Source of the DNA: Armatimonadota bacterium
GTDB lineage: Bacteria > Armatimonadota > Fimbriimonadia > Fimbriimonadales > Fimbriimonadaceae
Length of the DNA: 64,000 nt
Direction of reading: 5' to 3'
NCBI GenBank assembly: GCA_018268395.1
Contig: JAFDWQ010000010.1
Location: 62,001-126,000 of the forward strand
Positions 1 through 64,000 of this stretch are shown here, one piece after another. The number at the start of each line of letters is the position of its first letter. Position 1 is the first letter of the stretch. The notes below the pieces were generated by a model, which was not told the DNA's origin, did no database searches, and was given only the letters and a program-made list of their open reading frames with translations. Made by a program: the position numbers and the translations under genes.

Positions 1-528
1 CCGACGCCTGTGACGGCCAACGGCTTCGACGTGACGAAGAACGAGTTCAACGGTCAGGACTGGGGCGTGTTCTTCAAGCCCTTTACCGGAAGTGACAACG
101 ACGGTCTCGCGACGGGCCACTTGTACCAGGACGTCGCCGCGTCGGCGGGCCTGTCGTACACGATGACCGGTTGGGCCGGAGCCGAGGCCAACGCCCTGAT
201 GCGGGACGCGGTCTTTGCCCTGGAGTTCTTGGACGCGGGCAAGTCTGTCATCGGGTCCAACGTCTTGTCCTTGATGCCGACGCTCTACGTCGACAACGGC
301 CTGGCTTTCGACTACAAGCAGTACTCCGTCAGCGGAGTCGCACCGGCCGGAACGGCTTGGGCAAGGGTCCGAGCCTCGATGATCGACGCCAGGTCGAATC
401 CGCTCGGCGGGGGTCAAGCCTATGTCGTCGACGACTTCGAACTCAACGTGGTTCCCGAGCCCGTTTCGATGATCGTTCTGGCGGGCGGTATCGCCGCCCT
501 GCTGCGGAAGAAGCGGTCGGCGCGGTAG
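1..528 (+). CDS. PEP-CTERM sorting-domain protein, 5' end outside window
   Basis: The frame is open from base 1, so the N-terminus and signal peptide lie outside the window. The visible part is a beta-rich, Gly/Ala/Thr-containing extracellular segment. It ends in a typical PEP-CTERM signal: VPEP, a hydrophobic stretch (MIVLAGGIAALL) and a basic KKRSAR tail. In known systems this tail is recognised by an exosortase in the inner membrane, which cleaves it and exports the protein to the surface or exopolysaccharide. No exosortase gene is in this window. The GTG at base 10 is not a credible start because the frame continues upstream of it. Function beyond surface export is unknown. Confidence 0.85.
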   Translation, partial: PTPVTANGFDVTKNEFNGQDWGVFFKPFTGSDNDGLATGHLYQDVAASAGLSYTMTGWAGAEANALMRDAVFALEFLDAGKSVIGSNVLSLMPTLYVDNGLAFDYKQYSVSGVAPAGTAWARVRASMIDARSNPLGGGQAYVVDDFELNVVPEPVSMIVLAGGIAALLRKKRSAR

Positions 529-551
529 CCGACCGGTTCCTGTCGCATGTT

Positions 552-582
552 CCGGGCCGTCGGCGTCATGCCGGCGGCCCGG
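552..582. terminator. Bidirectional hairpin between convergent genes
   Basis: A 13-bp stem with one mismatch (CCGGGCCG.CGGC, loop GTCAT, GCCG.CGGCCCGG) lies between the convergent PEP-CTERM and GNAT genes. There is no clear U-tract, so termination efficiency is uncertain. Confidence 0.5.
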
Positions 583-594
583 TCTCTTGAAGCG

Positions 595-1344
595 TCAGTG
601 ACCTTCGGCGCCTTCAGGAACCCGGACGTACAGCTGGACCGCCCCGTCGTCCTCGAAGCCGAGCCCGCGATAGACGCTGTAACCCGCTTCCGAGGATTGG
701 AGCACGCCTGTCGTCAACCCGAGGTCCCTCGCGACGGCCAAGGGCCCGGCCGTGAGCACGGCTCCGAGTCCCTTGCGCCTGTGGTCGGGCATCGTCCCGA
801 CGCAGTAGATGCCGGCCAGTCCGTCGATCATGGCCAGGAGCGAGACACCGACCGTCTCGTCGCCGGACCGGATCCGGAAGAACTGGAGCGGAGCGTCCGC
901 AGCGTCGTCCGTCCGGACGTGGACCGGGCTCATCGAACGGGCCGCCAAGGGTGCGACCGGGTAGCTCTCGGACAACGTCTTGGCCCAGTCCTCGCCGTCG
1001 TCGGCCGACGACAGCCGCTCGAAGGTGTAGGCATCCGGCAGCTTTGGGGAGGGCATTCCATCGAGAGCGACCTTCATGGCCGGGATTTCGCCACCGTGGA
1101 CGAAGCCGAACGGCGCCAAGTCCGACTCGAGTCCTGGATCCAGCGGTCCAGGCACGATGATCATGGCCAGACCTTCAGCAAGCGTCCTCGACGCGGCTTC
1201 GACCGCGCCGTCCCGTGACAGGCCGATCCCAAAGTTTCCGAAGAAGTCGGCCTCACCCGACCGGAGGACGATGCCGCCACTTTCGGGTCGGTGCACGAAG
1301 GGGCACGTGTTGTCGGAGTAGACGGCCTCGAGGGCAAGTCGCAT
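595..1344 (-). CDS. GNAT family N-acetyltransferase
   Basis: The 249-residue product ends in a GNAT acetyl-CoA-binding core: a beta strand (GIYCVGTM), then the pyrophosphate loop DHRRKGLGAVL and the terminal SVYRGLGFEDDG motif common in this superfamily. The N-terminal half resembles a degenerate first GNAT fold, as in two-domain GNATs. The ATG at 1344 was chosen because longer readings run into the neighbouring DUF1080 gene. The acetyl acceptor cannot be predicted. It lies 59 bases downstream of the DUF1080 gene on the same strand, so the two may be cotranscribed. Confidence 0.85.
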   Translation of the reverse strand: MRLALEAVYSDNTCPFVHRPESGGIVLRSGEADFFGNFGIGLSRDGAVEAASRTLAEGLAMIIVPGPLDPGLESDLAPFGFVHGGEIPAMKVALDGMPSPKLPDAYTFERLSSADDGEDWAKTLSESYPVAPLAARSMSPVHVRTDDAADAPLQFFRIRSGDETVGVSLLAMIDGLAGIYCVGTMPDHRRKGLGAVLTAGPLAVARDLGLTTGVLQSSEAGYSVYRGLGFEDDGAVQLYVRVPEGAEGH

Positions 1345-1403
1345 ATGGTCGGCTGAAGGAGCGGGCCGGGTCACAGGTGGAACGATACCGTCTGACCGGA
1401 CCG

Positions 1404-1973
1404 CTACCGGACGTGCTTTAAGCGGATCTTTCGGAACTCGACGGTCATATCGACCCCGCCATGAAGTTGCAGGGCGACACACCCTTCCCGACGCCCTTGA
1501 ACGTCCTCGATATCGGTCACGGTCTGACCGTTCAGGACGACCGTGTAGTGCGGGCCCACGGCCTTGACGTCCATCTTTGACCACTCTCCTGGACGGAACT
1601 TCGTTTTTGCGTGGGTCTCCGGCGTCGGTTTGAAAACCCAACCCCGTCCGGCCGTTTCCCAGATGCCGGCGACGTCATCGATCGCGTCGACTTCGGCCTG
1701 GAAGCCCTTGACCAGTGGCTGTTCCAAGATCCTTTCGGCCCGGAAGTAGAAGCCGCTGTTGCCTTTCGAAATCCGGAACTCGAAGCTGGCCGTGAAGTCC
1801 TTGACCGGTTCCTTGTAGACGAGGACGCCCTGTTCATCGGCTTGCGCACAGACCCCTTTGAGGACTCCACCTGCTTCGACCGTCCACGTGCCGCCACCGA
1901 CCTTCTCCCATCCGTTCAGGGTCCGGCCGTCGAAGATGGCGTCTGATGCGAGGGCTGTGAGCAGTGCGAGCAT
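1404..1973 (-). CDS. DUF1080 (3-keto-disaccharide hydrolase-like) secreted protein
   Basis: This is a 189-residue protein with the DUF1080 signature: the opening FDGRTLNGWEKVGG, the GNSGFYFRAE core, and the C-terminal EGCVALQLHGG with a VEFRKIRLK strand. DUF1080 proteins have a concanavalin-like jelly-roll fold. They are abundant in Planctomycetes and Armatimonadota, and some are 3-keto-glycoside hydrolases. A short hydrophobic N-terminus (MLALLTALASDA) suggests export. CACAAT lies 5 bases upstream of the ATG, so the mRNA may be leaderless. The substrate is unknown. Confidence 0.85.
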   Translation of the reverse strand: MLALLTALASDAIFDGRTLNGWEKVGGGTWTVEAGGVLKGVCAQADEQGVLVYKEPVKDFTASFEFRISKGNSGFYFRAERILEQPLVKGFQAEVDAIDDVAGIWETAGRGWVFKPTPETHAKTKFRPGEWSKMDVKAVGPHYTVVLNGQTVTDIEDVQGRREGCVALQLHGGVDMTVEFRKIRLKHVR

Positions 1974-2014
1974 GGCCGATTGTGACGGGTTTGCGAAGTC
2001 GTTGTCGCGGCACC

Positions 2015-2821
2015 TTAAGACGGAGGCAAGAGCGAACGGTAGTGGTCGGCCTTGGAGCCGTCGCCTTTCGCCCGATAGAGGGCTTCCAGCTCTTCGAACA
2101 CGTAGCGGTCCGGCTCGCCTGCGGCCTCACACTCGGCTTCGAGGGCGGTTTGGATCTCGAGCGCCCGGTCAAGGTCGCCTTTCTCTCGCAAGCTGCGCGC
2201 GATCATCCACTTCGCGATACGCACTCCCACCGCTTTTCCCGCTTTCTGGCGTTCTTCGAGGGACTTCTCGTATTCGGCGATCGCGTCGTCGTACCGCCCT
2301 GCCAAGTGGTACGCGTACCCCAGGTTGTTCCGTAAAGACCCTTCCCACTTCTTCGCTTCTTCCTGGTCCGATCGGGCCAGGTAGTCAAGGGCCTTCAAGT
2401 TCCAATTGATCTGATCCTCGGGGGCATCGTCGACCATCGTCATCATATGGAGCGCGTCGATGGCGATGTAGTCGAGTCTCGCAGACCGTGCCGTCTCGTA
2501 CGCCGAGGTGTAGTGTTCCCGCGCAGCGTTGCGGTCGCCTTCAGTGACGGCACTGGGATCGTGGGCGGGCGAGCACAGGGTCCGGCCCGACTCCAAGTGG
2601 TACCGGGCTTCCACCTCCGGCGCCCCTGCGAGGTGGGGAAGGACACCGGCGAGCACCTCCCTGGCCCCGCTCCAGTCGCCCCGAAGCCCTTTCGTCCGTG
2701 CGATCTGCGTCAACAGGACGAACCGGTCGTGTTCGGAGGCTCCTGTCATCGCGTTCCGGAACCGGTCCTCGCTTTCGGAAGGGTCCTGAAAGTTCCAAAG
2801 GGACAAGACGTCGACGGCCAT
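2015..2821 (-). CDS. Tetratricopeptide-repeat protein
   Basis: The 268-residue helical protein carries repeated TPR-like helix pairs, best seen at SLRNNLGYAYHLAGRYDDAIAEYEKS-type segments near the middle and IARSLREKGDLDRALEIQ near the C-terminus. No signal peptide or catalytic domain is visible, so it is probably a cytoplasmic scaffold or a stand-alone TPR module. The ATG at 2821 was chosen over upstream in-frame starts because CACAAT sits exactly 6 bases before it (2828-2833 on this strand), the spacing seen at many starts in this window. It is divergent from the M1 peptidase gene. Confidence 0.75.
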   Translation of the reverse strand: MAVDVLSLWNFQDPSESEDRFRNAMTGASEHDRFVLLTQIARTKGLRGDWSGAREVLAGVLPHLAGAPEVEARYHLESGRTLCSPAHDPSAVTEGDRNAAREHYTSAYETARSARLDYIAIDALHMMTMVDDAPEDQINWNLKALDYLARSDQEEAKKWEGSLRNNLGYAYHLAGRYDDAIAEYEKSLEERQKAGKAVGVRIAKWMIARSLREKGDLDRALEIQTALEAECEAAGEPDRYVFEELEALYRAKGDGSKADHYRSLLPPS

Positions 2822-2982
2822 GTCGACATTGTGCGCCAACGAGGTCCCCGGCCGCCCTGTGGCCGACCGCAGGTAGAAAGACGGGACATCGGCCTTGTCG
2901 GTGGATTCGACCTCACGCCGAAAGCAGGTACGGGCCGTACAATGAAGTCGGCCTGGTCGTGTCCAGGTCAAGGAACCGTCTT

Positions 2983-4929
2983 GTGACCTCGTACCGGAAC
3001 CGCTCGAATCGGAGAGTCAGTTGGGCCCTGCTCGCATTGACCGTTAGCCTGGCTCAGGGCCAAGGTCTGGACACGGGCCGTTTGCACCCGTGTGGCGAGT
3101 CTAAGGCCCGGGCGTTGGCCGGACTGTTCAACGGTGGCCAAAACATCGCCGCCGCTGATTTGGACACCGACCTGAAGTACGAAAAGCTCGATATCGAGCT
3201 CTTGCCGAACCAGACGAGGATCCAAGGCACCGTCACGTTCACGTTCGAGGCCAAGGTCGACGCTTTGACGACGGCCCGGCTGTACCTCGACACGAACGGC
3301 ACGGCCATGGGCGCGTCCGCCGTCGGCGGGGCCGCGACCGGATTTTCCCAGAGCGCCGACGTCCTGACACTGACTCTCGACCGCGCGTACGCCGCAGGGG
3401 AGCTGTTCCAAGTCACCGTCACGTACGGAGGGACACCAAGGAACACGGGTTACGGATCGTTCTTGTGGGAGCACCACGGAAGCGGCCTGAACTACAACTG
3501 GGCGATCTCGAGCCTGTCCGAGCCGTTTTTCGCGCGCACGTGGTGGCCGTGCAAGGACGTCTTAGGGGACAAAGCCGACACGGCGGACGTGTGGATCACC
3601 GTCCCGAACGACTTGACCGCGGTTTCGAACGGCACTCTCCAAGGCGTCGACTCGCTATCGGGGAACCGTCTCCGATATCGCTGGTCCGAAAGTTATCCGA
3701 TCATCACGTACCTGGTCTCGATCGCGGTCAGCAATTACGGCCAGTACTCCTTGACCTACGACCATCTCGGCCGGACGATGCCGATGTCGTACTACTTGTT
3801 CCCGGAGAACAACGGTACGAACAGCACGTCCCGCCAATATTGCGACCTGAACCGGACACAAGTCGAAAAGCTGTCCGACGTCTTTGGGCAGTACCCGTTC
3901 ATCGACGAGAAGTACGGAATGGCCGAGGTCATGGGTTCGGGCGCGTTCATGGAGCACCAGACGTGTTCGAGCATGCTCGGCGTGACCTATGAGTCGATCA
4001 ACGCCCACGAACTGGCGCACCAGTGGTGGGGAGACATGGTCACATGCGGCTCTTGGGCGGACATCTGGCTCAACGAGGGGTTCGCCACGTACGCTGAGGC
4101 GATCTGGGAGGAACAGCAGAACAACGGGAGCTTCACCGCGTACCGGAACGAGATGTTGGCGAACTACCCGTCCAGCGTCGACGCGAAAGTGCTCCGGACG
4201 AACCTCAACGACGTCAACCACATCTTTTCCGGGACGGTCTACTACAAAGGGGCCTGGGTGCTCCACATGCTTCGGGGCGTCATCGGCTATGAGAACCTTA
4301 AGGCGACCCTGGCCCAATATCGGGCCCACAAGCTGTGGCAGAGCGCCGTCACCGAAGACTTTGCAACGGAAGCGAGCGCCGTCTGGGGCCGTGACTTGAC
4401 CTTCTTTTTCGACGAGTGGATCATGAACGGCGGAGCGCCCGATTACCAGTACAACTGGCGGGACGACACGGTCAACGGACAGCACCGCCTGCGTCTCGGC
4501 CTTTGGCAGAACCAGAGCACGAGGGGCTACGGACTGATCACGATGCCGGTCCGCTTCCGCGTCGCGACGACGAACGGGACGGTCGATTTCTCGCTCTGGA
4601 ACAACGACTGGACGGACGTCTACGACCTGGCCCTGCCGGGTGCCGTCACGAGCGTCACGTTCGATCCGGAAACCTGGCTCCTGATCAATTCGAAGTCGAA
4701 AGTGACGAAAGCCGTCCCGGCGTTGCCGCTCCTGGGCGACATGAACGCCGACGGGCGCGTGAACCTGCGCGACGTCCCTCTCTTCCGTTCGGCGAAGAAC
4801 GGACAAGTGACGGACCACACGGTCCTCGACCGCGGCGACTTCGACTACAACGGGACCGTGGACGCGGCCGACGAAGCCGTGTTCATGCCCTTGGCCCTGG
4901 GGAACAGCGTGACAGGCCCGAAGCGCTGA
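2983..4929 (+). CDS. Secreted M1 family aminopeptidase with dockerin-like C-terminus
   Basis: The 648-residue protein starts with a signal peptide (basic NRSNRR then WALLALTVSLAQG). The M1 zinc site is intact: HELAH at residues 342-346 and the third ligand E365 in LNEGFATYAE, with a GxFMEH variant of the GAMEN exopeptidase loop just upstream. M1 enzymes remove N-terminal residues from peptides. The last 65 residues contain two EF-hand-like calcium loops (DMNADGRVNLRD and DFDYNGTVDAAD) like type I dockerin repeats. GTG at 2983 was chosen because AAGGA lies 8 bases upstream and the signal peptide follows directly; the long upstream extension is low-complexity and antisense to the TPR gene. Confidence 0.9.
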   Translation: MTSYRNRSNRRVSWALLALTVSLAQGQGLDTGRLHPCGESKARALAGLFNGGQNIAAADLDTDLKYEKLDIELLPNQTRIQGTVTFTFEAKVDALTTARLYLDTNGTAMGASAVGGAATGFSQSADVLTLTLDRAYAAGELFQVTVTYGGTPRNTGYGSFLWEHHGSGLNYNWAISSLSEPFFARTWWPCKDVLGDKADTADVWITVPNDLTAVSNGTLQGVDSLSGNRLRYRWSESYPIITYLVSIAVSNYGQYSLTYDHLGRTMPMSYYLFPENNGTNSTSRQYCDLNRTQVEKLSDVFGQYPFIDEKYGMAEVMGSGAFMEHQTCSSMLGVTYESINAHELAHQWWGDMVTCGSWADIWLNEGFATYAEAIWEEQQNNGSFTAYRNEMLANYPSSVDAKVLRTNLNDVNHIFSGTVYYKGAWVLHMLRGVIGYENLKATLAQYRAHKLWQSAVTEDFATEASAVWGRDLTFFFDEWIMNGGAPDYQYNWRDDTVNGQHRLRLGLWQNQSTRGYGLITMPVRFRVATTNGTVDFSLWNNDWTDVYDLALPGAVTSVTFDPETWLLINSKSKVTKAVPALPLLGDMNADGRVNLRDVPLFRSAKNGQVTDHTVLDRGDFDYNGTVDAADEAVFMPLALGNSVTGPKR

Positions 4930-4960
4930 GACTCCGGTTCGGCCCGGTCACAATCGGGCC

Positions 4961-5704
4961 GTGAGTTTCAACGTCTACGACGACGCCGAGCGGGCGGCGT
5001 CCTATGCCAGACTGGAGTTTCCGGGAACGTATTATCTGGCGTTCCGGGACATCCCGGGAGTTATCGGCCGCAGGGCCGGAAGGACGGCCTTGGACTTTGG
5101 ATGTGGGGCGGGCCGCTCGACGCGGTTCCTGAAGGGGCTCGGCCTGGACGCGGTGGGCATCGACATCTCACCCAGCATGGTCGCGGCGGCTCGAGCCGCC
5201 GACCTCGATGGCGAATATCTGACCGTTCCCGATGGAGACTATTCGGCTCTCGGCGACCGCCGGTTCGACGTCGTGTTCTCGGCGTTCGCCTTCGACAACA
5301 TTCCTGACCGCGCCCATCGCGGTCACATCGTCGGTGCACTGGCCGGGCGCCTGAGCGCCGGCGGCGCGCTCGTCATCTTAGGGTCGGCGCCCGAGATCTA
5401 TGTCCACGAGTGGGCGTCCTTCACGACCTCCGCCTTTCCAAGCAACCGGTCGGCAAAGTCAGGAGACGAAGTCTGGACCGTGATGAAGGACGTGACGGAC
5501 GGCCGACCGGTCCGAGACGTGCTTTGGACGCACGAGGACTATGTCGGTCTCATCGAAGGTGCGGGACTCGTGGTCGAATCCGTACACCGACCGCTCGGCA
5601 GGCCGGAGGACGGCGTCGAGTGGGTGACGGAGACGACCGTCGCACCCTGGGTGATCTACGTCGCGGTCCGGCCCGACGATCCGGCTAGAACGGACGAAAC
5701 CTAG
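4961..5704 (+). CDS. Class I SAM-dependent methyltransferase
   Basis: The 247-residue protein has a standard Rossmann methyltransferase fold. Motif I is LDFGCGAGRSTRFL (residues 44-57), followed by the acidic strand end VGIDIS and the FDVVFSAFAFDNIP motif II/post-I region. The acceptor is unknown. It starts with GTG only 31 bases after the M1 peptidase stop. A perfect 7-bp inverted repeat (CGGCCCG/CGGGCCG, 4940-4961) reaches into the start codon and could act as a terminator or hide the start. CACAAT 6 bases before GTG is an alternative leaderless -10. The 3' end overlaps the convergent pilin-like gene by 4 bases. Confidence 0.85.
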   Translation: MSFNVYDDAERAASYARLEFPGTYYLAFRDIPGVIGRRAGRTALDFGCGAGRSTRFLKGLGLDAVGIDISPSMVAAARAADLDGEYLTVPDGDYSALGDRRFDVVFSAFAFDNIPDRAHRGHIVGALAGRLSAGGALVILGSAPEIYVHEWASFTTSAFPSNRSAKSGDEVWTVMKDVTDGRPVRDVLWTHEDYVGLIEGAGLVVESVHRPLGRPEDGVEWVTETTVAPWVIYVAVRPDDPARTDET

Positions 5705-7221
5705 CCAGGCGGACGGCGCCACGACACCCGGTCGTATCCGCCCGTCGTCGGGAAGTGGGGCGGAGGGTCGTCGGCCATACGGGCGTCGTACCAATAGTCT
5801 TTGGCATAGCCGGTCTTGATCGACTTACCACTGAACGTGCCGACCGCTCCCCGTGCCTTTTGGATGATGCCGCCCATGATCTTAAGGGTTCCGGTCGGCT
5901 TCTTTTCGTCGTAATTCTCGACCCCGAAGCTCCCGTCCTTGGTCGAGTCGCTGCCGGCCAGCATGATCGCATCGATCTCCATATCGGTCGGCGCCTTCTC
6001 CGATATGGTGATGTTGCTCGCAAAGAGTCCGAGGGAGCCGGACGAGAGGTTCGCCGGATCGCTGGGGCCAAGGGCCGGATCGTACGGCGTCCGGTGTTTG
6101 ATCGGAGCCGTCACCTTGATGTCTTTTCCGGAGTTGACGTCGGTCACGATCGTATAGGCGTTGCGGAACGCGACTACGGGAGGATCCCCGGCGACGATGT
6201 TGTCGGCGACCGTTCCGGCCAAGCTGGTCACGTCGCCTTGGCAGTACAACACGCCGTTCACCGTCCCTTCGATGTAGGTCGTCTCACCGGAGCCGACCTG
6301 CCGGCCGATGCGTTTGTTCGCCAAGTCGATCGTCAACGTCGTGACGGTCTTTCCTTGAGTGAACTTGAACTGTTGGTTGCCGCTGCCGTCGACTTGAAGG
6401 GCGATGGCGGCGTCTCCTTGCACGAATATGCCGCCGTCCGTGTGCACATAAACGCCCGTCGTCGACGGGTAGGGGTCGTCGCTGCCCCAAGCGAGGGCCT
6501 TTTGTTCGAGGCTCGAGGCAGGCAGCGGGATCGTGTCGACACCGAGCTGGTAGCCCTTGGATCCTGCTGAAAAGACCTGTTTGAACTGGTCCTCGTTTTT
6601 CGGATCTTTGGGAGCGAAGTCGATTTCTTCTCCGGCGGCCGTCACCATCGCTTCAAAGATCGGGCCGTCGCCTCCCCAATTGATCTGGAACGAACTGTCG
6701 GACTTGTTGTTGCTGTGGGCCGGGCCACGGATCTTATCGCCACTGAAGAACCAGATCCGACCGTCCGAGGAGGCTGACGTCTCGCGGTCTGTGAAGTAGG
6801 CGTACTTGCCGAAAGACGATTGTCTGAGGACGATCTCGACCTCTTCGCTCTCTTTGCCGTAGAAGCCGCTCACCCTGACCCGGTACTTCTTCAGGGTCGC
6901 GCCCCCATTGTCGTCGTACGGGAACACGGTCACGACGTACGAGCCGCCGTTCAGCTTCTGGACGCCGCCGAAAGGATCGAACTCGTCCTTGATGCTCGGT
7001 GGCGACCCGAGTTTCTTGAACCACCTGACCGTACGGTCCACGCCAGACTCCGCGAGGTTGAACGCTACCGTCTGGTTCTTGATTTTGGCGGTCATGTGAA
7101 CGCCCTGGACGGTCAAGGAAAGGACCGCCATGCCGATCACGACGATGAACATCATCGTGATCATCGACGTGACGAGGACGCTGCCGCGCCTCATCGTCCA
7201 ACGACCTTTGCGTGTGCTCAC
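5701..7221 (-). CDS. PilX-like pilus/secretion assembly protein (large minor pseudopilin operon member)
   Basis: The 506-residue protein has one N-terminal transmembrane helix (SVLVTSMITMMFIVVIGMAV) preceded by basic residues, then a FNLAESGVDRTVRWF segment like PilX/GspK-type proteins, and a long beta-rich ectodomain. It is the last gene of a three-gene minus-strand operon behind two classic pseudopilins. The predicted role is in a type IV pilus or type II secretion pseudopilus at the inner membrane. GTG at 7221 has GAGGA 8-9 bases upstream, inside the end of the preceding gene; ATG at 7194 is an alternative. No ATPase, platform or prepilin peptidase gene is nearby. Confidence 0.75.
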   Translation of the reverse strand: MSTRKGRWTMRRGSVLVTSMITMMFIVVIGMAVLSLTVQGVHMTAKIKNQTVAFNLAESGVDRTVRWFKKLGSPPSIKDEFDPFGGVQKLNGGSYVVTVFPYDDNGGATLKKYRVRVSGFYGKESEEVEIVLRQSSFGKYAYFTDRETSASSDGRIWFFSGDKIRGPAHSNNKSDSSFQINWGGDGPIFEAMVTAAGEEIDFAPKDPKNEDQFKQVFSAGSKGYQLGVDTIPLPASSLEQKALAWGSDDPYPSTTGVYVHTDGGIFVQGDAAIALQVDGSGNQQFKFTQGKTVTTLTIDLANKRIGRQVGSGETTYIEGTVNGVLYCQGDVTSLAGTVADNIVAGDPPVVAFRNAYTIVTDVNSGKDIKVTAPIKHRTPYDPALGPSDPANLSSGSLGLFASNITISEKAPTDMEIDAIMLAGSDSTKDGSFGVENYDEKKPTGTLKIMGGIIQKARGAVGTFSGKSIKTGYAKDYWYDARMADDPPPHFPTTGGYDRVSWRRPPG

Positions 7222-7222
7222 T

Positions 7223-7753
7223 TTAGTTGTTCCTCAGGTAGATCGTGCGTTTGGTCATGGCCCCTTTCCGCTTCGAGTCCATCGTGTTCCGCTCGGTCGC
7301 GATCGAGACTTCGATGCTCGCCGGGCCGCTCGAAGAAAACGAAACCGAGCTGACGTCTCGGCAGACGACCCGTGGTGGTTCGAGGGACGGTTTGCGGACA
7401 AGGCACGCGCCTTTCGGGTTTTCCCGTCCGTCCAAGTCGCCCCGGTAGTAATCGACCGCCGTGTTCTCGGCGACGACGTTTCGGTCGTAGGCGCCCTTCT
7501 CGTCGACGACGGGATAGAACACGCGGATCTCTGTTTCGGACAGCACTTTGACCTCTTTCGCCTCCTGGACGTCCCTGTTCAAGTACTGCATCGCCGTGCT
7601 GACGCCGACGTCGACATAGTATTGGTTCGACGTCGTGTTGAAGCTCGCGATCGAGGTCGCCAGGATGCTGACGACGCCCATCATCAGCATCGTCATGATC
7701 ACGGTGACGAACGTCGCTTCGACCAGAGTGAACCCGCGTTTCTTCATGGTCAT
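7223..7753 (-). CDS. Prepilin-type N-terminal cleavage/methylation protein (minor pseudopilin)
   Basis: The 176-residue product begins MTMKKRGFTLVEATFVTVI, a canonical prepilin peptidase site: cleavage after G, methylated Phe, Glu at +5, then a hydrophobic helix. It resembles GspJ/PilW-size minor pseudopilins. The ATG at 7753 was chosen because it overlaps the upstream gene's stop by 4 bases (ATGA) and directly precedes the cleavage motif; the longer upstream reading is an artefact. It is followed 1 base later by the PilX-like gene, so all three are translationally linked. Confidence 0.9.
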   Translation of the reverse strand: MTMKKRGFTLVEATFVTVIMTMLMMGVVSILATSIASFNTTSNQYYVDVGVSTAMQYLNRDVQEAKEVKVLSETEIRVFYPVVDEKGAYDRNVVAENTAVDYYRGDLDGRENPKGACLVRKPSLEPPRVVCRDVSSVSFSSSGPASIEVSIATERNTMDSKRKGAMTKRTIYLRNN

Positions 7754-8199
7754 CCTTTCGCGATCAGAGCCGTGACCGTCAGGTTGCCTTCGCTCGGTTT
7801 GGCGACGCCACCGGTCCATTTCAAGGTCACGGTCACTTGCTTGACGTCCGAGGAGTACGGGTCCACGGATATCGTCGCGGTCGTACCGACGTAGTGGTCG
7901 TCGATCTTGTCGGCCTTCTGGAACGAATAGGGCGCCGTCTTCGGCGATTCGTCGATGATCCCCGCGGCCAGCAGTTGGTCGTACGTCAGGCGTCCGTATC
8001 CGACCGACCGGAGCTGATCGATCTTGTGCTGGACGATGCTCGAGGCTTGCTGGTACTGGCCGACCATGTGGCCGGTGTTCATAGCGGTCGGAAGGTAGGC
8101 GGCGAAAACGGTGGCTGCCGTTCCTAAAGCCAAGATCGCGATCAGGACCTCGAGCATGGAAAACGCGCGTCGTGTTCGGACAATCGGTCGGATCGGCAC
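7750..8199 (-). CDS. Prepilin-type N-terminal cleavage/methylation protein (GspI/PilV-like)
   Basis: The 149-residue pseudopilin has the leader RTRRAFSMLEVLIAILALG, with Ala instead of the usual Gly before the mature Phe and Glu at +5, followed by a small globular domain. Ala at -1 is tolerated by some prepilin peptidases. The GTG start at 8199 has AAAGGAG 9 bases upstream, one of the clearer Shine-Dalgarno sequences in this window. It is the first gene of the operon, and its stop overlaps the next start by 4 bases. Confidence 0.88.
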   Translation of the reverse strand: MPIRPIVRTRRAFSMLEVLIAILALGTAATVFAAYLPTAMNTGHMVGQYQQASSIVQHKIDQLRSVGYGRLTYDQLLAAGIIDESPKTAPYSFQKADKIDDHYVGTTATISVDPYSSDVKQVTVTLKWTGGVAKPSEGNLTVTALIAKG

Positions 8200-8424
8200 C
8201 TTCGGAATCTCCTTTCGGGCCGGACCAGGCTCCTATTCTTACCGGGTGGGGCTCAGCCGACAGATCGGCCGCACTCCCGGGGTCCAGGGCTCTCTTTCCC
8301 GATCCCCTCTTCCGATGAACCGGTACTTCACCCTGTTCTCGACAAATTCCGGACAGAAGTGGTCGGCGCGGCCGGAGTTGACCCTTGTGGGAGATGTGGA
8401 CCGGCCGTGCCAAAATCGATCGTC

Positions 8425-9165
8425 ATGGGACCCATCACGGCGCTGCTTGCGCTGACCGTCCTGGTCTCACCGAGCCGTGTCCAGGACAGGCCTTACGACC
8501 GGGACATCGCAGAGTTCCGAAAGCTCGACGCAGCCCGTCGACCGGAAAAGGGTCAGATCCTCTTCATCGGCAGTTCGTCGTTCACGCGATGGGCCCGCCT
8601 TCAGGACGCCTTCCCGGGACGACGCGTCTTAAACCGGGCTTTCGGCGGTTCGACCCTCCTCGATGTCCGCGCTCGGTTGGAAGACGTCGTCTTTCCTTAC
8701 CAACCCGGACAGATCGTGCTGTACTGCGGCGAAAACGACTTCGCCGCCGACAATGGTTTGGCTCCGGACGCGGTCGTCGGGCGCCTGATCGACCTGTTCC
8801 GGACGGTGCGCGCCCGCCTTGGTGCCGTGCCGTTCGTTTACGTCTCGATGAAGCCGAGCCCGAGCCGTTGGCACCTCGCCCCGAAGTTCCGGTCGGCGAA
8901 CGACGGGATCCGCGCCTTCCTAGGCAAGCAGTCGAAGACGGTTTACGTGGACGTCTGGCCCGTGATGCTAGGGAAGGACGGCCGGCCGCGCGAGGAGTTG
9001 TTCGTCGACGACAAGCTTCACATGAACGATAAGGGGTACGCGCTCTGGACGCCGCTGCTGGACAAAGTCCTCGTACGACCGGTACGGGCGACGGACCGGT
9101 CGAAGAGGGACGGTCCCGGAGAGGTGCCCTGGTGGACGGGAGGTCGTCCCACCGCACGGAGCTAA
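8425..9165 (+). CDS. Secreted SGNH/GDSL-family hydrolase
   Basis: The 246-residue protein has an N-terminal signal-like helix (ITALLALTVLVSP) and all SGNH blocks: FIGSSSF with nucleophile Ser near residue 51, the oxyanion Gly in RAFGGST, the Asn of CGENDF (block III), and DDKLHMN supplying the catalytic Asp and His. The family deacylates acetylated sugars, lipids or platelet-activating-factor-type substrates. The ATG at 8425 was chosen because the signal peptide follows it immediately and upstream residues are low-complexity. The C-terminal 25 residues are basic and probably disordered. Confidence 0.88.
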   Translation: MGPITALLALTVLVSPSRVQDRPYDRDIAEFRKLDAARRPEKGQILFIGSSSFTRWARLQDAFPGRRVLNRAFGGSTLLDVRARLEDVVFPYQPGQIVLYCGENDFAADNGLAPDAVVGRLIDLFRTVRARLGAVPFVYVSMKPSPSRWHLAPKFRSANDGIRAFLGKQSKTVYVDVWPVMLGKDGRPREELFVDDKLHMNDKGYALWTPLLDKVLVRPVRATDRSKRDGPGEVPWWTGGRPTARS

Positions 9166-9185
9166 AGCTGCCCGGTCCTATAGCC

Positions 9186-9217
9186 TTGACATTATATAAC
9201 GAATATGTTATATAATG
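9186..9217 (+). promoter_or_regulatory. arsR-type promoter with overlapping perfect palindromic operator
   Basis: TTGACA (9186-9191) is followed 17 bases later by TATATA (9209-9214) or 19 bases later by TATAAT (9211-9216). A perfect 11-bp inverted repeat, CATTATATAAC - 6 bases - GTTATATAATG (9190-9217), covers the whole spacer and both boxes. It is a strong AT island in GC-rich surroundings. ArsR/SmtB repressors bind such palindromes, so autorepression of the following gene is likely. A second TATAAT sits at 9225-9230. Confidence 0.85.
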
Positions 9218-9240
9218 ATGCCGCTATAATCGGACGAACG

Positions 9241-9573
9241 ATGGTCGACCTGAACACCGCCTTTGCCGCCTTAGCCGATCCGACGAGAAGGGCGATCCTC
9301 GCCCGGCTCGTCCAGGGAGAGGCGACCGTGATGGACCTGGCCCAGCCCTTCGACATGAGTCAACCGGCCGTATCGCGGCACCTCAAAGTGCTGGAAGGGG
9401 CGGGACTGATCGCCCGCCGGGTGAAGGGCACGACCCGCCCGTGCCGGATCGTGCCTCAGGCGTTGAGCGACATCGACGGTTGGCTGCACGATCTCAGGCA
9501 AGGGCTGGAAGCCAACTACGGACGGCTCGACCGCGTCCTGTCCGACTTAAGCGCGAAGGAAAACGCACCATGA
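9241..9573 (+). CDS. ArsR/SmtB-family transcriptional repressor
   Basis: The 110-residue winged-helix protein has the typical ADPTRRAILARLV helix, the recognition helix MSQPAVSRHLKVLEGAGLI, and the wing RRVKGTTRPCRI. It lacks the metal-site CxC motif of ArsR/CadC, so it belongs to the large metal-independent subgroup usually paired with SRPBCC proteins. It probably binds the palindrome at 9190-9217. The ATG at 9241 is preferred over an in-frame start at 9205, which would lie inside the operator. Its stop overlaps the next gene's ATG by 4 bases. Confidence 0.92.
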   Translation: MVDLNTAFAALADPTRRAILARLVQGEATVMDLAQPFDMSQPAVSRHLKVLEGAGLIARRVKGTTRPCRIVPQALSDIDGWLHDLRQGLEANYGRLDRVLSDLSAKENAP

Positions 9574-10046
9574 GCAAACTTGAGCTGAAACTCGAAGGCG
9601 ACACCGACGTCGTCGTGACCCGACGCTTCGCGGCACCTCCGGCACTGCTGTACAGGGCCCACACCGATTGCGAACTGATCCAAAAGTGGCTGCTCGGTCC
9701 GGACGGATGGAGCATGCCGGAGTGTCGGAGCGATGCCAGGCCGGGCGGTCAAATCCGGTACGAATGGCGGAACGCCGAGGGCCACGGTTTTCACCTGACC
9801 GGAGAGTTCATCGAACTCGAGGCACCGCGCCGGATCGTACACGTGGAACGGATGTTCTTACCGGATCCGACTCCGGACAACCGTGTCGAAACCGTCTTCG
9901 AAGCCGACGGAGAAGGGACGGTCATGACGATGCGCATGTCGCTGCCGAGCGCCGAAGTCCGAGAAGCCATGTTATCGACAGGCATGGAACACGGAATGGA
10001 AGCCAGCTACGTCCGGCTCGAGGAGTCGGACTGGAGAGGCTGGTAA
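9570..10046 (+). CDS. SRPBCC / AHSA1 domain protein
   Basis: This 158-residue START-like protein has the AHSA1 hallmark order: RRFAAPPALLYRAHTDCELIQKW near the N-terminus, GGQIRYEWRN in the middle, and a C-terminal long helix with GMEHGMEASYVRL. Proteins of this kind bind small hydrophobic ligands in a helix-grip cavity. Translational coupling (ATGA) to the ArsR regulator indicates one transcript under the palindromic operator. The ligand is unknown. Confidence 0.9.
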   Translation: MSKLELKLEGDTDVVVTRRFAAPPALLYRAHTDCELIQKWLLGPDGWSMPECRSDARPGGQIRYEWRNAEGHGFHLTGEFIELEAPRRIVHVERMFLPDPTPDNRVETVFEADGEGTVMTMRMSLPSAEVREAMLSTGMEHGMEASYVRLEESDWRGW

Positions 10047-10057
10047 GACGCGTCCCA

Positions 10058-10083
10058 GGCCGTCCAGACCCGTCTGGGCGGCC
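10058..10083. terminator. Bidirectional terminator-like hairpin
   Basis: A GC-rich stem (GGCCGTCCAGA/TCTGGGCGGCC with one G-T pair) with a small loop lies between the convergent AHSA1 and DinB genes, ending at the DinB stop. Confidence 0.6.
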
Positions 10084-10641
10084 CTAGACCCAATCGACGT
10101 CGATGCCTCGTAGCATCAGCAGTTCCGAAAGCTGCCCGACATGTCCTTGAAGGTGGCGCAAGTTCAGCAATTGGTGCGACGCCTTAGACTCCTTCGGATA
10201 CCAGGAGAAGCCGCTCGAAGGGCGGTCGAGATCGAGCGCGTCGACCGTCGCGTCGACGAGACCGTCCACGAACACCAAGTAGGCGATGACGTCTGCAGGA
10301 CGGCACGGTCCGGTCCCGGTCGCGAGTTCGTAAGGTTCGAGGTCCCAGGGTGCGCGCCACATCCGCTCGAACTCGGGCCGGCGGGAAACGGCCAGTTCCG
10401 ACGGTGGTGGCTTGAACGCTTCTTCGTCTTGTCCGAGATAGAGGTGGGTGAAGTAGACGGTATGGAAGGCGATGCGCCAGAAAGGTCGCTCGACGCCGTT
10501 CCATTCGGACCCCGTGTCCTGTGACGGTCCGGCCGGCGGGTTCGGAGCCGTCCAGAGCTCCACGGGGCAGCGTTCGACGGCCTGCAAGAGCATCGCCAGG
10601 CCCGAGTGGTAATTCTCTTTCAACGCCCTCTTGAACACCAT
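10084..10641 (-). CDS. DinB-family four-helix protein
   Basis: The 185-residue protein has the DinB/YfiT-like layout: an N-terminal helix, the first metal His in FWRIAFHTVYFTHLYLG, and the C-terminal pair in LRHLQGHVGQL. These three His residues normally bind a divalent metal, and many family members are thiol transferases or of unknown function. TATGCT stands 6 bases before the ATG at 10641, supporting this start over TTG at 10662. Tryptophan-rich loops (FERMWRAPWD) resemble the DinB copy at 35325-35822. Confidence 0.82.
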   Translation of the reverse strand: MVFKRALKENYHSGLAMLLQAVERCPVELWTAPNPPAGPSQDTGSEWNGVERPFWRIAFHTVYFTHLYLGQDEEAFKPPPSELAVSRRPEFERMWRAPWDLEPYELATGTGPCRPADVIAYLVFVDGLVDATVDALDLDRPSSGFSWYPKESKASHQLLNLRHLQGHVGQLSELLMLRGIDVDWV

Positions 10642-10672
10642 GTTCCGAGCATACCGAGCCAACGTTCCGGGT

Positions 10673-10966
10673 TCAGGAACGGGTTTCGACGACGACGGTC
10701 AGGCTGACTTCGTCGCCCTCCTGGAGGGACTCGGCCCTTCGGACTTTGTCCTTGATCGGAACCAGATAGAGACCGTCCTTGGGGAACAGGGACGTCGTCC
10801 ATTCGGTCGCTCTGCATCGGACTCGAACCGGAATCACGCCCCAACCATAGGTCACCTTGGAAGACACCTCTTTGATCCCTTGCGACTCTTCGGCAGGGAC
10901 GGTGACGAAGTGGAAGGGGGCGGGGCCGCGCCAGTACCAGATGCTCCCGGTCACTTCGATCGTCAT
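10673..10966 (-). CDS. DUF1905 domain protein
   Basis: The 97-residue protein matches the DUF1905 pattern: an opening TGSIWYWRGPAPFHFVTVP, a KVTYGWGVIPVRVR core and a C-terminal GDEVSLTVVVE strand. The family forms a small beta-barrel of unknown function, sometimes fused to bacteriocin-protection (YdeI/OmdA) domains. TATACT lies exactly 6 bases before the ATG, a clean leaderless-type signal. It is followed by the DinB gene 31 bases downstream on the same strand. Confidence 0.85.
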   Translation of the reverse strand: MTIEVTGSIWYWRGPAPFHFVTVPAEESQGIKEVSSKVTYGWGVIPVRVRCRATEWTTSLFPKDGLYLVPIKDKVRRAESLQEGDEVSLTVVVETRS

Positions 10967-11038
10967 GGGGCGAGTATAGCGGAGCCCAGTAGAGAAGTCC
11001 GGTGCGACGGGAGCGCGTGACCGGCCGTCCTGGGAGTC

Positions 11039-11518
11039 ATGGGTTCCGAAGGAAGTCCGTTCGCGGCGCTGACGCTCATCGTCGCTCCTGCGATCCTTAC
11101 GAACGCGTGTTCGGTCTTGATCCTGAGTACCAGTAACCGACTGGCAAGGACCGTCGACCGTGCGCGCGTCTTGGTCGGGCAGATCGAAGCGGCGGCTCCG
11201 GGGACGGTGTCACACCTTCTCGAAGCCCAGAGGTCGGCCGAATCGCGGGCGATCATGTTAGCCAAGGCGCTCCGGCTCACCTACAGCTCGCTCGGTGGCT
11301 TCGCCGGTGCGGCGTTGGCATCGGTTTTCGGAGCCGTCTCCACGACCGGGCCGGCCTGGCTCGAAACGCTGCTCCAAGGGCTGGCGCTGCTCTTGGGCTT
11401 GGCCGCCGTCAGCGGTTTGACGGCCGCGGCCGTGATCCTCGTCCAGGAGTCTCGGGCCACGGTGGCGCAGCTTCAGCGCGAGAGCGAGCAGATGGAACGG
11501 CGCCGTTCGTCGTATTGA
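11039..11518 (+). CDS. DUF2721 membrane protein
   Basis: The 159-residue protein shows the DUF2721 signature: ALTLIVAPAILTNACSVLIL in the first membrane helix, then STSNRLARTVDRARVL. Two further hydrophobic segments near residues 88-105 and 112-135 follow, and then a C-terminal coiled helix. It is a three-helix inner-membrane protein of unknown function. GGGAG lies 5-6 bases before the ATG. It is 59 bases upstream of the YbaY-META gene, possibly in one transcript. Confidence 0.85.
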   Translation: MGSEGSPFAALTLIVAPAILTNACSVLILSTSNRLARTVDRARVLVGQIEAAAPGTVSHLLEAQRSAESRAIMLAKALRLTYSSLGGFAGAALASVFGAVSTTGPAWLETLLQGLALLLGLAAVSGLTAAAVILVQESRATVAQLQRESEQMERRRSSY

Positions 11519-11577
11519 GCGGTAAAGGGCCCGATCATGGGGCACTGACCGTCCGTGCTTCGTCTGAGTCAGTAGAC

Positions 11578-12303
11578 ATGTCGATCGTCCTGCCTTTGAT
11601 CGCGACGGCCGTCTTCCTTCAATCCCCGATGGAAGGCTCGTTCTCCGGAACGGTCACGTACCGGAGCCGGATGGCCTTGCCGACCGGATCCGTCCTCGTC
11701 GTCGCCCTCGACCGGTTCGCCGGTCCGGACCATTCGAACGTGACGGAAGTCCGGATGAACTTGGGTGGAAAGCAGGTCCCTGTCGCGTTCGCGTTGCCCT
11801 ACACCGGTCTCAAGACGCAAGGAACGCGGTACGGCGTGAGGGCCGAAATCCGTCATGAAGGCCGAGTCCTCTTCTCTTCGCCGTCGACGCGTTCCGTACA
11901 ACCGGGTCAGAAGTCGAAAATCGGACTTGTCCTCGTCCCTGCGGCTCAGGCCGACACTCCGAAGATCGTCGACACCCATTGGGAACTCATGGCCTTGGAC
12001 GGGAAGCCCATCGGGTCTCCTGAGCGTCCGCCGACCCTCGCCCTTTCCCGCGACGGGAAACTCCAAGGGTTCGGCGGCGTCAACCGCTTTGGCGGCAGCT
12101 ATGTGCTTGGCGAAAGGTCGGCTCAATTCGATCCCGGACCGATGACTTTGATGGCCGGGCCGCCCGAACTGATGGATACCGAGTCCGCGTTCGTACGGAT
12201 CCTGCCGTTGGCCAATCGGGCCGAAGTGTTCGAAGGCGAGCTCGTCCTCCTTCGAGGGGAAAGAGAGCTCGCCCGGTTCCGCAAGTCAAAGGGCGCAGGT
12301 TAG
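11578..12303 (+). CDS. YbaY-like plus META (HslJ) domain protein, secreted
   Basis: The 241-residue exported protein starts with a hydrophobic leader (IVLPLIATAVFLQS). Residues about 20-120 resemble the YbaY/YscW-type domain (GTVTYRSRMALPTGSVLVVAL through the paired strands). Residues about 130-235 form a META/HslJ domain (DTHWELMALDGKPI, then LQGFGGVNRFGGSY and MTLMAGPPELMDTESAFVRIL). HslJ-like domains are linked to outer-membrane stress or novobiocin resistance in enterobacteria. The combined architecture is common in secreted stress lipoproteins, but no lipobox Cys is visible here. ATG 11578 was chosen because the leader follows it. Confidence 0.82.
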   Translation: MSIVLPLIATAVFLQSPMEGSFSGTVTYRSRMALPTGSVLVVALDRFAGPDHSNVTEVRMNLGGKQVPVAFALPYTGLKTQGTRYGVRAEIRHEGRVLFSSPSTRSVQPGQKSKIGLVLVPAAQADTPKIVDTHWELMALDGKPIGSPERPPTLALSRDGKLQGFGGVNRFGGSYVLGERSAQFDPGPMTLMAGPPELMDTESAFVRILPLANRAEVFEGELVLLRGERELARFRKSKGAG

Positions 12304-12321
12304 ACCGTCGATCAGGCGTCC

Positions 12322-13104
12322 TCACGATTTTCGCCGACGGGCGAAAAGTAGCGTCCAGGGCGCCAGAAGGAGCCATGCCGGCGGCTCCGGAACGATGGTC
12401 TGATAGAAGTGGCCGTGGGAGGCCGTGGCCCCGCTTTCGGTTTCGTCGCCGGCGCTGACGGAGGCCGAAGCCTTGTCGTCCGCGACAGCGAACATGTACC
12501 AGACGTACTTCTGTTCCTTTGTCGGGTCCGGCTCGGTCTGAACCCGGGTGTCGATAAGGCTTTTCCTGCCTTTAGACTTACCGTCCTTGTCAAAGACCTC
12601 GAACGTTCCTTCACTGACGACGCTGGACTGTTGTTGCTTGACTTTCGCCTTTCCTTTGGCCGTTCCTAGCGGGTTCATTTCCGAGTCGGACCAAACACCT
12701 TCAATGTCCATTTCCTTCTCGTCAGCCCTGTTGAGCCAGGAAACCGTTCCGGTGGCGACGTAGTCGAGTTCACCTGCACGGATCATGGAGGTCCAAGCCC
12801 AGACCGGGCCGGCCGTGCGGACCGCCGTCGTCGACGAGCGGAACTCCAGGCCGCCTAAGGTCTGTCCCGGAAGGGTGCGGGTCGAAAAGACTCCGGCGCC
12901 CCAATCCAGGTCGCTGACGTACAGGACGGTGTCGTCGACCGTCCACGGGACGAACGCGCTGAGGAAAGCGCTGTCGATGGACTGGGCGTGCATGAACGAC
13001 TCCGACGCCAAGTCCCATTCGTTGAACTGACCGCTCGCGACGACCGCCAATCCTGCGGACAGCAGGCTGAGGGAAGCGCGTTTGAGGACACGCACGTGTG
13101 CCAT
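12322..13104 (-). CDS. PEP-CTERM sorting-domain protein
   Basis: The 260-residue protein has an N-terminal signal peptide (LKRASLSLLSAGLAVVASG), a variable beta-rich body and a C-terminal VPEPPAWLLLAPWTLLFARRRKS signal. It is predicted to be exported and processed by an exosortase encoded elsewhere. GGGAG 7-8 bases before the ATG at 13104 fixes the start. The 3' end faces the META-domain gene with an 18-base gap. No enzymatic motif is visible. Confidence 0.88.
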   Translation of the reverse strand: MAHVRVLKRASLSLLSAGLAVVASGQFNEWDLASESFMHAQSIDSAFLSAFVPWTVDDTVLYVSDLDWGAGVFSTRTLPGQTLGGLEFRSSTTAVRTAGPVWAWTSMIRAGELDYVATGTVSWLNRADEKEMDIEGVWSDSEMNPLGTAKGKAKVKQQQSSVVSEGTFEVFDKDGKSKGRKSLIDTRVQTEPDPTKEQKYVWYMFAVADDKASASVSAGDETESGATASHGHFYQTIVPEPPAWLLLAPWTLLFARRRKS

Positions 13105-13225
13105 AGTTGTCTCCCTTGTCGGGGGCTGCAGCCCTTCCTTTCTACGCCGAAGCGCGTGCGGACCGGCTGTCTCGTCCCAAAGGCCCGTGCCCCCGTGCCC
13201 TCTAGAGCAGAGTAACATCCCGGCC

Positions 13226-13726
13226 GTGACGCCGACCGAAGCCCTGCTCGACTCCTGGAACCGTCAATGCCGGATCGTGGACAACATGGCCCGGATCGTG
13301 ACCCCGGACCTTCTGGACGCCAAACCGTCCGAGGACGGCTGGACGGTGGCGTTCCACTTGGCCCACATCCATGGGACGCGGCGTTACTGGCACATGAACG
13401 CGGCCGGACTCGACGCGCCCGTCGGGCCGAGCCTGTACACGTTCACCGAGGGCCAAGACCCGGTTCCTTCACGCGATATCGAGGAGATCAGGGCGCGCTT
13501 GGCAGAAAGCGCCAAGCTCGTCCACGATTGGGTGGCCGAACAGGTCGGATCGGGTGCACAAAAAGTCGGCAACTATGACCACCCCGTCTACTACCTGCAG
13601 CACATGGTGTGGCACGAAGGGTGGCACGTCGCCCTTCTCATGTTGGCCTTCCGTCTGGCCGGGCAAGAGCCGGACGAAGAGTGGGAGTGCGCCAATGTTT
13701 GGGACCTCTGGCGCTTGCCCGACTAA
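13226..13726 (+). CDS. DinB-family protein
   Basis: The 166-residue DinB-like four-helix protein has its metal-site His residues in VAFHLAHIHGTRRYW and MVWHEGWHVALLM. GTG at 13226 is selected because TAACAT stands 7 bases upstream and the next upstream residues are not DinB-like. Its 3' end overlaps the convergent DinB gene by 4 bases, so two different DinB paralogs sit tail to tail. Confidence 0.85.
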   Translation: MTPTEALLDSWNRQCRIVDNMARIVTPDLLDAKPSEDGWTVAFHLAHIHGTRRYWHMNAAGLDAPVGPSLYTFTEGQDPVPSRDIEEIRARLAESAKLVHDWVAEQVGSGAQKVGNYDHPVYYLQHMVWHEGWHVALLMLAFRLAGQEPDEEWECANVWDLWRLPD

Positions 13727-14241
13727 TTGAAGTTCGGCAGGTTCAAGAACGCCTGCCACGGGCCGATCTCGTCCTTCCATAACGCAGCGAACGACTTGTA
13801 AATCTGCCCAAGGTGGTAGTGGTCGTGGGCTACCCAGCAGGCCAGAACGCTTCGCACCGTGAACGGGCCGATCTCCTCGTCGTCGTACGAACGCTCCAGG
13901 TCGTCCTCCGAGAGCCCGAGTCCCCGAAGACGGTCGATGGCCATGAGCCGCCTTTCCTCGAACTCGTCCAAGGTCTGGTCGAGCGACAGCGTCCGGATCC
14001 GGGCAAGTTCCGCTACTTCGTCCATGGGAGACACCGACTGCGGGTCAAGGACGAACTTCACCCGTTCGATCCATCCTTCGCACTCGCACAGCAACAGGTG
14101 TCCGACCGCCTGCCTCGGGCTCACGACGTCGGCGGCGTGACGGCTGGCGAGCTCCTCGTCCGTGCGGCCCTGGACGATCGTCCGCAACTCGCGGGGCGTC
14201 CGGGACAGGGGGGAAGTGTAGCGCGAAACGTCGATCGGCAC
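13723..14241 (-). CDS. DinB-like domain protein
   Basis: The 172-residue protein has the DinB_2 arrangement with AVGHLLLCECEGWIERV near the first His and CWVAHDHYHLGQI providing the last two. The GTG start has TAGATT 6 bases upstream. Divergence from the neighbouring DinB copies is large, so this is an old paralog rather than a recent tandem duplication. Confidence 0.82.
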   Translation of the reverse strand: MPIDVSRYTSPLSRTPRELRTIVQGRTDEELASRHAADVVSPRQAVGHLLLCECEGWIERVKFVLDPQSVSPMDEVAELARIRTLSLDQTLDEFEERRLMAIDRLRGLGLSEDDLERSYDDEEIGPFTVRSVLACWVAHDHYHLGQIYKSFAALWKDEIGPWQAFLNLPNFN

Positions 14242-14272
14242 GCGCCGAATCTACCTCCTCGTCCCCGTCCGG

Positions 14273-14830
14273 TCAGCCCGTCATCGAGGCGTGACGGCCC
14301 TCGCGGATCTCTTCGATCATCTTCCGGTTGAAGGCCGGCAGATCGTCCGGCTTCCGGCTTGTGACCAGGCCTTGGTCCACGACGACCTCTTCGTCGACCC
14401 ATTCCGCTCCTGCGTTGGTCAGATCGCTCTGCAATGACGGCCACGATGTCATCCGTTTTCCGTTCACGGCTCCGGCCTCGATGAGTGTCCACGGCCCGTG
14501 GCAGATCGCGGCGATCGGTTTGCCCGCTTCCGCGAAACCGTGGACGAATCCGACCGCTTCCGGCATCGTCCGGAGCTTGTCGGGGTTCATCACGCCGCCA
14601 GGAAGGACCAGAGCGTCGTAGTCTTCGCAATCGGCGTCGCCGAGAGTACGGTCCACCGATACCGATCGACCCCAGTCGGCGTGCTTCCAACCCTTGATCT
14701 CACCTGGCTCCGGTGCGACGACTTCGGTCGCGGCGCCCGCTTCCTCTAAGGCTCGCTTCGGTTCGAGCAACTCTGATTCCTCGAACCCGTGAGTGGCAAG
14801 GATGGCGACGCGTTTTCCGTTCAAGTTCAT
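14273..14830 (-). CDS. DJ-1/PfpI family protein (type 1 glutamine amidotransferase-like)
   Basis: The 185-residue protein carries the family nucleophile elbow AAICHGPWTLIEAG with Cys110 followed by His111, and an early acidic partner in THGFEESEL (Glu17). The layout matches PfpI/YhbO-type proteins, variously described as peptidases, chaperones or deglycases for glyoxal adducts. AAAGGA sits just upstream of the ATG at 14830, giving one of the few conventional ribosome sites here. It probably acts as a cytoplasmic hexamer or dimer in stress protection. Confidence 0.9.
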   Translation of the reverse strand: MNLNGKRVAILATHGFEESELLEPKRALEEAGAATEVVAPEPGEIKGWKHADWGRSVSVDRTLGDADCEDYDALVLPGGVMNPDKLRTMPEAVGFVHGFAEAGKPIAAICHGPWTLIEAGAVNGKRMTSWPSLQSDLTNAGAEWVDEEVVVDQGLVTSRKPDDLPAFNRKMIEEIREGRHASMTG

Positions 14831-15160
14831 GGTTGTCCTTTCGACCGCTCTGTGGCCGGCCGTGCCCATTAGGACTCCGCCGTTACGGGCGACTGAGAAC
14901 GGGCGGGCCTAAAGCGGGACGTCGTTAGAGAAAGCACTTACACAGGAAATCGATCGTTCTCGACCATGCAAGGTCGTCTTCGGCGAAGGGGCCCATGACA
15001 TACGCATTCGGCCGACCGAGATCGGTCTGCCCCGTTCCTGAGTCGAAGAATGACGGCGCAGACGTCGTCCGGACGATCGCTCGACTCACGGAGCGCCCAA
15101 TGGGCTCCGTACACCTGGAAGGAGTGGGAGGTCTCGAGGATGGTGCAGGACCTTGGATTC
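14831..15160. other. Intergenic region between divergent pfpI-like and tetR genes
   Basis: About 330 bases with no convincing gene. Open frames here have no recognisable product and no start signals. The right end carries the tetR operator and promoter described separately. Confidence 0.5.
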
Positions 15161-15165
15161 ATAAG

Positions 15166-15183
15166 TAAGTGAACACTCACTAA
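15166..15183. promoter_or_regulatory. Probable TetR operator at the tetR promoter
   Basis: TAAGTGA - ACAC - TCACTAA (15166-15183) is an inverted repeat with one mismatched pair. It lies between TTCATA (15158-15163) and TAATAT (15181-15186), which are spaced 17 bases, or just upstream of TACAAC (15191-15196), 6 bases before the GTG start. TGANCACTCA-like elements are typical of TetR autoregulation. Confidence 0.65.
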
Positions 15184-15202
15184 TATATGGTACAACGGAC
15201 GA

Positions 15203-15922
15203 GTGGAAGGCAAGAAGAGGATCCCGGCCGATGCCCGTAAACGACAGATCGCGTCGTCGGCCCTTCTGGTGTTCGCCAAAGAGGGGTTCGATGGTGCGAC
15301 GACCCGGAAACTGGCGGAAGCGGCTGGCGTGTCCGAGGCCTTGCTGTACCGCCATTTTCCGACGAAGGAGGCCCTTTACGGCGGACTAGTCTCCGTGTTC
15401 TCGGAGCGTGCCGGTGACATCCCGGCACTCTTGACCCGTTCCAAGCCGGGGACCGGACCGCTGGTCGAAACCGTGTACTCCCTGACGCGCCTGATCCTCT
15501 TAGGCGCACCGGGCCGGCCGAAGGACGACACCGTCGACCGGTTGGTCGGACAAAGCCTTCTCGGCGACGGCACCTTTGCGGCGGGCTTCCTGTCGAGTCT
15601 CTTCGAGCCTCTCGTGCCGTATCTCAGCGCGTGTCTCAGGGCGGCGTGGGCCGAAGGAGACCTTCAGGCTCTCGAAGGGCCGCCCGAGTTGCCGTGTTAC
15701 TTGATGCACCACCTTGCGGGGGCCGTCGCCCTCTTCAGGCTTCCGGGCCGACCATTGTTGCCGACCGACGACCCGGAGACTCTGTTCCGGCAGACGGTCC
15801 TCTTCTCCTGCCGCGGCCTCGGATTGACGAGTGCCGCCCTCGACCGGCACCTCGACTTCGATCGGCTCGACCGCTCGTTCGTCACGACCCTGACTCCCCC
15901 GACACCCCATGAAGACTCTTGA
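15203..15922 (+). CDS. TetR/AcrR-family transcriptional regulator
   Basis: The 239-residue protein has an N-terminal TetR helix-turn-helix (residues about 10-58): RQIASSALLVFAKEGFDGATTRKLAEAAGVSEALLYRHFPTKEALY in outline. A helical ligand domain with no assignable ligand follows. It starts with GTG, 6 bases after TACAAC. The operator-like palindrome just upstream suggests autorepression. It overlaps the DUF1772 gene by 14 bases, so that membrane protein is the likely regulated target. Confidence 0.9.
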   Translation: MEGKKRIPADARKRQIASSALLVFAKEGFDGATTRKLAEAAGVSEALLYRHFPTKEALYGGLVSVFSERAGDIPALLTRSKPGTGPLVETVYSLTRLILLGAPGRPKDDTVDRLVGQSLLGDGTFAAGFLSSLFEPLVPYLSACLRAAWAEGDLQALEGPPELPCYLMHHLAGAVALFRLPGRPLLPTDDPETLFRQTVLFSCRGLGLTSAALDRHLDFDRLDRSFVTTLTPPTPHEDS

Positions 15923-16439
15923 TCTCCTCCGGTTCCTGTTGCTGAACCTGTCCGTCGTCTTTTCGGCAGGACTCCTCTTCGTGAACGTTTACAATTCCGT
16001 CGTCGACGCGGCCAATTGGGGCAGCCATCTGCCGAACTCCGTTGAAGCGGCCCGTGCCTATTTCAAGGCCGCTGATCCCGGAACGTTCTTCCGGATCGCT
16101 TCGCCGCTCAGCCAAGTGATCGCTTTAGGCGCCTTGATCGCCTGTTGGAACTGCGGTCCGACGATGCGCGCCCTCTGCGGGCTCGCTCTCACCGCCGCCG
16201 TCGCGAGCGACGTGATGACGTTCGCATATTTTTATCCGCGCAACGACGTCCTGTTCCATCGACCGTTGCAGGGCAGCATGGACGCCGTGAGGTCGGCGGT
16301 CACGCAGTGGTCGGCGATGAACTGGGTCAGAAGCGCGACTGTCGCGGTCGGGGTGCTCATGGCCCTGGCTTCACTGACCACCTTCGCCCGCACGATCGGG
16401 GTCGACGTTCGTCATGTGGCCCGTCAGGCGACAGCCTGA
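15909..16439 (+). CDS. DUF1772 (anthrone oxygenase-like) membrane protein
   Basis: The 176-residue protein has four hydrophobic segments and the family pattern GLLFVNVYNSVVDAANWG near the N-terminus and DPGTFFRIASPLSQ in the second quarter. DUF1772 proteins include fungal anthrone oxygenases, but most bacterial members are uncharacterised. The start overlaps the TetR gene by 14 bases, indicating co-expression. It probably sits in the inner membrane and handles the regulator's ligand or a related compound. Confidence 0.82.
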   Translation: MKTLDLLRFLLLNLSVVFSAGLLFVNVYNSVVDAANWGSHLPNSVEAARAYFKAADPGTFFRIASPLSQVIALGALIACWNCGPTMRALCGLALTAAVASDVMTFAYFYPRNDVLFHRPLQGSMDAVRSAVTQWSAMNWVRSATVAVGVLMALASLTTFARTIGVDVRHVARQATA

Positions 16440-16459
16440 ACGCGGTCTGACGCTGACTT

Positions 16460-16488
16460 GGCCCCTATGTCTTCGTGGCGTCGGGGCC
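16460..16488. terminator. Terminator-like hairpin between convergent genes
   Basis: GGCCCC (16460-16465) and GGGGCC (16483-16488) form a stem with an internal 17-base loop that can itself pair partly. It lies between the DUF1772 gene and the convergent FG-GAP gene. Confidence 0.45.
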
Positions 16489-17577
16489 TCACCTTTGTTG
16501 GAACAGGAAGACCCCGTTCTTGTTCGACGTGACGATGTCGGCCTTCTTGTCGCCGTTCACGTCTTGGACCACGAACTGTGTCCCGACGCCGGAATCCCCG
16601 TCGATGAGGGTCCGCGTCCATGCTCCGTCCCGCAGTTCGTACCGCACGAGCCAAGCCGGTTCCTCCGAGCCGACGTCGACTCCGGGGGCGTGGGCCCACT
16701 TCCTCTTCCCGGTGACGAGGTTCCATCGGCCGCCGAACCGGACGAGCACGGCCGCGTGCGTGACGGACAGGGTGTCGTCGATGACGGTCTTCGTGAACGT
16801 TCCCGACGGATCCCGACGGTGCCACCAGACGCCTCGGGCATGGGCCGACGTCGTCAAAACTCCTTGTCCGTCTGGCAAGACCGTCATGTGGGCGCAGTCC
16901 GGCCCGAGGTCTGAGGGCCGAAAAGTCCAAGGACCATCGACCTTCGTGGCGGGCGGCGCGTACGTGCCTCGAATCGTCAAGACGTCGTTCTTGCCGTCGC
17001 CATCGACGTCGCCGACACCAAGGCCATGGTCGTAGCGATGGGACCCCGCCCCGTCCTGAGCGCTGATCCCGTGGACCTCCCAAGGGGAATACGGATCCTT
17101 TGCAGGAGTCGCCCAAGACAGTCGCTTATCGTCCGTTCCCATGACCAGCACCCTCTTCCCGTTCCGGAAGAGGTCGACAAAGAGCGGACTCTCGTTGCAG
17201 GCACTGGGTGCGACCGGGTGGACTTTCCATGGCCCGGGCTGTCCCTTTGGGTTTTGGCGCCAGGTCGCTCGCTCCCCCGGCATTCCGACCACGATCTGGT
17301 CCGTCCACCCGTCGCGGTCGAGGTCCTCGCACCAGGTGTGGAAACAGTCGCTGTAGCCCTTAGCCGGATCGATGGTCGCGAGGGGCCCGATTTCGTGCGG
17401 ACGCCAGTCCGGGGCCTCGTACCACACGTTGCCGGCGACGACGTCCTGCTTGCCGTCGCGGTCGATGTCGGCGACGGCGACGCCTTCGGACACGAACCGC
17501 TTGTCAAGGACGCTCTTCGAGAACGTCACCTCGGGCTGTGGAAAGGACAGGGCGAGGAGGAGGAGCGCGGCCGTCAT
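16489..17577 (-). CDS. Secreted FG-GAP/VCBS-repeat beta-propeller protein
   Basis: The 362-residue exported protein (leader AALLLLALSFPQP) contains at least four calcium-loop repeats of integrin type: ADIDRDGKQDVVAGN, EDLDRDGWTDQIVV, GDVDGDGKNDVLTI and QDVNGDKKADIVTS. The spacing fits a seven-bladed propeller whose remaining blades lack the Asp loop. Such proteins are common in Planctomycetes and Armatimonadota, and are thought to bind ligands extracellularly. No enzyme motif is present. Confidence 0.85.
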   Translation of the reverse strand: MTAALLLLALSFPQPEVTFSKSVLDKRFVSEGVAVADIDRDGKQDVVAGNVWYEAPDWRPHEIGPLATIDPAKGYSDCFHTWCEDLDRDGWTDQIVVGMPGERATWRQNPKGQPGPWKVHPVAPSACNESPLFVDLFRNGKRVLVMGTDDKRLSWATPAKDPYSPWEVHGISAQDGAGSHRYDHGLGVGDVDGDGKNDVLTIRGTYAPPATKVDGPWTFRPSDLGPDCAHMTVLPDGQGVLTTSAHARGVWWHRRDPSGTFTKTVIDDTLSVTHAAVLVRFGGRWNLVTGKRKWAHAPGVDVGSEEPAWLVRYELRDGAWTRTLIDGDSGVGTQFVVQDVNGDKKADIVTSNKNGVFLFQQR

Positions 17578-17613
17578 CGTTGCGGCCGAGGATACCGGTC
17601 CGTGAACGCTTAG

Positions 17614-17647
17614 GGCCCGGAGGCGGTCGAGACGACCTCTCCGGGCC
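17614..17647. terminator. Hairpin downstream of the OFA transporter
   Basis: GGCCCGGAGG and CCTCTCCGGGCC form a strong stem in the gap between the transporter stop and the start of the FG-GAP gene. It likely separates the two minus-strand transcription units. Confidence 0.5.
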
Positions 17648-17658
17648 GGGGCGGACGC

Positions 17659-19338
17659 TTAACCGAACAAGGCCGCTGCTTTGACGACGGTTTGCCACAC
17701 GCCCCAACCCAGCGGCAGACCGATCAGCGTCCACGCAAGGGCGACCGTGACCCAGGACGAACGTGTCGGTCGCCAGCTCCGGACCTCGTTCGGTCCTTTG
17801 CGCGTGGACGCGACGCCCCGTTCCTTTGCCAATTCGTCCTCGGTCATGAAGTGCTTCGGGTCGACCGGTCGGACGAGGAGGTTCGCGAGGAAACCAAGAA
17901 GAAGGAGGCCGGCCAGGATCAGCATCGTCACGTTGTACGCAGCGTCGTTCGGGACGCCACGCCGTAATTGGAACTCGCGGATGTAGTTGACGAGGACAGG
18001 GCCTAAGATCCCCGCGGTCGACCATGCGGTCAGCAACCGGCCGTGGATGGCTCCGACGTGTTGCGTGCCGAAGAGGTCGGCCAAGTACGCCGGAATCGTG
18101 GCGAACCCGCCCCCGTACATCGTCAAGATCACGCAGAACAAGGCGACGAAGACTGCGACGTTCTTGGTGCCGGCCGCCGCCGGTGCGAGGGCGTAGAGCA
18201 ACGTGCCGAGGGCGAAGAAGACGAAGTACGTCCGCTTGCGTCCCAAGGTGTCGGACAGTGACGCCCAGCCGATTCGCCCGAGGATGTTGAAAAGGCTTAG
18301 AAGTCCGGCGAAAGCAGCCCCGACGGTCGCTGTCCGCAAGGTCTCAGCTTCGCTCAAGGCGGACAGCGGCCCGTCGACGCCGATGAGTCGGCCGCCGAAC
18401 ACCTCCTGTAGCATCGGGGACGCCATTCCGATGACGCCGATCCCGGCGCTGACGTTGAGGCACAGGACGGCCCACAGCAGCCAGAACTGCGGCGTCCTGT
18501 GGGCTTGATCGACATGGACGTGGCCACGGGTGATCATCGTCGTCACGTCCGGTTCGGGCGGCGCCCATCCTTCCGGAGTCCAGTCGGGCGGCGGGACGCG
18601 GTAAAGGAACGCGCCCGACATCATCGCTACGAAATAGACCGTGCCGAGGGTCAAGAAGGTCTCGAAGACTCCAACCGACGTCGGTGATGCGAAGTGTTTG
18701 ATCAAGACGTCGGCCAATGGCGCTCCGATCATCGCTCCGCCTCCGAAACCCATGATCGCCATACCGGTCGCCATTCCCCGTTTGTCCGGGAACCACTTGA
18801 TCAAAGTCGAGACGGGGGAGATGTATCCGAGACCGAGACCGCATCCCCCGATGACGCCGGAGCCGATCCAAAGAAGGAAGATCTGGTGAAGGTGTATCCC
18901 CATGGCGGAGACGAAGAAGCCTCCGCCCCAACAGACCGCGGCGGCCACACCGGCCTTTCGAGGACCGTTCCGTTCGAGCCACCGTCCGAACACGGCCGCC
19001 GACGATCCGAGGAACACGAAGAACAGGGTGAACATCCACCCTAGGCTGCTGACGGACCAGTCGCCCGGAACGGGGGCCGTGATGCCGACGGCCTTGCTCA
19101 GGGGTAGCCAGAAGACGCTGAATCCATAGGCCATTCCGATCGAGAGATGGATGGCCAGGGCCGCAGGCGGCACCAGCCACCTGTTGAAACCAGGTCTAGC
19201 GACCGTTCTTTCCTTGTCCAAGAGCCCTGTGGCCCGTTGCCTTTCGACGGTGTGCGGAGCGACGTCAGGCATTGCGACCCTTCCGTTGGTGGACGTCCTG
19301 ACCCTGGCCGCCTTGTCCTGCTCGAGCAGGTTTTTCAT
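17659..19338 (-). CDS. OFA-family major facilitator transporter
   Basis: The 559-residue protein has twelve predicted membrane helices and OFA (oxalate/formate antiporter-like) features: GMAYGFSVFWLPLSKAVG in helix 1, the WFPDKRGMATGMAIMGFGGGA loop-helix 5 signature, and a second-half LGRIGWASLSDTLGRK motif. The N-terminal 45 residues are hydrophilic and poorly conserved. GGGAGG lies about 8 bases before the ATG, a strong ribosome site. The substrate is probably a small monocarboxylate or dicarboxylate but cannot be deduced. The C-terminus has an extra helix after the charged KHFMTEDELAKERG linker. Confidence 0.88.
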   Translation of the reverse strand: MKNLLEQDKAARVRTSTNGRVAMPDVAPHTVERQRATGLLDKERTVARPGFNRWLVPPAALAIHLSIGMAYGFSVFWLPLSKAVGITAPVPGDWSVSSLGWMFTLFFVFLGSSAAVFGRWLERNGPRKAGVAAAVCWGGGFFVSAMGIHLHQIFLLWIGSGVIGGCGLGLGYISPVSTLIKWFPDKRGMATGMAIMGFGGGAMIGAPLADVLIKHFASPTSVGVFETFLTLGTVYFVAMMSGAFLYRVPPPDWTPEGWAPPEPDVTTMITRGHVHVDQAHRTPQFWLLWAVLCLNVSAGIGVIGMASPMLQEVFGGRLIGVDGPLSALSEAETLRTATVGAAFAGLLSLFNILGRIGWASLSDTLGRKRTYFVFFALGTLLYALAPAAAGTKNVAVFVALFCVILTMYGGGFATIPAYLADLFGTQHVGAIHGRLLTAWSTAGILGPVLVNYIREFQLRRGVPNDAAYNVTMLILAGLLLLGFLANLLVRPVDPKHFMTEDELAKERGVASTRKGPNEVRSWRPTRSSWVTVALAWTLIGLPLGWGVWQTVVKAAALFG

Positions 19339-19438
19339 TGTCTCGCCTCCCTTAGTCCTTTCTACGAAGGGTGCGGGCGACGGTCTTGTGGTCGTTTCGG
19401 AGTCCTTGACCGAGCCGGAAGGGCCTCCGATTGCGGGC

Positions 19439-19990
19439 CTAGGCCCGGTCGTCCGCGCCCTCGGTCGTCAACCAATAGAGGCGGACCGGTTTCCCGCTTC
19501 GCGGCGAGACACCCGAAGACCAGTCGGTACCGCCGTTCGACCGGATGACGCCGATCGAACCGACGTTATCGTCGTCGCACGTGACCAGGACGCGGTCGAT
19601 CCCCCTCGCTTGAGCCAGACTCCGCCCCCGACGCAACAACTCCGTGCCGACGCCTTGTCTGCGATGACTGGGCCGGACGAAGTAGCCGATGTGCCCCCCT
19701 TCTTGGAGGAGCCTGTCGTTCAGGCCGTGTCGCAAGCGCAATTCGCCGCAGATCCGTCCGTCAGGGTCCCGCATCCAATACGTCGACTGCGGGACGGTGC
19801 CGTTGTCCAGGGCTTCGCCGCGCTCGTCGGACGCTCTCTTCTCGAGATAGGCCTTGAACCCTAGTCGGCGGAAGAGGGCGACGGAAGGAGCGTCACCGGC
19901 TCGTTCGACGTCTTCGGCGAAACTGACGTACTCGGCCTCAAGACGGGCGTCTGGCGCGACCAGCGTGTACCGTGTCCAGTCCGAAGGCAT
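19439..19990 (-). CDS. GNAT family N-acetyltransferase
   Basis: This is a 183-residue single-domain GNAT with the acetyl-CoA loop IGYFVRPSHRRQGVGTELLRRG and the late strand RVLVTCDDDNVGSIGVIRSNGG characteristic of the superfamily. It is most like small-molecule acetyltransferases with an N-terminal extension of about 60 residues. It is divergent from the aminopeptidase gene, with 53 bases between starts. The substrate is unknown. Confidence 0.88.
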   Translation of the reverse strand: MPSDWTRYTLVAPDARLEAEYVSFAEDVERAGDAPSVALFRRLGFKAYLEKRASDERGEALDNGTVPQSTYWMRDPDGRICGELRLRHGLNDRLLQEGGHIGYFVRPSHRRQGVGTELLRRGRSLAQARGIDRVLVTCDDDNVGSIGVIRSNGGTDWSSGVSPRSGKPVRLYWLTTEGADDRA

Positions 19991-20043
19991 ACAGGATTCT
20001 GACAGACCCGGCGCGTCCCGAGGCTTGGGTTAGACTCGCCGCC

Positions 20044-21282
20044 ATGAGATCCTTCGAAGACAACCTGTCCCTGTTCGCCACCCTTGCCGTCAAGGAAGGC
20101 GTCGCTTTGGCGCCGGGCCAGGAGCTCCTGGTCTTCGCAGAACACGTCGCCGCCCCCCTGGTGCACCTGGTCGCAAGAGAGGCGTATCGGGCCGGAGCGA
20201 AGAACGTCGAGGTGATCTGGGCCGATCCGGAACTGGCATTGATCCGTTACGCGGAAGGGTCGGACGAAGCGGTCTCGTACGCCCCGCGATGGCTCATCGA
20301 CGGCGTCGCCACGGCCCATCGGCAGAACGCGGCCCGTCTCGGGATCTTAAGCGGCGACCCGGCGCTCCTCGCGGGAGTCGCCCCGGACAAGGTCGCGGCT
20401 CAAAGCCGCGCTCAAGGCGAAGCGAGGAAGGTCCTCAGCGAAATCATCGCCGGTTCGGAGATCAACTGGTGCCTGATCGGCGCCGCGTCGCCCGCGTGGG
20501 CGGCGAGGGTCTTTCCCGACCTGCCCTCCGAAGTGGCGACCGCCAAGCTCTGGGACGCTATCTTTCTCTCGTCCCGTGTGTTGGAGGACGATCCGATGGC
20601 GGCTTGGAGGGAACACAGCGCGTCTCTCGAAGCCAGGGTGCGGATCTTGGACGAACTGAGGTTGGACGCGGTCCGTTTCACCGGTCCCGGAACCGACCTG
20701 CGCGTCGGGCTCGTCGAGGGCCATTTGTGGGCGGGCGGCCGAGGTCGGGCCAACAACGGCGTCTTGTGTTCACCGAACGTTCCGACCGAAGAGGTGTTCT
20801 GCATGCCCCACCGCGAACGCGTCGAAGGGACGGTGTCCAGCACGATGCCCCTCAGTCTTCGTGGACAGATCGTCGATGGGATCCAAGTGGAGTTTCAGGC
20901 CGGGAAAGCCGTCAAGGTGTCCGCGTCCAAGGGTGAGGACGCGTTCCGAAAGCTCGTCGCGACGGACGATAGCGCCGACCGACTGGGCGAGGTCGCCCTC
21001 GTCCCTCATTCGAGCAAGGTCGCTCAGACGGGCGTGCTGTTCCTGAACACCCTTTACGACGAGAACGCGGCTTCGCACATCGCGTTCGGGGCGTCATATG
21101 GCGAGAACCTCGACGGGTATGCGGGCATGACTCCCGACGAGCGGACCGCACGGGGTGCGAACGACAGTATCGTGCACGTCGACTGGATGATCGGTTCGGA
21201 CAAAGTGGACGTGGACGGCGTCCGTCAAGACGGCTCGTCCGTTCCTCTGATGCGCGCCGGCGAATGGGTCCTGCAGGACTGA
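20044..21282 (+). CDS. M29-family (AmpS/PepS) metallo-aminopeptidase
   Basis: The 412-residue protein has the M29 layout: an N-terminal alpha/beta domain and a C-terminal catalytic domain. The metal ligand motifs EEVFCMPHRERVEGT, the Glu-containing GEVALVPHSSKV, NTLYDENAASHIAFG and SIVHVDWMIGS are all present. These enzymes remove N-terminal amino acids and are dimeric and cytoplasmic. The ATG at 20044 is chosen because TAGACT ends 7 bases before it and the family N-terminus aligns here; the in-frame upstream extension overlaps the divergent GNAT start. Confidence 0.92.
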   Translation: MRSFEDNLSLFATLAVKEGVALAPGQELLVFAEHVAAPLVHLVAREAYRAGAKNVEVIWADPELALIRYAEGSDEAVSYAPRWLIDGVATAHRQNAARLGILSGDPALLAGVAPDKVAAQSRAQGEARKVLSEIIAGSEINWCLIGAASPAWAARVFPDLPSEVATAKLWDAIFLSSRVLEDDPMAAWREHSASLEARVRILDELRLDAVRFTGPGTDLRVGLVEGHLWAGGRGRANNGVLCSPNVPTEEVFCMPHRERVEGTVSSTMPLSLRGQIVDGIQVEFQAGKAVKVSASKGEDAFRKLVATDDSADRLGEVALVPHSSKVAQTGVLFLNTLYDENAASHIAFGASYGENLDGYAGMTPDERTARGANDSIVHVDWMIGSDKVDVDGVRQDGSSVPLMRAGEWVLQD

Positions 21283-21305
21283 CGCGTCGCCCATAATGGC
21301 AGTCC

Positions 21306-21968
21306 ATGACGTGCGACGACATCCTGCGCCGACTCGAAGCGGCGTGCGATCCGAAATGGAAAGCCATGAACGCGAAGAACGGTGCGCCCGAGAACCAGTT
21401 CGGCGTCAAGATGGGCGACGTCCGGGCCATTGCGAAGGAAGCGAAAACCGACCACGACCGCGCGCTACAGCTCTGGAAGACAGGGAACCTCGAGGCCCGG
21501 CTCGTCGCCACGCTGACCATAAAGCCGAAACAACTGTCCGAGACCGAACTCGAAGACATGGTCCGGGACGTGACGTTCGGCCAGCTCGCCGACTGGACGA
21601 TGACGAACGTCGTCAAACAACATCCGGCGAAAGAAAGGCTCCGGACCAAGTGGATCGGTTCCAGTCATCCGTCGCTCGCCCGGGCCGCATGGAGCCTGAC
21701 GTGCGAGCGCATCACGAAGGCCCCTGACGGGCTTGATCTCACGTCCCTGCTGGACACCATCGAGAAGGACATGGCCACGGCTCCTTCGCTCGCACAATGG
21801 ACGATGAATTTCGCTCTGATCGATATCGGCGTCGAGCACCCGGAACTCCGTGACCGCGCGATCGCGATCGGCGAATCGCTGGGCCTCTATCGCGACTATC
21901 CCACCTCGAAGGGCTGTACCTCGCCTTTTGCCCCGATCGCTATCCGTGAACTCGCCGGCCGACGTTGA
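21306..21968 (+). CDS. AlkD-like DNA alkylation repair protein (HEAT repeats)
   Basis: The 220-residue all-helical protein matches the DNA alkylation repair enzyme family: NQFGVKMGDVRAIAKEAK in the first repeats, LADWTMTNVV, HPSLARAAWSLTCER and the C-terminal helices. AlkD removes N3- and N7-alkylpurines without base flipping, but many paralogs of this fold lack activity. It follows the aminopeptidase by 23 bases and may share its transcript. A second AlkD-like gene lies at 39634-40338. Confidence 0.85.
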   Translation: MTCDDILRRLEAACDPKWKAMNAKNGAPENQFGVKMGDVRAIAKEAKTDHDRALQLWKTGNLEARLVATLTIKPKQLSETELEDMVRDVTFGQLADWTMTNVVKQHPAKERLRTKWIGSSHPSLARAAWSLTCERITKAPDGLDLTSLLDTIEKDMATAPSLAQWTMNFALIDIGVEHPELRDRAIAIGESLGLYRDYPTSKGCTSPFAPIAIRELAGRR

Positions 21969-21977
21969 GGTGGACTG

Positions 21978-22009
21978 AGGGGTTCCGCCACGTTCGTGGT
22001 GAAGCCCCT
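21978..22009. terminator. Bidirectional hairpin terminator
   Basis: AGGGGTT (21978-21984) pairs with AGCCCCT (22003-22009), with a nested CCAC-GTTC-GTGG stem. It is located between the convergent AlkD and repeat-protein genes. Confidence 0.6.
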
Positions 22010-22025
22010 CGTGACGCCGTGCCGC

Positions 22026-23081
22026 TTACGGCAAGCGGATCCCATGGTCGACGGGTACGACATAACCGTCCTGCTTGGTCGATCGCTCCTCATGTCGCCG
22101 GGCTGCTGCGCGCCGACGCTCGTTGTCCGCGTCGTGCTTCTCATCGGAGCCGGGCTTGTCGCGAACCGCGCCCGGCATCGTGCCGACGCCTGTGGCCTTG
22201 AAGATGACGAAATGGAAGTTGCTGTCGACGGCGGCTCCGTTCTGGTCATGGACGCCGACGTCCCATGTCCCGTTCGCTCCCGAGCTCACGCCACAGGTTT
22301 CGGTCGAGCCGATGCCCACCGAAGTCGCCAGGATCACCGACGTCGACTGTCCCAGGGTCGTTCCTGCTATCGCGACGTTGTATTGGCCGACGCCAAGCTT
22401 GGAGGACGTCCAGTTTCCGCTGCCCGCTTGAGCGACCGTCCCGTCGGAGAACACGACCCCATAGGCGATCGGCACCATCGTTGCAGTCGTGTTACCGTAG
22501 TCGTGGCGAGGCAACGGGCCCGAAGTTTGTATCGAATCCGTCCCGGTGCCCGCGACAAAGCCACTCTCGGCACCGCTGTTGATCGCGGCCAGCGCTGTCC
22601 CGCCGCCGCTCAGGGTTTCGGCGAAGACGCCTGTGGCCGCACCGTTTCCGATAGCCCGGCCCCATACGGCGACCCCGGCACCGTTGGAGTAGTTGTAGAA
22701 CAGGCCGCCCACAGGGTTTCCCGTGGTGCTCAACGCCTCGCCGACGATGCCTCGGCCGCCGACAGAACTGCTCGTGAAGTAGCCTCCGGCACCGAGACCG
22801 GTCGCGGCCGTGCTCTTTCCGAACAAGGCGACCCCGCTCCCGGTCTCCGACCGCACGCCCTGGGCACCGCCCGTTTCTTTGACTTGGATCCTGGCCAACG
22901 TCGGTGAAACGCCCGCTCCGAAACGACCTGCGAGGGAATATCCGGAAATGTTTGAGTGTCCGGTTTGCACTGCGCCCGGTGTCGTGTCCTGTAAGTTCAC
23001 GACCCCTGCAGCGGCGATGCCGCCGGCGACGGCGCCCGCGCTTGCAGACACCAAAGCGACAGTGAGTACGTTCGTGTTCAT
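22026..23081 (-). CDS. Secreted 26-residue-repeat protein, family copy 1 (short form)
   Basis: The 351-residue product has an N-terminal signal or anchor helix (LTVALVSASAGAVAGGIAAAG), then the family motif LQDTTPG..QTGHSNISG..LAGRFGAGVSPTLARIQV. About three 26-residue Gly-rich units follow, starting GVALFGKSTAATGLGAGGYF. The C-terminal domain differs from the other two copies (55651-57018 and 27036-29024): it is a beta-rich segment ending FHFVIFKATG, plus a highly charged tail that looks like read-through. AAAGGG sits 8 bases before ATG 23081, favouring it over ATG 23087. Function is unknown; a surface beta-solenoid is likely. Confidence 0.75.
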   Translation of the reverse strand: MNTNVLTVALVSASAGAVAGGIAAAGVVNLQDTTPGAVQTGHSNISGYSLAGRFGAGVSPTLARIQVKETGGAQGVRSETGSGVALFGKSTAATGLGAGGYFTSSSVGGRGIVGEALSTTGNPVGGLFYNYSNGAGVAVWGRAIGNGAATGVFAETLSGGGTALAAINSGAESGFVAGTGTDSIQTSGPLPRHDYGNTTATMVPIAYGVVFSDGTVAQAGSGNWTSSKLGVGQYNVAIAGTTLGQSTSVILATSVGIGSTETCGVSSGANGTWDVGVHDQNGAAVDSNFHFVIFKATGVGTMPGAVRDKPGSDEKHDADNERRRAAARRHEERSTKQDGYVVPVDHGIRLP

Positions 23082-23195
23082 GTTCATCACCCTTTGGTGC
23101 GGAGGAGTCCGCACCCCGTGAGCCCAGTCTGACACGGGGCCTGACCGTTATCATCGTGCGGCAGGCCTGCAGCGCCATCGCGCCCCGACCCGTCG

Positions 23196-24068
23196 GTGCG
23201 GCCCTATCGGGTATCAAGCGGGCGCGTGGCTCAAGCGTTCGAAGGCGATCAAGGCGAAGGAAAGGGAAGTCCGGTCAGACGGGCCTTGCGTCGTCTCAAG
23301 CTCCCTCAAAACCTCGGATCATTGCTCGACGTCCTCGTGTTCCTTCTCAATCTTTGGCTGATGCCGAAGCTTGCAGAGTCGTTCCTGAAGGCGATCGTGA
23401 GAGCGGACAAGGACGCCGATGCGCAAGCCCTCCTGTTCACAGTGGCGACAGCGCTCATGGTGCTTGCGCCGACGGGGGCGGTCCTTAAGAGGTGGCACCG
23501 GTACAAGCGAGGGCGTCCAGAGTCCGGTACAGAGCAGCGGGATCCGACCGACGGTTGCCTTTTCAATCCGATCGTCTACTTCTGCACGACGGCTCTGATC
23601 TTTGCGACCGCCAACGCGTTCCTGCTGCAAAAGCTCTATGGGAAGAGCGAGCCGGACGGAGGCGTGTTCGTGGGGTCGGTTTTCTTGGGGATCGGTCTGA
23701 TGGTGACGCACACGGTCCTTGTCTACCGCTACTTCTCGGTGCCCAAGTCCGAGCCTCGGTCCGAGTTTCTCAAAGGCCGCGCGTCGGCCGTGATCGGCGA
23801 CGCCTGTCTCTTCGCGAACATGTTCGTGTTCCAATTGGTCTGGAACCTCTTAGCTTTGGTGGACGTTCCGCCGACCACGGGCCCGGTCGACTTCGTCTTC
23901 CGGCTCTTCGTCTTGTGCTTCCTGGCCCTCCTCTTCTACTTTCCTCCGCGAATGTTCTATCTCGCTGACGACATCGGCAAGTTGCGGACTTGGGTGACGA
24001 TCTTGCAGGCGAACTTGCCCGTCCTGATCCGCGTCATGATCGGGACGACGGCCGGCCCCAACGTCTAG
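23196..24068 (+). CDS. Hypothetical multi-pass membrane protein
   Basis: The 290-residue protein has about six hydrophobic helices (near residues 41-56, 78-97, 122-143, 156-180, 200-220 and 230-250) separated by short charged loops. The N-terminal 35 residues are basic and Gly-rich. No known transporter or enzyme motif is recognised. GTG 23196 is the first start in a long open frame; GTG 23226 is equally possible. It is divergently oriented to the repeat-protein gene. Confidence 0.6.
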   Translation: MRPYRVSSGRVAQAFEGDQGEGKGSPVRRALRRLKLPQNLGSLLDVLVFLLNLWLMPKLAESFLKAIVRADKDADAQALLFTVATALMVLAPTGAVLKRWHRYKRGRPESGTEQRDPTDGCLFNPIVYFCTTALIFATANAFLLQKLYGKSEPDGGVFVGSVFLGIGLMVTHTVLVYRYFSVPKSEPRSEFLKGRASAVIGDACLFANMFVFQLVWNLLALVDVPPTTGPVDFVFRLFVLCFLALLFYFPPRMFYLADDIGKLRTWVTILQANLPVLIRVMIGTTAGPNV

Positions 24069-24074
24069 GTGCCT

Positions 24075-24515
24075 TCAGCCACTGTCTTTCAGATCATCGA
24101 GATGACGCGCCTCGTGCCGGACCAGTTTCTCGGTCAGAGAGACGGCCGTGTGGATCCTTGTCGGAGTCTTGATCTCTGCATTCAGGTCGATGGTGCCGAG
24201 GATCCCGCTCCATTCTTGGCGGTCCGAAAGAAACCTTTTGGTCAGCAAGTCCCATGGCTTCAGAGCAAATCCGTCGCGGTCATAGAGCCGTAAGGGGTGG
24301 ACTTCGACGCGTCCACGGACGGCGCCGTCACGGATCTTACGCAGCAAGGGAAGCCAAGCGGTCTGGCATGCAACGAGGTGACCCAGCGTGCGGTGTCGCG
24401 ACTGCCTGCAAAACTCCGCATCCGGCATCGGTCCTGCCGGCGGTAGCGACCGGACGCGCCGCTCGTTTTCTCGGAAGATCGCGAGGACTTCAGGCCATGG
24501 TGGCGCGTGCCGCAC
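24075..24515 (-). CDS. DinB-like protein
   Basis: The 146-residue helical protein contains HRTLGHLVACQTAWLPLL and the C-terminal LVRHEARHLDDL, which place three His residues as in DinB_2 proteins. GTG 24515 is preferred because AAGG stands 8 bases upstream; longer readings run into the preceding gene. It is the third gene of a likely operon: stalk-domain protein, DUF1801 protein, DinB protein. Confidence 0.65.
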   Translation of the reverse strand: MRHAPPWPEVLAIFRENERRVRSLPPAGPMPDAEFCRQSRHRTLGHLVACQTAWLPLLRKIRDGAVRGRVEVHPLRLYDRDGFALKPWDLLTKRFLSDRQEWSGILGTIDLNAEIKTPTRIHTAVSLTEKLVRHEARHLDDLKDSG

Positions 24516-24535
24516 GTCGACGACCTTACCGCGAC

Positions 24536-24940
24536 CTAAAGACCTGTTCCTTCGCCTAACCGCAAGAGCACGCCCTTCCGCTTGACGATGTTCTTGTAGT
24601 CCCACTGGATGTCCCGGCTCTTAGCAAGCCACCGTCGCACGGCGTCCACGTCGACGTCGGATTCGGCACCGTAACGCGCTTCTGCCGCTTGAAAGGTCCC
24701 TTCGGGCTTGAGGTCGGGCTCGTCGAACGACCTTCCGCTCCAAAAGAGGAGCCGGACACAACCTTTCAGCTTGCTGTAGCCGGCCACCGGGTTACCGTCG
24801 AGGAACCACACCGGATGCCCGTGCCAAACCTTGTTCTCGGATTCGGGCAAGGCGGCGTCGATCTCTCGGGCCAAGAGGTCGCAGACCGATCGGTCGGACT
24901 CCTCTAGCGCATCGTTGTAACGGCGGACGTGCTCGTTCAT
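24536..24940 (-). CDS. DUF1801 domain protein
   Basis: The 134-residue protein matches DUF1801 (YdhG-like fold): VWHGHPVWFLDGNPVAGYSKLKG in the core and LLFWSGRSFDEPDLKPEG. Some members were described as iron or frataxin-like chaperones, but the biochemical role is open. It lies 4 bases after the stalk-domain gene and 20 bases before the DinB gene. Confidence 0.85.
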   Translation of the reverse strand: MNEHVRRYNDALEESDRSVCDLLAREIDAALPESENKVWHGHPVWFLDGNPVAGYSKLKGCVRLLFWSGRSFDEPDLKPEGTFQAAEARYGAESDVDVDAVRRWLAKSRDIQWDYKNIVKRKGVLLRLGEGTGL

Positions 24941-24944
24941 AGGA

Positions 24945-25559
24945 TCAGGGTTTGGCGGTCCGCAGATACCGACGCCCGACCGTCGGGGTGATCACCCTTC
25001 CGCTCGGTTCCTTGAACTCGATCTTATAGCTGTCCTCGGAATCTTGATGATCGGTCACGTGCAAGACTTTCGCAGGGTGCCAGGAGCGTCGATAGAGGTA
25101 GAGGACGGCGTCTCCTGCCTTGAACGGTGCCTTCTCATTGAAGAAGTTCATAGCGACCGTGTCGATATAGGCAGAGTTGGACGAACCGACGTACTTGACC
25201 TCGGCACCCAGCGCCTCGCTCAGGAACCGCAACGGTACGTACGTCGTTCGGCCTTCGATGATCGGAGGCTGGTCCATTGTCAGGGTCTTCCCGTCGATCG
25301 TTGCTTGGGCGCGACCGATTTGGATCTGCACCGTCCTTTCAGCGCGCCAGGCCGTGATCTCTTTGGTGGAAGAATCGTAGTAGACGACGGCACCGAGCCG
25401 ATCGAACGTCTCCCGCAGACCGAGCAACGTCCGACCGTTCCGGAGGATCGCCGGCTCTCGAAGGTCTTCCTCTTTACCGTCGAAGAACACGTGGATCATC
25501 TGTGCGTTCGCGCACACCGAAGACACCAAGAACGTCCCGATCGCCGTTGCCCTTAGCAT
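24945..25559 (-). CDS. Secreted copper-amine-oxidase N-terminal-like (stalk) domain protein with Tudor-like tail
   Basis: The 204-residue exported protein (leader TAIGTFLVSSVCANAQ) contains one copper amine oxidase N-domain-like module: REPAILRNGRTLLGLRETFDRLGAVV and then the second arm GRTTYVPLRFLSEALGAEV. These modules are common cell-surface adaptors. Residues about 147-200 (FKAGDAVLYLYRRSWHPAKV and the following strands) resemble a small Tudor/SH3-like barrel, an unusual partner. TAGAAT lies exactly 6 bases before the ATG, so it is likely leaderless. Confidence 0.78.
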   Translation of the reverse strand: MLRATAIGTFLVSSVCANAQMIHVFFDGKEEDLREPAILRNGRTLLGLRETFDRLGAVVYYDSSTKEITAWRAERTVQIQIGRAQATIDGKTLTMDQPPIIEGRTTYVPLRFLSEALGAEVKYVGSSNSAYIDTVAMNFFNEKAPFKAGDAVLYLYRRSWHPAKVLHVTDHQDSEDSYKIEFKEPSGRVITPTVGRRYLRTAKP

Positions 25560-25599
25560 CTTCTCATTCTACACAATGGCAAACGGACCGTCCCATGGG

Positions 25600-26547
25600 T
25601 TACGACCGACCGTCGCCCGCCCATTTGTCCAGGACACGACGTGCCGTTTCGCGGACTTTCTCGTCGGTCGTCCAGCCGTTTGTCGGACCGCCGCCAGGAC
25701 TTCGGTAGCCGTCGGCGATCCGGGAGACGAGAGCCTTCGTTTCCGGATCGGGAAACTCGCTCAGGACACGGACCGCCTCAGCGACCAGCCGGTTACGGTC
25801 TTCGGCCCAATCGCGCGGTCGGTACCTCGCGAGGAGCCTCTCCGGCTCCTCGACGATCCGCCGAAGGGTGACGCCGGTCTCGGCGGTTTTGGGGAGAGCG
25901 ACGATACCGAAGGCATTGTGGTACCCGACCAGATCGAAGTACCCGTCAGGGAGCCCAAGCTCGACCGTTCCGACGGTCTCCGGGTGCTTGCGCTGATACT
26001 CTCGCGCCCGCTTAAGGATGTCCTTCCGGCTCCGGACAACGCTGAGGTCGGCTCCGAACATCCTCCCCTGATCAGAGGCGACGTCGAAGTCCGCTGCCGG
26101 ATGATCGGGGGACTTCGCCTCCTTGATCGGTGCGAGAGAGTGCAGGTACCCGTACGTTCCGAATGCGGAAGGGGCCGGATCCACCGGGACGTACCGCTTT
26201 TCGGGATCCCATCCGCGATGGCCCTGGCCGATGGCGTAGAGCAGCTCGACCTTGAGGTCACGAAGGGCATCCAGGTCCGAGTGGTGCGAGCGGTTCAGGA
26301 AGACGGTCTCACGGATCTTTGGACCGCGGATCGTCTCCGACACTGCGAACACGATCCTCGAGGTGCGGTCGTAAACGGGCTTGGACTCCTCTCCGGCCGG
26401 CGTTTCGATCCGGACGATACGTCCCACGTAGACGGCATCGGACGATCCGACCATCGCTTCGACGGACGTCACCGCCCGACCCCGTTGTGCCGACACCGCC
26501 AGCGGAAGAACGAAAAGGACGAACACAAGTCCGCGCCGAACGCCCAC
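25600..26547 (-). CDS. Hypothetical secreted protein
   Basis: The 315-residue product has a clear signal peptide (GLVFVLFVLPLAVSAQ) and a mixed alpha/beta body: an N-terminal beta domain (SSDAVYVGRIVRIETP) followed by helical segments rich in Arg and Asp. No family was recognised. AAAGGGC lies directly upstream of the GTG start. It ends 40 bases before the stalk-domain gene, whose promoter-like TAGAAT lies in that gap. Confidence 0.6.
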   Translation of the reverse strand: MGVRRGLVFVLFVLPLAVSAQRGRAVTSVEAMVGSSDAVYVGRIVRIETPAGEESKPVYDRTSRIVFAVSETIRGPKIRETVFLNRSHHSDLDALRDLKVELLYAIGQGHRGWDPEKRYVPVDPAPSAFGTYGYLHSLAPIKEAKSPDHPAADFDVASDQGRMFGADLSVVRSRKDILKRAREYQRKHPETVGTVELGLPDGYFDLVGYHNAFGIVALPKTAETGVTLRRIVEEPERLLARYRPRDWAEDRNRLVAEAVRVLSEFPDPETKALVSRIADGYRSPGGGPTNGWTTDEKVRETARRVLDKWAGDGRS

Positions 26548-26751
26548 GCCCTTTGGACGCGGTCGTCGAAGCTCGGGTTACTTTCGATCGCGGGGATCGA
26601 AACCGTCCCGGTACGGTTCACGCCGTCCGACGCCGCGGGCAGGTCTCCGGGTCGCAGACGGGCCGCCCGCCCCGGCCCTTTCGCGACCATCTGGGTGGGT
26701 TCGACCCGGTTCATCGACGCGTCCGTTCGCCACGCCTCGGTATCGTAGGGC

Positions 26752-27024
26752 ATGCGATGGACGGTCGTCCTCCTCTGGGCCCTCGTTGCTGCCGCTCCGA
26801 TGGGTTGCAGCCCGGGCGGGCCCAAATCCGATCTGGAGTCGGTCCGCAACAAGGTCAAACCTGGGATGACCGAACTGGAGGTCACGCGTGATGCAGGGGC
26901 GCCCTCGCACATCGACGTCCAAGGCGACGTCCGCAAGCTCCGCTACGACAACACGGAGGGCCACGGTTCGGTGACCGTGACCCTCAAGCAGAACATTGTG
27001 ACGGACGTCGTCAGTACGGACTGA
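26752..27024 (+). CDS. BamE/SmpA-like small lipoprotein
   Basis: The 90-residue protein has a lipoprotein signal with lipobox APMGC (Cys19). A SmpA/OmlA-type fold follows: SDLESVRNKVKPGMTELEV, then a Gly-Ala-Pro turn and two or three strands ending VTVTLKQNIVTDVVS. BamE-type proteins support outer-membrane assembly, but this short form could be one of many unrelated SmpA-fold lipoproteins. TATCGT lies 5 bases before the ATG. It is convergent with the large repeat protein. Confidence 0.75.
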   Translation: MRWTVVLLWALVAAAPMGCSPGGPKSDLESVRNKVKPGMTELEVTRDAGAPSHIDVQGDVRKLRYDNTEGHGSVTVTLKQNIVTDVVSTD

Positions 27025-27035
27025 CGCCCGGCATG

Positions 27036-29024
27036 TCAGGGCCGGCCTGCCGAACGGCGGCCCGGACGGGAAAGGGCCTCCTGAAGGCCTTTCTCACGGG
27101 GCGCTCCGTAAAGTTCGGGCCTTTGATAGGTACCGATTTCGCGTTCTGGTTTCACGGTGACGGCCTGCGGGCGGTGCTGCCGGGTGTACAGGTCGTTGCG
27201 GTCCGCCTCGACGCGCCAAGACACTTTTGCGCGGGGGGCGCTCGTACGGATCTGAAACCGGTTGCCCTGGATCTCCCGACTGACCATGGCTTGAACGAAG
27301 TCTTGGCCTCCGTGCACGACCGTCAACTGGTACTTGAAGTTCGTGTTGACCTCGCCAAAGTAGTCCGGCAGGTCGACCCACGCGGTACCGTCTGCACCGG
27401 TGACGACGTTCCCGGAATACGAGTTCTGCGGGGTCGGGCTTTCCGTACAGTAGTGGTAGAGGTACTTGTTGGCCGGATCGAACGGATGGTCGATGCGGAA
27501 CGCCTTGTTGCCGGAGCACACGAGATCGCCATCGGCGTACAACGCCGCCAGGTTGCCTGCGGTCGTGATCCCGTAGGACGCCGTGCCGTTCGAGATCGAA
27601 CGCAGGCCCTCACCGTCGTTGGAAAGGGCGATCACCGCCGTGCCGCTATGGGATTCGGCCCAGAGTCCGACGCCGTACGATTCGGCCTTACCGATCAGTG
27701 CACGGGCGTTGAAGCCTTTCGCCGTCCCCATGACCCCGTAGCCTCCGTCGACGTTACTGTTCGTACCCAGCACGCCGCTTCCGAACTGACTCTTGGAATC
27801 GCCACGGACGCCCGATCCGAATCCGGTGAGAGCACTGGTGTAGCCGTAGACCCCGACACCTTCCTGAGAGGCGACGTCGCCACGCACCCCGAACGGAGAA
27901 CCGGTCGCGCTGCTGGCATAACCGTAGACACCGGCGCCCCCAGGACCCGCACTGTCGCCGCGGACGCCGAACCCGTTGCCGGCCGCGTTTCCGGCTACGC
28001 CGTAGACGCCCAGACCGTTCGCGCTGGCGGTCTGACCTCGGACGCCGATCGTGCTGCCCGTCGCGGAGCTGGCGTAGCCGTAGACGCCTGTCCCCGACGC
28101 GCTTTGGTTCAAGAAGTACCCCGTGAAGCTCGTGCCGGTGGTGGCGGTGGCGCTCCCCCTGACGGCGACCCCTGTAGGGCTGTTCACTTCGAAGTAACCG
28201 CCAGTGGTGTTCCCGCCCGTCGCCGACACCCGGGCGTAAACCCCAGTTCCGGAGGAACTGCTGGACTGGAAGCTGCCGCCGAAGTTCGGGCCGGACGTGC
28301 TCAAAGCGAAAGCCCGGACGCCGACCCCGGTCGAACTGGCCGTCGAGAACCAGCCTCCAGAACTGCCTCCCGCCGCCTTTGTAGCGATGCCGGTGACGCC
28401 CGCACCGTTCGGAGCGTCGGACTGGAACGCCCCGCCAGCCGCGCTTCCCAATGTCGCTAACGCCGTTCCTCGTACGGCTGCGCCCGTTTGGGTGTTGTTC
28501 GTGAGATAGGCGCCATAAGTCGTTCCCGATGCCGACGTCGCGTGACCTTGAACGGCGATGCCGGAGCTCCCGCTGGACAGAAAGTAACCGCCGGCCCCTT
28601 GGCCCGAGGCGTTCGACGACGAGCCGTACACCCCGACGCCGGCCGTTCCGACCGCCTCGCCCTTCACTCCGTATCCACCGACGGCCAACGTGTTCTTTCC
28701 GCCAAGGACGCTCCCGCTGGTGGAGGCGACACCGTTGAACGGCACGGGGAACTGCGGGACTTGCCACGTTCCGATGCCTGCCGCATTGGCCGTCAAAACG
28801 CTTCCCGCCGGGGCCGACGTGCCGAGTTGGAACGTTCCCGTCTGGACTTTGCCGGATTTTAAGGTCCCCGTGACGTTGGCGTGACCTGATTCCGCTGTCC
28901 CTGGAGTCGTCGCTTGGAGTTGGACGAACCCTGCGAACGGCGCCGCCCCCGTCGATGCGGCCCGCAGAGTGGTCAGGCCGATGAGCCCCAGGATCCCGGT
29001 GCTGATATAGACCGCGTTCTTCAC
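27036..29024 (-). CDS. Secreted protein with eleven perfect-length 26-residue repeats, family copy 2
   Basis: The 662-residue product has an N-terminal helix (ILGLIGLTTLRAA) and the family motif LQATTPGTAESGHANVTG. Then come eleven contiguous repeats of exactly 26 residues (129-414), each beginning G.GV.G and carrying a mid-repeat Gly. Residues about 505-645 form a conserved C-terminal beta domain starting FRIDHPFDPANKYLYHY and ending PELYGA, shared with 55651-57018. The repeats probably form a beta-solenoid. The start is GTG with TACACT 8 bases upstream and no Shine-Dalgarno. Likely surface-exposed; function unknown. Confidence 0.82.
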   Translation of the reverse strand: MKNAVYISTGILGLIGLTTLRAASTGAAPFAGFVQLQATTPGTAESGHANVTGTLKSGKVQTGTFQLGTSAPAGSVLTANAAGIGTWQVPQFPVPFNGVASTSGSVLGGKNTLAVGGYGVKGEAVGTAGVGVYGSSSNASGQGAGGYFLSSGSSGIAVQGHATSASGTTYGAYLTNNTQTGAAVRGTALATLGSAAGGAFQSDAPNGAGVTGIATKAAGGSSGGWFSTASSTGVGVRAFALSTSGPNFGGSFQSSSSSGTGVYARVSATGGNTTGGYFEVNSPTGVAVRGSATATTGTSFTGYFLNQSASGTGVYGYASSATGSTIGVRGQTASANGLGVYGVAGNAAGNGFGVRGDSAGPGGAGVYGYASSATGSPFGVRGDVASQEGVGVYGYTSALTGFGSGVRGDSKSQFGSGVLGTNSNVDGGYGVMGTAKGFNARALIGKAESYGVGLWAESHSGTAVIALSNDGEGLRSISNGTASYGITTAGNLAALYADGDLVCSGNKAFRIDHPFDPANKYLYHYCTESPTPQNSYSGNVVTGADGTAWVDLPDYFGEVNTNFKYQLTVVHGGQDFVQAMVSREIQGNRFQIRTSAPRAKVSWRVEADRNDLYTRQHRPQAVTVKPEREIGTYQRPELYGAPREKGLQEALSRPGRRSAGRP
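27783..28640 (-). repeat. Eleven tandem 78-bp coding repeats
   Basis: These bases encode residues 129-414 of the repeat protein as eleven in-register 26-codon units with no length variation. Units 1-7 share GGYF-type centres (GG.F at positions 17-20), while units 8-11 share GVRG at that position. This suggests two successive amplification events. DNA identity between units is low, so the array is old and selected at protein level. Confidence 0.85.
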
Positions 29025-29189
29025 ACTCAGGGAGTGTATCGATGAAACGCTAGCAGACCGCTAGTCGTATGTCGGTCCGAGGACGGGGGCCGGCTTACGC
29101 CCTGGTCTGCAACAGGTTCAAGCCCCAAATCCGTTCTCGGACAACGGTCCGGCTCCCTGGCAGCGACCATGACCAGGATCGGACCCGGA

Positions 29190-29633
29190 TCACATCTCGA
29201 TCACGGGTTCGACGACCTTGGCGAGGTTTTCAAGGGAGTCTTGCCAGCCGAGCACGCACGCTTCGGGAGGGATCTGATCCGGGATGTTCTCTTGGACGAC
29301 TTCCATTTCGGTTCCGACCGAGACGGCTCGAAAGGAGACCGTGACCCTCATTTCGTCCGGCATCGAAGGGTCGTCGAACCGGTCCGTATAGACGAGCCGC
29401 TCTCCAGGGCGCATGTCTTCGAACGTGCCTCCGAACGAATGGGACCCCCCTGTCGTGAAGTTCCGGAAGGACATGCGGAACTGTCCGCCGACCGAAGGCT
29501 CGAAGGAGTGGACGGTACAGAGGAACCCATCGGGCGGAAGCCATTTGGCGAGAGCGTCAGGTTCGACAAACGCGCGGTAAACCTTTTCAGGCGGAGCCGA
29601 GAGGACGCGGTGGAAACGGACGGTCCCGGGCAT
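29190..29633 (-). CDS. SRPBCC / AHSA1 domain protein
   Basis: The 147-residue START-fold protein is of AHSA1 type: FHRVLSAPPEKVYRAFVEPDALAKWLPPDGF at the N-terminus in outline, GGQFRMSF in the middle and a C-terminal helix LGWQDSLENLAKVVEP. It is closer to stand-alone stress or polyketide-type SRPBCC proteins than to the ArsR-linked copy at 9570. GGGAGGGCTCC overlaps the region just before the ATG. No adjacent regulator is visible. Confidence 0.88.
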   Translation of the reverse strand: MPGTVRFHRVLSAPPEKVYRAFVEPDALAKWLPPDGFLCTVHSFEPSVGGQFRMSFRNFTTGGSHSFGGTFEDMRPGERLVYTDRFDDPSMPDEMRVTVSFRAVSVGTEMEVVQENIPDQIPPEACVLGWQDSLENLAKVVEPVIEM

Positions 29634-29741
29634 CAGGAGCCCTCCCGATCGACGATTCTTGAAAGAACGGTCATGGTCGCACTGTTATACGCCAAGACGG
29701 TCCGTCATGTTCTTGGCCGAAGTCTCGAGTGCCATGGGCCG

Positions 29742-30035
29742 CTAGTCCGTCAGTGTCGCTTCGAAAATCCGGATCTCGGGTGCTGCGGCCAAGCAGCTCT
29801 CGACCGTCGCCATGAACTCTGCGAAATGGGGGGTCGCGAAATGGGCCTGCAGATGGGCCAGGCTCGACCACTCTTCGACGAACACGTACATGAGGGGTTC
29901 GTCGTCGCTCACGTAATAGTCGAACCGCTCGCAACCGGCTTCCAATCGTGCGGCGGTTTTGTTCTTGTGGCTGGCTGACCGAAAGGATTCGAGTCGGTCG
30001 GGGAGCACTTGGCAATAGGCCGATAGGACGGTCAT
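29742..30035 (-). CDS. Antibiotic biosynthesis monooxygenase (ABM) domain protein
   Basis: The 97-residue ferredoxin-like dimeric-barrel protein has the ABM pattern: N-terminal AYCQVLPDRLESF, CERFDYYVSDDEPLMYVFVEEW and HFATPHFAEFM near the C-terminus. Family members include quinol monooxygenases and heme-degrading enzymes; this one cannot be assigned. TATGAT lies 8 bases before the ATG. Confidence 0.88.
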   Translation of the reverse strand: MTVLSAYCQVLPDRLESFRSASHKNKTAARLEAGCERFDYYVSDDEPLMYVFVEEWSSLAHLQAHFATPHFAEFMATVESCLAAAPEIRIFEATLTD

Positions 30036-30114
30036 GACGGCGAATCATACCGTCCGCGACCGAACGTCGCCCTGGATCGCGGACGGTTCCGTTCCGATCA
30101 TACTGATTAGGCAC

Positions 30115-30594
30115 ATGAAACGCTTTGGAATCCCGGCTTCGCTCCTTCTGATCGTCGGAGCCGGTACGGTCGTCGGCTTCAAGTCTCAGCAGGACGCACC
30201 GTTGACGCGCGCTCAACTCAGGGAAACGCTCGTACAGCTCGGCTGGGAAGTCACGGACATCGTCAAGGACGAAGGAAAGGAGAAGTACTCCGTCAAGTTC
30301 TCCAAGTACGAACTCGACATTCCCGTCGGCTTCGAAATCAGCCCGAGCAATTCGTACATTTGGCTGACCGTCAACCTCGGGGACGCCCCGAAAGAGGGAG
30401 GAGCCAAGACGCTGAACCTGCTCAAGCAGAATTCGAAGATCCAACCGACGTTCTTCTACATCACGGACGGCGGCCGGCTGATGGCAGCGCTCGCCGTCGA
30501 GAACCGCGCCGTGACGAACGCCCTTCTCAGAGCAAGGGCCGAAGCCGTCAGTGACAACGTCGGGAAGACCAAGGAGTACTGGCAGGCACAGTAA
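30115..30594 (+). CDS. Hypothetical secreted protein, YbjN/T3SS-chaperone-like fold
   Basis: The 159-residue protein has an N-terminal signal peptide or anchor (GIPASLLLIVGAGTVVG). An alpha-beta-beta body follows (RETLVQLGWEVTDI, KYSVKFSKYELDIPVGFEIS, YIWLTVNLG, then helices), resembling the YbjN/CesT fold by pattern only. No catalytic residues stand out. It ends 45 bases before the adenylate cyclase gene; TAGACT for that gene lies in the gap, so separate transcription is likely. Confidence 0.55.
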   Translation: MKRFGIPASLLLIVGAGTVVGFKSQQDAPLTRAQLRETLVQLGWEVTDIVKDEGKEKYSVKFSKYELDIPVGFEISPSNSYIWLTVNLGDAPKEGGAKTLNLLKQNSKIQPTFFYITDGGRLMAALAVENRAVTNALLRARAEAVSDNVGKTKEYWQAQ

Positions 30595-30639
30595 GCCGAA
30601 GTCGCAGGCGGGCCAAAGTATCGGCTAGACTCGCGGCCA

Positions 30640-33159
30640 GTGGCAGGTCCAGCGCAGGTCGCGACTTTCCTGTTCACGGACATTGCGGGGAGTTCGTCGA
30701 CGTGGGAACGGGATCCGGACGCGGCCTTGGCTGCGGTCACGGCCCATAACGCGTGCGTCCGTCGGCACGTCGAGGCGAACGGCGGTCACGTCTTTAAGAG
30801 CTTGGGCGACGGACTGGCGGCCGTCTTCGAGTCACCGATGTCGGCCGTTCAGGCGGCCGTCGCCGTCCAAGCCGACGTGACCGCCTCGCTCGGTCCGGTC
30901 GTACGGATCGGGGCCCACTCTGGGCCTGCCGTCGCCCACGAGGGCGACTATCAAGGTGCAGCGGTCAATCGGGCGGCCCGTATCGCGGCTGTGGCCTATC
31001 CGGGGCAGACCCTCGTTTCGGCGACGACCTTCGGTCTGGCGGCCGATCTCTTGGGCCGGGCCGTCGAGTGGCGACGGATCGGCGAAGTCCGGTTGCGCGG
31101 TCATCTTCGGGGCGAAGACCTTTGGCAACCCGACCTCGCCGGACGGGGCACCGGATTTCCGGCACCCGTCGGTACGGAGCCCGAGCACAATCTCGTCGCG
31201 CTGGAACGGGAGATGGTCGGCCGTACACGCGAGCATCGAGCCCTGAGCAGCCTGTTGACCGAACGCCGCCGTCGCTTGGTCACCGTGCTCGGTTTCGGCG
31301 GCACGGGCAAGACGACCTTGGCGAACCGGACGGCATGGTCTTGCCTGGACGATTTCGACGAAGTGTGGTGGACGGGTCTGGAGATCTGTCGAACCGAAGC
31401 CCATGCCCGGGCAGCGATCGTCGCCTCAGTCAGTGACGGGGCCGGTTCGGGGCAAGCACTTTCCGAGTCGTTCGGGAAGGGCGAGACGCTGCTCGTCCTG
31501 GACTGCTGCGACATGCTTGCCGGACGATTGGACGCCGTCGGGGAGCTGCTGCGGTCGTTTCCGAAGCTCTCGATCTTGGCGACGAGCCGAAACGTCCTTG
31601 GACTCCCCTACGAGCACGTCTTCGAACTCGGAGGGCTGGACCTCAAGCCTGGCGCAGGTGGACTGTCCGACGCATCGCGCCTGTTCGTCGAGGCCGCAGA
31701 AGCTTCGGTAGGGTTGCAGCCTACGCGAGCTGACCGAGCCTTGGTCGGAGGGATCGTCGAACGTCTTGAAGGGAACCCCTTGGCCATTTTGTTGGCGGCG
31801 GGCCGATTGCGAGCCATGTCGCTCGAGGAGTTGGCCGCGCGCGTTCTCGAAAGCCCACTGGGCATCGTTCGGTCGACCCGGCCCGGCGGACGTCATGAAA
31901 GTCTCAGGCACGTCGTCGAGACGTCGATGTCGATCCTCGACGACGTCGACCGCGAATGGACGGTCCGGCTCTCCGTCTTCGAGGGCCCCTTTCAAGGCCA
32001 GGACGCGGCCGCTCTGTTCGGTGCGGACTCAGCGACGGAAGACGCGCTCTTGCGACTTCGGGACAGCTCTCTCTTGACGACCGGCGGTGGTGCAGGCACC
32101 CTCACGTTCCGTCAACCGGATCCGGTGCGAGAGTTCGCCCGAGAGAGTGTCGGGGAACCGGAGACGGCACGGTGGAGGGAAGCCCATGCGCGACACTTCG
32201 CGGGAATCGCGCGTGACGAGGCAGCCCGGTTTGAGAGAGGCGAAACGGAACAGGCTACGGCGACGATCCTGGCGCGGCTTGGAGATCTCAGGGCCGGGTT
32301 CGCGGCTTCTGTCACGGATCAGAAGCCCGATCAGGTCGTTCCCTTCGTACGCTGCCTAGCGCGGTTCGCGGCCGAAACGGGTGAGAACGACGATTTCGAA
32401 GCCCTCGCCGAAGCCGGCTTTACGGCCGCACGAGAGACCGGCGACTCGACCCTCGAACTCGAGCTTCTTGGTCTTCGCGGCATCGTCGCTCGTCGGTCCG
32501 GCCGGATCACGGACGCGCGCGATGCGTGGTCAGCCCGCGTCCGAGCCGCTGAGTCCGTCGGAAACGCGACCGCCGAGTGCGACGCACTCGGCGACTTGGC
32601 CGACCTGGCTTTGTCCGAAGGAGACTTGGCGCAGGCCCGTTCGTACCTCCGGGAGGCACGGGAGAAGTCCGACCGGTCCGAAGCGACGGACGTCCAAGTC
32701 TGGTTGACGGTCCTCGAAGGGCGCACCGCCCTCGCCGAAAGGGACACGGAAATGGCGCGGCTGTGCCTGAAGGCGATCAGCCAGGCCAAAGTGGCTCCCG
32801 ATCAGGACTTCTTTCGGCTCCGAGCGGTCTCGGAACTCGCCCGAGGGGTAGGCGAGTCCGCGTTGGCCGAGGCGGCGGCCATCGAAATGGTGCGCTCGGC
32901 CATGGTTCTTCGTCACGCGGCCCGAGCCGCGCAGGGTCTCTGGTCGGCCCTCGCCGTTTTCGATACCGATAGCCGGACCTCGGCGTCGGATGACGTGGTC
33001 CAAGCACTCTTGCGGCTGCCTCGACGGGTGGATCCAGCCAGTTGGAAACGATCGCGGGACGTGGCGAGGGAACGCTCGTCCGAAGTTCCGGCGTCCGCGT
33101 CCCTTACAGCGTTTTGGGCGTCTGCCCGTGCGGTCGTCGACCGTTTCGATGGGTTGTGA
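30640..33159 (+). CDS. Class III adenylate cyclase fused to STAND (NB-ARC-like) ATPase and TPR-type helical domain
   Basis: The 839-residue protein begins with a complete class III cyclase domain. Metal Asp14 (LFTDIAG) and Asp57 (KSLGDG), adenine-specifying Lys53 and Asp103, and transition-state Asn110 and Arg114 (DYQGAAVNRAAR) are all present at canonical spacing. A STAND ATPase follows, with Walker A GFGGTGKTT near residues 218-226 and Walker B LLVLDCCD near 286. The C-terminal 300 residues are TPR-like helices. Such proteins are signal-gated cAMP synthases. GTG start, TAGACT 8 bases upstream. The next gene overlaps it by 4 bases, and a Crp-like regulator follows. Confidence 0.9.
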   Translation: MAGPAQVATFLFTDIAGSSSTWERDPDAALAAVTAHNACVRRHVEANGGHVFKSLGDGLAAVFESPMSAVQAAVAVQADVTASLGPVVRIGAHSGPAVAHEGDYQGAAVNRAARIAAVAYPGQTLVSATTFGLAADLLGRAVEWRRIGEVRLRGHLRGEDLWQPDLAGRGTGFPAPVGTEPEHNLVALEREMVGRTREHRALSSLLTERRRRLVTVLGFGGTGKTTLANRTAWSCLDDFDEVWWTGLEICRTEAHARAAIVASVSDGAGSGQALSESFGKGETLLVLDCCDMLAGRLDAVGELLRSFPKLSILATSRNVLGLPYEHVFELGGLDLKPGAGGLSDASRLFVEAAEASVGLQPTRADRALVGGIVERLEGNPLAILLAAGRLRAMSLEELAARVLESPLGIVRSTRPGGRHESLRHVVETSMSILDDVDREWTVRLSVFEGPFQGQDAAALFGADSATEDALLRLRDSSLLTTGGGAGTLTFRQPDPVREFARESVGEPETARWREAHARHFAGIARDEAARFERGETEQATATILARLGDLRAGFAASVTDQKPDQVVPFVRCLARFAAETGENDDFEALAEAGFTAARETGDSTLELELLGLRGIVARRSGRITDARDAWSARVRAAESVGNATAECDALGDLADLALSEGDLAQARSYLREAREKSDRSEATDVQVWLTVLEGRTALAERDTEMARLCLKAISQAKVAPDQDFFRLRAVSELARGVGESALAEAAAIEMVRSAMVLRHAARAAQGLWSALAVFDTDSRTSASDDVVQALLRLPRRVDPASWKRSRDVARERSSEVPASASLTAFWASARAVVDRFDGL

Positions 33160-34448
33160 CCGAGATCACACTCTTCGAGAAGGCCTTACGCGATAATCGC
33201 ACCGAGATGCATCCACACGGCCAAGATTGGAACATTCGACATGACGATGAAGCAACGCCGATTTCGCCGGCCTGGGTCCCTGGCGCCGGAGCCTTCGTCC
33301 TCCTCGACTATCGGACGGGGCACAATCCCACGCACTTAGAGCACTCGGTCGTCTTCCTTCCAGAAAGTTGGGAGTCGCTCTCGGAATTGATCGCCGCCCC
33401 CCAAGTCTTTGCGAACAGGGTCCTGAAGTCGTATCGCGAGGTCAACGGTTATAACGTCGCCACGTCGAGGGCCGACCTCAAGATCAACGACTGGCCCTTG
33501 GCCGGTCCGGTGACGGTCCATATCGAACCCCTGACGTCGCCCAGCTTCCAGAACCTGGCGGTCCTGGAGGCCTTGTCGCCGCTCTATCCGGGATTCGCGG
33601 ACCTGCTGTCCATGCCGTCCGAAGAAACGCTCGGATCGACGATAGCGAAATTCAGGAATCGTGTCATCGCGGCGTCGACGATGAACGCCGACCCGACTCA
33701 GGTCGCTGCCGCCGGCACCGCGTATGACAAAGAGATCGCGAAGCTTATCGTTAGGGACAAGCCACGCGAAGACAGGAAACAAGATGGGTTCAAAACAGGC
33801 GGAGGCAGTGGCCCGTTCGGACGGGGCCCGCGTGGAGGCGGCAGCTTGTTCGAACCCCCGGCGCCCCAGCCTTCGACGTTCGACCTCCAATACATCGTCG
33901 AATTCGCGTTGGACACCCGGCTCATCACCGTCCGGTACGTTCCGAGAGCGACCGATTATGCGACCGTCGACGTCGCACCACAGCGATATCTTCGACCGGT
34001 CACTCCGGTGACGCGAAACCCCGTAAAGTCCACGAGACTCCACTTCCTGCACTTCGACCTGGACATGTCGGATACGGACGATTATCACGTCGACATGGCC
34101 GACCGTAGGGCCGCGTTCGCCATGGACTACCTCGAAAACCCTCTACGGCTCAACGAGATTCTGAAGAACGTGGACATCGGTCCGCAGCCTGAAGCCTACA
34201 TGGTGATGACCGATGTCCTGACCAACACGGGAAACGTCCTGAATCAGAAGTACGGCGGCCGTACGGTCCGGCCTGTCCTGCAATGGCCTGCGCACAGGGA
34301 TCCCGTCCTGATCCTGGAGTCCATCCTTCCGGATCCGTCGGCGCCGCAGACGGTTTCGTCGTCACCTACGAACAATCCGACGCCGTGCGTCATCGTCGTC
34401 ATCGTGAACGGCGAACCTGTCTATATCATCGTCAAGAACTACACCTGA
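33156..34448 (+). CDS. Hypothetical protein coupled to the adenylate cyclase gene
   Basis: The frame gives a 430-residue protein starting at GTG 33156, whose bases overlap the cyclase stop (GTGA); ATG 33207 is the alternative start. No family is recognised. The protein is mixed alpha/beta with a Gly-rich flexible insert (GGGSGPFGRGPRGGGS) around residues 205-225 and a Pro/Ser-rich segment near the end, finishing in a hydrophobic VIVVIVNGEPVYIIVKNYT strand pair. There is no signal peptide. Position between a cAMP synthase and a Crp regulator suggests a role in the same signalling unit, by inference only. Confidence 0.6.
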   Translation: MTEITLFEKALRDNRTEMHPHGQDWNIRHDDEATPISPAWVPGAGAFVLLDYRTGHNPTHLEHSVVFLPESWESLSELIAAPQVFANRVLKSYREVNGYNVATSRADLKINDWPLAGPVTVHIEPLTSPSFQNLAVLEALSPLYPGFADLLSMPSEETLGSTIAKFRNRVIAASTMNADPTQVAAAGTAYDKEIAKLIVRDKPREDRKQDGFKTGGGSGPFGRGPRGGGSLFEPPAPQPSTFDLQYIVEFALDTRLITVRYVPRATDYATVDVAPQRYLRPVTPVTRNPVKSTRLHFLHFDLDMSDTDDYHVDMADRRAAFAMDYLENPLRLNEILKNVDIGPQPEAYMVMTDVLTNTGNVLNQKYGGRTVRPVLQWPAHRDPVLILESILPDPSAPQTVSSSPTNNPTPCVIVVIVNGEPVYIIVKNYT

Positions 34449-34499
34449 TGCCGGCCGACCACCGGTTCCGAACATTGCCTGTGCCAGGATACGACTGAC

Positions 34500-35159
34500 G
34501 TGCCGACCAACTCAGAGATCCTGGCGCGGGTGCCACTGTTCCGCAACGTCGGTCCGGAAGGGCTTGAACATCTGGGAGCCGTTTGTTCGCGGAAGACCCT
34601 GGCCAAAGGCGAAATCCTGTTCCTCGAGGGCGTCCCTGCCGACTGCCTTTATGTCGTCGTCTCGGGCCGCTTGAGGATCGAGCGTACAGGTGCCGAGGGG
34701 CAGACGCAAGTCCTTGGGTTCCGTGCGGCAGGCGAGGTCGTGGGGGAGATGGGCCTGCTCGACTCCCAACCACGGTCCGCCCAAGCTACGGCCTCTTCGG
34801 CGTGTCGCTTGCTGTCTGTCCATGGAAGGGATTTCGAGAGAGTCGTGCTCGCACAGCCCGGTGTCGCCCTTGGAATCATGAGGACGCTCGCCTCCCGACT
34901 CCGCGAAGCCGGCCAACAAGCGATCGACCGCCGCAGCAAAGATGTGGGGGAAAGACTGCTCGACCTGTTAACGGCGGAGGCCGACGAATCGGGCCGGACG
35001 CGGTCGGGCACCAGCCAGTCGACCTGGGCCGACGTCCTCGGCTGCACGCGCGAGACCGTCAACCGCGCTCTTGCGAAATTGGAGTTCGAAGGCAAGCTCC
35101 AACGGTCAGGTCGGAGCGTGGTCGTTTCCCTTGGCCGCTCCGACCGGAGACGGACTTAA
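34500..35159 (+). CDS. Crp/Fnr-family transcriptional regulator, cAMP-competent
   Basis: The 219-residue protein has an N-terminal cyclic-nucleotide-binding domain and a C-terminal winged helix. The phosphate-binding cassette is intact: GEMGLLDSQPRSA with Glu83, Arg92 and Ser93 in the order used by E. coli CRP to hold cAMP. The recognition helix is TRETVNRALAKLE (residues about 183-195). No Fnr-type Cys cluster is present. It starts with GTG, 51 bases after the unknown gene behind the adenylate cyclase, so a local cAMP circuit is plausible. The TAA stop is followed in frame by a PEP-CTERM tail. Confidence 0.9.
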   Translation: MPTNSEILARVPLFRNVGPEGLEHLGAVCSRKTLAKGEILFLEGVPADCLYVVVSGRLRIERTGAEGQTQVLGFRAAGEVVGEMGLLDSQPRSAQATASSACRLLSVHGRDFERVVLAQPGVALGIMRTLASRLREAGQQAIDRRSKDVGERLLDLLTAEADESGRTRSGTSQSTWADVLGCTRETVNRALAKLEFEGKLQRSGRSVVVSLGRSDRRRT

Positions 35160-35264
35160 CAGGCGCCGGAAGCGGCTTCGGCTGCAGTTCCGGAACCGAC
35201 GACGGTCCTCGCTCTGGAAGCCGGGATCGCCGCCCTGGCTGCGCGGAGGAAGCGCTCTCGATAG
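35160..35264 (+). pseudogene. Orphan PEP-CTERM sorting tail, in frame with the crp stop
   Basis: Directly after the crp TAA the same frame encodes 34 codons ending in TAG. They include VPEPTTVLALEAGIAALAA followed by RRKRSR, a textbook PEP-CTERM signal with Pro-Glu-Pro, hydrophobic helix and basic tail. There is no start codon or N-terminal domain for it. It is most likely the 3' remnant of a PEP-CTERM gene whose 5' part was lost or replaced by the crp gene. Stop-codon readthrough giving a tagged regulator is a less likely alternative. Confidence 0.7.
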
Positions 35265-35324
35265 ACCCGACCCTGGGTCGGCGGGCGCCACTGTCTCTGG
35301 ACCAGGGACAGCGGCGTTTCGACG

Positions 35325-35822
35325 TCAACCCGTGTGGGACGGGCGGCGTGTGTGCCATTTCTGGTCGACGCCCGCTTCCAACAGTCGGTCGCGGAGCTGA
35401 CCGGCGTGTTCGGAAACGTGTCGGACGTTGAGCAGGACATGGTCTAACTTCGGGACCGAGTACCAAGGAAACCCCGAATCCTGAGTCTTCAGATCCAGTT
35501 TGTCGAACTGCCCGTCGGCCCAGGCGTCGATCCAGTCCCAATACTCCAAGAGTTCAGTGCGCGAGTAGGGGCGGGCATCGTCGCGCTCGTGTTCCTCATC
35601 GCTTTCGACCTCGTCCCGATGGTGTTCCCAGCGGACGAAGTCTTCGACCCGTTGCTCAAGGTAGAGGTGCGCATAGAACAGCGTGTGGTACGCGATCCGC
35701 CAGAACGACCGTGGCGGCCGGCCCCCGAGCCACACGTCGTCCGGGCACGCATCGATCGCTCCCTTGAGCATGTCCATCGCGGCATGGAACTGGCCCCGAA
35801 GGGCTTCGCGCGTCGCGTCCAT
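35325..35822 (-). CDS. DinB-family protein
   Basis: The 165-residue DinB-like protein contains FWRIAYHTLFYAHLYLEQ with the first His and LLNVRHVSEHAGQLRDRL with the other two. It is clearly paralogous to 10084-10641, sharing FWRIA.HT..F.HLYL and the SGFPWY/SGFSWY segment. TACAAC lies 7 bases before the ATG. It is convergent with crp and the orphan PEP-CTERM tail. Confidence 0.88.
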   Translation of the reverse strand: MDATREALRGQFHAAMDMLKGAIDACPDDVWLGGRPPRSFWRIAYHTLFYAHLYLEQRVEDFVRWEHHRDEVESDEEHERDDARPYSRTELLEYWDWIDAWADGQFDKLDLKTQDSGFPWYSVPKLDHVLLNVRHVSEHAGQLRDRLLEAGVDQKWHTRRPSHTG

Positions 35823-35864
35823 GGACAGGGTTGTACCTTTGGATCCAAACTTATGAGACAGCGC

Positions 35865-37007
35865 TCAATGCCGCCCGGGTGTCCAAGGGTCGCTGAAAGC
35901 GGGGTTCGTCGCGATCGTCGGATCCGTCAGCGATTCGAGGAAAGCGATCAACGCCTCTTTATCCGACGGGAACAGGCGGAACCCCTTGAGTTCTGGGTCT
36001 TTGTTGGGATTGTCGCGCCCGACGCCGGCGTGAGGACCGTCTTTGATCGTCCGTCCACCCGCCGCATAGTGGTCGACGACACCCTCGAGGGTCGCGATGC
36101 TCCCGTCGTGCATATACGGCGCTGTGAGCGCGATGTTGCGCAGGCTCGGAGCCTTGAACTTTCCCATGTCTTCGGGCCGCTTCGTATGCTCGGCGACACC
36201 GATGCTCGGTTGAGGATAGGACGTCGGCCCCTGCACGTTGTAGAGGCCGTTGTTATGGAATTTGACCACTTTCGCGGGGTCGACGGTCGAAACGGTCGTA
36301 TCGGTGAACAGTTCCTCTCCGTGGCACCGGGCGCAGTCGAGCCTTGGGCCGACGAACACGAACTCGCCCCGTTTTGCCGCTTCTGAAATCGCACCGATCT
36401 CTCCGCGACGGTATCGGTCGTAGGGCGATCCTGCCGAGATCAGGCTGCGCTGGAAGCAGGCCAGGGCCTTGGACACTTGATCGATCGTGTAAGGTCCGTC
36501 GTGCCCGGGAAACGCGGCCGCGAAGAGGGGCCCGTACCTGCTTTCCGACTCCAGGGACTTGAGGACGGCGTCCTTTTCGGCACCGAGCTCGACGGGGTGC
36601 GTTCCGAACAAGGGCACCGACACTTGCGCTTCGAGCGTCCGGTGTCCGGGATTGCTCCAGGTCAACACCCCTGCGTAGGCGACGTTGACGAGGCTCATCG
36701 GGTTCCGAACGCCGGGCTCGCCCGTCGACCCCTGAGTGACCGGACGGTCGTCGGCGAACGCCCGATCGGGCCGATGGCAGGACGCACAGCTCTGGGTGCC
36801 GTTTCCGGAGAGTCTCTTGTCGAAGAACAGATGGCGACCGAGTTCGACCTTGGCCGCGGTCATGGGATTGTCGGCGGGGACGATCGGAGTCGGGAAGCCG
36901 ACGGGCAGTTTCCAATCGTAGGGTCCGTCGACCGGACGGCTTCCACCGAGGGCAAGTCCGAGGGTCAACGGTGCCAGGAACCAGAACACCTTCACCGATC
37001 GCTTCAT
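35865..37007 (-). CDS. Di-heme cytochrome c peroxidase / MauG-like protein
   Basis: The 380-residue exported protein (leader VFWFLAPLTLGLALGG) carries two heme c sites, CASCH (residues 74-78) and CARCH (225-229), and the conserved PSLRNIALTAPYMHDGS with distal Met and Tyr region. Family members reduce hydrogen peroxide with electrons from c-type cytochromes or oxidise protein residues (MauG, MbnH). It should act in the periplasm. TATAGA lies 6 bases before the ATG. There is no linked cytochrome gene. Confidence 0.92.
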   Translation of the reverse strand: MKRSVKVFWFLAPLTLGLALGGSRPVDGPYDWKLPVGFPTPIVPADNPMTAAKVELGRHLFFDKRLSGNGTQSCASCHRPDRAFADDRPVTQGSTGEPGVRNPMSLVNVAYAGVLTWSNPGHRTLEAQVSVPLFGTHPVELGAEKDAVLKSLESESRYGPLFAAAFPGHDGPYTIDQVSKALACFQRSLISAGSPYDRYRRGEIGAISEAAKRGEFVFVGPRLDCARCHGEELFTDTTVSTVDPAKVVKFHNNGLYNVQGPTSYPQPSIGVAEHTKRPEDMGKFKAPSLRNIALTAPYMHDGSIATLEGVVDHYAAGGRTIKDGPHAGVGRDNPNKDPELKGFRLFPSDKEALIAFLESLTDPTIATNPAFSDPWTPGRH

Positions 37008-37152
37008 CGCTGCTCTATACCTCTAAGCGAGGGACCGAAAATTCCGACACGTCGTCGGCGTACCGGCCGCTGGACCGACGTCCCGTCCTTTGTACGATTC
37101 TTCGCCACCCTCTTGTCACATGTCGGCATTCGCGGCCATGATGCAAGTTCCC

Positions 37153-37509
37153 ATGAAGTTTCTTTGCCTCGGATACTTGGATACTGACTCTTTCGATGCC
37201 GCGCCCGACGTGGTCCGCGAGGATATCTTAACAAGGTGTATGGCCCAGTGCGTCCCGTTCCGGGCCACCGGAAAGGTCGTCGCCGAGGAAGGCGTCCAAC
37301 ACTATCGGACGGCGAAAACGATCCGGCCTCAGAACGGCCGACCGACGGTTTCGGACGGGCCGCTCTTCCACAAAAAGGAGCAATTGGGGAGCTTCTTCGT
37401 CATCGAGGCGGCCGATATCGAGGAAGCCGTCTCGGTAGCGTCCCTCCATCCGGCAGCGATGTTCGGTGAATACTACGGGTTCGTGATCGAAGTCCGTCCT
37501 CTTCAATAG
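37153..37509 (+). CDS. YCII-related (PCE-domain) protein
   Basis: The 118-residue protein starts MKFLCLGYLD as typical for this group, with TVSDGPLFHKKEQLGSFFVIEAADIEEAVSVASLHPAAMF as the DGP and C-terminal His/Asp-like region in outline. YCII proteins are ferredoxin-like dimers of unclear function, often encoded with ECF sigma factors, but none is adjacent. ATGs at 37138 and 37141 could add five residues. It is divergent from the peroxidase gene. Confidence 0.75.
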   Translation: MKFLCLGYLDTDSFDAAPDVVREDILTRCMAQCVPFRATGKVVAEEGVQHYRTAKTIRPQNGRPTVSDGPLFHKKEQLGSFFVIEAADIEEAVSVASLHPAAMFGEYYGFVIEVRPLQ

Positions 37510-37523
37510 CGGGCGCCGATCAG

Positions 37524-37576
37524 GGCGCGGCGGTCTGGGAATCGAACGGGCCGGGCCGGTCGTCAGACCGTGCGCC
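37524..37576. terminator. Possible bidirectional hairpin
   Basis: GGCGCGGCGGTCTG (37524-37537) can pair with CAGACCGTGCGCC (37564-37576), enclosing a second GGCC-rich loop. It lies between convergent YCII and nitronate monooxygenase genes. Confidence 0.35.
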
Positions 37577-37587
37577 GGTCTGGGCGC

Positions 37588-39030
37588 TCATGCCGGTCGG
37601 ACGTCGCCGTTCCGGAACTTCAGCAGGTAAGCAAGGACGTCGTCGACGGTGTAGCTGTCGGCACCCGGAGGCAGGAACCGTCCGATATTGACGAGTTCGT
37701 CACCCGCCGTGATGATCGGTGGTTCAACGCTTCCGTCTTTACGGTGCTGAGAGAGCCCGATCGTCGACACGAGACCGTTGCAGATGCACTTGCGGCCGAC
37801 CGTCTGTTCCAATTCGCCGCCCTTGGCGACGAAATCGTCGACGGGTTCGCTCGCGCACCTGTAGCCGACCGTGCCGTCGTCCTTTCGATAGGGCGTGCGC
37901 AGATAGCCCAGATCGCAGATGCGGTCCCGTTTTTCGTAAACGTCGTCGGCGCTCAAGGTGCCTTCCATCTGGACGACCTTGAAGGGGAAGCCTGTCGGGC
38001 TCGCGAAGGCGTCGGTCTTGACCGAAATGTTCCCCTTGAGGACCTGCTCGATGACCTGTCGCTTGATACCGGGTTCGATGCCGGACTCCTCGCAGAACGC
38101 GAACGCCGTGCCCACTTGGACTCCTTGAGCGCCGGCCTCAAGGGCGGCTTCGAGCATGCACGGTTCGCCGTAGGCGCCCGCCATCCAGAACGGAGCCCCG
38201 AGATCGCGGATCACGGCCAAGTCGGGGACGTCTTTCGGGCCGTAGACCGGTTCGTTCTTTGCGTCCAGGACGAGAGGGCCGCGGGGCGGGGCGTTGTGGC
38301 CTCCGGCCAAGGGGCCTTCGACGACGAACCCGTCGACGGGAGGCGTGCACTTTTTGATCAGGGTCTGGGCGAGGACCGTACTGCTGATGATCGCGAGGAA
38401 CTTGGGCCGTGGCAGTTCCGTCATCGGCCAATCGGCGAGGTCCTTCGGGTCGATCCGGTTGTAATACGTTTCGCCGGGAAGGGCACCCGCCACGTCGACC
38501 GCATACCCGGTCTCTTCCATCCGGGAGAGCGAGTCCAAAACGCCAGGGATCTGCCGCGGGATTCCTGCGCCCATCAAGACATAGTCGACTCCGGCGAGCA
38601 TCGCTCCGAAGAGGCAGGAGAGGTGCGTGAGCTGGATCTTCTCGAGCAGGTTGATCCCGACAGGTCCGTTGTGACCTTGCTTGGCCAACCAGACTTCGAC
38701 GAAGCTGGCGACGACCGAGAGTTCGGTGCCGGCCCGTCCTGTTTGAAGGTTCGGCACCGGCTTGGCTTTGTAAGGCGCAGACTCGGCTTTCCCTTCGGGC
38801 ACGAAGTACCGGTCCCACACCCGCCGGGCCATTTCCGGAACGGGGAAGGCGTCGAAGGCGCGTTTCAAGACACCGCCCGCGTCTCCGTGCTGCAACCTTC
38901 GACTGACCACGGCGTCGATCCCTGTACCCGAGACGACCCCCATATGGCCTCGGGAAGCGACCGCCCGGGCGAGCCTCCAATTGGACACCGCGACGCCCAT
39001 GCCGCCCTGGATGATCATGGGAAGAGCCAT
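37588..39030 (-). CDS. Nitronate monooxygenase-like FMN protein, long form
   Basis: The 480-residue TIM-barrel protein begins MIIQGGMGVAVSNWRLARAV and has GPLAGGHNAPPRG, which carries the catalytic His of 2-nitropropane dioxygenase-type enzymes, and the FMN phosphate loop ALEAGAQGVQVGTAFA. It is about 120 residues longer than usual NMOs, with a C-terminal extension containing a Cys pair (RKCICNGL) similar to PfaD-like enoyl reductases. The substrate is uncertain. TAACCT stands 9 bases upstream of the ATG. It is divergent from a second YCII gene. Confidence 0.88.
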   Translation of the reverse strand: MALPMIIQGGMGVAVSNWRLARAVASRGHMGVVSGTGIDAVVSRRLQHGDAGGVLKRAFDAFPVPEMARRVWDRYFVPEGKAESAPYKAKPVPNLQTGRAGTELSVVASFVEVWLAKQGHNGPVGINLLEKIQLTHLSCLFGAMLAGVDYVLMGAGIPRQIPGVLDSLSRMEETGYAVDVAGALPGETYYNRIDPKDLADWPMTELPRPKFLAIISSTVLAQTLIKKCTPPVDGFVVEGPLAGGHNAPPRGPLVLDAKNEPVYGPKDVPDLAVIRDLGAPFWMAGAYGEPCMLEAALEAGAQGVQVGTAFAFCEESGIEPGIKRQVIEQVLKGNISVKTDAFASPTGFPFKVVQMEGTLSADDVYEKRDRICDLGYLRTPYRKDDGTVGYRCASEPVDDFVAKGGELEQTVGRKCICNGLVSTIGLSQHRKDGSVEPPIITAGDELVNIGRFLPPGADSYTVDDVLAYLLKFRNGDVRPA

Positions 39031-39235
39031 TGACCCGCCAGGTTACTCGGAACGGGCCGGCGGAGGTCGGTCTTGGCAGCCCATCGGCATAAAACCGCCA
39101 CAAGGAGGCACCTTTCGTCGTCGCACTCGAGAAAATTCCTGAGAAAACCCGACAAACCTGTCGAAAACCCGTAGCCTCGGACGACGACGTTCTGCCGGAC
39201 CGTTCAGGTCCGTGCACACTGATCGGAAAGAAACC

Positions 39236-39571
39236 ATGACGTTCCTCGTCGCCATCCACCATCCCGACACCTTTGATCCTTCGTCCGTCGACGAAGCGAC
39301 CCGACTCGACATCGACGCCTTGAACGACGACATGACGGCCGCAGGAGTCAGGATCCTCGCCAAAGGCTTACGGCCTGCCCACGAAGCCAAGTCCCTTCGG
39401 GCCCGATCGGACGGTGGCGTCACCGTGACGGACGGCCCTTACCTGGAGACGAAGGAGCACATCGGCGGATTTTGGATCTTGGAGTGTCAGAGCATGGACG
39501 AAGCCGTCGAGTGGGGGCGGAAAGCCGTCGGCGCGTGCCGCACGCCCGTCGAAGTGCGCGAGTTCTATTGA
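39236..39571 (+). CDS. YCII-related (PCE-domain) protein
   Basis: The 111-residue YCII-type protein has GGVTVTDGPYLETKEHIGGFWILE, the DGP...K motif order of the family, in outline. The ATG at 39236 follows GGAAAG by about 5 bases. It is paralogous to 37153-37509 but with low identity. No ECF sigma factor gene lies beside it, which is the common partner elsewhere. Confidence 0.85.
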   Translation: MTFLVAIHHPDTFDPSSVDEATRLDIDALNDDMTAAGVRILAKGLRPAHEAKSLRARSDGGVTVTDGPYLETKEHIGGFWILECQSMDEAVEWGRKAVGACRTPVEVREFY

Positions 39572-39633
39572 CAAGGAAGAGTCGGCTCATGACGGCGGGG
39601 CGTTCTGGACGGCCCCGTCCGTCGCCCGCTCCG

Positions 39634-40338
39634 TCAGCACTTCGCCGATTTACGCTTTCGACCGACCGCGCCACGAGCCGTGAACTTGGCGATCTGGTCG
39701 GGGGCGTACGGAACCTTGCAGTTGCCGTTCTTGGCGATCGAAATCGGCCCGATCCTCGTCGCAGTCAGGACGGCCAGGTCATGGAGCGGCGCCACGTAGC
39801 ACCCGACGAACGAGACGAACTGGTTCATGGCCGATTTGACCCGGTCGGGCCGGTCGTGGACGGTGGCTTCGACCTGTTCGAGCAACGCCGTGACCTCCTT
39901 CAGGTCGAGCTTCTCGTCAGGCGTGATGGACAGATAGGAGCTGTACGTGCTCCAACCCGCTGCGACGGCGTCCTCTCCGGCGGCTCCGATCCATTTGACC
40001 GCGGTGTCCCGAGCATGAGGGCTGCTCCCGGCGACCCAGGGCACGGTGAAATCCGCGACCCAGCCGGGAGCCGCGTTCTGAAGCCACTTCTCAAGATCGG
40101 TTTCGCTCATCTTCGAGTCGTCGACGAGCAAACCGGCCAAGTACATCGCGTCGGCGATGCCCGTATCGTACAGTTCGAGCGCGAGGCCATGGTCTCCCTT
40201 GACGCGCTTGAGGATCTTCTTCATGTCCTCGACCTTGACTCCGAAGCAAGGCTCTTGCGCGCCGTAGTTCATCCAGATCTTCTTGATCTGTGGGGTTCCG
40301 AGCGACTCGAGTTCGGCGACCACCTCTTGGCAGGTCAT
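39634..40338 (-). CDS. AlkD-like DNA alkylation repair family protein (HEAT repeats)
   Basis: The 234-residue helical protein has the AlkD-family start (PCFGVKVEDMKKILKRVK) and later HEAT-like pairs, with a Lys/Arg-rich C-terminus (GRKRKS) that could contact DNA. It resembles the ACFGVK.GD branch of DNA alkylation repair enzymes rather than the classical AlkD. TAGACT stands 6 bases before the ATG. It is the second such gene in the window. Confidence 0.82.
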   Translation of the reverse strand: MTCQEVVAELESLGTPQIKKIWMNYGAQEPCFGVKVEDMKKILKRVKGDHGLALELYDTGIADAMYLAGLLVDDSKMSETDLEKWLQNAAPGWVADFTVPWVAGSSPHARDTAVKWIGAAGEDAVAAGWSTYSSYLSITPDEKLDLKEVTALLEQVEATVHDRPDRVKSAMNQFVSFVGCYVAPLHDLAVLTATRIGPISIAKNGNCKVPYAPDQIAKFTARGAVGRKRKSAKC

Positions 40339-40400
40339 GGCGGAAGTCTACCGTCGCGGTGTGCGCGCACTTGCCCCCTAGAGGTTTAATCGACCCGTCC

Positions 40401-40874
40401 ATGGACATGATCGAGAACTGCAAAAAGCGGGCGGAGCTGGCGCTGTACCAGTTCCTTCGGAACTTCGGCCACGTTCCCGACGACAAGCTCCATTGGAAAC
40501 CGGTGCCGTCCGCAAAGAGCGCTCTCCAGATCGCGGCCCACTGCGCGGGTTATAGCGGGGGGTTCGCCGGCATCATCAAAGCCGGAAAGTTCCCGGACTC
40601 CGTCGAGGAGTTCCTCGGCCCCATCAATGCCAGGATCCAAAGCGTCACGACCCGTGAGGAAGCCGTCGCCGTCCTCGAACAGGGCATCGCGGACACGCTC
40701 GAGGCCCTGGACCACGTCACTCCGGAGCAGACCGCGTCGACGATCGAGACACCGATCGGGCCGACGCCGTTCTTGTTCTTCATGACGATCCCCTCGAACC
40801 ACCTCGTCAACCACACGGGACAGATCGACTATCTCCAGACCTGTTGGGACGACCAGCAAGTGTATTTCGAGTAA
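40401..40874 (+). CDS. DinB-family protein
   Basis: The 157-residue DinB protein contains KLHWKPVPSAKSALQIAAHCAGYS near the first His and NHLVNHTGQIDYLQTCWDD with the last His residues. The ATG at 40401 fits the family N-terminus. It is the sixth DinB-like gene here and is most similar to the DUF664/DinB_2 branch. It ends just before a perfect bidirectional terminator. Confidence 0.85.
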   Translation: MDMIENCKKRAELALYQFLRNFGHVPDDKLHWKPVPSAKSALQIAAHCAGYSGGFAGIIKAGKFPDSVEEFLGPINARIQSVTTREEAVAVLEQGIADTLEALDHVTPEQTASTIETPIGPTPFLFFMTIPSNHLVNHTGQIDYLQTCWDDQQVYFE

Positions 40875-40926
40875 CCGTCGGGGACCTCAAGGCGGGCTCG
40901 AAGGACACCTGCAACGCGATGGCCGA

Positions 40927-40966
40927 AGGCGGCACGGTGTGAACTTTCGTTCCACTCGTGCCGCCT
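40927..40966. terminator. Bidirectional terminator hairpin
   Basis: A perfect 10-bp stem, AGGCGGCACG (40927-40936) and CGTGCCGCCT (40957-40966), with a further short inner pairing, separates the convergent DinB and lipoprotein genes. Confidence 0.75.
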
Positions 40967-40975
40967 AGGTGCGCA

Positions 40976-42112
40976 TCAGCGGCCCACGTAGGTGCGGATA
41001 GGAAGACGGAGCCTCGCGTTCACGTCGCTATGAGCGTCGTGCGTCGCCCGTAGGACGAACTCGTCCACCGTCTCGCCCGCTCCCGAGCCGATCCTGCTCA
41101 CCGTGACGGTGACAGAAACCGGATCGCCGTTGGAGTTCACCGGCGCGTTGGGCGGGTTGAAAGTCGCCGTGTACTGGGACGCGTTCAGCCCGTCTTGCGA
41201 GAACGTATAAAGCCCGGCCTTGCCCGTCGGGACGGGATCGAACGTCACGTCGTAGGTGGTCGTCTTGTCCGGATCGGCCGTACTCACCCCCATCAGCCAA
41301 TCGAGCGAGTCGACTGTGTAGTAAACGGCCGTCGGTGGTTTGGCGGCGACCTGCGTGGCGTACTTGTGCTCCTTCCCGTTCTGGAACTGGTTGTAGAAGT
41401 AGTTCTCGAAGCTGAAGGTCTTGGCGATCGAGTTCGTGCGCGGCAAGACCTTACACTTCATCGTATCGATGTCGCCGGGGTCGACGCTGAATCCGCCTGA
41501 GTTCGGACTGAACCAGACCAGCGCGTCCACGTCGGCCGTGAAGTTCAAGGGCCTGAATTCGACCATGGTCGTGATCGGGAAAGCTTCTCCGTTCGAAATC
41601 TCGAGGGAAGACTCGAACGTTCCTTCGCCGTTGCTCACGAACGGGGCGGTTTCGCGGATCGACGTTGTGGCTGCGGCGCCTACGACGACCTGAAGGTTCA
41701 CGACATAGTCTGCCGTCGTGCTGTCATCGTCCGAAATCAGCATCGGAATGGAGCGGGAGCCCGTCGGCGCGTTGGCAGGGACACGGACCGTGACTTCGAG
41801 GGCGATCCGGTTGTCAAAGGGCCTGTCAAGATACTTACTGGAGCCTGTGACCGTCCATCCGGTCGGCGGGTCCCCGTCGGTCTTGATCGTCAGTTGCCAA
41901 CCCTGGTCGACCGCTTGGTTTCGGACGGTGACGAGGGCCGAGCCGACGCCCCCCGGTGCCAGGTTCAGTCGGTCCTGGCCGATGACGGCCCAAGGTAGGG
42001 AGTCGTCGCTGCCGTCGTTGTTCCCACCGCACCCGTATCTGCCGCCGCACCCCGCAGCGACGAGCGCTAAGAGCAGGGAACACAACGCCGAGAACCTGGG
42101 TCGATGGGACAT
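40976..42112 (-). CDS. Hypothetical beta-rich lipoprotein
   Basis: The 378-residue protein has a lipoprotein signal with lipobox LVAAGC (Cys22). A Gly/Asn/Asp-rich linker follows, then several Ig-like beta domains (LNLAPGGVGSALVTVRNQAVDQGW is NEW3/alpha-galactosidase-associated-like, followed by more sandwich repeats). It is probably outer-membrane anchored and exposed. No enzymatic motif is seen. TATGGT lies 8 bases before the ATG. Confidence 0.75.
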   Translation of the reverse strand: MSHRPRFSALCSLLLALVAAGCGGRYGCGGNNDGSDDSLPWAVIGQDRLNLAPGGVGSALVTVRNQAVDQGWQLTIKTDGDPPTGWTVTGSSKYLDRPFDNRIALEVTVRVPANAPTGSRSIPMLISDDDSTTADYVVNLQVVVGAAATTSIRETAPFVSNGEGTFESSLEISNGEAFPITTMVEFRPLNFTADVDALVWFSPNSGGFSVDPGDIDTMKCKVLPRTNSIAKTFSFENYFYNQFQNGKEHKYATQVAAKPPTAVYYTVDSLDWLMGVSTADPDKTTTYDVTFDPVPTGKAGLYTFSQDGLNASQYTATFNPPNAPVNSNGDPVSVTVTVSRIGSGAGETVDEFVLRATHDAHSDVNARLRLPIRTYVGR

Positions 42113-42433
42113 CGAGCGAGACCATACCTAAGTCCGTTCCGCCTCGATCGAGGCGGAAAAAGGGCAAAATTCGTCGCTGAAACCAGGGGCCTCCGTTTTA
42201 ATAAGGAAACTGTAATCTCATAGTTCGAACCGACAAGCCCCGGCGTCGCGGTCACGAACTTCAGGTCCGGACAGAAAACGACACAAGGCACGCCGACACC
42301 GGAGCGACCGGAGCGGGACGTGAGTCGGCTCGAGGTCAGGGTGGTCGGACCGGGTGGCCCGGTTCTGCCCGGCCGGACCCGCGGCACACGGGTCCGGGCC
42401 CGGAGAGGGAAGGGCGGGGGACCGAGGGAGGTC

Positions 42434-42501
42434 GGCGAGGCTTCAACCCTCGTTCCGGACCGGTGTCCGTCCGTTTCTGTTCCCGTCCCGAACGGTCCGG
42501 A
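42434..42501 (+). repeat. 68-bp direct repeat, left copy
   Basis: It matches 43747-43814 at 67 of 68 positions; the single difference is G versus T in the CTnTTCCCG segment. It begins GGCGAGGCTTCAACCC and ends CGAACGGTCCGGA. It lies between the lipoprotein start and the CHRD gene end. No 21-bp array follows this copy. Confidence 0.95.
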
Positions 42502-42570
42502 GGCGTCTGAGCGGACCGCCCATACGACCTCCAGACCTGTCCGAACCTCTTGCGGTCGGGTCGTCGACGG

Positions 42571-43485
42571 TCAGGGGCGAGGAAGCGCCGACGTGACGAC
42601 CGTCCGCAACTGACCACGGACTTCACCGAGGGGATGGTTCTGCGTCATGACGGTGACATAGACCAACCCCTTTCGGACGAGCCCGAGCAGCAGCGGCTGC
42701 GTCGAAAGGTCGTCCAATTGGAGGCAGGTCGACTGGGACTGCATGTCGGTCCAGTCTCCTGGCCGTCCAAGCTCGCCGATCGGCGGACCGTTCTGACCCG
42801 GAGGACCGATGTTGAGCGTGGCCCCCGTGATCTGATGGTACGCCAGGCCCGTGACCGCGATGCTGACGCCGAACCGGCCCGTCGCGTTGTCGTAAGTCAA
42901 CAGGCAATTGCCTACGGTCGGGCTGGCGTTCGGAGGCACGACTTTGCTGGACACGAGGGTCGTGTCCAAGCCGACCTCGCCATAGATCGTGTCAGTGTGC
43001 GCGCCCACGAACACAAAGGAGTAGTTCGTGATCTGGTCCACGCCGAACGTCGACTCGATGTCGAAGGTCGCACGGGCCAGGAACTTGTCGAAGTGCCCAC
43101 CGTGCCCGATGACGTGCGAACGGGTGACGGAATAGCCTTTGCCTTGCGCATAGTCGTCGGCGTCGACTCGAATCTCGTCCAGGTAGCCGAGCGCGTTCGG
43201 GCCCTCGCCGTGGGGCGGGATCAGGTGTCTGGCGAGCCAACCGATCAGCAGCTCGTCGTTGACCTGGTCGGTCTCGGTGACGTTGGTGTTCACCTCCCAA
43301 TTGGCCGAATCGCTATAGGCGTCGAAATCGTCGTCTGCGACGCCGGTCGGGTCGGTGATGGCCTGCCTGAAGGCGGCGGTCGTGTCTCGGTAGGCGTGCT
43401 GGTTCGCGACGCCAGGGCTAGCCAACGCGCCCGACAGCATAAGGGCCAGAGCGGTTTCGCCCCAGCGACGTGACGTTCGTCTCAT
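42571..43485 (-). CDS. Secreted CHRD-domain protein
   Basis: The 304-residue protein has a signal peptide (ETALALMLSGALASPGVA). Its C-terminal third matches a CHRD domain: GRFGVSIAVTGLAYHQITGA, a long loop, then GLVYVTVMTQNHPLGEVRGQL. The N-terminal part (residues about 30-185) is unassigned and includes several His and Asp residues (SHVIGHGGHFDKF). CHRD domains occur in chordin and many bacterial secreted proteins, with unknown ligands. GGAGCAGGA precedes the ATG at 43485. The gene is flanked by the two copies of the 68-bp direct repeat. Confidence 0.8.
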   Translation of the reverse strand: MRRTSRRWGETALALMLSGALASPGVANQHAYRDTTAAFRQAITDPTGVADDDFDAYSDSANWEVNTNVTETDQVNDELLIGWLARHLIPPHGEGPNALGYLDEIRVDADDYAQGKGYSVTRSHVIGHGGHFDKFLARATFDIESTFGVDQITNYSFVFVGAHTDTIYGEVGLDTTLVSSKVVPPNASPTVGNCLLTYDNATGRFGVSIAVTGLAYHQITGATLNIGPPGQNGPPIGELGRPGDWTDMQSQSTCLQLDDLSTQPLLLGLVRKGLVYVTVMTQNHPLGEVRGQLRTVVTSALPRP

Positions 43486-43746
43486 CGTCCTGCTCCATGT
43501 GTTCCTTGTGTCCGGCGGACCGCGCCAAAGCGGCACGCCTATCCCGCTTGGACTCGGCCACGGGCTCCTGGTTCCAGGAAAATCTGCGGTCCTGGCGGAA
43601 CGCGGATCCAGACGTGGGCGACCGGCCGGGTTTGGACGGGTCGACGCCTTGATCGGGTCTGCCCTCGGACGGACAGGCGGACGGGGCCAAGAGCGGCCGG
43701 TGACCTGCGGTCAAGGAGCCGGACAGGTGGCCCGGTCCCGCCCGTG

Positions 43747-43814
43747 GGCGAGGCTTCAACCCTCGTTCCGGACCGGTGTCCGTCCGTTTCTTTTCCCGTC
43801 CCGAACGGTCCGGA
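43747..43814 (+). repeat. 68-bp direct repeat, right copy
   Basis: Near-identical partner of 42434-42501, 1313 bases away. Its last 18 bases are also the beginning of the 21-bp-period array at 43797-43964, so this copy is joined to the array. Confidence 0.95.
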
Positions 43815-43964
43815 ACCGTTTTCCAAGAGAGTTTTTTTGTTCCAGAAGAGACTTTTGCCGTTCCCGAACGGTCCGGGACCGTGTTCCAAGATTCTTCTCT
43901 TGTTCGAGAAGAGACTTTTGTCGTTCCCGAACGGTCCGGTGCCGTTTTTCAAGGGTGTTTTCTT
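43797..43964 (+). repeat. 21-bp-period tandem array with A-B-C higher-order 63-bp unit
   Basis: Eight consecutive 21-base units without a single length change. Three subtypes alternate in order C-A-B-C-A-B-C-A. C units (43797, 43860, 43923) contain CCCGAACGGTCCGG. B units (43839, 43902) contain GAGAAGAGACTTTTG-type sequence, B1 with AGAAGAGACTTTTG. A units (43818, 43881, 43944) start GTnTTnCAAG and end in T-rich runs. C units hold short inverted repeats around GGTCCGG and are followed by T-rich sequence. All three forward frames are open, so coding cannot be excluded by stops alone. It lies about 60 bases upstream of a TTGACA box for the Fn3 gene. Confidence 0.92.
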
Positions 43965-44025
43965 CTTTGGAAACGTCGGTGACCCTTGGGCGACGGGCCC
44001 CGACCGGGCGGCGGGCGTCCGAAAC

Positions 44026-44055
44026 TTGACACGATTCGGTACGAGGGCCTAAGGA
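44026..44055 (+). promoter_or_regulatory. Putative promoter of the first Fn3 gene
   Basis: TTGACA (44026-44031) is followed after 18 bases by a weak TAAGGA (44050-44055), 29 bases before the ATG at 44085. The 21-bp array ends about 60 bases upstream of the -35 box. Confidence 0.4.
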
Positions 44056-44084
44056 ATTTCGTCCAGGGCTCCGATGACTGCTGT

Positions 44085-44735
44085 ATGCCGACTTATTATC
44101 ATACGAAGAAGTCCAATTTCGCGGCCTGGATGGCGAACTTCCAGTCCGTCGCAGCCGCCAACGCCTTAGCTTTACAGCTCGATGTGAGCGAACTTTCCGA
44201 AATCGCCGCGGCCAACACGCAGTTCGCCGCTTCCTTCAGCGCCCAAGAGACGGCCCGTGCGGCGGCGAAAGGCGCGACCGCCCTCTGCGACCAAGAATGG
44301 TCCGAGGCGCTCGCGGTCGTCGCGAAGTACAACGCCCAGTTCCAGGCGATCCCCAACATCAACCCGGCCCTGCTCGGACAGCTCGGTCTGAACGTCCCCG
44401 GCGGGGGCGGCACCGTGCCCGTCTTCGCCCCGAGCGACCTCAGCGCGACGGGCAGCAGCAACGGTGTCAACGCGCTCCGCTGGAACAGGAACGGCAACGA
44501 GAGCGGCACCACCTATGTCATCGAGGCCAGCTACGGCGAGTCCGGCGCGTGGCAGATCGTGGACAACTCTTCTCGCACGAAGTTCGACCACGACGGCCAG
44601 ACCCCGGGTCAGTTCGTCCGTTACCGCGTCTACGCCCAGTGCGGCGCGACGAAAAGCGCACCTTCGGGCACGGCCTCGGTCTACGACCCGGGCGCGGGGC
44701 TGAGCCTGGTCGATGGCGGCCAACAGGCGGCCTGA
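44085..44735 (+). CDS. N-terminal helical domain plus fibronectin type III protein, paralog 1
   Basis: The 216-residue protein has an Ala-rich helical N-terminus (residues about 8-95, ending in EALAVVAKYNAQFQAIPNINP). A Gly/Pro linker follows, then one fibronectin-III-like sandwich (residues about 118-200: PSDLSATGSSNGVNALRW to VRYRVYAQCGATKSAPSG). There is no signal peptide. It is paralogous to 52118-52762 along its full length (shared AKYnaqF..NP, Lq.L, TPG.fv.yRV). ATG 44085 was chosen because conservation with the paralog starts there; no good ribosome site is visible. Function is unknown. Confidence 0.8.
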   Translation: MPTYYHTKKSNFAAWMANFQSVAAANALALQLDVSELSEIAAANTQFAASFSAQETARAAAKGATALCDQEWSEALAVVAKYNAQFQAIPNINPALLGQLGLNVPGGGGTVPVFAPSDLSATGSSNGVNALRWNRNGNESGTTYVIEASYGESGAWQIVDNSSRTKFDHDGQTPGQFVRYRVYAQCGATKSAPSGTASVYDPGAGLSLVDGGQQAA

Positions 44736-44777
44736 CGCCGGCCGTCCCCGCTTCGTCGTCTTTCGTGACCTTGCCAT

Positions 44778-44804
44778 GGCCCCTCGCTCGTCGGGGGGCC
44801 TTTT
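44778..44804 (+). terminator. Intrinsic terminator of the first Fn3 gene
   Basis: GGCCCC (44778-44783), an 11-base loop and GGGGCC (44795-44800) are followed by TTTT. This is the clearest U-tract terminator in the window. Confidence 0.8.
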
Positions 44805-44982
44805 CGTGTCCGCTTAGTCGTGGGTGCGACCGGGGCACCCACGGGCGGCCCGGACCTGCGCCCCTGTCCCTTGCTACGGGCCGTTCTTCGCGGGGAACCT
44901 CTTCGGGACGGGCGTAACACCAAGGGGCTGTTCGGCGACATTGGCCGTGCCCCTTTCGGATCCGAACCCGGCACCAGGAGGC

Positions 44983-46323
44983 TCAACGAGGATTGGTCGG
45001 TGCAAAAAGATCGTCGAACGGACACCCACGAGGCCAAAGGGGAGTCTTGGTGCCTCCGCTGGAGCGAGACTTGCCTTCATCGGGGTTCACGATCGCGTTG
45101 TCGCCCAATCGAGCAATGTCCCCGATCGGCCTGTTCGTCCCCTCCTTCGGAGGCAAGACGGAAGAACTCCTGCCCGGCCTGGCGGTGGGCCGCAAGAACA
45201 TCCATACGAAGTTTTGGCCCGTGTGCTGCCACATCCGCGCGATCTCGGCGAACAGGTCGGCGTGCGAACCCCCTTCATCGGGATTGGAGTCGCTGCCCTT
45301 GGGCTCGTTCGGGTCTCGTTGTTGAGGCTTGTTGATCACCTCGGACATGGCGAACCTTCGAACGACGTTGCCATCGGAAGCGACGACTTCATAGACGGTC
45401 TCGACCACGAAAGCCCCCCCCTCATAGAGTGTTTGACGTGTCTCCTTTCGGACGACATCTCCATCGGCAAGGGCAAAGTCTTCTCCCTTAAAGCCACCAC
45501 CACTCGCTTGACCTCTTGCTGCAACGTACATCGATGTTAGCGCGTCTTCGGCGTCGCGTCCATAAGAGAAGTCCCGAGTGACCCTTGAATCGCTGTACCC
45601 AGACCCAGTTTGGGTTCCAGAGCGTGAGTCGCCCACAGTCGTGATCGATCGCGGTCTTTCACCGTTCGGCCCGCGAGAGATCCATCCATCGACCGGGCGC
45701 ATGCTTGGCCCGCCTGCGCGGCCTCTCCCGCGGCCTTGCGCGTCCCGGCCGTCGCCTTTCAGCACGCTAGAGGGATTGGAACCCGCTTTGGGTCTCCCTG
45801 GGCCGCCGATGCCGGGGAGAGGATCCTTGAGGCGGTTGGCTCCTTGTTGGCGACGCCAGAGTTCACGACCGGCCGCAAACGGGCCGCCGTTGTTGAAGAG
45901 CGCATCAAGATGCTTGAGTGTGCGCGGATCGACGCGTCCACCTTCGAACACCTTCATAAGGCCAGGCGGCACAAGGCACTTGCCCAGGCCCAGGGGGCGT
46001 GTCTGGTTGACGATGTAGCCAGCCAGTTGAGGGCCTTCCTGCGTCACTCGGACGAGGACCGTCGCGAACGAGTGCTCAGACTTCCGCTCATTGCTCGTCA
46101 GTTGCTCGAGTACGGACGCCTCGCCAGAGTCGGACACTTTGACGACGAAGTGCCTCGAGACCAAGGCCGTCGCCTTTTCACTCCAGTTCACTGTTGTCGC
46201 GCCTTTTGTTCGGGCGATTTTGAAGGCCGCCTGTTCCTGTGCTGAAGACACCGCGGCGAGTCCGATGAACGAAATCGCGGCAACGCCGACAGCAACCCGC
46301 CGAGTCAGTAAGAAAACAGCCAT
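44983..46323 (-). CDS. Hypothetical secreted protein with Gly/Arg-rich linker
   Basis: The 446-residue exported protein (leader VAVGVAAISFIGLAAVSSAQ) has an N-terminal alpha/beta segment (residues 30-150). A long Gly/Arg/Ser-rich disordered region (about 165-250, with GRDAQGRGRGRAGG) follows, then a C-terminal beta segment (EGGAFVVETVYEVVASDGNVVRRF) and a low-complexity tail. No family is recognised. GGAG lies 7 bases before the ATG. Codon choice is less GC-biased at third positions than in neighbours, consistent with accessory status. Confidence 0.6.
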   Translation of the reverse strand: MAVFLLTRRVAVGVAAISFIGLAAVSSAQEQAAFKIARTKGATTVNWSEKATALVSRHFVVKVSDSGEASVLEQLTSNERKSEHSFATVLVRVTQEGPQLAGYIVNQTRPLGLGKCLVPPGLMKVFEGGRVDPRTLKHLDALFNNGGPFAAGRELWRRQQGANRLKDPLPGIGGPGRPKAGSNPSSVLKGDGRDAQGRGRGRAGGPSMRPVDGWISRGPNGERPRSITTVGDSRSGTQTGSGYSDSRVTRDFSYGRDAEDALTSMYVAARGQASGGGFKGEDFALADGDVVRKETRQTLYEGGAFVVETVYEVVASDGNVVRRFAMSEVINKPQQRDPNEPKGSDSNPDEGGSHADLFAEIARMWQHTGQNFVWMFLRPTARPGRSSSVLPPKEGTNRPIGDIARLGDNAIVNPDEGKSRSSGGTKTPLWPRGCPFDDLFAPTNPR

Positions 46324-46655
46324 TTCTAACTCCGATCCGCGCTGGAGGTGTCGCTACAGCGCGGTTACCTTGAAGGAGCACCGTACCAGTCATTTAAAGT
46401 CGTTGTCAAGTTTGCGACCCGGGCCTTGACCGGGCACTTGTCGCTTAACGCACGAGGTACGCGGCGCCCTGGGTGGGCTGTTCCTGGGGATTGGATCTTG
46501 ACCCTTGTCGGAATTTCCGGGAGGCGACAGTGTCCGCCCAGCCATGGGTGCGGTGTGGCCGACCTTCGTCGGGGTCCACGAAGGGTCCGGCCTGACCAAA
46601 GTCAGGTGCGGCCGGGTGGGAGCGTGCCGGACAATGGGCTGTCGGGAGATTGAAA
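46324..46655. other. Intergenic region with structured leader
   Basis: No gene is seen in these 332 bases between divergent genes. Near the right end are two tight hairpins, CCGAC-CTTC-GTCGG (46559-46572) and CCTGAC-CAAA-GTCAGG (46591-46606). The second is embedded in a further GGCC pairing. They would lie in the 5' leader of the 46656 gene; no known riboswitch family was recognised. Confidence 0.45.
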
Positions 46656-47825
46656 ATGGTTTTGAAGAACGCGCTTGTATTAGCCCTCGTTTCGGTCGCT
46701 TCGGCCTCACAGGCCCAAGACAACGCCGTCGGCATCACGTTCACAGGACAGACGTACAAGGTCGACGTCAATAACGGGGTCGGTGCACCGTGGGTCGCGA
46801 CCGGACTGACCGGTACGAACTGCCTTGCGTTCTACAGCAGCGGTTGGTACACCGTCGACATCGCGGGACAACTGTGGCGGATCCAAAGCAACGGGAGCTT
46901 GAACCTGGTCTACCAGCTTCAGTTGGGCGGGGCGACCGACGTGAGGGCCCTTGCCTTCGACGCCGGAGGAAAGATGTTCGCCGTGGTCAACAAGACCGCC
47001 TCGGACGAACTGTGGGCGATCGACCCGGTGAGCGGGGTCGGCACCCTCGCCGGGCCGATGGGCAGCACGACGGTCCAAGGCCTGGCGGTTTCGACGACGG
47101 GCCGGATGTACGCCTACGACGTTTCGACCGCACTCACCGGCGGGTTGCTTCTGGTCGACCGGGCGACGGGTGCGACGACGGACCTCGACCATGCCTCGCC
47201 AGGTCAATCGGGCATCCAAGACCTCTTTCCGAGCGCCGGCACGATCGGCGGCGGCCGCGACAGCCTTTTCGTCCTCGACCCGAATTCAGGTTCGGAGTTC
47301 CTCTTGGGTTCGGGAGGTTATTCCGACGTGCGAGGTTGGGCCCGGAGGCAGACGGTCTCGGAGATCGATGCGACGGTCGTCAAGCTCGGCAAGCTCGTCC
47401 AAGGAGGCGCTTCTTCGCTCTTGCACAGGGACGGGAACATGATCCGGGTCGACAAGTTCTTCGTTCCGAACGCGACCGTCCCGCCCGTGAACGTCGAAGT
47501 CGAGTTCGATAACGGTTTGGATCCGAGCACCGTCCTGAGCACCGGGTTCCATTGGACGGGCAACGTGACCACCAGCGGCAGTTTCAGGCTGACGCTCGAG
47601 GTCTTCAACCGTCAGACGAGCCTTTGGGAAACGCTGGTCGCGACGACGGTGCGCCAGACGGAGACGGACCGGAACGCTTCGATGGCCGGGAGCATGTCGG
47701 CCTATGCGGACGCGAACGGCCGTGTGCTGACGCGGTACACGGTGAAACCGACCGGCCCCATCGGCAGCCTGGGTTGGGGGGTCTTGTGCGACATGTTCCG
47801 TATGGAGCAGATCGCACCGTTCTAG
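46656..47825 (+). CDS. Secreted propeller-like protein
   Basis: The 389-residue exported protein (leader VLKNALVLALVSVASASQAQ) has repeated short strands with GLTG, GGATDVRALAFDAGGKMFAVVN and TTVQGLAVSTTGRMYAYD, a pattern like NHL/YVTN beta-propellers in residues 30-225. The C-terminal third is a separate beta domain without a PEP-CTERM tail. GGGAG lies 7 bases before the ATG at 46656. Function is unknown; probably surface or periplasmic. Confidence 0.68.
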   Translation: MVLKNALVLALVSVASASQAQDNAVGITFTGQTYKVDVNNGVGAPWVATGLTGTNCLAFYSSGWYTVDIAGQLWRIQSNGSLNLVYQLQLGGATDVRALAFDAGGKMFAVVNKTASDELWAIDPVSGVGTLAGPMGSTTVQGLAVSTTGRMYAYDVSTALTGGLLLVDRATGATTDLDHASPGQSGIQDLFPSAGTIGGGRDSLFVLDPNSGSEFLLGSGGYSDVRGWARRQTVSEIDATVVKLGKLVQGGASSLLHRDGNMIRVDKFFVPNATVPPVNVEVEFDNGLDPSTVLSTGFHWTGNVTTSGSFRLTLEVFNRQTSLWETLVATTVRQTETDRNASMAGSMSAYADANGRVLTRYTVKPTGPIGSLGWGVLCDMFRMEQIAPF

Positions 47826-47857
47826 GGTCGTGCGCCGAGGATGGGGGCCCGTTGTGG

Positions 47858-47879
47858 CGGCCCGTTAACGGACGGGCCG
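47858..47879 (+). terminator. Perfect hairpin terminator
   Basis: CGGCCCGT, a 6-base loop and ACGGGCCG form an exact 8-bp stem 33 bases after the stop of the propeller-like gene. There is no long U-tract. Confidence 0.65.
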
Positions 47880-48176
47880 TGGCCCTTCCTAGCCTCCACA
47901 CTTTTGGCCGGGCGTACGGCGGAGTCGAGGCGAGGGCGGAGTGTTGAGGCAGCCACGGCTCGCAAGAAGCGATGGCGAGCGTGTCATCAACTCTGCGAGG
48001 TCACTCAGTCGAGAATCTCTGACAGTCCAGAGCACGCAACGCCGGAGAGTCGCCAACGAGCGGTCAGAGGGCGGAACTTCGCATAGTCTGCTGCTCGATC
48101 AAGGCCCGAAAGCGAGACCGGCTGCGGGGTGGAAAGAGGATTGTCCTGGTTCAAGGTCGAGGGGTACCTTGTCGGC
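47880..48176. other. Intergenic region, no gene recognised
   Basis: About 300 bases with lower GC than the surroundings. No open frame with a credible start, repeat or conserved motif is visible. The promoter of the following gene is presumably at its right end; TACCTT lies 6 bases before the ATG at 48177. Confidence 0.4.
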
Positions 48177-50018
48177 ATGTTCGCCTCTTTGGTCATCGCC
48201 GGATTACTCGCGGATCCACCCCAGCAAAGTACGCGACGGTATGACCGGGACGCCCAACCCCTCTTGATCCGGCCTCTCACGACCGGCATCGCAGGCGGGC
48301 TCTCAGCATCTGCGAACACTAAAGTATCGCTGACCGGCCTGACACAAAGCCAATGGAAGGCGTTGACGGACGGATCCGTCCGGAACCGCGCCATCGTCGA
48401 ACCGGGAAAGTCGGTGAAGGCGACCGTGGATTACAAGCAGCCTGTTTCCGCTAAAGGCATCGAGTTTTTCTTGGCCGGAGGGGCTCTGAACTACTCGTTG
48501 ACACTTCGGGCGGCGGACGGGACGACGAAGGTCATCACGCGAAGCGCGAATCCTGCCGACAAATTGCACCTCTTTCCCGCGATGGTGGTGCAGCACCTCG
48601 AACTGACACTCTCAGTCCCGCGAGGCTCGTCTCAGGTGCGAATCCAGGACATTCAACTCCAAAAGACGCTCAAGCCCGTCTCGCTCGAATTGAAGTTTGA
48701 CGCGAACGGTAGTCAGAGCGACAGTACTCCAGGCATGATGCACCGAAGCTCGGTCAACGCGACATTCACGGTTGCCGACTTCACGTATTCCGAGCGGGTC
48801 GATCCGACCGCGTGCACGATGCGGGTGTTGGAGGGCCCGGGCCGGGTCGACCGATGGAACAACGTCGTTGCGACGGGAGCTGGCAAGATCACGGTCGAAG
48901 CCGAGTTCGCCGAGGCGACCGTACGAAAGACCATCCAGGTGCGGACTCCGGTCTTAGAAGACGAGACTTTTGTCGACCCCGTCCTGGCAAAGCCAATGGC
49001 GGGATGTAAATGGGAGATCCCTGTCGTCGCTGTGCTGGTCATTCCGACAAGCGACGGAAAAACCGTCAGGGCAGGCAAGTCGGCGATGGAAGACCTCAAA
49101 GGGCTTCCTTCGATCGAAAACGCCAAGCAACTGGGCCTTCGACAGCTTCGTACAGCCAAGTACATGATGGAGGAGGCGTCGCGGTTCCGTGGATACAAGA
49201 ACCCGGGTGCCCCGCCCTCCCTTGGATTCAAGTGTCTCGAAGTCCGAGTGGTCTACGAGGACCTGCCCACCATTCGGAACCCGTTCCTGTCAGAAGACCT
49301 CCGTGACGTCCCTTATTACGACTATGGAAGGATGGTCTCGCGTGTCGATGGAGTCGCCCAGGTCGAAGAACGAGGGGCTAAGCAGTTCTGGTTCTTCAGC
49401 CCCTTTGTCGATGGGGTCACTCTCTCGGAAAGTAGGGCCTATAGCCCCACGACATACCCGATCGAAGTTTCGAACGGGTTCGACGTGATGTGGGAGATCT
49501 TGCCCCTCAAGAAGCACTACATTGTCTATCACTTCAATTTGGGGCAATACATGAGCCTCCATACCGTGGGGCACCAGTACGAATCCATGTTCGACTATTT
49601 CGCAAAAAGGCAGGAGGGAGTCCATGACATGTTCGTCAAGCAGTTCGTCGGACCGGACGGTAGGAACAGGGTCGGGAGCTGCCACTGGCCGCCGAACGCA
49701 GCCAAAGAATACGATTACTACAACGCGACGCCGCGAATGAGCGACATCGAGGACTGGAGGCCGGAAGGTGGGCCGCAGAAACCGATCTCCTGCAAAACGT
49801 GGGAGAGCATCCCCTATCGGACTCCGGAAGGTGAATCCCTCAAGACCCCACAATCGGTCTGGCAATCGGACGGCAACTACTACGTTTACTGGATGCAGAA
49901 CATGCCCGGGCTCGACAACGGCATCCCTTATAAGGGAGGAACGATGTCGAACTGGTGGTACATCGTGGCCGACTTCGAGGCAGCCCTGAAATCAGGGTAC
50001 GGGCTTACTGTTCCCTAA
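48177..50018 (+). CDS. Large hypothetical secreted protein
   Basis: The 613-residue product has a short signal-like N-terminus (MFASLVIAGLLADP). The N-terminal third is beta-rich and sandwich-like (discoidin-like VEPGKSVKATVDYKQPVSAKGIEFFLAGG in outline, then an Ig-like segment ending VRKTIQVRTPVLED). The C-terminal half is aromatic-rich, with many Tyr, Trp and Pro residues (YDYYNATPRMSDIEDWRPEGG), suggesting a globular enzyme-like or binding domain that I do not recognise. ATG 48177 was chosen because the hydrophobic leader starts there. No catalytic motif can be named. Confidence 0.62.
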   Translation: MFASLVIAGLLADPPQQSTRRYDRDAQPLLIRPLTTGIAGGLSASANTKVSLTGLTQSQWKALTDGSVRNRAIVEPGKSVKATVDYKQPVSAKGIEFFLAGGALNYSLTLRAADGTTKVITRSANPADKLHLFPAMVVQHLELTLSVPRGSSQVRIQDIQLQKTLKPVSLELKFDANGSQSDSTPGMMHRSSVNATFTVADFTYSERVDPTACTMRVLEGPGRVDRWNNVVATGAGKITVEAEFAEATVRKTIQVRTPVLEDETFVDPVLAKPMAGCKWEIPVVAVLVIPTSDGKTVRAGKSAMEDLKGLPSIENAKQLGLRQLRTAKYMMEEASRFRGYKNPGAPPSLGFKCLEVRVVYEDLPTIRNPFLSEDLRDVPYYDYGRMVSRVDGVAQVEERGAKQFWFFSPFVDGVTLSESRAYSPTTYPIEVSNGFDVMWEILPLKKHYIVYHFNLGQYMSLHTVGHQYESMFDYFAKRQEGVHDMFVKQFVGPDGRNRVGSCHWPPNAAKEYDYYNATPRMSDIEDWRPEGGPQKPISCKTWESIPYRTPEGESLKTPQSVWQSDGNYYVYWMQNMPGLDNGIPYKGGTMSNWWYIVADFEAALKSGYGLTVP

Positions 50019-50047
50019 AGTGCAGGGGAACCGGTAGACTCCCCGCC

Positions 50048-50527
50048 GTGACGCCAATCTTGTCACTCGCCGTACTCATGGCTCAGGACCGACAGACGAC
50101 CCGGCACGACGACCTTTTGTCCCACTTTATCGGCAAGTGGCGCATCACACGCGAGTTCAAGAAACGCACGGCGGTGAACACCGCCACCGTCTCTTGGGAG
50201 CTGGACGGACACTGGTTGCGCATCGACATGAAGGACGTCGCCAAACCAAGCCAATATGCGGCGCACGTCTATCTCACGCGCATGCTCGACGGGACGTACT
50301 CGTGCCACTGGCTCGACACGTTCGGGGGCACGTTGCCGGAGTCCTTGGGCGTCGGCAAGAGGGTCGGCGACTCGATCGTGATCGACTTCAAGGACAAGGA
50401 CGGCGAACTTCGGAACACGTTCACCTGGCATCCGGATTCGAAGACGTGGACGTCGCACATCGAGCAGACCGACGCGAAAGGGGTCTGGACGGTCTTCTGC
50501 ACGGACACCTACAAGAAGCGTTCCTGA
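50048..50527 (+). CDS. DUF1579-like beta-barrel protein
   Basis: The 159-residue protein resembles DUF1579/THAP4-like small lipocalin-type proteins: HFIGKWRITREFKKRT, WELDGHWLRIDMKD, a long strand series and the closing GVWTVFCTDTYKK. An N-terminal hydrophobic stretch (PILSLAVLMAQ) may be a short signal peptide. GTG 50048 follows TAGACT by exactly 7 bases. The ligand is unknown. Confidence 0.68.
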   Translation: MTPILSLAVLMAQDRQTTRHDDLLSHFIGKWRITREFKKRTAVNTATVSWELDGHWLRIDMKDVAKPSQYAAHVYLTRMLDGTYSCHWLDTFGGTLPESLGVGKRVGDSIVIDFKDKDGELRNTFTWHPDSKTWTSHIEQTDAKGVWTVFCTDTYKKRS

Positions 50528-50670
50528 CCTGGTCCGTCGAAAGTCGTTGGGGGTGCATCGCCTGATCCGTCGAGCCTACGAAGCTGGGCGCCAAATTCCG
50601 ACGTTGTGTGTCTCGCGACGGAAGTCTAAGATAGCCCTCTCACATCTCCCGCCGTGCTGTCGTCGACAGC

Positions 50671-50698
50671 TTGACATGGGTTCGGCCTAGCGTACAAT
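50671..50698 (+). promoter_or_regulatory. Leaderless-type sigma70 promoter of the HAF-repeat gene
   Basis: TTGACA (50671-50676), a 16-base spacer and TACAAT (50693-50698) end only 6 bases before the ATG at 50705. Transcription would therefore begin at or next to the start codon. It is the best complete example of the leaderless arrangement found repeatedly in this window. Confidence 0.8.
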
Positions 50699-50704
50699 GC
50701 GATC

Positions 50705-51757
50705 ATGTCCTCCGCCGTCATCATTCCTCGCCTTGTGGCGACGAACGTGCTCGCGTCAGCGTTGATCTCGCTCGCGCCATGTGCCCCGCCGCGATATTTG
50801 TTGGAGCCGATCGAACCCACGTCCCCTGGAAGGATGAGTCTTAGCGGCTTGGACGATCAGAACACGGTCTACGGAAGCCTCTACGACCCGGTCACGCGGA
50901 CCTTTAAGCCGTTTTCGAAAGGCTCCAACGGTGAGTCGATCCTCGATTCCGGGCCCTACGGCCAGGGCGTGATCAGCGCCGTGACGGGACCCATCGGCTT
51001 CGGGAGGTGTTTTGACGCAGTGTCGACCCGGGCCGCCTTCTGGCAAAACGGCACGCTCCATCTGATCGGGCCTACCGACGGCTTCGAAATGGCCGAGGCC
51101 TACGGCGGCGCTCCGGACACCGCGATCTACGGCTACGCCCGGTCGGGCACGGAAGAGGGCGAAGTCATGTTGCGAAACGGCACCATGACGCCTTTACCGT
51201 TCCCTCACCACCAGTTCGAGCAGGGCCGAGGGGTCGCCGCCGCGAACGCAAAAGGGAAGGCGGTCGGCTTTGACTCCTTCGTTCCGACCATCATCTCCAA
51301 CCCCCTGAGTTGGGACTTCGGCGTGCTGACCGTCCACCCGGCCTTTGAAGACTACGCCTACGCCGTCGACGTGAACGACAACGGCGAGTTCGTCGTCAAC
51401 AGCAGCGACAACGGCGGGTACCACTATTCACGGGTCTTTTCGAACGGCGTCTGGACGCGACTGCCGGGGTTACAGTTCGGAGGAAACGGCGTCCTAGGCG
51501 GCGCGATCAACGATCGCGGGACCGTCGTGGGCAGAGTGGACAGGGTCGTCGGCACCGACCGAGGAATGTCGGTCTGGACGAAGGACGGCACCTACTCCCG
51601 GTACCCGTTCCTCGACCTCGTTCTGTTCAACCCGGGGTGGGAGATCACCGAACTGACCGACATCAACAACAAGGGCGTCATTCTCGGACGCTATAAGTCC
51701 GGCTCACTGTCCAAGTACTTTCTCGCCAAGCCGTTGTCCCGGAGTGCCGGATCCTGA
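50705..51757 (+). CDS. HAF-repeat-like secreted protein
   Basis: The 350-residue protein starts with a hydrophobic leader (RLVATNVLASALISLAPC). It carries repeats of the type DVNDNGEFVVNS, AINDRGTVVGRV and DINNKGVILGRY, which match the extracellular HAF repeat pattern (Asn-Asp/Asn-Gly-x-Val-x-Gly). They probably build a beta-propeller. No PEP-CTERM tail is present. The gene is driven by the TTGACA/TACAAT promoter directly at the start codon and ends just upstream of the second 21-bp array. Confidence 0.72.
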   Translation: MSSAVIIPRLVATNVLASALISLAPCAPPRYLLEPIEPTSPGRMSLSGLDDQNTVYGSLYDPVTRTFKPFSKGSNGESILDSGPYGQGVISAVTGPIGFGRCFDAVSTRAAFWQNGTLHLIGPTDGFEMAEAYGGAPDTAIYGYARSGTEEGEVMLRNGTMTPLPFPHHQFEQGRGVAAANAKGKAVGFDSFVPTIISNPLSWDFGVLTVHPAFEDYAYAVDVNDNGEFVVNSSDNGGYHYSRVFSNGVWTRLPGLQFGGNGVLGGAINDRGTVVGRVDRVVGTDRGMSVWTKDGTYSRYPFLDLVLFNPGWEITELTDINNKGVILGRYKSGSLSKYFLAKPLSRSAGS

Positions 51758-51789
51758 CCGAGAGCCCGGTCTGTCTCGTGACGCAGGAG

Positions 51790-52020
51790 TGGAACAGGAC
51801 CGAGGGATAAGAAGAACATTCCCCCGGGATTGAAGAAAAAATCCCCGGAAAGAAAGAACATTCCCCTGGGTTTAAAGAAAAAAACCGGGGGAAGGAAGAA
51901 AATTTCCCCGGTTTTAAAGAAAAGAGCCGAGGGAAAGAGAAAAATCTCCGGGGGAACAAAGAGGGCTTCCCGGGAAAAGAAGAAACTTTCCGCGGATTCT
52001 TTTCTCTTTTCCCGGGGAAA
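51790..52020 (+). repeat. 21-bp-period purine-rich tandem array with phased A-tracts
   Basis: Eleven consecutive 21-base units (unit starts 51790, 51811, 51832 and so on to 52000) keep exact register over 231 bases. The consensus is a purine run GAAGAAAAnn, then a C4G2-type palindromic core (CCCCGG or CCCGGG), then AAA/TTT. Units 1-4 alternate two subtypes (AACATTCCCC and AAAAAAnCC). A-tracts of 4-7 bases recur every 21 bases, equal to two helical turns, which predicts curved DNA. Unit 0 (51790-51810) and unit 10 (52000-52020, T-rich) are diverged ends. No spacers exist between units. Confidence 0.93.
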
Positions 52021-52117
52021 CGGGAGAGAAAAGTCGGTGATCGCCCTAAAGACACACGGAAACGGGCCGATGAAGAATGCTAGGCGTGTGCCGGTGGCAG
52101 CCTAGGGATCGACAGTC

Positions 52118-52762
52118 ATGTCCTACATTACCGAACTATCGTCTGACGGGAGTCTCAATACCGCACTGGCCAACTTCAATGCCCTGTGTGTTCAATTTAC
52201 GGCCCAACTTTCCCTGCAGCCGGCTGATCTGATCGCGATCGCCGCTGCAGCGAGCCAGTTCAACACGGCGCTCAACGCAGCGACTGCCGCGAAGCAGACA
52301 TCGAAGGGAAGCGTGGAGGCGAAAGACGTGCAGAAGGCTGCGAGCAAAGCCGTTATCGCCAAGTATGCGAAGATCTTCCGCGCCAATCCGGCGGTCTCCG
52401 ACCAGCTCCTGGAGCAGCTCATGCTGCCCCACCACAAGACCCCGGGCGCAAAGACCCCGCCGACCCAACCGCTCGACCTGGTCGGCAGCGCCGACGGGCA
52501 GGGGCTCGTCACGCTCAAGTGGAAGCGCAGCGGCAATATCGAGGGGACGAACTTCCTCGTGGAGGCGCGCACCGCGCCTACAGGGGAATGGACGATCATG
52601 GGGAGCACGACCCGCGTCAAAACGACCTTCCAAGGCACGCCGGGCGACTACCTCGCCTTCCGCGTGACGGCCGTACGGAACAAGCAGTCCTCTCCGCCGA
52701 GCGTGCCGTTCGTGCTGTGGGACGGTTCGACGGGCGAAGGCTTCGAACTGAAAGTGGCCTGA
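52118..52762 (+). CDS. N-terminal helical domain plus fibronectin type III protein, paralog 2
   Basis: The 214-residue protein has an N-terminal helical region (about residues 10-105, with LNTALANFNALCVQF and KAVIAKYAKIFRANPAV), a Pro-rich linker and one Fn3-like domain (PLDLVGSADGQGLVTLKW to GDYLAFRVTAVRNKQSSPPS). It aligns over its length with 44085-44735. There is no signal peptide and no obvious Shine-Dalgarno or -10 box. It starts 97 bases after the 21-bp array. Possible roles include a phage-tail-like or surface-assembly subunit, but this is speculation. Confidence 0.8.
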   Translation: MSYITELSSDGSLNTALANFNALCVQFTAQLSLQPADLIAIAAAASQFNTALNAATAAKQTSKGSVEAKDVQKAASKAVIAKYAKIFRANPAVSDQLLEQLMLPHHKTPGAKTPPTQPLDLVGSADGQGLVTLKWKRSGNIEGTNFLVEARTAPTGEWTIMGSTTRVKTTFQGTPGDYLAFRVTAVRNKQSSPPSVPFVLWDGSTGEGFELKVA

Positions 52763-52786
52763 CACAGCCGCTGCGCGAAGGGAGAT

Positions 52787-52973
52787 GGGGCGAGGGGAGG
52801 AGGGCACCGTCTTGCGGCCATTGAGACACGCCCTCACCCCGCCCCCTCTCCTCCTTACCCTGTCAACCGGGGGGTTGGTCTGACAAAGAAAGAGGTGGGT
52901 CCTGCCGGATCTCCACCCCCTAGCCCCCTCCTCATGTGACCGGACAAGACACCCAGCCACACGAGGAGGGGGG
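52787..52973. repeat. Purine/pyrimidine-rich inverted repeats between Fn3 gene and groL
   Basis: GAGGAGGGGG-type blocks occur on alternating strands. A perfect 10-bp pair is CCCCCTCCTC (52924-52933) with GAGGAGGGGG (52963-52972). A longer imperfect pair joins 52787-52805 with 52830-52856. They sit between convergent genes and probably terminate both transcripts. Confidence 0.6.
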
Positions 52974-52981
52974 AGCGGACT

Positions 52982-55074
<2,093 letters not shown>

Positions 55075-55091
55075 TCCGTTCAGCCGGACTT

Positions 55092-55116
55092 CCGAACCAC
55101 CGAACCACCGAACTCC
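55092..55116 (+). repeat. CCGAACCA repeats upstream of the four-helix-bundle gene
   Basis: Three units of CCGAACCAC/CCGAACTCC type lie between groES and the four-helix gene. They are inverted relative to the TTCGGGTGG minisatellite on the other side of that gene, giving an inverted-repeat-flanked cassette. Confidence 0.75.
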
Positions 55117-55130
55117 CGAGCGCTCCGTCC

Positions 55131-55421
55131 TTACTTCACGATCGCGTAGATCTGGTCTTCGTCGAGGATCGTGAAATCCTTGCCGTCGAGGGTGACTTCG
55201 TTCCCGCCGTACTTGCTGAAAAGCACGCGGTCGCCCGCCTTGACGCTGAGTTTGTTACGGTTGCCGTTATCGAGGGTGCGGCCTTCTCCGACGGCGACGA
55301 CTTTGCCTTCAGTGGGCTTTTTCTTCGCGCTGTCGGGGAGGATGATGCCGCCGGAGGTCTTTTCTTCGGCCTCCAGCACCTCGACGACCACCTTGTCTCC
55401 TAGGGGTTTGATGTTCGCCAT
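55131..55421 (-). CDS. groS: Co-chaperonin GroES (10 kDa)
   Basis: The 96-residue protein is a complete Gro[22 protein letters not shown] at the start, the mobile loop [19 protein letters not shown], and the closing [11 protein letters not shown]. It caps the GroEL ring. ATG 55421 is chosen because AGGAGA lies upstream and the family start is exact; an in-frame extension to 55505 would run into the CIRCE element. It is transcribed leftward with the four-helix-bundle and groL genes behind it. Confidence 0.97.
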
Positions 55422-55478
55422 GTTGTCTTGTTCTCCTGCCGGAGCGGCCCTTGAGGGCTTGGCTTCCGACGCGGCGGG

Positions 55479-55505
55479 TTGGCACTCGCCGCTTGACAGT
55501 GCCAA
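55479..55505. promoter_or_regulatory. CIRCE element (HrcA operator) for groES
   Basis: TTGGCACTC - 9 bases - CAGTGCCAA keeps the 9-9-9 geometry of CIRCE (consensus TTAGCACTC-N9-GAGTGCTAA) with one arm mismatch. It overlaps the groES transcription start region, so heat-shock control by HrcA is expected. No hrcA gene is in the window. Confidence 0.9.
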
Positions 55506-55529
55506 TTATGGCCGGGAAATCAACCGGCG

Positions 55530-55556
55530 TTGGCAGAGTCGGGACCAGAGTGCTAA
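55530..55556. promoter_or_regulatory. Second, half-perfect CIRCE-like site
   Basis: TTGGCAGAG - 9 bases - GAGTGCTAA: the right arm is the exact CIRCE consensus, while the left arm matches at 5 of 9 positions. It is 42 bases upstream of the main site relative to groES. Confidence 0.5.
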
Positions 55557-55650
55557 CAAGGCTCGGTGTCCGGGGACAAAGGTGATCCAGTGAGGGAGTG
55601 AATGCAGGGAACGAGTGAACGAGGGGACGTTGTCCGGTCAGAATGCCGGT

Positions 55651-57018
55651 ATGGGTACGGTGCACACCATTCTCGTCTCTGCGGTCGCGGGTGCGGCTTC
55701 GTCGGCTCTCGTGATGTACGCAGGCTCCGTGTCGTTACAGGATGTGACGCCAGGCGTCACGGAAACCGGTCACACGAACATTTCGGGCTATGCGCTCGCA
55801 GGCCGGTTCGGCGCCGGAGTGAGTCCGACGTTGGCCAGGGTGCAGGTACAGGCGACAGGCTCGCTTCAGGGCGTGCGCAGCCTCTCGGACACAGGGGTCG
55901 CGGTCTACGGCCAGAGCAACGCGACGAGCGGACTCGGGGCGGGCGGCTATTTCACGAGCAAGAGCGTGGGCGGTCGAGCGGCCGTGGTCGACCAGTTGAG
56001 TCCGACGGGGACGACGATCGGGTTGTTCGCGAACGCGGTCAGTTCGGAAGGGACGGGCGTGTTCGGCCGGGGACGGGCCGCTGGAGTCTACGGCGAGACG
56101 GCGGGGAACACGGGTGCGGGGATCTACGGGAAAACGACGAGCTCTTCGCAACAGTCGTCGGGCGGTCTTTTCGAAGCTCCGGGTAATGCGAGGGGCCTCG
56201 TATCGAAGACCATGAACGGCTTTAACTCGGGCGAAGCAGGCCTGTTCGAAAGCGACGCGGGTAACTACGTCGTCAAAGTCCGTGGATTCGGGTCCGGTGC
56301 CGGCATCGGGATCTCGACGGCCGCAGGAGGTTCAGGGGTCTCGGCCTATGTCGGCAACCCGAACACGTCGGTGGGGAGCAGCAACACGGGCGGCGTGTTC
56401 CGGAGCGACATCGACAACGCTTATGGCCTGGTCGGTTACGGTGGAGGCGTCGGAGGCCGGGGCGTGCGGGCGACCACACCGTCCGGAACAGGCTACGGTC
56501 TGCTCGCCGAGAACACGGGCGGCGGCTCGAAAGTCGCGATCCGGGCCGTCGGCAACACCGAAGCGACGGGCACGAAGTCGTTCGTGATCGACCATCCGCT
56601 CGATCCGGCGAACAAGCTGTTACGGCACTATTCGGCGGAGGGCCCGGAGCCCTATCTGATCTACCGGGGAACGGTGAAGCTGGGGGCGGACGGCAAGGCC
56701 TGGGCGGTCCTGCCGCTCTACTTCGCGCAGATCGCCGAACAGCCGCACTATCAATTGACGGCGGTCGGGGCGCCCTCCGAGGTCTACGTCGCGACCGAGG
56801 TCCAGGGGAACCGCTTCCAGATCGGGGGCGGCAAGCCCGGGCTCAAGGTGTGCTGGACGGTCACGGCTTTGCGCAACGACAAGTATGTCCAGAAGTACCC
56901 GCTGGAGAAGGAGCCGATGAAGGCGGACGGCGAGCGCGGCAAGTTCCTCCACCCCGAACTCTACGGTGCGAAGCCGGAAGCGGCGCTTCATCCAGACTCG
57001 GCGGTCCTCAAGAGGTAA
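55651..57018 (+). CDS. Secreted 26-residue-repeat family protein, copy 3
   Basis: The 455-residue protein starts with a hydrophobic N-terminus (ILVSAVAGAASSALVMYAG) and the family block LQDVTPGVTETGHTNISG, then LAGRFGAGVSPTLARVQV, nearly identical to copy 1 (22026-23081). Several Gly-rich units of about 26 residues follow (GVAVYGQSNATSGLGAGGYF). It ends with the conserved C-terminal beta domain (FVIDHPLDPANKLLRHY to PELYGA) shared with copy 2. Thus it combines the N-terminus of copy 1 with the C-terminus of copy 2. Likely cell-surface; ligand unknown. Confidence 0.8.
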   Translation: MGTVHTILVSAVAGAASSALVMYAGSVSLQDVTPGVTETGHTNISGYALAGRFGAGVSPTLARVQVQATGSLQGVRSLSDTGVAVYGQSNATSGLGAGGYFTSKSVGGRAAVVDQLSPTGTTIGLFANAVSSEGTGVFGRGRAAGVYGETAGNTGAGIYGKTTSSSQQSSGGLFEAPGNARGLVSKTMNGFNSGEAGLFESDAGNYVVKVRGFGSGAGIGISTAAGGSGVSAYVGNPNTSVGSSNTGGVFRSDIDNAYGLVGYGGGVGGRGVRATTPSGTGYGLLAENTGGGSKVAIRAVGNTEATGTKSFVIDHPLDPANKLLRHYSAEGPEPYLIYRGTVKLGADGKAWAVLPLYFAQIAEQPHYQLTAVGAPSEVYVATEVQGNRFQIGGGKPGLKVCWTVTALRNDKYVQKYPLEKEPMKADGERGKFLHPELYGAKPEAALHPDSAVLKR

Positions 57019-57036
57019 GGCTCCGATGAGATGGCG

Positions 57037-57064
57037 ACCGGGGCTGGACCGACTCGGCCCCGGT
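57037..57064 (+). terminator. Hairpin terminator
   Basis: ACCGGGGC (57037-57044) and GCCCCGGT (57057-57064) form a perfect 8-bp stem 19 bases after the repeat-protein stop. A second stem-forming sequence follows (CCGTG/CACGG around 57080-57101). Confidence 0.65.
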
Positions 57065-57261
57065 GTCCCCCCACGCATGCCGTGACACCTTTCCGGCACG
57101 GAACGTGCATGTTTTCGCTTCGGAACGCGGCCAAAACCGGCGAATCGACCCGGGACGAGGCGTCTCGACACGGGAACAATCGCCCGTGGCGGACGTCAAA
57201 AGGGGAAGAGTCCCTGTCGATCGTGGTCTGAACCGCGGAAGACCGTTCGAGAAGGTGTGCT

Positions 57262-58425
57262 ATGGAGAAAGCGAGCGAAGCCGTCGTGGCCGAAACGACG
57301 GTGCACGACACGTTGTTCGACCCGAAACTGCTGGACCTGGTTCCGGCCAAAGTGGCCGTCGCCAACCGGGTGTTGCCGATCGGTCTGAGCAGCGACGTCC
57401 TCGTCTGCATGGCAGAGGAGCCGGACGATCCGTACCTGATGTCCCGGTTGAGGTTCCAACTTCAGCGGGACGTTCGCTTGATCCCGGCTCGGCCCGGGTT
57501 CGACCGCGCGCTTGAAGAGGCGTACGGCGGCGACCCGTGCCCGGAGACGGAAGACCTCGTTTCGGCCGTGACGGCCCCGCTCGAAGGCGTCGTCCGCCAG
57601 CGCAAAGGCGTCAGCCACCGGCCCTGGAACGCGGCTCCGAAAGTCATCGCGGTGACGAGTGGTAAGGGCGGCGTCGGCAAGACCACGATGACGGCCAACT
57701 TGGGCATCGCCCTAGCCCGCCTTGGGCTGACCGTCGGCGTCATCGACTGCGATTTCGGCCTGTCGAACCTCCATGTGATGCTCGGCATGAGGCCCGTGCA
57801 CAAGTTGCCCGACGTCCTTTCCGGCCGGGTCCCCCTGCACGACGGTTTCGAGCCCGGCCCGGAAGGACTGAGGGTCCTTGCCGGCGCGACGGGTTCTCCG
57901 GAACTAGCGGAGCTGACTTATGCGCGGCTGTCGCGGGGCGGCGTCTCGACGGAAAACCTGAAGCGGATCTTCGACATCGTGTTCCTGGATACGGGTGCAG
58001 GAATCGCCCGCGGTGCGCTGTCGATGCTGACGAACGCGGACGAAGCGTTGTTGGTCGTGACTCCGGACCCTTCGTCGGTCCAGGACGCTTATGTGACGCT
58101 GCGCGTCTTGACGGAGCGCAAGCCGATGATGCGGGTCGGGTTCGTCGTCAACGACGTGAAGGACTCGTCGCAGGCGTCGGACGTCGCGGCAAAGTTCCAG
58201 ACGTTTTCGGCCCTTCACCTCGGATGCCAGTTGCGTTATCTGGGTAGCGTCTCACACGACCATGCGGTCGAAAAGGCCACTCGGAGTCGGTCTCCCGTGG
58301 TCCAGTCGGCTCCAAAGAGCCGGGCGGCCCGGGACATCGAGGCGTTGGCCTACCGGTTCAGCGGCATTCCGAACGAGCGCTTGAACCTGTTCCAGCGGAT
58401 CGTCGAAAAGCTCGACTTCGCTTAG
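57262..58425 (+). CDS. MshEN-like domain fused to MinD/FlhG-type ATPase
   Basis: The 387-residue protein joins two modules. Residues about 15-90 (PKLLDLVPAKVAVANRVLPI, then FDRALEEAYGG) match the GspE/PilB N-terminal (T2SSE_N/MshEN) domain, which in MshE binds cyclic di-GMP. Residues about 126-387 are a SIMIBI ATPase with deviant Walker A SGKGGVGKTT (133-142), VIDCDFGLSNLHVML, and FDIVFLDTGAG. This is closest to FlhG/MinD, which position polar or pilus machinery. AAGG lies 8 bases before the ATG. No flagellar gene is nearby; a type IV pilus role is plausible. Confidence 0.85.
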   Translation: MEKASEAVVAETTVHDTLFDPKLLDLVPAKVAVANRVLPIGLSSDVLVCMAEEPDDPYLMSRLRFQLQRDVRLIPARPGFDRALEEAYGGDPCPETEDLVSAVTAPLEGVVRQRKGVSHRPWNAAPKVIAVTSGKGGVGKTTMTANLGIALARLGLTVGVIDCDFGLSNLHVMLGMRPVHKLPDVLSGRVPLHDGFEPGPEGLRVLAGATGSPELAELTYARLSRGGVSTENLKRIFDIVFLDTGAGIARGALSMLTNADEALLVVTPDPSSVQDAYVTLRVLTERKPMMRVGFVVNDVKDSSQASDVAAKFQTFSALHLGCQLRYLGSVSHDHAVEKATRSRSPVVQSAPKSRAARDIEALAYRFSGIPNERLNLFQRIVEKLDFA

Positions 58426-58530
58426 GCGCGCAGAAAGCTTCGCCAACGAAAAGGTTACTCTCCTGCAGATATGCGGGAGACTCGGATTCCACGGCCTAAC
58501 CTGTAGCCCCTGATGCCATAATCGGACGTT

Positions 58531-60345
58531 ATGCGCAGTGCACTGTGCGTTCTGGTCGCATGTGTCGTTACACTGGCCCGACCCGATGCGACGCCGAGTT
58601 GGCTGATCGGCGGGCCCATGTCCGGAAATTCTATAGTGGGATGCGTCTCCAATGGATCGAAGGTCGTGACGACGGGAGGAACCATGGCGCACGCCCTCTG
58701 GTCGACGGTTACTGCTAAACTCGAGAATTCCTACCTCGAAACCTACTTAGCCATTGGCGTCGCGCCTACAAAGGGGCTTGTGGCCTATTTCGCAAACGGC
58801 TATCTACGAGTCCGAAATTTGCAGGGAAACATCCTCGGCACCTGGAAAGCCCATGACACCTTCGGCACGATCTCAATTGCGTTTTCTTCGGACGAGGAGT
58901 ACATCTACAGCAACGGTTCAGACGGCTTGCTCAAAAAGTGGCGGCTATCTGACCGTTCGCTCATCTGGAGCATTCCGAGTCCGGGGTCGACCATGGCCGT
59001 TTCCCCTCAAGACGATCTGGTCGCCGTAACCGGTGCGGTCACGACGTTAATCGACTCTGCAACGGGGGCCATCCAGGACACTATCGTTCATAGCGGCGGC
59101 ACTGGAAAGGGAATAGCTTTTTCGCCAGGAGCGGACTGGCTGTGCGTTACGACTCAAGGCGGGATGCTGACGGTGTACAACCTTGTACTGGGTACGATCG
59201 TCTATCAGCAATCGTTTGGAACTAGCACCCTCAGCATTCCGAGTTTTTCTGGCGACGGAGGTCGGTTAGTTTTCACCGACTGGAACAGTGGTGTCAGGGC
59301 CAGGGTCTTCGACACGTTGACCTGGACACAGCTTTTTGCAACGCCTTATGACTCGGCCAACAGCCAGGGTCAGGCCGTTTTTGCACAAGACTCTGATCAT
59401 ATCCTGTGCGCCGGAAGCATCGAAAACCTGTCGCAATTGACGGAGTGGGACTTACAAAGTGGCTTGCCCATTGCGTCTTTCGTGAAGCAACATTCAGAAC
59501 CGTACGGAATGGACGTCAGTAGAGACGGCACTAAGCTCTATGTCCAGGATAAGCCGTCCAACGTCAACGTGTTCGATGCGTCAAGCGGAGCGCTGATCGA
59601 AAGGTGGGGCCCATTTCCTGGCTCGAAAGGCGCACTGGCTGCCAATCCTGCAAGTGATACGATCGCATTCGGATCGAACCCCGTGATGGTGTGCAGGTCG
59701 ACGGACGGCACTGAACTAGGCAGGATCACAAAGTCTGCGCTGTCGATGAACTTTTCCCCAGACGGGCAGTACTTGGCACTCGGAGTTTCGGACCACATCG
59801 ACATTCATCGGACGTCTGATCTTAGCTTTGTCAAAACTATAAGTGCAGGTTTCGACCAAGTCAACGCTTTTGCGTTTTCAGCCGACGGCTCCAAGATCGT
59901 TCTTGGTTACTACAAGAATGTTTATTGCGTCGATGTCGCTACCGGGGCCACCCTGTGGACGTCCCAGCCTAGCGGCAACTATTTTTTCTATTCATTCGCA
60001 TTCTCCAACAACGGGTCTTATGTGTGCGCGGGAGCGGGGGACCGCGCTTCCGTACTTCGAGTCAGCGACGGTGCACTCGTCAAGAGCTTCACGACTGGAG
60101 GTTGGACGCATGTGCTGTTTTCTCCTGAAAGCAAATTTCTGTACGTATCCAGCAGTTATAACCTGCGCACATTCAGGATGCCCGACGGAAAACTCCTGCA
60201 CCTTCAAGACGATGAGGCGCCAGAAGCCGCCAGGATGAGAGCCTCACGGGATGGGACACGTCTCTTCCTTGGCCGAAGGGACGGTGTGATCGTGTGCTGG
60301 CCGAGGCTCGGGCCGTTGGCGAGCCATGGCTTCGCCGCCCCTTAG
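58531..60345 (+). CDS. Secreted WD40/YVTN-like beta-propeller protein, atypical composition
   Basis: The 604-residue exported protein (leader LCVLVACVVTLARP) is made of about ten repeats containing SPD/S.DGxxL-type turns (AFSSDEEYIYSNGSDGLLKKW, NFSPDGQYLALGVSD, AFSADGSKIVLGYYKNVYCVD in outline). Two stacked propellers or one large propeller are possible. Its DNA is clearly poorer in GC than both neighbours and uses A/T-ending codons much more. CATAAT lies 8 bases before the ATG. It overlaps the convergent araD end by 4 bases. Confidence 0.8.
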   Translation: MRSALCVLVACVVTLARPDATPSWLIGGPMSGNSIVGCVSNGSKVVTTGGTMAHALWSTVTAKLENSYLETYLAIGVAPTKGLVAYFANGYLRVRNLQGNILGTWKAHDTFGTISIAFSSDEEYIYSNGSDGLLKKWRLSDRSLIWSIPSPGSTMAVSPQDDLVAVTGAVTTLIDSATGAIQDTIVHSGGTGKGIAFSPGADWLCVTTQGGMLTVYNLVLGTIVYQQSFGTSTLSIPSFSGDGGRLVFTDWNSGVRARVFDTLTWTQLFATPYDSANSQGQAVFAQDSDHILCAGSIENLSQLTEWDLQSGLPIASFVKQHSEPYGMDVSRDGTKLYVQDKPSNVNVFDASSGALIERWGPFPGSKGALAANPASDTIAFGSNPVMVCRSTDGTELGRITKSALSMNFSPDGQYLALGVSDHIDIHRTSDLSFVKTISAGFDQVNAFAFSADGSKIVLGYYKNVYCVDVATGATLWTSQPSGNYFFYSFAFSNNGSYVCAGAGDRASVLRVSDGALVKSFTTGGWTHVLFSPESKFLYVSSSYNLRTFRMPDGKLLHLQDDEAPEAARMRASRDGTRLFLGRRDGVIVCWPRLGPLASHGFAAP

Positions 60346-60992
60346 CCTTGCCCGTATCGGTTCTGGTACCTGTCCCACCATTTCTCGACCTCGTCGGCAG
60401 GTAGTGGCTTGGGCTCTCCGATCTGTCGAGCGAGCCAGACCGTCTTCGCCGTGTCTTCGACCATGACGGCGGCCTTGAGGGCCGTTGCAGGGGTCGGGCC
60501 CCATGTGAAGACCCCATGATGGGCGAGGAGGATGCCGGGGGCGCGGTCGTTCTTGTGCATGAGGACCGCCTGACCGATGTTGTCCCCTTCATTGTCGACA
60601 TAAGGCGCACAAGGGATCTCTCCTCCGAACTCGTCGGCGATGGCGGTGAGGACCGGCGGGATCGCAAGGCCGTTGGCGGCGAAGGCGGTGGCGTAGTTGC
60701 TGTGGGTGTGGACGACGGCGCCGATCTCAGGCATGTTCCGGTAGAGGAAGAGGTGGTGAGGGAGATCGACGCTCGGCTTGGCTCCCCCCCGGTGTGCTCC
60801 TGTAGCGAGGTCGACGACGGCGAGGTCCAACTCGGACATCGTCGCGTAATCCATGCCGCTGGGTTTGACGTAGACGGTGCCGGACATACGGTCGAGGCCG
60901 CTGACGTTGCCGGAATGGGCCGTGACAAGTCCGTATGTCGGAAGGCAGCGGTTGGCGGCCAGGACGTCTGCGGCGAGACCGTCCGACTTCAC
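60342..60992 (-). CDS. araD: L-ribulose-5-phosphate 4-epimerase
   Basis: The 216-residue class II aldolase-fold protein has the Zn ligands His95 and His97 (VVHTHSN), a later His pair in LLAHHGVFTWG and Asp76, as in E. coli AraD. It converts L-ribulose 5-phosphate to D-xylulose 5-phosphate. It starts with GTG overlapping the araB stop by 4 bases (GTGA), so it is translated with the kinase. Third gene of the operon. Confidence 0.92.
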   Translation of the reverse strand: MKSDGLAADVLAANRCLPTYGLVTAHSGNVSGLDRMSGTVYVKPSGMDYATMSELDLAVVDLATGAHRGGAKPSVDLPHHLFLYRNMPEIGAVVHTHSNYATAFAANGLAIPPVLTAIADEFGGEIPCAPYVDNEGDNIGQAVLMHKNDRAPGILLAHHGVFTWGPTPATALKAAVMVEDTAKTVWLARQIGEPKPLPADEVEKWWDRYQNRYGQG

Positions 60993-62657
60993 TTTCGAGC
61001 CTCGCTACGGATCCGGATCAACTCTTTCATCAGGTCGCCTAACGGTCGGTGGGTTCCGGACGTGCCGAAGGCGTCGTGGAGGTCGAGGTAGAGGCCGTAG
61101 AGCCTGTCGTAGGTTTCGACCGCGTTCGGAGTGGGGCGGTAAAGGGTGTCCTTGACCCCCGTCATCGCTTCGATCGCTTCGGGCACCGAACGGTGCGCAC
61201 CCCCGACGACCGACCCTGCTATCGCGGCGCCGAGCGCGCAGGTCTGGGCCGAACGCGAGAGCATGATGGGGCGGTTGCAGACATCCGCATAGATCTGCAT
61301 CGTCAAGGCGCTCTTCTCGGCGATCCCGCCGCACACGACGATCTCCTCGATCGGGACTCCGGCGGTTTCGATCTGCTCGATGATCCTTCGGGCTCCGAAC
61401 GCTGTCGCTTCGATGAGGGCCCGATAGACCTCGCCGAGTGTCGTGTGGAGCGATTGACCGACGAGAAGTCCCGACAGGAGCGGATCGACCAAGACCGTAC
61501 GGTTCCCGTTGTTCCAATCCAGGGCCAGGAGGCCGCTTTCGCCGGGACGGAGCGCCGAGGCCTGCCCGTTCAACAGCGAATGCGCGTCGAGGGTCGCTTC
61601 CTTGCCCCCGAGGAGCGCTTGGGGCAAACGGGTCGCACACCATTCGAAGAGGTCGCCGACGGCGCTTTGGCCCGCCTCGATCCCGATGAGCCCAGGGATC
61701 ACGCTTCCAGGAACGATCCCGCAGACGCCTTGGATGTCAGGCGTGGACGCGTCGCCGACCATGATGTCGCAGGTGCTGGTCCCCATGATCTTGACGAGGC
61801 GTCCCGGTTTGACCCCGCTTCCGACCGCACCGAGGTGGGCGTCCATCGCGCCGACCGAGACGGGCGTACCCGTTCGGAGTCCGGACTTTTCCGCAATCTC
61901 AGTATCGAGACCCCCGGCAGGCTCGCCGATGACCTGGGTGGTGTCGTAGAGCCCTTTCCGCAGGTCACCCAGTCCAGGGTGCAGCGCGTTCAAGAAGTCT
62001 TCTGACGGTAGTCCGCCCCAATCGTCGCTGAACATCGCCTTATGACCCGCGGCACAGACGCCGCGCTTGATCGAGGCGGCGTCCGACGCACCTGTGAGCC
62101 AGGCAGGGACCATGTCTTGGCATTCGCACCAACTGGAGGCAGCGGCGTAAACGTCGGGAGCGGTGCGGGCGCAATGAAGGATCTTCGACCAGAACCACTC
62201 GCTGGAATAGGTGCCGCCGCACTTGGCGAGATAAGGCTCGCCACGATTCTTGGCGAGTTCCGTGATCTCTTGGGCCTCGGCATAAGACGTGTGGTCCTTC
62301 CAGAGCCAAGCCATGGCGTCCCGGTTTCCCGCGAACAGAGGATCGAGGGCGAGGGGCACGCCGCTTTCCGAGATCGGGATCGGAGTGGAGCCGGTCGTGT
62401 CGACGCCGATCCCGACGATCTCCTCGTACGAGAAGTCTCCCTGATGGAGAACGTCGCCGACACAGTGGTAGAAGCCTTGAGAGTAGTCCCGCGGGTTTTG
62501 CCGGGCGAGGTTCGGATCTTTCGGGTCGAGAAAGACCCCCGCTTCGCCGCCTTCGTAGTCTGCGACGGCGGTCGCAAGCTCCTCCCCCGTCGCACAGTCG
62601 ACGACGAGGGCGCGGACGCTGTTGGTCCCGAAGTCGATCCCGAGGGCGAGCTTACGG

Positions 62658-62665
<8 letters not shown>
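60989..62665 (-). CDS. araB: Ribulokinase
   Basis: The 558-residue FGGY-family kinase begins LALGIDFGTNSVRALVVD (phosphate-1 motif) and contains GIGVDTTGSTPIPI, the substrate region EWFWSKIL, GVMDAH-type SVGAMDAHLGAVG, and the adenosine motif VVCGGIAEKSALTMQIYADV near the C-terminus. It phosphorylates L-ribulose. Its ATG overlaps the stop of the isomerase gene by 8 bases. The length matches AraB rather than the shorter xylulokinases. Confidence 0.95.

Positions 62666-64000
<1,335 letters not shown>

Follow-up and report, generated by a model that had tools for sequence, protein, structure and literature searches.

Many genes of a family of small proteins in the phylum Armatimonadota were found to be preceded by tandem arrays whose period is, with few exceptions, a multiple of 21 bp and whose unit sequences are largely unrelated, at many loci beside a recognisable sigma-28-like promoter. 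It is proposed, with what is judged to be an even chance of being correct, that such an array serves in cis as an upstream, helically phased module of the sigma-28-class (flagellar-type) promoter of a helical-plus-Fn3 gene, and that helical phase is what allows it to act, at the level of DNA.

Array 1 and its downstream gene

The window, i.e., the whole stretch of 64,000 nucleotides that was analysed, contains a first locus with the following features:

51799..52020, no strand assigned: array 1, 9-11 units of 21 bp with a 42-bp higher-order alternation (TRF; autocorrelation against shuffles)
52046..52073, plus strand: sigma-28-like promoter CTAAAG-N14-GCCGATGA, its -10 box ~45 bp before the ATG (matrix scans)
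52118..52762, plus strand: Fn3 gene with a 214-aa product (ORF; weak Pfam fn3 match; AlphaFold model; Foldseek; 12 family members in the genome)

Array 1 is real and far above chance. Across its 231-bp span (51790-52020, 11 x 21), self-matching reaches 0.50 at lag 21, 0.65 at lag 42 and 0.54 at lag 63, against a maximum of 0.39 and a mean of 0.30 at these lags in 1000 dinucleotide-preserving shuffles. A preliminary description of the locus had reported eleven units in an exact 21-base register, of which the array itself stands, but the edge units (51790-51810 and 52000-52020) fit more poorly, leaving a robust core of ~51805-51995, and the 42-bp period is stronger than that of 21 bp because the units alternate. 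TRF accordingly reports both, the 21-bp period for 51804-51879 and the 42-bp period for 51799-51943. An A-rich half and a CCCCGG/CCCGGG core had also been ascribed to each unit, which proved too general: runs of at least four A or T occur in seven of the eleven units, and a CCGG/CCCGGG/CCGCGG core in eight. The exclusion of a CRISPR was correct, and a CRISPR or guide array was rejected on the grounds that the 21-bp units are contiguous, without spacers, and that array 1 has no match at E<=10 in the rest of the genome except its own reverse strand. A phage or plasmid origin was likewise rejected, no relative being present in phage, plasmid and viral collections.

The product of the gene at 52118 consists of a helical N-terminal domain of ~100 residues and a C-terminal Fn3-like domain. 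In its AlphaFold model (mean pLDDT 75.7), four helices accompany an Fn3-like sandwich, for which Foldseek returned Fn3 domains as matches. A Pfam search with the protein returned no family above cut-off, the fn3 match being weak, and no signal peptide is evident on inspection by eye.

Two GC-rich hairpins 3' of the Fn3 gene (52773-52859 and 52924-52972) match microRNA families by chance and are probably terminator-like; these chance matches were all that Rfam gave, and a known RNA family was rejected. Further along the window (54620-54683), a short 9-bp repeat (GTTCGGGTG), unrelated to the 21-bp arrays, lies directly 5' of the groEL start.

A second array and the paralogues in the genome

A second array, absent from the preliminary description, is located 5' of a paralogue of the 52118 gene:

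43790..43967, no strand assigned: array 2, 21-bp register with a 63-bp higher-order unit (TRF; autocorrelation)
44049..44077, plus strand: sigma-28-like promoter of the paralogue, CTAAGG-N15-TCCGATGA (matrix scan, recovered in a second scan)
44085..44735, plus strand: paralogue of the Fn3 gene, 216 aa (family search)

Array 2 self-matches at 0.81 at lag 63 and is unrelated in sequence to array 1. Twelve members of the family are encoded in the whole genome (3.72 Mb). Arrays precede six of them, no two with the same unit; L003 and L007 lie in the window, and L004, L005, L006 and L012 elsewhere. Separately, a dispersed palindromic repeat, GGTCCCTCCGCTCCCTGCGGTCGGTCGGGATGACGT...ACGTCATCCCGAGCGAAGTCGAGGGACCTC, is present in several copies adjoining an assembly gap at L014:2044-2880 (G000:C1), and is also found 5' of L010 and L011.

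Distribution and period of the arrays

Family members were sought at the level of genus, family, class and phylum, and 108 upstream regions were screened for every period from 10 to 100; an array was called where the self-matching of a segment at its best lag was 55% or more. The assemblies are of mixed quality, and loci of one genome are not independent. On this basis, arrays were found upstream of 63 of the 108 family members, and the best lag was 21, 42, 63 or 84 in 60 of the 63, the other three being 30, 75 and 99. A lack of periodicity at homologous loci and free drift of the period, either of which would contradict the preliminary description, were looked for in these relatives, and neither held. 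A second fetch returned 18 arrays (16 of them at new loci), all at multiples of 21, and the rule extends to other families and classes of the phylum. A contig scan with poor N-terminal patterns returned only Armatimonadetes, Chthonomonadaceae and Fimbriimonadales records, all of one phylum.

The arrays are also specific in position. Upstream arrays were present at 28 of 47 loci and true downstream arrays at none, the single apparent one being rejected as an N run (assembly gap). In 464 kb of background, a sample from two genomes (320 kb of one and 144 kb of another) of which ~400 kb is other sequence, the two window arrays were the only repeats with a period that is a multiple of 21. About 40% of the family members have no detectable array, and many of these have the promoter; the array is therefore not required. 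The link of array 1 to the 52118 gene, suggested in the preliminary description, is supported and recurs across the phylum. Since the six arrays of one genome have six unrelated units, a shared sequence-specific regulator is unlikely.

The sigma-28-like promoter

The consensus recognised by sigma-28/FliA is TAAAG-N14-GCCGATAA. At many family loci, CTAAAG-N14/15-GCCGATAA is found between the array and the start codon. A promoter score of at least 11 out of 14 was reached in 45 of 101 leaders, compared to 5.7% of shuffles and to none of the same 101 leaders on the reverse strand, and the spacing of the -35 and -10 boxes is sharply peaked at 14-15. When the site matrix was run over the 464 kb, eleven matches were obtained; both window genes are among them, as are a PilZ gene and a flagellar rod gene (Flg_bbr_C) that lies ahead of FlgG-like, FlgH, FlgI and FlgK genes. 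The site at 52046..52073 was the second best among all matches, and was also recovered with a matrix trained on array-less loci. With the latter matrix, 22 of the 49 array loci showed a site that follows or adjoins the array, mostly 53-59 bp ahead of the start.

The promoter is visible at similar rates with and without an array (18 of 39 array loci versus 21 of 62 others), and the two elements are therefore separable. The other sigma-28-like genes of the sample (flagellar, PilZ) have no 21-bp array. Of 113 genomes of the class, 106, the present one among them, have a FliA/WhiG sigma factor that scores above the curated cut-off; here it is located at G000:C1:432196. Judged from these sequence data, the sites at the family loci are presumably active and sigma-28-dependent; co-expression of the Fn3 family with flagellar genes is a plausible consequence, and export of the protein through the flagellar apparatus is a speculation.

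At two orthologues of another class, the best promoter-like match lies upstream of the array. In these sister species, the conserved sigma-28-like site CTAAAG-N15-ACTGATAA (L167:996-1030, and the same site in L168) precedes the array, which may therefore be transcribed there, a point against the proposed upstream module. The strongest sigma-28-like promoter of the 464-kb scan belongs to a gene for MAKVKLSAFSTALSGKLGNLTFSNTKEG... (L187:3459-4172, G039:C3), which has neither a Pfam match nor a 21-bp array, and which possibly represents a second unknown family of the same regulon.

Sequence turnover versus register

Array units are unrelated even between family proteins that are 85-93% identical, including the tandem neighbours L066 and L085. 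Similarity between units of different arrays is at null level except for one orthologue pair: a common unit was seen only in the sister-species orthologues, the arrays of which align without gaps. Within 49 arrays, successive units differ by 1487 mismatches as against 15 register shifts, the latter being confined to five arrays and absent from the other 44; the banded model used to detect indels recovered 38 of 40 planted ones. In general, intergenic indels are not as rare as in these arrays. Selection against indels is therefore suggested, partly on the strength of that general knowledge of intergenic indel frequency, and the constraint appears to be on phase rather than sequence, as the preliminary description had proposed and as the recurrent period and the unrelated units also indicate.

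Curvature and dyad symmetry

Curvature predicted with a wedge model is 6.8 degrees per turn for the arrays as against 2.5-2.6 for shuffles and for flanks; breaking the period lowered the value to 1.9. Relative to the dinucleotide-preserving null, array curvature is only marginally higher (Wilcoxon p 0.054), indicating that the match of the period to two helical turns, rather than a special placement of A-tracts, accounts for most of the increase. The phased A-tracts of the preliminary description apply to array 1 in part: AT phasing over 49 arrays is not above null, for which reason A-tract phasing was rejected as a general rule, and most homologous arrays have neither A-tracts nor the CCCGGG core. 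At 21 discovery loci, the direction in which the array bends with respect to the promoter departed from randomness (p about 0.002), but this was not robust: at eight further loci the corresponding value was about 0.07, and the effect was not reproduced with a second wedge model.

The units lean weakly towards dyad symmetry (Wilcoxon p 4.5e-5 against the dinucleotide null, individually weak), a signal that looked stronger under a composition-only null than the dinucleotide null allows. Self-complementarity does not differ between the two strands (mean z of -1.84 and -1.94), a result more in keeping with recognition at the DNA level than with RNA; strand-specific RNA hairpins were rejected on account of this symmetry.

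Proposed function and alternative explanations

The smallest whole-number period equal to whole helical turns is 21 bp (2 x 10.5), and for this reason every unit of the proposed upstream module would present the same face of the helix, so that small bends would sum rather than cancel. A directionally bent or one-faced stretch would thereby form directly 5' of the -35 box, where it may contact or wrap RNA polymerase directly, or may offer a platform to a dimeric DNA-binding protein that is oligomeric and of weak sequence specificity. The unit sequence would therefore be free to change provided that indels stay out. It is from the features described above that an effect of array phase on transcription, and either of these DNA-level mechanisms, is inferred. 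A more far-reaching version, put forward tentatively and considered rather doubtful, is that of a sequence-independent regulatory code, in which selection acts on helical phase and not on letters, a sigma-28-class promoter could make use of any 21-bp repeat upstream of it, and whole arrays are exchanged for others in evolution.

A functionless origin is considered unlikely. According to this explanation, the 21-bp period is a mutational signature, left when slippage or copying (e.g., of DNA bound by a protein that covers two helical turns) yields tolerated duplications, with units turning over through repeated birth and in-register homogenisation. The unrelated units at near-identical genes would be expected from such a process, and the 42- and 63-bp higher-order units would represent in-register copying. 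However, a general process also predicts 21-bp arrays elsewhere, and none was found in the ~400 kb of other sequence or downstream of family genes.

That the array acts as RNA, being transcribed and folding into tandem hairpins or small RNAs, appears improbable. In its favour, the predicted folding of both arrays in the window is better than that of shuffles (z of -3.2 and -3.4), a promoter-like site precedes the array at the two other-class loci, and related 52-nt arrays of Bacillus coagulans have been reported to be transcribed (PMC8625621). Against this, the equal self-complementarity of the strands is what DNA dyads predict, most promoter matches lie between array and gene, and the arrays have no Rfam match.

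An insulator against upstream transcription, or a terminator, is a decidedly improbable role. It would suit the often palindrome-like units and the 30 of 40 scorable loci at which the longest upstream ORF is on the same strand, but at the other ten that ORF is on the opposite strand, and a terminator requires no fixed 21-bp period, indel avoidance or gene-family specificity. The idea that the arrays encode a heptapeptide-repeat protein (21 bp being seven codons) is already largely refuted and very improbable: open frames do run through many arrays (e.g., 51678-52055 on the minus strand; 3.4 of 6 frames versus 2.7 in column-permuted arrays), but, in line with the preliminary description, codon-level selection is absent, with no codon-position signal at p<0.05 in any of 41 arrays (mean p 0.57), and the window frame has no family match.

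Comparison with known systems

The proposed upstream module shares traits with several known systems. Tandem operators of ArgR or Lrp are bound by oligomeric regulators and have a consensus that is common within a genome. The arrays resemble them in that palindrome-like sites recur about every two turns on the same face of the helix, whereas the six arrays of one genome lack a common consensus. Curved-DNA upstream elements of bacterial promoters consist of phased A-tracts; the arrays are similarly helically phased DNA directly 5' of the -35 box with a predicted net curvature, but are without consistent A-tracts, their phase being set by the period and their sequence almost arbitrary. As regards promoters of the sigma-28/FliA regulon, the architecture TAAAG-N14-GCCGATAA is shared, and a flagellar rod gene was matched in the same scan, although a spacing of 15 is commoner here than the canonical 14.

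To the authors' knowledge, constant-length, free-sequence bacterial tandem repeats have so far had no known function. Bacterial tandem repeats that are constant in length (20-21 or 52 nt), variable in sequence and for the most part non-coding were described by Subirana and Messeguer, who proposed nucleoid proteins or small RNAs for them and also remarked on the two helical turns (PMC8161180). The Armatimonadota arrays fit this class in their fixed length, unconserved sequence and non-coding nature; the 20-21-nt length and the occurrence of several unrelated families of the same length per genome are further likenesses. A short sequence common to the repeats of one species is another mark of the class; compared as whole units, the arrays of the present genome are unrelated. 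Those repeats are reported genome-wide in Bacillus and other groups, with no gene association found in the literature consulted, whereas the present arrays are linked, across Armatimonadota, to the region upstream of a single protein family, beside a sigma-28-like promoter. Constant-length, variable-sequence arrays are thus already known (PMC8161180; J. Bacteriol. 2020), and it is the link to a gene family and promoter that is, to the authors' knowledge, new. Such arrays now have a fixed address, in many species and with many natural replicates, which turns a satellite puzzle into a testable promoter question; if phase alone is functional, they would constitute a regulatory element invisible to sequence-motif searches. 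What is added to the known repeats is therefore a gene family, a promoter, absence elsewhere in the sample, and the contrast between indels and substitutions.
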